From IMG/VR virus record IMGVR_UViG_3300024348_000293, positions 1 to 21,097 of that record: a stretch of DNA of 21,097 nt. One strand, given 5' to 3'. Shown in pieces: positions 1-21,097 of the stretch. Numbering within the stretch: position 1 is the first letter of the stretch; each line of letters opens with the position of its first letter. The stretch comes from a virus. The notes beneath the pieces are model-generated. The model did no database searches. It saw only the letters and a list, made by a program, of their open reading frames with translations, and had not been told where the DNA came from. The position numbers were made by a program, and so were the translations under genes.

Positions 1-1589
1 TTGGACCCTGTTTGCCAGAACAGAATGCCCTCATCAGCAGCAGATAATGCTGCACCGGCCTTGTTCAGTGTCGGGTCAACTGCAAGGTCACCAAGCCAGG
101 CTGTTTGAAACTCCAACAATGCAGCTTCAGAAGCAGCCTGCGCTGTCTCAGATAAACCCTGTGCTGTCTGTGCGCCAGTTTGGTATGTTAGCGCGTTACC
201 TTCGCTTGTAGATGCAGCAGCAGCGGACGCAGCGACACCGGCCTCAGAACCCGCAGCAGCGGTTTCACTATCGAGTGCAGCAGCAGCAGACACAGCAGCG
301 TCATTCTTATAGCCCAGTGCTAGAGACGCACTCTGACCTGCAGCAGTTTCACTTAAACCTGCAGCGGTTTCACTAGCAGCAGCAGCGATTGCGCTATTGC
401 TTGCAGATGTGGCAGATCCTCCGGCATTAGTCGCGTCAATTGATGCTTGTGCAAAGTCAGCAGCTACCCATGCGGATCCGTTATAAAACCGAATCTCTGT
501 GCCAACTGTGCTGTAATAAAGCTGCCCGGCAACAAGTGCGCCACCCAGGTTATCCAACGTGGGGTCAGCACCTTTCGATCCAAGATAGCGAGAATCAAAA
601 TCTGCGAATGAAGCAGCTGCAGCGTTTTTGCTTGCCAAGGCAGCACTGGCTGAACTTGCAGCTTCGCCTGCCTTAGTTGTTGCAATACCTGCTTGAGTGG
701 TTGCTGTACCTGCAGAGGTAGCTGCATTGCTTTCGCTTGTTGCAGCATTGCCCTCGCTCGTTAAAGCAGCAGCAGCACTTGCAGCGGCAGCAGCAGAGGT
801 GGCAGCATTTGAAACAGTGGCCCATGCCAGTGTTGAAATGTAAACGTACATCTCATTATCGACTGTGTTGATGTACAGTGCGCCAACTGCTAGGGCGTTG
901 CCGTCATTATCTAAGGTAGGCGCAACAGCCTTGGCACCAAGGTAGCGATCATCAAAGGAATCGTATGATGCAGCAGCGGCAGCAGCAGAACCTGCAGCAG
1001 CGCTCTCACTTGCAGCGGCAGCGTCTTCAGAAACTAAGGCAGCGGCAGCGCGGTCAACAGCTAGGGCAGCGCTTGCTGCAGATGCAGCGGCTGCAGCATC
1101 GTCCATAACAAGGTTGCCTGACGCGTCAAACTTCAAGAACTTTGATGCACGCGATGCGAGGTTCGGGATCTCAAAACTGACACCAGTAATGTCTTGGGTG
1201 TCGGACAGTTTGATTGTGCGATCTTTCTGGTCGATCAATTGCTGAATTAAGAATGTCAGCTTGTCGAACGCTTTCTCGTGTATGTCAGGGTAGAATGCAC
1301 CCTGCGAGTTGAAGTCGGTGGTCTGTTGCGGGACGTAGTTCGATCTCGCATAAAGCGTGTAGTTATCGGCAAGAGGCGCGGCTAGAACAATGTCTCCGCC
1401 CCCCGCATTTCCAACGCCTGTCAGTGTGTAGTCGGTTAGGTATGTTAGCGTAGTCTCAACACCCGCACCGGTGGTCTGCGTCACCAAGACTTCACTAGTA
1501 GCGGTAATCGTGAAGTCGTATGAAAATGTGTCCACGATACCGTTGCCAGTATAGGGTCCTGATGTAATGTCCTGGGTTGCAACAGCCAT
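1..1589 (-). CDS. Tail fibre protein, T7 gp17-like N-terminus, C-terminus cut by window edge
   Basis: The frame is open for 529 codons from an ATG at 1587-1589 to the left edge; I read it codon by codon and found no stop. A GAGG Shine-Dalgarno sequence sits 6 nt before the ATG. Residues 1-140 (start MAVATQDITSG) look like the virion-attachment domain of podovirus fibres: a beta-rich segment ending in a helix with AFDKLTFLIQQLIDQKDRTI, like the T7 gp17 N-terminal domain. From about residue 165 there are long Ala/Ser/Glu-rich stretches, probably trimeric coiled coil. These are interrupted by a repeated module (YLG...PTLDN.G.AL..G.LY...W) near residues 212-258, 331-375 and from 493. The receptor-binding tip should lie outside the window. 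The gene follows the giant ejection protein after 27 nt, the same order as T7 gp16-gp17. The T7-like attachment domain is recognised by overall pattern only; the tail-fibre role is well supported by composition and position. Confidence 0.85.
   Translation of the reverse strand, partial: MAVATQDITSGPYTGNGIVDTFSYDFTITATSEVLVTQTTGAGVETTLTYLTDYTLTGVGNAGGGDIVLAAPLADNYTLYARSNYVPQQTTDFNSQGAFYPDIHEKAFDKLTFLIQQLIDQKDRTIKLSDTQDITGVSFEIPNLASRASKFLKFDASGNLVMDDAAAAASAASAALAVDRAAAALVSEDAAAASESAAAGSAAAAAASYDSFDDRYLGAKAVAPTLDNDGNALAVGALYINTVDNEMYVYISTLAWATVSNAATSAAAAASAAAALTSEGNAATSESNAATSAGTATTQAGIATTKAGEAASSASAALASKNAAAASFADFDSRYLGSKGADPTLDNLGGALVAGQLYYSTVGTEIRFYNGSAWVAADFAQASIDATNAGGSATSASNSAIAAAASETAAGLSETAAGQSASLALGYKNDAAVSAAAALDSETAAAGSEAGVAASAAAASTSEGNALTYQTGAQTAQGLSETAQAASEAALLEFQTAWLGDLAVDPTLNKAGAALSAADEGILFWQTGS
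3..956 (-). repeat. Three diverged protein-level repeat modules in the tail fibre
   Basis: A module of about 45 residues occurs three times in the fibre: about 956-818 (YLGAKAVAPTLDNDGNAL), about 599-465 (YLGSKGADPTLDNLGGAL) and from about 113 to the left edge (WLGDLAVDPTLNKAGAAL). Each begins with an F/D-rich lead-in, then [YW]LG, then D/A-PTL[DN]. The first two continue through G.LY..T to a conserved Trp. The third keeps an FWQTG segment before the edge. The starts are 119 and 163 residues apart, separated by Ala-rich linkers. Similar YLG..PT.DN.G modules are familiar in phage fibres from aquatic podoviruses; their structural role (trimer knob or chaperone-contact domain) is inference. Confidence 0.7.
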
Positions 1590-1616
1590 TTTAAATCCTC
1601 ATTAGTAGACTATATT

Positions 1617-4600
1617 TTACTCTTTTTTAGTTCCCAAAAGAAGGGAGTGAACACTGAAGTCGTACCCATCTTCTCGAATGTCGTATATTGCTTTGCCTGT
1701 GGTCCAACCTTGACCGGTTCCTGGTACGCCAAGCATGGTTGTTACAACGTCTGTGGTTGCTTTTACTTGGAATAAAGTTGGCTCGTCACCCTCCCACAGG
1801 CTTTTAGTAAATCCTTTAACACCACTGATTGAATTTGAAACAAACTGGGCGGTTGGAGATCCTGCATATCCGTACCCAGAGAACGCGCCAGAGGCAACAT
1901 CACGGGCCAAAGGTATGGCAGCAAGTGGAAGCATTGCTACGTTCACAAGATACTGTTGCCAAAACTCGTCCCACTCGTCTTCATCATCTGGGATGCCTTC
2001 GCGCACAAGCATCTCTGCTGCAGTCGTGACTCCAAACAACCATGCGAATTTAACAGCTAGGTTGATTGGGTTGATCTGCCCAGATCTTGAGCCACGAGTG
2101 ATGTCGCGGGTCATGTTGCCTTGGCTTGAAAAGAACGTCATAAACATGGTGTACATTTTGACGTATTCAGAGTTGTCTCGCATCAACGCAGCTTGGTCTT
2201 TAATAGATCCAGAGCCTTGGAAATTCTCCACTGCCCAATCTGCTGCCTGCACTGAGAGTTCTTCTGCGCGTGCTGTCAATGCTTCCACTGTGTCAAAGTC
2301 GTTTGGATCTAGTGACGCTTCAAGTTCTGACATTTTCTTAAAGTAGGCACCATACCATGTTGGCAGGTCGACGCTGTACATCTGAATCAACGCGATGTGC
2401 TTCATTGAAAATTCTTGCAGATCAGCAAGCGGCCCAGATTTATTTTCAAGCGCCTTGAAAGCGTTCGACATCTCTCGGTCCATTGTCTTCATACGATGCA
2501 CAAGAACCTTTGACTTCTCCATTGCCACTGCTACAGCATCACTTGTTTTTGCAGGGTTGCCGTAGAGGTGCAGCATTGCCTTGGAAGTATTTTTTGCACC
2601 GATGTTAGCGATGGTGACTGACAGACCAAGGGTCTGCATAAGTCCTGTGGATACCTTGAACCCCATAGCGCTCATGGTGATACCAAAGCGTATGCGTCTC
2701 ATCGAGCCGGTGAAATAGCCTTGCGACTCTTGATTGCTGCCTGCATTTGCAATGTCGTTCAGCCAAGGCTTGAACAGTCGATACTCAGCAACGCCCATCG
2801 TTGCTTTGATGGCCTCTGTGATCTCAGGATCTCGCAGTAACTTATCCACAGACTTCACAGCTTCGTAGTGCGTGATGTAGTGGATAACTTCTTGGATGTG
2901 CCCAGGGATAACATCAAGGCCAAGCTTGATTGGGTATGTTGCTTCGATACGCTCGATCTTCGCACCGGTTGTGGCGTTCGGACGGAATGTTCCACTGGTC
3001 GCAGACATGCCTGCCGCTGCTGCAGTCTTCTGATCGATCTCGCGTGTGTCAGCAATTGTGCTACGCATTGGGTCTGCTTTCAGTGGGAAGTATCCACCTT
3101 TGTACACACCGAACGGTGTCTGCACTTCGTGGATCTCAACCTTACCAATGTCTAAGCCTGATGTGCGCTTATGCACAGCATTCATTGGCTCATACAATAG
3201 TTCAAGTTGGTCCCAAACTAGCTGTACAAAATCCCAATCTTCTTTGGTCAGGTGGCTCAATACCTGCTTCAACATTGGGTTATCTTGGCTGACCTCTTCT
3301 TCAGACAGCGCCCAACCTTCGCCCATCAGCAGCTTCTTCAAGTTGCCTGGGTTACCGGTGTTCAGCGCAACACTGATGATCTCTGATCCTGTCAACGTCT
3401 TTTGGTTAGACTTGGTATTTTCCAAACCAACTATGCGGAATTTTCGAGCGTGGCGCTTCTTGGACTTTCTGTCTCTGGCAGCAATGGCCTTAACAATTGG
3501 AGAACCAACAGCGTCATGCAACAGCATTTCTTCGTGCTGTGCATCTGTGAACTGCTGAGAAACCAGTTGGTGCATAACACCGCTAGTTTCTCTGTTGTCC
3601 AACCAACGGATCAGGTACGGGATCTTGGTCAGAGATGCCAAGCTTTTTAGCGCCAGGTTCTTGTTGGTTTCTTTATAAGCAGAAACACCATAAGTGAACT
3701 TGGACTTGACCTTGGAGATTGACTCTAGCGCTTTCGCCTTCGCCTCTTCAAAGCTTAACTGCTCACCTGCAAGCTTCATCTTGTCAGTGAAGATAGCAAT
3801 GTGTTCGATGTTCCGAACAGAATCATAAATGCCAACAAGATCACTAAACGGCAGCTTCTTGTAGTGCGTTCTGATGTCTTCGTTAAGCGCAGTTGGGGTC
3901 AACTGGATGTTGTCGCCATTCTCTTTCTCACGCTCTAGCGCCCACACTCTGATGTTGTCCCGCTCGGTCTGTGCCATCGATACTGACTTTCTAAATTCAA
4001 AGCGCTCTTGTAGGTGCAGGATCTGTTCAAGATATTGCTTACCCGCACGGCCTACACGCTCAAGGACTTTCTTCTTCTTGAACTTAGCCATGTGGGTAAC
4101 GATCTTGTCTTCCATCGCTTTAGCATCCAAAGCCGAACGATAGAGATAGAAGTTCATCGCCTGTCGTGTCTTTGCGGCCTTCGCTGCTTCCTTGTCACCC
4201 TTGTCCATTGCTGCCCGGGCATCCTGTGCTGCCTTGATCTCAGCCCTGCGATATTTATCAGGACGGATCTCTGACAATGACAGCTTGCCTATGGCTTCTT
4301 CTGCAAGCGCCTTCAGGATCTGCTTGTCGCTCTGTGGCGTTGGTTTGCCCTTGTTCAGTATCTTCAGTTCGGAAAGAATTAACTCTCCTCTCTGCTCGTC
4401 ATGGACAGCCTCACGCGCAAGCTTCTCAATGGTGCCATCGTTAAGGATGTCGCCATGCTCTTTTACCATCTCTGCTTCAGCCTGCTCTTTCGCAAGCATT
4501 GAAGAGCGCTTGGTTTCAATCAACTGCGTGATCAATTCATCGCCTGACGCAAAGCCAAGGGCATCTGCAGCGGCATCGATGTCCACACCATCTGCAACGG

Positions 4601-7600
4601 TTAGCGCGTTGTTGATACCTTTAAGTTCAGGTGGCAATACCTTAACATCCAAAACATCAAGAACGTCTTGGCGGTTTAGCTTCAACTCGCTACCCTTTTC
4701 TGCTAGGGCTGCTCTTGCCATGTGGATCGGCTGTTGGTCCAAACGTGACTTTATTACTTCAGCGCGGGTCTTTAATTCTTCAGCCCACTCTTTCTCTTCG
4801 CGTGTGCGGATCTGCTTCATCACTTTTTCAAGTAATGTTTCAGTTGCTTTTTCGTCTGCAGAATCTTGCTTTTCTTTGTATTTTTTAAACTGCTCTTCGG
4901 TCATCCCTGCCATCACTGCATCAGTAAACAGTGGTCGCAATTCTGCGTCACTCTTCTCTGCAGCAACCTGCTCGTCAACACTCAACATTGCGTCAAATAC
5001 CTTGCGGATGTTGTCGTCAATCTTGACTGCGCCTGACTGCGCTTCCAGATTTTTCAGGGTGCCGTACACAGACTTCATCCACTGGCTGAATGCTTTGAAT
5101 GCTTTCTTCAATGCAGACACTGGTGCCTTGCCTTCCATGATGTATGCTTCATAGGCACGCGCCCAATGTTCGTGCATGGCACGCTCAACTTCTGGGCTGC
5201 CTTCTCTTGTGTAAACGTACTGTGTGACTTGCTCGACAGACACGCCTGCTTCTGCAGCGATTGACTCTGCATTGTCCAACCACCATCTGAATATCGGCTG
5301 CATCAGCGGGTCATTAGAATTGATCATGGTGTCTAGGAAATAGTGGCCCATCTCATGGATTAGCGTGGACCGATCAGATTGCTCGAACAGGGAGATTATC
5401 CGCTTTTCGCGGTTGTAAGATCCCCTGGTTGTGGTGCCGGATTCTTGGTCTTGTAAAAGTTGATTTGCATCATAAGGGCTGTATGAGCCATCGTAAGCCA
5501 TGTACACAATGTCTGGCTCGCCATTGTTATACTTTCCAAACACGGCCTTGTCCCAATCGCTTGGCTTATAGTTCTCATTCCACTCGTCTCTTCCAACTTC
5601 TTTAAATCCATTTATTCCATACATCCCAACTAAAGCGGTGTCGAATGCGTCAAGCTTGGTGCCACCTTGCTCAACAGCAAGAGACAGCATCGATACAACC
5701 TTACCGCCTCCATCACTGAAAACGCTAACGATGTCACCATCTTTTTTTATGGCAAACCCAGACAAGCCATCTTCGCTTCTGAATAAGCGCATGTCTTGGT
5801 ACTCTTCAGCAGAGTACACATAAACTGCTGCGCCAAAAACAGTTGAATCTTTTGATGATTGTATTGCAGACATAAAGTCCACGGCACTTTCTGCCGTAGA
5901 CTCCATTTCGACCATATCTACTGCAGGAACTTCTGAGGCAGATAGTATGTTTTTGAATGTTCTGTTTACCTTGTAGACTAAGCCCCGAATGCTTCCAAGT
6001 GTTCCAGGGCTTCCCTTTCCGTAAGACCGTGATTTTGCATCGTTAGTTCGACTAAGTCTCGCGGAGACGAAGACGTTGCGCTTAAGGAATTTTGCTCGTT
6101 CTCTTCCATTGAATCCTTCAGATACTGTAGATCCAACTTCAGAGGACCCCGCTCCTCCATCATCCTGTCGTGCTGCTCTTGTGCTGATTCTGGCTGCATA
6201 ATCTACCTCTGCTTTATTAGTTGCTTCTTTGATTGACTCGCTAGGAATGCCCTTTGCTATAGCAAGATCTGCTGCAGCGTTAGCGTAATCCGGTGCTTCG
6301 TCATCTGTATACCCTGCGCTCACATCTTTGCTAGACTTTGCCATATCGTAAAGTCTGCGCTCTGGATACCACATTAAAGCCTGCAGGTCAGACATTGTCA
6401 ATTCTGGATAGCCATTATTTTGTAAATCTTTTAAAATATTTCCGAATATCTTTCTAATCCAGTTACGTTCGGTGCCGGTCTCCGGGGCTTCTTTCTGCCC
6501 ATCAAGATACTTCGCAAGAGAATTACCTGCTTTGCGAAGGTTTTCTCCTACGGCTGTCTTATTAAACTTGTCTCTGTTTGCAGGAAGCATTGACGCTTTC
6601 TGAATATCAAGCGCTAATTTTTCAAGATTGCCTACTTGCAGCTTCGCGCCAAGCGTTTCTGCAAACTCTTTTGCTGCTGCTTTGTCTTCTTTAAGAAGCT
6701 TGACCAAGTCCTTTATCTCTGACTTTTTAAGCTTCACCATATCTGGGCGGTATTCTATAAGCGTGCCTGTCCACCGGCCCCATGTTCGCATCAGCCATCT
6801 GTCCATCGTTAGCTGATCAAAGTAACCGTTTAGATTGCTAAAGAAACCATTGCCGATTTTTGGACCAAGGATTGATGCGCCACGGACTACGGTGCCTGCA
6901 TTCTCTCCCGTAACGTCAAGACCTATCCGTCTAATCTGCGCAATGGTAAAATTACTTACCATGAATTTTCTTAGCGTTTCGATGCCCATTCTTTCGACAA
7001 GTGTGTTGAATGATTTAAGGCTATCGTTGATAGCTTTCTGGGCGTTTCCTGCTTTGATGTTCGTTGGCATCTTGCCGGTTCGCTTATAGTGTTCATAAGC
7101 TATTTCCGCAAGTTCAAAGTTTTTGTCTACCTTGATTCCGTTTGACGTTACAGCCAACGCCCAAGTGAATGCAAACCTGGCTTCTTGGTCTTCTGCCAAC
7201 TCAGGATGGATTGTCGCCAATATGTTTAGGGCTTTCTGAACCGTGACATCATACCAACCGACTGCATTCTCGTTTGTCTTTAACGCATGAAGAGCATCTC
7301 TTATCCCAACCCTTACCAGGTATTCCTCTGTTGCTGCATTGTCAACAGCAAGATCCACGCCTGCTTCTTTTGCAGCATTGTTTGTATCGTTTTGGATGTC
7401 TACTTTTAACTGTCTGTTTGTTGAGTAGTCGCCATTCTTTGCGCGGTCCATAGCGTTTTCGAGGGTTGTGATTTCATCGATAGTAGCCGGGATTGGTTTT
7501 GCAGAAGATACCTTCTGCGCCAAAAGGTTGGCAGAGTCTTTGTAGTCAGGATCGAATGCTGCGTTGACTGAGCGGATGTTTTTGTGACTTACCCCGATTT

Positions 7601-10600
7601 CTTCGCGCGACCCTTCAGAAGGAGTCGTCGGGAGGTAGTCACCACCTTGAGACTCATATACTACATCATTACTACCAAGATGGGAAACCTTGAGACTGGT
7701 TATTCTTGTCGGATTTACCTCTTGTTCTTCAGGATTACCAGTCAAATCAACTGAGTTTATTGATACACTTTTCGCAGGGATTGTAGCCTCAATTAAAAAT
7801 TTCTGCTTACTCCCCTGATTGTAAGTATATGTAAACCGCTCGGCTATGTCTTCTGCCAAGTATTTTTCAATGGTCCAGTGATCCCCAATGTTTTTTAAAT
7901 CCAATTCAGAAATGTCATTGAGCGTAATGTATCTATAGACTTTCCCACCATATTCTGAGATATGGTTTACTGCATTTAAAAAAGACTCTAATTCGTTAAA
8001 ATTCTCATCCTGTCTATAGTAATACTCATTCCACGACTGTAATAGGTTAGAAGATACAAATACATCACCAACAGTGCCACCAATATTCAAAACATTCTCA
8101 ACATTAAACCCCATCTCAACAGCACGAGTCATGCGACCCTCTGGTGACATATCCAGACCTTTCTCGACAGCACGAGTCCACTCCACGGCTTCGCCTGTGT
8201 CAGTTCCTGCATAGCCTTGTTGACGCGCTTGAAACACCACAGCTGCATCAGGGTTCATTGCTGCCTGAATCTCTTCCTGATTCTCTTTCGTGATTGGCAT
8301 GGCGTTTGCGCCTGATACGAACAAATCAGCAGATGTGCCTGTGCCAAACTCTTGGCCTTTGAATTGATAATTGTCAAAGGTAATGTCAGATGGGTCTTGT
8401 GATGTAGGGTATGTGACGACAACAGGTACACGGCTAACACCGGCTGCTGCTAATGCTGCCATGCGGTGACGGCCTTCGTGACCAATGATCTTGCCTTGAC
8501 CATCTGTTCGCAAGAACGGTGTTTGACGCTCGGCCTTTAATTCTACCGGGTCAAGTGGCATTGACTCATCAGCAATGGTCTGTGGATCAGGGTGAGTAGA
8601 GTTGACAAACTCAGCGGGGTTAATAAAAATAACCTGCGCTCTAGTCTCGCCATGCGGGTAGGCCCACTCGCGCACAGTCTGGTCAATACGCTCTGGTGTC
8701 CATGCTGCGTCTTCACCAAGCCCTGTTACTTCTAAGAGGCGCTGTACACGCTGTTGTGGCTCTGCCTCAAGCACCAATGCTTTCTCAGCTTCCGTCAATT
8801 CTGACGAGAACCCAAGGCTGTCAAACTCAGCAATCAAGCTTTCAAGTGTTGCTTGATTCAGATCCTTCAGCTTATTCTGCAGGCCGGAATGTGGACCAAC
8901 GATGGCGTTAAGCCCGTATGTCTCAATGTATTCTTTAACAGGAATGCCTGTGCGCTCTGCTGCAGAAATGATCTGCTGCTTATACAACTGCGACTGTAGG
9001 GTTACCTCTTGGCGTGTTAGTCGGCCCGTGTCAGAACCTTGGGTGATGAACTTGTCAATCTCTGCATCGATGTAGTCAGACTCTTCCTGCCTTGCCACCG
9101 CTTGCTCTTCCATCATCTCGTAGGTAGCAGCGAGCGCTTCTTTCTGGCGGTCCATTTCGTTTAGAGTGAATGTGTTGTCAGACATCTTGATGTCGCCACG
9201 CAGCGCCTGCTCATGCTCTGAGCCAACCACGTTCTGTGCGAAGTCACCAATTGGCATCTCAACTGTGCCACCCGTTGCTGCAGCCTCTTCAAGCTTGTCA
9301 GCGATTGATGCGAAGGCAGGGTCAGTTGTGACATCGATACCGTTCTCTTTCGCATACGCCAATACAGACTCTGCGTCCATGTGGATGTTTGCGCCAGGGG
9401 CTACTGTCTGCAAAAACTCGTTAAGCTTTTCTGGGGAAATTTCTTTTAGGTCGGTGTCGTTAACCACTGCGATGATCTCGCTAATGGTGTTCTGCTCTTT
9501 GAATGTGTCAGTGCGTTTGGCGTAATTCTTTGCCCTTGCGATGTCGGCTGTCGCTCCTGCAACTGCCATAGGACCAACCATGCCTTGGGCTAGGATCATG
9601 CCCCACACGCCACGGGTTAACGCTTCTTCAACAGATACGTCCTTGTCTGTCCAGATGGTGCCACCGATATATTCCAGGGATTCTTGAACCCCCTCTGTGC
9701 CTGTCTCGACAGCAAAGCCCTTGCCCTGTTTCTTTGCTATGGCTTTCAGCAACTGATACCCGTCTTTAGCATTCAGTATCTGCCTGCTTTCTTTGACCAT
9801 TCCCATTAGGTTCTTTAGACCCATTCGGTCAAATGAAGCGCTGACCACAGACCACGGGAGCGACATGGCAAGGTCAGTCATGTTTGGTTCTGCTCTGCCG
9901 TTGTTCTGCGCTCTTTCTGTTGCGACATCGTAGTTCAATGCGACAATATAAGATGCCGTGCCAACGCCACCCGCCAACATTGCTACCATGTATGGCAGGG
10001 ACTGAGCGGTTGATGTCGCCATTAGATAACCAAGATCCTTTGCAAGATCCCATGTTACGCCTTTATCTTTGAGGCTTTTCTGTATTTCCTCAGTTGATGT
10101 TCCGGCTCTTGGCTTATAATCCCAAAAAGAAACAGCGTTCTCGGTAAGGCTTACAGCAAGAGATTCTTGATCGATTCTCTTTTCCTTATATTCCTTCAGG
10201 CTCTCTGGCAGAACATCCCAATGTGGTGACTTATCGTTAAGCCAATTGGCAACCAACTGGTCAGTCTTTGCGATGGCATGTCCGATGCCTGCAAAGGTGC
10301 CCATAGCTGACAGGCCCATATCTTTTATCGTGGACCTTTTCTCTTCAGGCGGTGTCAGTATTCCCTCGCGCATCATAATGTCGTCAAGCTGTGACAACGT
10401 GGATATGTTGTCAACATACAGCTTCGCATTATTTGAGTCGGCTAAAAACTTAACCACATTTGGGTTCGTATGCTGCAGCGTGTCTATGTTGACATTATCG
10501 ATTGACTGCTTGGTTTCAATTTTGGTTCTGTTCGCACGCACCACATCAACCGGGTAACCGGTCAGCTTGGATAGTTCAAGCAGCTTGGCAAAATCTTTTG

Positions 10601-10850
10601 GAGACTCATTCTGTTGACCTGCGATTGCAGATCGGATAGATACATTGGCCTTAGCAGTAGGCGGTGGGATTACCGGCTCTTGTACGGGCTGCTCATTGAG
10701 CGCCTTCCCGATTGCATCGTAGTTAAACTTTGGCTTTTTTTTGGGTAGTTCTGAAAGCAGTGGTGATGCAGGTACGATAGGATCCTGCTCTTCATCACCC
10801 AATGATGCAAGGATTTGATCTCTAGTAATGTTCCCGAATTTACTCGCCAT
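1617..10850 (-). CDS. Giant multidomain (polyvalent-type) internal virion/ejection protein, 3077 aa
   Basis: This protein holds the T7 gp16 position, between the gp15-like gene (11-nt overlap) and the tail fibre. The ATG at 10848-10850 has an AAGGGG ribosome site. Approximate domains: hydrophobic helices 275-305 and 415-440; ParB/DdrB-like segment 700-830 with GHEGRHRMAALAAAG at 790; ADP-ribosyltransferase-like segment about 900-1110 (R973, H991-W992-T993, E1042-Q-E1044) followed by an IRSVNAAFDPDYKDSANL linker; helix-hairpin-helix/glycosylase-like segment about 1150-1390 (K1331, D1350); GNAT-like segment 1590-1785; zinc-peptidase motif HEMGH 1832-1836 with E1901 in YEAYIMEG as a possible third ligand; charged helical region about 1980-2290; C-terminal region 2690-3077 with hydrophobic helices, of the kind called 'large polyvalent protein-associated' domains. 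By analogy it is packaged and ejected first with the DNA. The individual activities are inferred from motifs. I see no clear lysozyme/transglycosylase signature, unlike T7 gp16. Confidence 0.85.
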   Translation of the reverse strand: MASKFGNITRDQILASLGDEEQDPIVPASPLLSELPKKKPKFNYDAIGKALNEQPVQEPVIPPPTAKANVSIRSAIAGQQNESPKDFAKLLELSKLTGYPVDVVRANRTKIETKQSIDNVNIDTLQHTNPNVVKFLADSNNAKLYVDNISTLSQLDDIMMREGILTPPEEKRSTIKDMGLSAMGTFAGIGHAIAKTDQLVANWLNDKSPHWDVLPESLKEYKEKRIDQESLAVSLTENAVSFWDYKPRAGTSTEEIQKSLKDKGVTWDLAKDLGYLMATSTAQSLPYMVAMLAGGVGTASYIVALNYDVATERAQNNGRAEPNMTDLAMSLPWSVVSASFDRMGLKNLMGMVKESRQILNAKDGYQLLKAIAKKQGKGFAVETGTEGVQESLEYIGGTIWTDKDVSVEEALTRGVWGMILAQGMVGPMAVAGATADIARAKNYAKRTDTFKEQNTISEIIAVVNDTDLKEISPEKLNEFLQTVAPGANIHMDAESVLAYAKENGIDVTTDPAFASIADKLEEAAATGGTVEMPIGDFAQNVVGSEHEQALRGDIKMSDNTFTLNEMDRQKEALAATYEMMEEQAVARQEESDYIDAEIDKFITQGSDTGRLTRQEVTLQSQLYKQQIISAAERTGIPVKEYIETYGLNAIVGPHSGLQNKLKDLNQATLESLIAEFDSLGFSSELTEAEKALVLEAEPQQRVQRLLEVTGLGEDAAWTPERIDQTVREWAYPHGETRAQVIFINPAEFVNSTHPDPQTIADESMPLDPVELKAERQTPFLRTDGQGKIIGHEGRHRMAALAAAGVSRVPVVVTYPTSQDPSDITFDNYQFKGQEFGTGTSADLFVSGANAMPITKENQEEIQAAMNPDAAVVFQARQQGYAGTDTGEAVEWTRAVEKGLDMSPEGRMTRAVEMGFNVENVLNIGGTVGDVFVSSNLLQSWNEYYYRQDENFNELESFLNAVNHISEYGGKVYRYITLNDISELDLKNIGDHWTIEKYLAEDIAERFTYTYNQGSKQKFLIEATIPAKSVSINSVDLTGNPEEQEVNPTRITSLKVSHLGSNDVVYESQGGDYLPTTPSEGSREEIGVSHKNIRSVNAAFDPDYKDSANLLAQKVSSAKPIPATIDEITTLENAMDRAKNGDYSTNRQLKVDIQNDTNNAAKEAGVDLAVDNAATEEYLVRVGIRDALHALKTNENAVGWYDVTVQKALNILATIHPELAEDQEARFAFTWALAVTSNGIKVDKNFELAEIAYEHYKRTGKMPTNIKAGNAQKAINDSLKSFNTLVERMGIETLRKFMVSNFTIAQIRRIGLDVTGENAGTVVRGASILGPKIGNGFFSNLNGYFDQLTMDRWLMRTWGRWTGTLIEYRPDMVKLKKSEIKDLVKLLKEDKAAAKEFAETLGAKLQVGNLEKLALDIQKASMLPANRDKFNKTAVGENLRKAGNSLAKYLDGQKEAPETGTERNWIRKIFGNILKDLQNNGYPELTMSDLQALMWYPERRLYDMAKSSKDVSAGYTDDEAPDYANAAADLAIAKGIPSESIKEATNKAEVDYAARISTRAARQDDGGAGSSEVGSTVSEGFNGRERAKFLKRNVFVSARLSRTNDAKSRSYGKGSPGTLGSIRGLVYKVNRTFKNILSASEVPAVDMVEMESTAESAVDFMSAIQSSKDSTVFGAAVYVYSAEEYQDMRLFRSEDGLSGFAIKKDGDIVSVFSDGGGKVVSMLSLAVEQGGTKLDAFDTALVGMYGINGFKEVGRDEWNENYKPSDWDKAVFGKYNNGEPDIVYMAYDGSYSPYDANQLLQDQESGTTTRGSYNREKRIISLFEQSDRSTLIHEMGHYFLDTMINSNDPLMQPIFRWWLDNAESIAAEAGVSVEQVTQYVYTREGSPEVERAMHEHWARAYEAYIMEGKAPVSALKKAFKAFSQWMKSVYGTLKNLEAQSGAVKIDDNIRKVFDAMLSVDEQVAAEKSDAELRPLFTDAVMAGMTEEQFKKYKEKQDSADEKATETLLEKVMKQIRTREEKEWAEELKTRAEVIKSRLDQQPIHMARAALAEKGSELKLNRQDVLDVLDVKVLPPELKGINNALTVADGVDIDAAADALGFASGDELITQLIETKRSSMLAKEQAEAEMVKEHGDILNDGTIEKLAREAVHDEQRGELILSELKILNKGKPTPQSDKQILKALAEEAIGKLSLSEIRPDKYRRAEIKAAQDARAAMDKGDKEAAKAAKTRQAMNFYLYRSALDAKAMEDKIVTHMAKFKKKKVLERVGRAGKQYLEQILHLQERFEFRKSVSMAQTERDNIRVWALEREKENGDNIQLTPTALNEDIRTHYKKLPFSDLVGIYDSVRNIEHIAIFTDKMKLAGEQLSFEEAKAKALESISKVKSKFTYGVSAYKETNKNLALKSLASLTKIPYLIRWLDNRETSGVMHQLVSQQFTDAQHEEMLLHDAVGSPIVKAIAARDRKSKKRHARKFRIVGLENTKSNQKTLTGSEIISVALNTGNPGNLKKLLMGEGWALSEEEVSQDNPMLKQVLSHLTKEDWDFVQLVWDQLELLYEPMNAVHKRTSGLDIGKVEIHEVQTPFGVYKGGYFPLKADPMRSTIADTREIDQKTAAAAGMSATSGTFRPNATTGAKIERIEATYPIKLGLDVIPGHIQEVIHYITHYEAVKSVDKLLRDPEITEAIKATMGVAEYRLFKPWLNDIANAGSNQESQGYFTGSMRRIRFGITMSAMGFKVSTGLMQTLGLSVTIANIGAKNTSKAMLHLYGNPAKTSDAVAVAMEKSKVLVHRMKTMDREMSNAFKALENKSGPLADLQEFSMKHIALIQMYSVDLPTWYGAYFKKMSELEASLDPNDFDTVEALTARAEELSVQAADWAVENFQGSGSIKDQAALMRDNSEYVKMYTMFMTFFSSQGNMTRDITRGSRSGQINPINLAVKFAWLFGVTTAAEMLVREGIPDDEDEWDEFWQQYLVNVAMLPLAAIPLARDVASGAFSGYGYAGSPTAQFVSNSISGVKGFTKSLWEGDEPTLFQVKATTDVVTTMLGVPGTGQGWTTGKAIYDIREDGYDFSVHSLLLGTKKE

Positions 10851-12975
10851 TGAATAGCCCCTTCAAATACAACTCAAGAATAACATTCAGTTTGTTTTTT
10901 CTGCCTTGATCAGCCATCGCTTCTTCAATCATGGCGTTCAGATCCTCATCATCCTGAACCTCAAAGACAGTGGCTATTGTATCAGAATCAAACCTAACTT
11001 GCGCGTCACTATGGGCGGGGTTGCTGTTGTAAGCGTAGATTGCATTTTGGATATTATAGATGTCGTCAATAGGGTAGTCAGACAGTGGCTTGTCGAACCG
11101 GGTTGGCTTTTGCAATTCGTACATTGCGTTTCTCGCTTCGCCCTCTGTCATCTCTCTGCCGTTTGCCATAGCAAACCGGTCCTTCATGCTTGATGCGACA
11201 CGGTTAAATCCAGATACCCATGCGGCCTGCTCGGCCTTGGCATTGCGTGAAGACTTATCCCAATCTGAACCGAATATGTTTCTCACCGTGTCTTCTGCTA
11301 TATCGCCAAACTGCGCGTAGGTCAATGTGTCAGGACCCTTTGCTGCAACCTTGTCTGCAGCCTTCTTCCTAGCTTCTTCTTCAGCCTTGGTCTGCGCTGC
11401 AGATGACAGGTCGCCAAGTTCTTCAGCGTGCATTTCAGAGTAGTCGTAGATGAAAGTATTGATATGGTCTGTGTACTGAGTCTCTGTCAGTTCTTTGTTG
11501 CCGTTGGCCTCTTCAGCTTTGACAAGACTATTGGCAAGTGCGCCACGGAGATCTGCGTGCCACACTCGGGCACCAAGTTCGTCTGCCTCTGAGAATGCTG
11601 TAAGGTCTTCGCCAAATACTTTCTCGACAGCATCTGACATGACGGACTGTCTGGTTGCCAATCCTGATCGTACCATGCGGTCTTTGTCAGCGGCAGCCTG
11701 GTCGTTCACTGCATTGTTTGCAACGATCCATGACGCTTCGACTCTGGAATAATCATCAAAGTCCAACTGATCTGCATAATCCGCAAGATCAATCTTCGCA
11801 AAATCTTTGTAGTTCATTGTCAACAGGTCAGTGTAAACCTTGTCAACAGTGATAGGCTCTTCACCAATTTTAAATGCCCTTAACTGATCCTTTAATGCTT
11901 GCGCTTGATTTCCTTCTAAGCTGCCGATCTCTTCATTTGTTAGTGGCTTAGTTCGCTGACCTGTGCGAATTTCTGCAGAAAGAGCAGAGTAAAAACTCAC
12001 TTGGTCTGCGCGGTTAACTCGCTGCTCAAACAGGTATTGTGTCTCGACCTCTTCCATCACCGCTGCCTTCACATCACGGTCTGCGATCTCTTTGGCTGCA
12101 GCGATACGGTCACTAAGTTCGCCACCGGCTGCAGTGATGCGTTCAACATTATCCTTGATCGCTACTTCCTGCGTCTTCTCTTCAATCGCTGTTCTCAACT
12201 GCTCTTTAACGTCAGGCTCAAGCATCGCGCTGTATTCCGAGAATAACTCTGATGCGATTTTTGGGTCGTCAGCGCTTATGGCACCTTGGATCCTAGATGC
12301 GTGCATGGTCGCTTCGTACTTAGATACAGCCTCTATTACGGATGGGTCGTTCTCATCTTCAATGCCCTGCAGCCGCATCTTCTCTTTGACAGCATCTTCG
12401 CCAAGAAAAAGCATAATGGTCCAATCGCTTGGTGCCTGGCCGCCTTCCTTGGTAGCGACCGTGTCTGGCGATGCGTACATGGATGATGCGTTCTTGATCG
12501 AGTTCTGAATGACCGCATCTTGTGTGGTCATATTGTACTCATACGCGCCCTTGGCAGCGTGTTGATCTATGCTTCTATTGTTAGACAAAACGTGTTGGTT
12601 TGTGATCCGATCATATATTTTCAGAGCATACGGGCTTAGTCCTTTTGAATGCTGCTGCTTGATCTCAGAGATCTTTGTCTTGGTTCCTTCCGCGCCATCT
12701 CTGGCTGCTTTTGTTTGGGTATTAAGATACCCACCCTCTGGACTGAGCATGATATTGTCGCGGTCAGTCTCGAAGCCCAAGACGGCATTGGTGGCATCTG
12801 CTTCCCAGTTCTCTTTCTGCGTTTCTTCTAGGGCTGCTGCTAACTCTGACCCACCCGCCAATGCGCCCTTGAGGGCACCGTTCTCAAAAACCTGTGGGGA
12901 TAATGCTGACTGCTTAAAAGTCCGATTGGCCTGTGCGCTGACCTCTGGCCCAGTTACCCTATTTACTTTTGGCAT
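10840..12975 (-). CDS. Internal virion protein, T7 gp15-like by position, 711 aa
   Basis: The ATG at 12973-12975 overlaps the upstream stop as TAATG and is preceded by an AGAGGTGA ribosome site 3 nt away. The protein is almost entirely charged, helix-prone sequence with no signal peptide and no obvious membrane segment. Ala/Glu/Asp/Lys-rich stretches recur (for example KAEEEARKKAADKVAAKG). Its size (711 aa against about 747 for T7 gp15) and its place between a short gp14-like gene and the giant gp16-like gene support a role as the periplasmic segment of the DNA-ejection tunnel. Sequence similarity to T7 gp15 itself is not evident to me, so the assignment rests on order, length and composition. 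It ends 11 nt inside the next gene, consistent with translational coupling and matched production of the two ejected proteins. Confidence 0.72.
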   Translation of the reverse strand: MPKVNRVTGPEVSAQANRTFKQSALSPQVFENGALKGALAGGSELAAALEETQKENWEADATNAVLGFETDRDNIMLSPEGGYLNTQTKAARDGAEGTKTKISEIKQQHSKGLSPYALKIYDRITNQHVLSNNRSIDQHAAKGAYEYNMTTQDAVIQNSIKNASSMYASPDTVATKEGGQAPSDWTIMLFLGEDAVKEKMRLQGIEDENDPSVIEAVSKYEATMHASRIQGAISADDPKIASELFSEYSAMLEPDVKEQLRTAIEEKTQEVAIKDNVERITAAGGELSDRIAAAKEIADRDVKAAVMEEVETQYLFEQRVNRADQVSFYSALSAEIRTGQRTKPLTNEEIGSLEGNQAQALKDQLRAFKIGEEPITVDKVYTDLLTMNYKDFAKIDLADYADQLDFDDYSRVEASWIVANNAVNDQAAADKDRMVRSGLATRQSVMSDAVEKVFGEDLTAFSEADELGARVWHADLRGALANSLVKAEEANGNKELTETQYTDHINTFIYDYSEMHAEELGDLSSAAQTKAEEEARKKAADKVAAKGPDTLTYAQFGDIAEDTVRNIFGSDWDKSSRNAKAEQAAWVSGFNRVASSMKDRFAMANGREMTEGEARNAMYELQKPTRFDKPLSDYPIDDIYNIQNAIYAYNSNPAHSDAQVRFDSDTIATVFEVQDDEDLNAMIEEAMADQGRKNKLNVILELYLKGLFNGE

Positions 12976-13454
12976 TACTCACCTCTGCTGTATCGATACC
13001 AATCGGCTGCAACTGATCCTGCTCCTTGAAGCAGTATCCCAGTGGCCTGACTTTGTTGAGAACTATAGACAGCCTCACCGGTTTCTCGGTTAAATTGTGC
13101 CTGCTGATTTAGTGCAGACGCTTGCTCTTCTGACGACTGACGTATGCGGTATGATGACAGTTCCATCATTATGTCTGTGTCATTTTGGATATTCTCTGCA
13201 GTACCTGAGTCTACAAACACCCCGCGCGCTGCAAGTGTCGCACGCTGTGATGACTGTACCCCGGAATACTGCAGCCGCAAGTCATTGTCGTCTTGCACGG
13301 ATTTATTGCGAATGCGCTTGGCATCTTTATCAAGTTGGTTGGCATTAAATTCTGCAACCTTCTTGTTATTTTTCGCCTCTTTCTTTTTGGCACTAGCGCC
13401 ACTGAGCGCTCCTAAGATTCCCATGCCTATCTGAAAAATTGCTAAAGGACCCAT
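12975..13454 (-). CDS. Internal virion protein, T7 gp14-like, 159 aa
   Basis: This is a short protein with a hydrophobic, glycine-rich N-terminus (MGPLAIFQIGMGILGALSGASA), then a polar helical body rich in Gln, Asn and Ser (KKKEAKNNKKVAEFNANQ; SSYRIRQSSEEQASALNQQAQF) and a small hydrophobic C-terminal patch (GILLQGAGSVAADWYRY). This layout is typical of podovirus gp14-type proteins, which are ejected and form the outer-membrane part of the channel. The central LAARGVFVDSGTAENI segment resembles the conserved core of this family in many podophages. The start is the ATG at 13452-13454, three nt after the nozzle gene stop, with only a weak TTGAG ribosome site, so it may depend on coupling. Its stop overlaps the next start as TAATG. 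Confidence 0.78.
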   Translation of the reverse strand: MGPLAIFQIGMGILGALSGASAKKKEAKNNKKVAEFNANQLDKDAKRIRNKSVQDDNDLRLQYSGVQSSQRATLAARGVFVDSGTAENIQNDTDIMMELSSYRIRQSSEEQASALNQQAQFNRETGEAVYSSQQSQATGILLQGAGSVAADWYRYSRGE

Positions 13455-13457
13455 AGT

Positions 13458-15569
13458 CTAGTTACTCAAGTCAAATTCTGGGGTGATAGCAAGGATCGCA
13501 CAAGGGAGTGGGTCCTGCTGCTGAAAAAACACTTTGCCGTTCTCGTTCCACTCTGGCTCAATAGCCACTCGGTCTTCGTATGTTTTAAGCTGTATTGTAC
13601 CATATCCGTCTGTCTCTAAACGAGGCCGTATTTCTGTCAGCTTGTCGACAGACGGGCCTGCAAAGCCGCCCCTAGATTTAAGAAACGAGATGATCAACAT
13701 TGACACGTTCTTCTTTGAGTTGTAGTCATCAGGCTGCCCGGTTGTGATCCCTAGCGTGCCTATCGTGCAATTGTATGGAAGACCAACGTGAACCACCGAT
13801 GCTAAATAGGGGAGTGCCACAGCACCGCCTGACACGGACAAGCCATCAATAACTTGCCCATCTGCTAGAACAGCAACAGTCTTTCCTTCGAGATGGCCTA
13901 ATCCAGTGATCGAAGTGGTTGGCGAACCATTGTATGAGATGCCACAGTCTACAAAAAAAGCATCCGTAGACGATGAATCAACTCTTGGCGCTAGGCGCTC
14001 AACGTAGCGCACATCGGTCCCGTTGATCGTTCTCTTAACAAGGAAGTACACGGCATCGCGTGTACCTTCTGATACTGCTGTGATTGACTCAACAACCCCA
14101 TCCGTCTTGTGACGGTGCCATGCTGTTATCCCATGCTCTTTGTTGTACGTCAGACCACGCAGTTCACCGTTGCTCATCACGCACCATAGGATCCCCCACG
14201 GCTCGTGTGCGTAGACCATCTCTATGATGGACAGCCCTTCAAACAAGTGGTACGCGAGCATGCTCAGATCCTGACCGCCATCACCTGGCATGTCTTTGTT
14301 GTTGATCATGTCGCGCAGCCGGTTACCCTTCTCTGTGACGTAGATAATTGAGTCGATGGTTACTGAAGGCTTAACAGACGATGCGCCAACATAGGTACGC
14401 GCACGCGCTCCAATTGAAGACGGTGTCAGCACATAGTCTGAACCTTCAGACACTGGGTACATTGCTCCGGCAGTCATCAGAATCAATGACTCCAAATCAA
14501 CAATGTGCCGGATCTCGTTCAACTGACGAGATGCGATTGTAAATTCTAGTGAGTCGGTATCTCTGAGCGGGGAAGATCTACGCATTGAATTGTAGATGCC
14601 GGTCTGAGATGCAAAAAAAGTGTTTGGTGCCGTAGGCGTATTAGCAAAAATTCTTCGCTGTTGATACAAGCCAACTGTTGCCGGGTAATCCGCGATAGGC
14701 GATGTGAATGGCGTGTGATCAATTGGTGGCGTGATGCTCGTCATTGGAGCAATGTTGAAGTCATTGAATACTGGTTTCGCAACTGAGGGAGAGTCCTCAT
14801 TTTTTGCGTAACCTATAAACCCATACACCAAGTTGCCCTGACCAGTATCCCGGTACACTGTGTAATACGCAGCGCCCTCAATTCTATTCCATGTTACCTC
14901 TACCGCAGCAGTTGAACTGGTTTCAGGCGTAGTTATAATCGCCTCTGCACAAGATAAAGATTCTATACCGTCCTCGCCTGTTGATGTAATGACGTACCGG
15001 TATGTCTTGCTGTCTGTTCCCGCTCCTGTTCCCACTGCTGACAGAGTTACGCCTGCAGGGACCATGCTTGGATCAGACCCAAAGTTAATATCAGACAACG
15101 CCCATGAATACTCAGACGATCTGCGAAGTTCAGCCGGTGGATGTGCAGAGTGCGCGATTGACATCGTGTCAGCAGTCTGTACATATTGCAGACTGAATAA
15201 CTCGCTCTCTTGATAGTCGTGGGCCACCTCTAGCCTGCCTGGTCCTGTCCCACCTGTGAGAAGGTATGCGCCATCACGGATAACCCTGATAGCACCATCT
15301 GCTGCTGCAGGGGCAGACGATGGAGTTATTTCCAAGACGTAGGTCTGCTCAGTGTTAAAGCTGAATGGAATTATCCTTGCTGCTCTTGTAGAGTCTTTTA
15401 CTTCACCGATGTATTGCGTGCCTGCTCGGTTATACACACCGCCCTGTGGCCTAACAAAAAAATTCTCACACAGTGACATTCCGTATGCGAACTGCTCAAC
15501 GTCTACGCGCTCATGCAGCGCAGGATCCAGTTCGCCACCGGTAAAAGCCCTTTGAGGTATTTTAGCCAT
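13458..15569 (-). CDS. Tail tubular protein B / tail nozzle (stabilisation) protein, 703 aa
   Basis: The N-terminus carries the hallmark of a widespread podovirus tail family: FTGGELDPALHERVD (residues 9-23), then ENFFVRPQGGVYNRAGTQY. A fibronectin-III-like insert follows near residues 170-240 (KTYRYVITSTGEDGIESL). The core has the expected signatures YPATVGLYQQRRIFANT, FTIASRQLNEIRHIVDL, LTPSSIGARARTYVGASS, LAYHLFEGLSIIEMVYAHEP, GLTYNKEHGITAWHRHKTDG and DVRYVERL. The family fulfils the T7 gp12 role, forming the tail nozzle that keeps the channel closed until adsorption and contacting the fibres. Length is normal for the family and no domain is missing. The ATG at 15567-15569 overlaps the upstream stop as TAATG, with GAGG 10 nt upstream. 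I consider this assignment firm at family level. Confidence 0.93.
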   Translation of the reverse strand: MAKIPQRAFTGGELDPALHERVDVEQFAYGMSLCENFFVRPQGGVYNRAGTQYIGEVKDSTRAARIIPFSFNTEQTYVLEITPSSAPAAADGAIRVIRDGAYLLTGGTGPGRLEVAHDYQESELFSLQYVQTADTMSIAHSAHPPAELRRSSEYSWALSDINFGSDPSMVPAGVTLSAVGTGAGTDSKTYRYVITSTGEDGIESLSCAEAIITTPETSSTAAVEVTWNRIEGAAYYTVYRDTGQGNLVYGFIGYAKNEDSPSVAKPVFNDFNIAPMTSITPPIDHTPFTSPIADYPATVGLYQQRRIFANTPTAPNTFFASQTGIYNSMRRSSPLRDTDSLEFTIASRQLNEIRHIVDLESLILMTAGAMYPVSEGSDYVLTPSSIGARARTYVGASSVKPSVTIDSIIYVTEKGNRLRDMINNKDMPGDGGQDLSMLAYHLFEGLSIIEMVYAHEPWGILWCVMSNGELRGLTYNKEHGITAWHRHKTDGVVESITAVSEGTRDAVYFLVKRTINGTDVRYVERLAPRVDSSSTDAFFVDCGISYNGSPTTSITGLGHLEGKTVAVLADGQVIDGLSVSGGAVALPYLASVVHVGLPYNCTIGTLGITTGQPDDYNSKKNVSMLIISFLKSRGGFAGPSVDKLTEIRPRLETDGYGTIQLKTYEDRVAIEPEWNENGKVFFQQQDPLPCAILAITPEFDLSN

Positions 15570-16228
15570 TAGTATCTAGCCTCGATAAGCGATGACTGCC
15601 GAACTTGGCTATCTCTTGCCTCTTCAACGTCAGAAGCAAGCGCTTCAGAAAGAAGCAGCTTATACATATTAAAGCTGTCAGCCATCATCCCACGGCCTTT
15701 GCCTTCTCCTAGAAGTGGCACTGCCAACTGAGCAGATAGATACCACGAGACTGCCAACATAAAATTAGGATCGAATAGCGCAGTGTTCTCAATTCTTGCT
15801 GTGTACTCTGCGATTACATTTTCAAAATTGCATCCAATGACTTTATCGCCAGATGCTGTAAGCACCTCATAATCCACGCGAAAGTCAGGAGACTCAAACC
15901 TTTGGTTGCTATCAAATATAGCGGCAAGCCTTGAGCGGTTGTTTGTCTTTATGATGTCTTCTTGCATAATGCTGTGAAGCTTTAAGCAATCAGAAGGGTA
16001 CTGGTAAGAGTGTGTCCAGTGGGCAAGCACATCGCTACGCAGCGCGATTGGCTGCGTCTTCTTGGCGAACCTCCAATGGTTGTCGCGCAACAGCTTGTCG
16101 CGCACGATTGGGTACTTCAGCTTACATAGCTGTGATTCCTGAGAAGATTCACTGAGCGAGTTTATTGACTTCGCTCGGATATTCGATAACGCTGTGTTGC
16201 AAATATCGACCTCGGTATAAGCTGCCAT
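15569..16228 (-). CDS. Tail tubular protein A / gateway (head-tail adaptor), T7 gp11-like, 219 aa
   Basis: The start MAAYTEVDICNTALSNI, the DNHWRFAKK segment and the YQYPSDCLKLHSI segment are characteristic of the gp11-like tail tubular protein A family: an N-terminal helical domain in which a short 'HWRFA' helix precedes a YP-DC beta element. The C-terminal part (DPNFMLAVSWYLSAQLAVPLLGEGKGRGMM) is the conserved second helical half, followed by the MYKLLLSEALASDVEEARD helix. Length (219 aa) is close to T7 gp11 (196 aa). It should form a dodecameric ring between portal and nozzle. The ATG at 16226-16228 has AGGAG 6 nt upstream, and the stop overlaps the nozzle start by one base, so the two tail-ring proteins are translationally coupled. 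Confidence 0.92.
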   Translation of the reverse strand: MAAYTEVDICNTALSNIRAKSINSLSESSQESQLCKLKYPIVRDKLLRDNHWRFAKKTQPIALRSDVLAHWTHSYQYPSDCLKLHSIMQEDIIKTNNRSRLAAIFDSNQRFESPDFRVDYEVLTASGDKVIGCNFENVIAEYTARIENTALFDPNFMLAVSWYLSAQLAVPLLGEGKGRGMMADSFNMYKLLLSEALASDVEEARDSQVRQSSLIEARY

Positions 16229-16243
16229 TTGAATCTCCTGTTG

Positions 16244-16471
16244 TTATAAAACTTCTACATCACCGTCTTTCTGCTTTGCTTTTTTGATAGCCTTTGGTGG
16301 CTTTTTGGCAGGAGATGATCGCTCTACTTTTTGCTCATCCAGTGGGGCTACCCATGATGGCTTGTTCTCTTTTGTGAATGGCTTATCAACCGTGAGGGTT
16401 TTTCTTCGCCCGTTTGGGGCATACATCGCGCCATCGAAAAAACCTGGCTCAATCACTTTGTAGCTTGGCAT
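16244..16471 (-). CDS. Small basic protein of unknown function, first gene after the mid-operon terminator (75 aa)
   Basis: I take the ATG at 16469-16471, giving MPSYKVIEPGFFDGAMYAPNG. A GGAG ribosome site lies 6 nt before it. An in-frame TTG at 16481-16483 would add four residues, but that TTG overlaps the TTGGAG ribosome site, so it is unlikely to be the start. The N-terminal half (SYKVIEPGFFDG, LTVDKPF, PSWVAPL) is a short beta-like unit seen in small podovirus proteins encoded near the capsid and tail-adaptor genes. The C-terminal third is strongly basic and low in complexity (KKPPKAIKKAKQKDGD). Function is unknown; a minor head or adaptor-associated protein is possible. It sits directly downstream of an intrinsic terminator, so its expression should be lower than that of the capsid genes. 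Confidence 0.75.
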   Translation of the reverse strand: MPSYKVIEPGFFDGAMYAPNGRRKTLTVDKPFTKENKPSWVAPLDEQKVERSSPAKKPPKAIKKAKQKDGDVEVL

Positions 16472-16481
16472 ATAGTTCTCC

Positions 16482-16512
16482 AAAAAAAAGGGTGGCAGTT
16501 TCCTACCACCCT
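16482..16512 (-). terminator. Intrinsic terminator after the capsid/cement genes (T-phi-like position)
   Basis: Read on the minus strand, the 24-nt hairpin has a 10-bp stem: AGGGTGGTAG, loop GAAA, then CTGCCACCCT. It contains one G-T pair and closes with a GNRA-type tetraloop. Eight consecutive T follow (16489 to 16482, the first being part of the last stem pair). This is a textbook rho-independent terminator. It begins 7 nt after the cement-protein stop, and the next gene's ribosome site begins at the end of the T tract. A terminator in this place is likely leaky, lowering tail-gene expression relative to head genes. Confidence 0.88.
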
Positions 16513-16518
16513 GCTTTA

Positions 16519-16950
16519 TTAAGCGCCAGTTACGTTAGTCTGGTTGCCCATAGAAATACCGGCAGTCACTTTACCCAAGGTTGGGTTAGTGCCTACAACG
16601 GTATAGCGAGCGCCAAGATAACGCTCAGTCGCACCCTGTGGAAGTACCTGAACTGCAAGCTGTTTGCCAACAGTCAGTCCTGCCAAAGCGATTGTCTGTG
16701 AAGACAACACGGTGCCAAGTGAAGCAGTAGAGCCAGTTTCAATCGTGATAACCAAAGAGGTTAGTGTGTTAAACGCCTCAGTTACTTGGACCAAAATTGG
16801 GACGTAGTTGCCCTTGCCCTTGTCTGCATTCAATGCTGCAGCGGCACCGTAAGGTGTTCCTGCAACGCCCATGTCAACCACGTTGGTTGATATTGCAGTA
16901 GCTGTGACCGCTTGATCATCGCTAAAGAGTTGCTGTGCTGAAAGGATCAT
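16519..16950 (-). CDS. Capsid cement (decoration) protein, Bbp16 family, 143 aa
   Basis: The start MILSAQQLFSDDQAVTATAISTNVVDMG is the recognisable opening of the Bbp16-type cement protein of Bordetella phage BPP-1 and its relatives. The rest is a small beta-rich domain (VPILVQVTEAFNTLTSLVITIETG; KQLAVQVLPQGATERYLGARYTVVG) with no long helices and few charges, as expected for a protein that sits on the outer shell and clamps neighbouring capsomers. It follows the capsid gene by 19 nt, as in BPP-1. The ATG at 16948-16950 has GGAG 8 nt upstream. Head and cement proteins are needed in similar, very high amounts, which fits their joint location upstream of the terminator. Confidence 0.9.
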   Translation of the reverse strand: MILSAQQLFSDDQAVTATAISTNVVDMGVAGTPYGAAAALNADKGKGNYVPILVQVTEAFNTLTSLVITIETGSTASLGTVLSSQTIALAGLTVGKQLAVQVLPQGATERYLGARYTVVGTNPTLGKVTAGISMGNQTNVTGA

Positions 16951-16969
16951 AATTTTATCTCCAGGTTAA

Positions 16970-17968
16970 TTAAACGACACGCGCTTCAGTGTTGATGATT
17001 GCGTCAGTTTCACGGATAGGGATGCCACGATATGTCAGCACTTCCTTACCCTGAATGTCCTTGTGACCCAAGCGAACGAAATTGTCAGAAGCGCCTGCGT
17101 TTGTAGCAAGTGCATCCAATGCTTCCATCACATCAGAGTTGCAGTAGATCGCAATTTTGCCGCCAGGGATTCTTCGTGACTGCAGCTTGTAAAATGCTTT
17201 ACGCATAAACTTGTACAGATCAACTGTACCCGCTGCCATGTCTGAAACGTCCACGTTCGCAATTCGAGAAACATAGCGCCAATCTTTAACTGCAAGACCT
17301 GCATGCCATGTGAACTTCTCTTCTTCAGCGTAGTACGGGTTGCCATCGCTATCTAACACGCGCTGCTTGCCCATGTCCTGTCGCTTAACGCCTGCTTGTG
17401 TGCCCTTTGGATACAGCAGTTGGCATTGGTTGTCGCCCCAACTAACGAACCAAATAGAGGTGTTGTCAGTGCTTGCGCCACCGGCATCAACAATCTGGCC
17501 ACCGTTGGTGGCAGACAAAGAGTTGAAACGTGGAGACAAGCCCATGAACTGCTCTGGGTCTGCTGCTGAGTTGCTGTAGAAAATGGCGCTTGCCATAGTC
17601 TGAGACATAGACTCAAGATATGCTTTAGCCTCGCCCAAGCGTACTGCGCCAGAGTTACCTGACAAAGCAAGCAAGCGCTCGTCTACAGTAGATAAGCCTT
17701 CAACAAAGCCAGTGGTGTCAGTTACCTGAACCGTCTTGCTCTTGTCGTTTGGAATACCTTTGTAAAGCTTACCCCAAGCTACTGTTGGCAGACCGCTGCG
17801 TACAGTATGTAGGTGTTCTGTTCCGCTGTTACATTCAACAGCAATGGCATCGTCCAAGATTGGGTTTGACTGAGCCAAGATCTCAATCACTGGTGCGATG
17901 TCGCCTTTTTTGTCTTTTAGCTTGTAGAGATCGATTAGATCAAAATAGCTGTTTCCTAATGTTGCCAT
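16970..17968 (-). CDS. Major capsid protein, BPP-1 Bbp17-type HK97 fold, 332 aa
   Basis: The protein begins MATLGNSYFDLIDLYKL and contains the segment family members share in the N-terminal/E-loop region: ILDDAIAVECNSG, HTVRSGLPTVAWGKLYKG and FVEGLSTVDERLLAL. Later segments AIFYSNSAADPEQFMGLSPRFN and GKIAIYCNSDVMEALDAL are the spine and A-domain parts typical of this group. Length (332 aa) matches BPP-1-type capsid proteins. Established work on BPP-1 showed that its capsid protein is a topological variant of the HK97 fold and is paired with a cement protein; the adjacent Bbp16-like gene agrees. The ATG at 17966-17968 has GAGGT about 8 nt upstream. There is no N-terminal prohead-protease cleavage region and no protease gene nearby. 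Confidence 0.93.
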   Translation of the reverse strand: MATLGNSYFDLIDLYKLKDKKGDIAPVIEILAQSNPILDDAIAVECNSGTEHLHTVRSGLPTVAWGKLYKGIPNDKSKTVQVTDTTGFVEGLSTVDERLLALSGNSGAVRLGEAKAYLESMSQTMASAIFYSNSAADPEQFMGLSPRFNSLSATNGGQIVDAGGASTDNTSIWFVSWGDNQCQLLYPKGTQAGVKRQDMGKQRVLDSDGNPYYAEEEKFTWHAGLAVKDWRYVSRIANVDVSDMAAGTVDLYKFMRKAFYKLQSRRIPGGKIAIYCNSDVMEALDALATNAGASDNFVRLGHKDIQGKEVLTYRGIPIRETDAIINTEARVV

Positions 17969-17992
17969 GAGTTATTACCTCAAAAAGTTTAT

Positions 17993-18610
17993 TTAATTGT
18001 TCGGATACATGATCGACACTGCGTCCATAGGGTCTTCTACCGATCCGCCTAGCTGACCAGGTGAATCTTCTTTAGTCAGCTTTCCGATCTTGTGCAGAAA
18101 CCGGAACACTTCAGGTTGTTGGAGCATCCCGGTTGTATCGAATATCTTCTCAAGATCCGGGGTTCCCAACTTGTCGAGTGCCATCTTCACTGTACCAACT
18201 GACTCTTCCCAGTGGTCGCCACCGAGTTTCTTGTCAGCCATCAGTTCTTCGCGCCACTCTTCTACTTGTGCCGACCACGATTCCGATTGGGCTTTAGCTT
18301 TAGCCTCTGATGCAGCGTATTCGTAGTCTGTGAGTTGTTTTGCCTCTTCTCTGCTCAGACCCATATCTTCAAATAAGGGCTTGAGAGATTCTGCGAGTTC
18401 AAAATACTCATCTTCGACTGCTCCTTCCGGTACATCCAAATTGGCATACTCATCGGCTTCGTCTTCTTCGGGGTTCGTCACATCGCCATCATCGTCATCA
18501 GTATCATCAGCGTCATAATCACTGGTTTCAACGTCTGACTCTTCTGGTTCTTGGACCTCTGATACTTCGACTTCCAGGTCGTCTGGGGTATTGTCAAATT
18601 CTTCAGACAT
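17993..18610 (-). CDS. Acidic scaffold-like capsid assembly protein, 205 aa
   Basis: The first 70 residues are extremely acidic (for example DYDADDTDDDDGDV), followed by a charged helical body (ESLKPLFEDMGLSREEAKQL; SWSAQVEEWREELMADKK) and a short conserved-looking C-terminal segment (QPEVFRFLHKIGKLTKED). Acidic, helical, small proteins immediately before the major capsid gene are scaffolding proteins in most podoviruses, and the 'PEVFRFLHKIG' tail resembles those annotated as scaffold or head-morphogenesis proteins. I see no protease catalytic motif. The ATG at 18608-18610 overlaps the Bbp19-like gene by 8 nt and has AAGAGG 9 nt upstream. The function rests on position and composition. Confidence 0.82.
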   Translation of the reverse strand: MSEEFDNTPDDLEVEVSEVQEPEESDVETSDYDADDTDDDDGDVTNPEEDEADEYANLDVPEGAVEDEYFELAESLKPLFEDMGLSREEAKQLTDYEYAASEAKAKAQSESWSAQVEEWREELMADKKLGGDHWEESVGTVKMALDKLGTPDLEKIFDTTGMLQQPEVFRFLHKIGKLTKEDSPGQLGGSVEDPMDAVSIMYPNN

Positions 18611-18854
18611 CGTTATGTTCCTCTTTTATCATTGCTAAGTAAGATTCGGGCGCGACCTCAGTTAATTTGTTTTTTAAATCCAAGCCAACTGCTCTGCGCC
18701 CCTCTCTGTAAATGGTGTGGTTCGACTGCCCATTGAATGAACTGATGTCCATCCCACATAGTGACAGCACATAAGCCACGGCCCTGCGTCCACTTTTCGT
18801 GGACATCACAGCGCCTATGTCTAAACTAAGTTGTTCGTTATTAAACTGAGCCAC
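18603..18854 (-). CDS. Small Bbp19-family protein, 83 aa
   Basis: The protein has the pattern of the short Bbp19-type proteins found between portal and scaffold genes in BPP-1-like phages: SGRRAVAYVLSLCGMDISSF, then a YREGRRAVGLDL segment and a YLAMIKEE C-terminal helix. Function is unknown; the invariant location within the head module suggests a head-assembly accessory role. Initiation is at GTG (18852-18854), inside the end of the portal gene (14-nt overlap). GAGG lies 10 nt upstream, so translational coupling with the portal is likely. No earlier start is needed because the family motif begins soon after this GTG. Confidence 0.82.
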   Translation of the reverse strand: MAQFNNEQLSLDIGAVMSTKSGRRAVAYVLSLCGMDISSFNGQSNHTIYREGRRAVGLDLKNKLTEVAPESYLAMIKEEHNDV

Positions 18855-20508
18855 CTTCCGTCATCCTCGCTACTTCAGCCAATCCGCTGTTCTCATCGAT
18901 AGGCGTTCGTGCTAACTGCTGTGCCGCCTGGATTCCCTGCATGGTCTGTTCGGCCTTGCTCGCTTCTGCTGCTTGCTGTGCTTCTGACTCAAGCGCTTCT
19001 TCATACTCATCGTCAGCCTTCACAATGTCAGGTGCTGTGCCCAATGCTGCGGCATAGTCATCGATGGCCTGTGCAGGATCAAACTTGTGACGAACTTCAG
19101 GCCAGATCTGAGAAAGCTGCCCAACGAAGCCTGCCAACTGTTCAACGCCTGACGTTGCAACCATGCGCTGCGCTTGTGCCAATACTGATATGTACTCAAC
19201 ACGCAGGTCTATGCCCTGCAACTCCGGTGGTGCCGGTGGAAGTATGCCTGCTTCTTGCATGATGTCGAAAGTGCGATTGATCAGTGGGTCCAAGAGTTCG
19301 TTGTGCAAGCGCTCCAAAACTGGACCAAGCATCAACAGCTTCTCTTCATGACGCTCTGCGACCTCGCGTGCTGTGATCTGAGAGCGATTAGAGTTTGCTA
19401 ACATCAAGAACAGGTCTTCATACCAGGTGCGGCTAATACGCTGTTCTATGTTGGTTATATAGCCTTGCATGGCCTGCAAGTTTGGATTCACAGAATGGAT
19501 TGCCTCGATCTTGGTTGGCCCATCATGTGGCACCCGATCACCAGGGAGGATTCGCCCGTGGTTTCGTAGCGATGTCGGAACTTGGACCGCAGGATCTATC
19601 TGCGAATCAACAGCCATTGCATATTTTCTAACGGCTTCTTGAAGGCCTTTAACATCTCCAAGAGCGTCCATGCCTGGGCATGACGTACCGTAAATATCCT
19701 CACCGGCAATATCCCATCTGGGCGTGAGTATTGGGAATGAATCAAAACCTGACTGATGTAATACCTGTGCATCTGCGCCCTTGCTGTCTTCTTCAAAATA
19801 AATTGATCGGAATTTCTTATCGATAGCCAAAGGAGACTGACTGTCCCGGTCATCGTTTGGCTCAATGACATGACATACTGATACCCAACCCTCTGTGTCG
19901 CCAGACTCCCAACGCTGCCTTACAGACAACGATACAGCCTCCTTGCCAAACTGTTTTACCAGTTGCCCCACCGTCATCTGGTACTCACGCGCCCATGTGT
20001 CGACCTTGTCGAGTCCATCGGTTGCTATCATATAGCTTCCGACTGTGTGTGGCTTGAACCGGATAACGGTATTGAAGTCAGAGAACACGCCAAGGCTTGC
20101 AATGCCAAAGGTGCCTAACTCGGAGTAGATCGTGTGTAAGCTGTTGTATAGATTGGATTTATTGTAAACCTCACGCATCAAACCTTCGACCTGCATTAGC
20201 CAAGTCTTGACCGGGCTGTACTCCATCAGCTTGCGGTCAGGCATTGATAGCCGGAACCAGGGGCGCGCAGGACTTGTGATGCCTGCCATCATCCCTGCTG
20301 CCATTGTGCGGTTTGCCAAGCGTGATGTGTTGTTCAGTTGTTTTGTGTTGCGCTTCTTACCTTTGTTACGATCAGTAACAAGGAACCTGCCCCGGTGGGC
20401 AAGGTGGTGGTCAGACAGTTCGCGCCATAGGGGTACAAAATCAGATCTCTCCGACTTCAATGACTCAATACGCTTACGATATGATGAAACCTTGATTGGT
20501 GATGCCAT
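18841..20508 (-). CDS. Portal (head-to-tail connector) protein, 555 aa
   Basis: The segment MMAGITSPARPWFRLSMPD (about residues 73-91) is the conserved signature of the podovirus head-tail connector family. It is followed by the expected helical domain (LMREVYNKSNLYNSLHTIYSELGTFG), a GVKGLQEAVRKY-like segment (GDVKGLQEAVRKYAMAVD) and the clip/crown helices ITAREVAERHEEKLLMLGPVLERLHNELLDPLI near residues 375-410. The C-terminal 100 residues are Ala/Glu-rich and probably form the barrel or a disordered tail. Length (555 aa) is normal for the family (T7 gp8 is 536). It forms the dodecameric ring for DNA packaging and tail attachment. The ATG at 20506-20508 has only a weak GAGA ribosome site. Transcription probably starts about 40 nt upstream, in the inverted-repeat region. 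Confidence 0.95.
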   Translation of the reverse strand: MASPIKVSSYRKRIESLKSERSDFVPLWRELSDHHLAHRGRFLVTDRNKGKKRNTKQLNNTSRLANRTMAAGMMAGITSPARPWFRLSMPDRKLMEYSPVKTWLMQVEGLMREVYNKSNLYNSLHTIYSELGTFGIASLGVFSDFNTVIRFKPHTVGSYMIATDGLDKVDTWAREYQMTVGQLVKQFGKEAVSLSVRQRWESGDTEGWVSVCHVIEPNDDRDSQSPLAIDKKFRSIYFEEDSKGADAQVLHQSGFDSFPILTPRWDIAGEDIYGTSCPGMDALGDVKGLQEAVRKYAMAVDSQIDPAVQVPTSLRNHGRILPGDRVPHDGPTKIEAIHSVNPNLQAMQGYITNIEQRISRTWYEDLFLMLANSNRSQITAREVAERHEEKLLMLGPVLERLHNELLDPLINRTFDIMQEAGILPPAPPELQGIDLRVEYISVLAQAQRMVATSGVEQLAGFVGQLSQIWPEVRHKFDPAQAIDDYAAALGTAPDIVKADDEYEEALESEAQQAAEASKAEQTMQGIQAAQQLARTPIDENSGLAEVARMTEGGSV

Positions 20509-20540
20509 GTGTTTTCTCGTAGAGTAATTTATTTGTCACC

Positions 20541-20582
20541 AGAAGTAACACACATTATAGCATTGTTACCTGTGTTACTTCT
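20541..20582. repeat. Perfect 12-bp inverted repeat flanking the promoter (candidate operator)
   Basis: The left arm AGAAGTAACACA (20541-20552) and right arm TGTGTTACTTCT (20571-20582) are exact inverse complements with an 18-nt spacer. A further GTTAC (20565-20569) lies in the spacer, so the GTAAC element occurs three times: twice directly repeated and once inverted on the minus strand. No T tract follows on either strand, so it does not look like a terminator. The arms enclose an extended -10 element, which makes a protein-binding operator the simplest reading. Confidence 0.75.
20554..20562 (-). promoter_or_regulatory. Extended -10 promoter upstream of the structural operon
   Basis: On the minus strand the spacer of the inverted repeat reads TGCTATAATG, a perfect TGnTATAAT extended -10 for the bacterial housekeeping sigma factor. 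The hexamer 17 nt upstream (AGAAGT) is a poor -35, which extended -10 promoters tolerate. The expected start is near 20547, inside the left repeat arm and about 40 nt before the portal ATG. It lies in the only sizeable gap (20509-20589). Promoter function is inference from sequence alone. Confidence 0.6.
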
Positions 20583-20589
20583 AGTATCA

Positions 20590-21027
20590 CTATCTCTTGG
20601 ACACCCCAAGGATCCTCTTCTTAACTTGGGCCGAAACATTGGCAGACTTCTTAGCTGCATTGGTTGGCTTCTCTGCAGCCTTGGGGCCGCCTTTGCCTTT
20701 TGCTTCGCCGCCCGTTGCCACTGCCTTGCCTTTGCCATTTGCCTTGCCCTTCACACCTCGCTGAGACTCTGTGTGCAACGTGCCACCCAGAGACTTCTTG
20801 CGCTTTTCTGAGATCCTGCGCTTGATCTCATCGATGTTGAACCGGTCTGCCCACTGCACTGGATTGGTGTTAACCTCTCCGATTGGCTCAGGCGTTGGCT
20901 CTGGATCCTTATCCTTATCCTTATCCTTATCCTTAATCGGATCTTTCACAGGATCTTTCACCGGGTCTTTTTCGTCCCAAGGGTCCTTATCCTTATCCTT
21001 TCTAAACGGATCCTCGATGTCAGCCAT
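20590..21027 (-). CDS. Low-complexity Lys/Asp-repeat protein upstream of the portal, unknown function
   Basis: From the ATG at 21025-21027 (MADIEDPFRKDKDKDPWDEKD), with GAGG 5 nt upstream, the protein has 145 residues. Residues 8-45 are KD and KDP repeats (DPVKDPVKDPIKDKDKDKDKDPE in two phases). They are followed by a short charged domain (QWADRFNIDEIKRRISEKRKKSLGGTL) and a basic Gly/Ala/Lys tail (KGKANGKGKAVATGGEAKGKGG). The frame stays open upstream of this ATG to the window edge (a GTG at 21094-21096 is in frame), so a longer product starting outside the window cannot be excluded. The position just before the portal and the basic KKSL-containing tail recall T7 gp7.3, a small tail/scaffold-like virion protein, but the similarity is only in character. 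I do not recognise a family. Confidence 0.7.
   Translation of the reverse strand: MADIEDPFRKDKDKDPWDEKDPVKDPVKDPIKDKDKDKDKDPEPTPEPIGEVNTNPVQWADRFNIDEIKRRISEKRKKSLGGTLHTESQRGVKGKANGKGKAVATGGEAKGKGGPKAAEKPTNAAKKSANVSAQVKKRILGVSKR
20906..20935 (-). repeat. Hexanucleotide tandem repeat, five copies of TCCTTA (plus strand)
   Basis: Five exact TCCTTA units encode alternating Lys and Asp on the minus strand. Two more exact units lie at 20984-20995, and between the two arrays a diverged repeat (ATCTTTCAC twice) encodes KDPVKDP. Because the unit is 6 bp, changes in copy number would lengthen or shorten the KD stretch without shifting the frame. Confidence 0.85.
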
Positions 21028-21097
21028 CGTCTCCTCGTCTCGTCTGTGCTTGTCTTCTCGGTTCTGCTCTCTAGCCCTAGCGCGCTCAGCTTTCACA

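What the first reader, a model, noticed from the sequence alone, without database searches (positions are those of the whole stretch)
7690..8170. ADP-ribosyltransferase-like domain inside the giant ejected protein
Residues about 900-1110 show an ordered set resembling the R-S-E class of ADP-ribosyltransferases: VYRYI with R973, an HWT triad-like strand (991-993) followed by an A..IAERFTYTY helix, and E1042-Q-E1044 in NPEEQEVNPT. The preceding MTRAVEMGFN phrase is the usual lead-in to such domains in phage polyvalent proteins. If packaged and ejected, it would modify host or competing-phage targets at the first moment of infection, as T4 Alt does, but in a podovirus and fused to the ejection machine.
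Basis: partly seen in the sequence, partly recalled or inferred. Interest (0 to 1): 0.75.

Follow-up and report, generated by a model that had tools for sequence, protein, structure and literature searches.

The report
Swapped ADP-ribosyltransferase module in phage protein
A giant phage protein, probably injected into the host, carries in its usual enzyme slot a foreign module that looks like a different class of ADP-ribosylating enzyme, which suggests that phages exchange this weapon like an interchangeable cartridge.

Summary
A strict R-[ST]-ExE pattern appears in 0 of 2000 shuffles (post hoc). Context says more: residues 878-917 and 1090-1113 are the conserved borders of the ART (ADP-ribosyltransferase) slot of phage polyvalent proteins. 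All 37 other slots with these borders hold a recognisable ART-PolyVal (H-Y-E) core (18-101 bits, leave-one-out); the window core scores -0.1 bits. Blind GC segmentation of the gene picks the same stretch, codons 915-1067. An independent near-identical contig has the same junctions. So a foreign cassette of ~150 codons replaced the usual core; its motif order fits an R-S-E ART. Related contigs show such swaps at DNA level: similar flanks around unalignable cores, and one 95%-identical core in unrelated flanks. The ART fold is not proven: no profile or structure match, and single-sequence AlphaFold models are poor (pLDDT 37, 51). ARTs in ejected podovirus proteins are known; new would be an R-S-E-like core in this slot, a class the 2017 survey says genuine polyvalent proteins lack, and DNA-level cassette exchange.

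The parts
1617..10850 (-). Giant polyvalent/internal virion protein ORF, 3077 aa
   Evidence: phrog_9880 over residues 1786-3060 and LPD22 at 75-160
8100..8219 (-). Lead-in border (residues 878-917) of the ART slot
   Evidence: 58% identical to L002; 70-77% DNA identity to other phages ending at residues 916-920
7641..8090 (-). Swapped-in core (residues 921-1070), putative R-S-E-like ADP-ribosyltransferase
   Evidence: -0.1 bits against the HMM of 37 ART-PolyVal cores; blind GC segmentation gives codons 915-1067 = 7650-8108, GC 35% versus 47%
7932..7934 (-). R973, proposed NAD-binding arginine of strand 1 (VYRYI)
   Evidence: aligned to the conserved Arg column of the T4 ModA/ModB family HMM
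7872..7880 (-). HWT (991-993), proposed strand-2 S/T motif
7833..7844 (-). A1003..F1006, helix after the S/T motif
   Evidence: aligned to the conserved A..F of the Mod family; helix predicted
7719..7727 (-). E1042-Q-E1044, proposed ExE of the ARTT loop; EQEV also occurs in T4 ModA
7512..7583 (-). Tail border (residues 1090-1113, NIRSVNAAFDPDYKDSANLLAQ) of the ART slot
   Evidence: DNA identity up to 94% over 36-44 nt from residue 1091
6171..7502 (-). ~440-residue conserved domain downstream of the slot (1117-1560), relatives in 466 virus contigs
8271..8753 (-). ParB/Srx-like region (700-860; GHEGRHRM at 790-797)
   Evidence: weak PFIN match only (E 0.03-0.05, below cut-off); reading of the motif
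5496..5837 (-). phrog_2563-like region (1672-1785), GNAT-like by inspection only
   Evidence: E 3e-11
5337..5357 (-). HEMGHYF zinc-metallopeptidase motif (1832-1838)
   Evidence: weak SprT-like/M78 matches
10840..12975 (-). 711-aa gene next to the giant gene, no family match; probable internal virion protein by position
12975..13454 (-). Internal virion protein (phrog_418)
   Evidence: E 3e-21

Best explanation
The stretch is an ADP-ribosyltransferase effector module of the R-S-E type inside a polyvalent internal virion protein. It arrived by cassette exchange: a foreign, AT-rich piece of ~150 codons replaced the H-Y-E ART-PolyVal core that this slot normally holds, between two conserved border segments. 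Shown here: the slot, its borders, the absence of the usual core, the deviant composition, and the same kind of swap in related phages. Inferred: that the protein is packaged and ejected with the DNA (gene position, relatives); that the module folds as an ART, with R973 holding NAD, T993 positioning it and E1044 (with E1042, in an ARTT loop) transferring ADP-ribose to a host macromolecule early in infection, as T4 Alt does. The target is unknown.
For: Borders match the ART frame (profile E 1.5e-35, high posteriors only at the two ends; DNA identity ends at residue 916-920 and restarts at 1090-1092). 37/37 other slots with this frame hold ART-PolyVal cores at 18-101 bits, leave-one-out; window -0.1 bits. 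GC segmentation without prior knowledge picks codons 915-1067, LLR 14.4, not reached by 200 codon or 200 block shuffles; effect remains after correcting for amino acids, z -4.2. Same junctions in independent contig L121: 18 mismatches in 10,247 nt upstream, 2 synonymous ones in the gene. Motif order R...T...ExE, 0/2000 shuffles. The T4 Mod-family HMM aligns R973 to the conserved Arg and A1003/F1006 to its A..F at 2.4 bits, more than genuine Alt gets (1.7). The poor model gives helices, a strand holding R973, a helix after HWT, and strands at 1016-1024 and 1052-1059. Swaps elsewhere: L214/L234, L216/L242, L234/L246.
Against: No Pfam, PHROG, NCBIfam or PDB sequence match to any ART; hhalign against the Mod profile no better than shuffles; up to 58 of 3000 shuffles reach the window's Mod-HMM score. 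AlphaFold models pLDDT 37 and 51; Foldseek and VIA-align bring up no ART among the leading matches. No homologue of the core outside its own virus, so conservation of R/T/E cannot be tested. 'HWT' is not STS, and ARTT position 3 is Asn, not aromatic. Low GC is common in this slot (35/37 relatives, mean -6%; window -13%), so composition marks the slot, not this swap alone.
Confidence: 0.72

Rival explanations
1. The core is a decayed or fast-diverged ART-PolyVal (H-Y-E) domain; the R-S-E motif is a coincidence and the domain may be inactive.
For: Lead-in and tail are those of ART-PolyVal; the place of YHGT reads VLNIGGT, so the His is gone.
Against: Core scores -0.1 bits where even the most divergent of 37 slots scores 18; reading frame fully open, and the near-identical sister contig shows only synonymous changes in the gene.
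Confidence: 0.1
2. The core is a different effector fold swapped into the slot (not an ART), as the wider bay before the same 440-residue domain also holds ASCH and other domains in relatives.
For: The wider bay is variable: ASCH, a weak ParB_N match and unassigned domains occur upstream of the same downstream domain. No ART profile matches the window core; the leading structural matches of the poor model are not ARTs.
Against: Where the specific lead-in and tail borders are present, 37 of 37 slots hold ART-type cores; motif order fits R-S-E.
Confidence: 0.16
3. Assembly chimera or sequencing artefact joining two genomes.
For: Sharp compositional borders.
Against: An independent, non-identical contig (L121) carries the same junctions; frame open throughout.
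Confidence: 0.02

Closest known systems
ART-PolyVal (PF18760; H-Y-D/E ARTs of polyvalent proteins, Iyer et al. 2017, PMC5512222)
   Same: Same slot, same lead-in and tail, same kind of giant virion protein, same presumed delivery
   Different: The core is not recognisable as this family and lacks the strand-1 His; it carries R...T...ExE
T4 ModA/ModB and Alt (R-S-E ARTs; Alt is packaged and injected)
   Same: Motif order; EQEV as in ModA; helix with LN before strand 1; Alt is delivered with the DNA
   Different: Not alignable with significance; R to E distance 71 here versus about 93-100 in ModA/ModB; the T4 proteins are separate genes, not modules of a polyvalent protein
MuF-fused Alt/VIP2 ARTs of phages (PMC9503650)
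   Same: R-S-E-type ART fused to a head-packaged protein
   Different: Fusion to the MuF head protein, not a swap into the ART slot of a podoviral internal virion protein
Cassette exchange of polymorphic toxins
   Same: Conserved frame with exchangeable effector cores
   Different: Here the exchange is internal, between two conserved borders of a virion protein; no immunity gene seen

Membership tests
R-S-E class ADP-ribosyltransferase | Arg, Ser/Thr and E/Q-x-E in this order | tested here: met
   R973, T993, E1042-Q-E1044; Thr in place of Ser, no STS; placement on strands rests on a weak model
R-S-E class ADP-ribosyltransferase | ART fold: split beta-sheet with NAD cleft holding the three residues | tested here: inconclusive
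   AlphaFold pLDDT 37 and 51, no fold match
R-S-E class ADP-ribosyltransferase | Sequence-profile match to a known R-S-E family | tested here: inconclusive
   No Pfam match; Mod-family HMM 2.4 bits in correct register, T4 Alt itself only 1.7; hhalign no signal for either
R-S-E class ADP-ribosyltransferase | NAD-dependent transfer or NAD hydrolysis | not testable with these tools
   needs biochemistry
ART-PolyVal (PF18760) | H-Y-E/D core recognisable by profile | tested here: not met
   no PF18760 match; -0.1 bits against 37 cores of this slot
ART-PolyVal (PF18760) | Conserved lead-in and tail seen around these ARTs in relatives | tested here: met
Polyvalent protein of phages | Several unrelated catalytic or LPD domains in one large polypeptide | tested here: met
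   LPD22, phrog_2563 region, HExxH motif, ParB-like motif; only LPD22 is above a curated cut-off
Polyvalent protein of phages | Packaged in the virion and delivered | not testable with these tools
   inferred from position beside phrog_418 internal virion protein and tail genes

The most novel reading that the evidence does not exclude
The ART slot of phage polyvalent virion proteins is a recombination cassette: short conserved borders (about 45 codons before, 25 after) let unrelated phages exchange whole enzyme cores in frame, even between the two great ART classes, so that a phage can change the ADP-ribosylation target of its injected protein in one step.
Probability: 0.5. Interest if true: 0.72.

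Novelty: new variant of a known kind. Interest (0 to 1): 0.55.

Why it matters
[quoted passage not shown] An R-S-E-like core in the very slot of the H-Y-E family would be an exception, and the DNA-level swaps give a concrete, testable route by which phages change the chemistry and target of an enzyme that is probably injected at the first moment of infection.

Tried and rejected
Search for other copies of the core: phages and plasmids (tblastn), viral contigs, genome contigs, 50 related virus records, 797 genomes of the order and phylum of L326: only the near-identical L001/L003/L121. These searches reach close relatives only. L133 is a chance match in a terminase. Weak matches to Cas12a/Cpf1 REC2 (Pfam 14 bits versus cut-off 27; PADLOC E 0.0016) are taken as chance. 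Fold searches on both low-confidence models gave no consistent fold; no ART stood out, which excludes nothing. hhalign against the T4 Mod family gave no signal, nor did it for T4 Alt. The idea that low GC proves this particular swap was weakened by the control of 37 slots. The lead-in and tail identities are inflated because these segments were used as search patterns. In one search the ASCH query from L186 had six mistyped leading residues, outside the matched part.

Full report
What was checked. The window is a 21,097-base virus record. The finding lies in a single ORF, 1617-10850 on the minus strand, 3077 aa. Upstream on the same strand lie a 711-aa gene without family match, a PHROG internal virion protein, and tail genes, so the giant ORF has the place of an ejected internal virion protein. 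That it is packaged and ejected is inference. Pfam sees only LPD22 at residues 75-160 above cut-off; PHROG 9880 covers 1786-3060. Relatives of the giant protein occur in Vibrio phages, Limnohabitans phage DC33 and Bordetella phage BPP-1, among others.

Is the motif more than chance? A strict R-[ST]-ExE pattern with ART-like spacing was found in 0 of 2000 shuffles of the protein, a loose one in 56 of 2000. In 2.88 Mb of fetched phage DNA translated in six frames the loose pattern appears only in this virus and once elsewhere by chance. The pattern was written after the fact, so this is support, not proof.

The slot. The phrase before the domain (GYAGTDTGEAVEWTRAVEKGLDMSPEGRMTRAVEMGFN) and the phrase after it (NIRSVNAAFDPDYKDSANLLAQ) are conserved in other phages. 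There the space between them holds ART-PolyVal, the H-Y-E/D ART of polyvalent proteins. Relatives L005, L006 and L007 have PF18760 at the same place, directly before the ~440-residue domain that also follows it here. From tail and lead-in searches I extracted 37 distinct slots; 34 have the strand-1 His, three are variants. A profile of these slots matches the window at E 1.5e-35, but only the two ends align with confidence.

The core is not the usual one. In leave-one-out tests every one of the 37 cores scores 18 to 101 bits against the others; the window core scores -0.1 bits, E 75. At DNA level the similarity to other phages stops at residue 916-920 and resumes at 1090-1092. A blind search for the most deviant GC segment in the whole gene returns codons 915-1067 (7650-8108), 35% GC against 47%, not reached in 200 codon shuffles or 200 block shuffles, and still z = -4.2 after correction for amino-acid content. 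Control: cores in this slot are AT-rich in 35 of 37 relatives, mean -6.3%, sd 4.3%; the window's -13% is among the strongest but not unique. So composition speaks for the slot as a place of exchange rather than for this swap alone. The junctions are not an assembly error: contig L121, with 18 mismatches in 10,247 nt upstream and two synonymous ones in the gene, has them too.

Exchange in relatives. L214 and L234 share flanks at 80-94% DNA identity while their cores do not align; L216 and L242 likewise, with 76-91% in the flanks. L234 and L246 share a core at 94.7% identity while their flanks do not align. These look like natural cassette swaps. Iyer et al. 2017 raised recombinational cassettes only as a possibility, for kinase-bearing polyvalent proteins of one organism.

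What is the new core? Its motif order is R973 (VYRYI), HWT 991-993, A1003..F1006, E1042-Q-E1044. In T4 ModA and ModB the corresponding region reads LNEIIK...LWRG / LYRG, then A..F, then DEQEV / REQEW. A Mod-family HMM aligns R973 to the conserved arginine and A1003/F1006 to its A..F, at 2.4 bits; up to 58 of 3000 shuffles score as high, while T4 Alt, a genuine R-S-E ART, scores 1.7. hhalign gives nothing for either. The ARTT rule X-X-aromatic-X-X-E/Q-X-E (PMC7827354) fits T1037-E1044 except for the aromatic position, which is N1039; SdeA/SidE lack it too. AlphaFold without an alignment reached pLDDT 37 (907-1108) and 51 (928-1070), pTM 0.38 and 0.48: helices, a strand holding R973, a helix after HWT, then strands, compatible with an ART but not evidence for it. 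Fold searches found no convincing match. So the ART assignment rests on slot identity plus motifs. I put it near 0.75-0.8, and the whole explanation at 0.72.

How it would work. Packaged and ejected with the DNA, the module would bind NAD with R973 and use E1044 to transfer ADP-ribose to a host macromolecule, as T4 Alt does with RNA polymerase. Every step after the gene's location is inferred. The metallopeptidase motif HEMGH (1832) could release the module, as Iyer et al. propose for such peptidases; this is also inference.

Comparison. Iyer et al. [quoted passage not shown] A 2022 survey (PMC9503650) lists Alt/VIP2 and N4-type ARTs fused to MuF head proteins. Hence 'an ejected ART in a podovirus' is known; 'an R-S-E-like core exchanged into the H-Y-E slot' is, as far as these tools show, new. 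I rate it a new variant of a known kind.

Noticed in passing
L214/L234, L216/L242, L234/L246 (around the slot): Apparent natural swaps of ART cores at DNA level: similar flanks with unalignable cores, and one 95%-identical core in unrelated flanks.
   Followed up: partly
L134-L213 and L326, upstream of the ~440-residue domain: The bay before this domain is variable: ART-PolyVal in many, ASCH in L186 and (by eye) L326, a weak ParB_N match in L194, others unassigned.
   Followed up: partly
L196, L202, L238, L319: ART-PolyVal-type domains whose strand-1 His is replaced by Arg (LYRG, VFRG) or Lys (FKGM, YKGY), possible intermediates between H-Y-E and R-type active sites.
   Followed up: no
37 slots listed: Slot cores are AT-rich relative to the rest of their gene in 35 of 37 cases.
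   Followed up: partly
window 20590-21096 and L121 1-1400: Upstream ORF is low-complexity: a KDKDKDKD stretch and, further upstream in L121, coiled-coil-like EAAAAKQKEADAKLSRAEQERKARDE repeats.
   Followed up: no
L326 (Comamonadaceae MAG JAIYBB010000012.1): Only bacterial genome contig found to encode a relative of the 440-residue domain; with Limnohabitans phage DC33 it hints at betaproteobacterial hosts.
   Followed up: no
window 7641-8069 (model of residues 928-1070): Best viral fold match is an uncharacterised 160-aa protein of an uncultured Caudovirales phage, A0A6J5LJI0, 24% identity over 144 columns, E 0.02; possibly a solo homologue of the core, but the model is poor.
   Followed up: no
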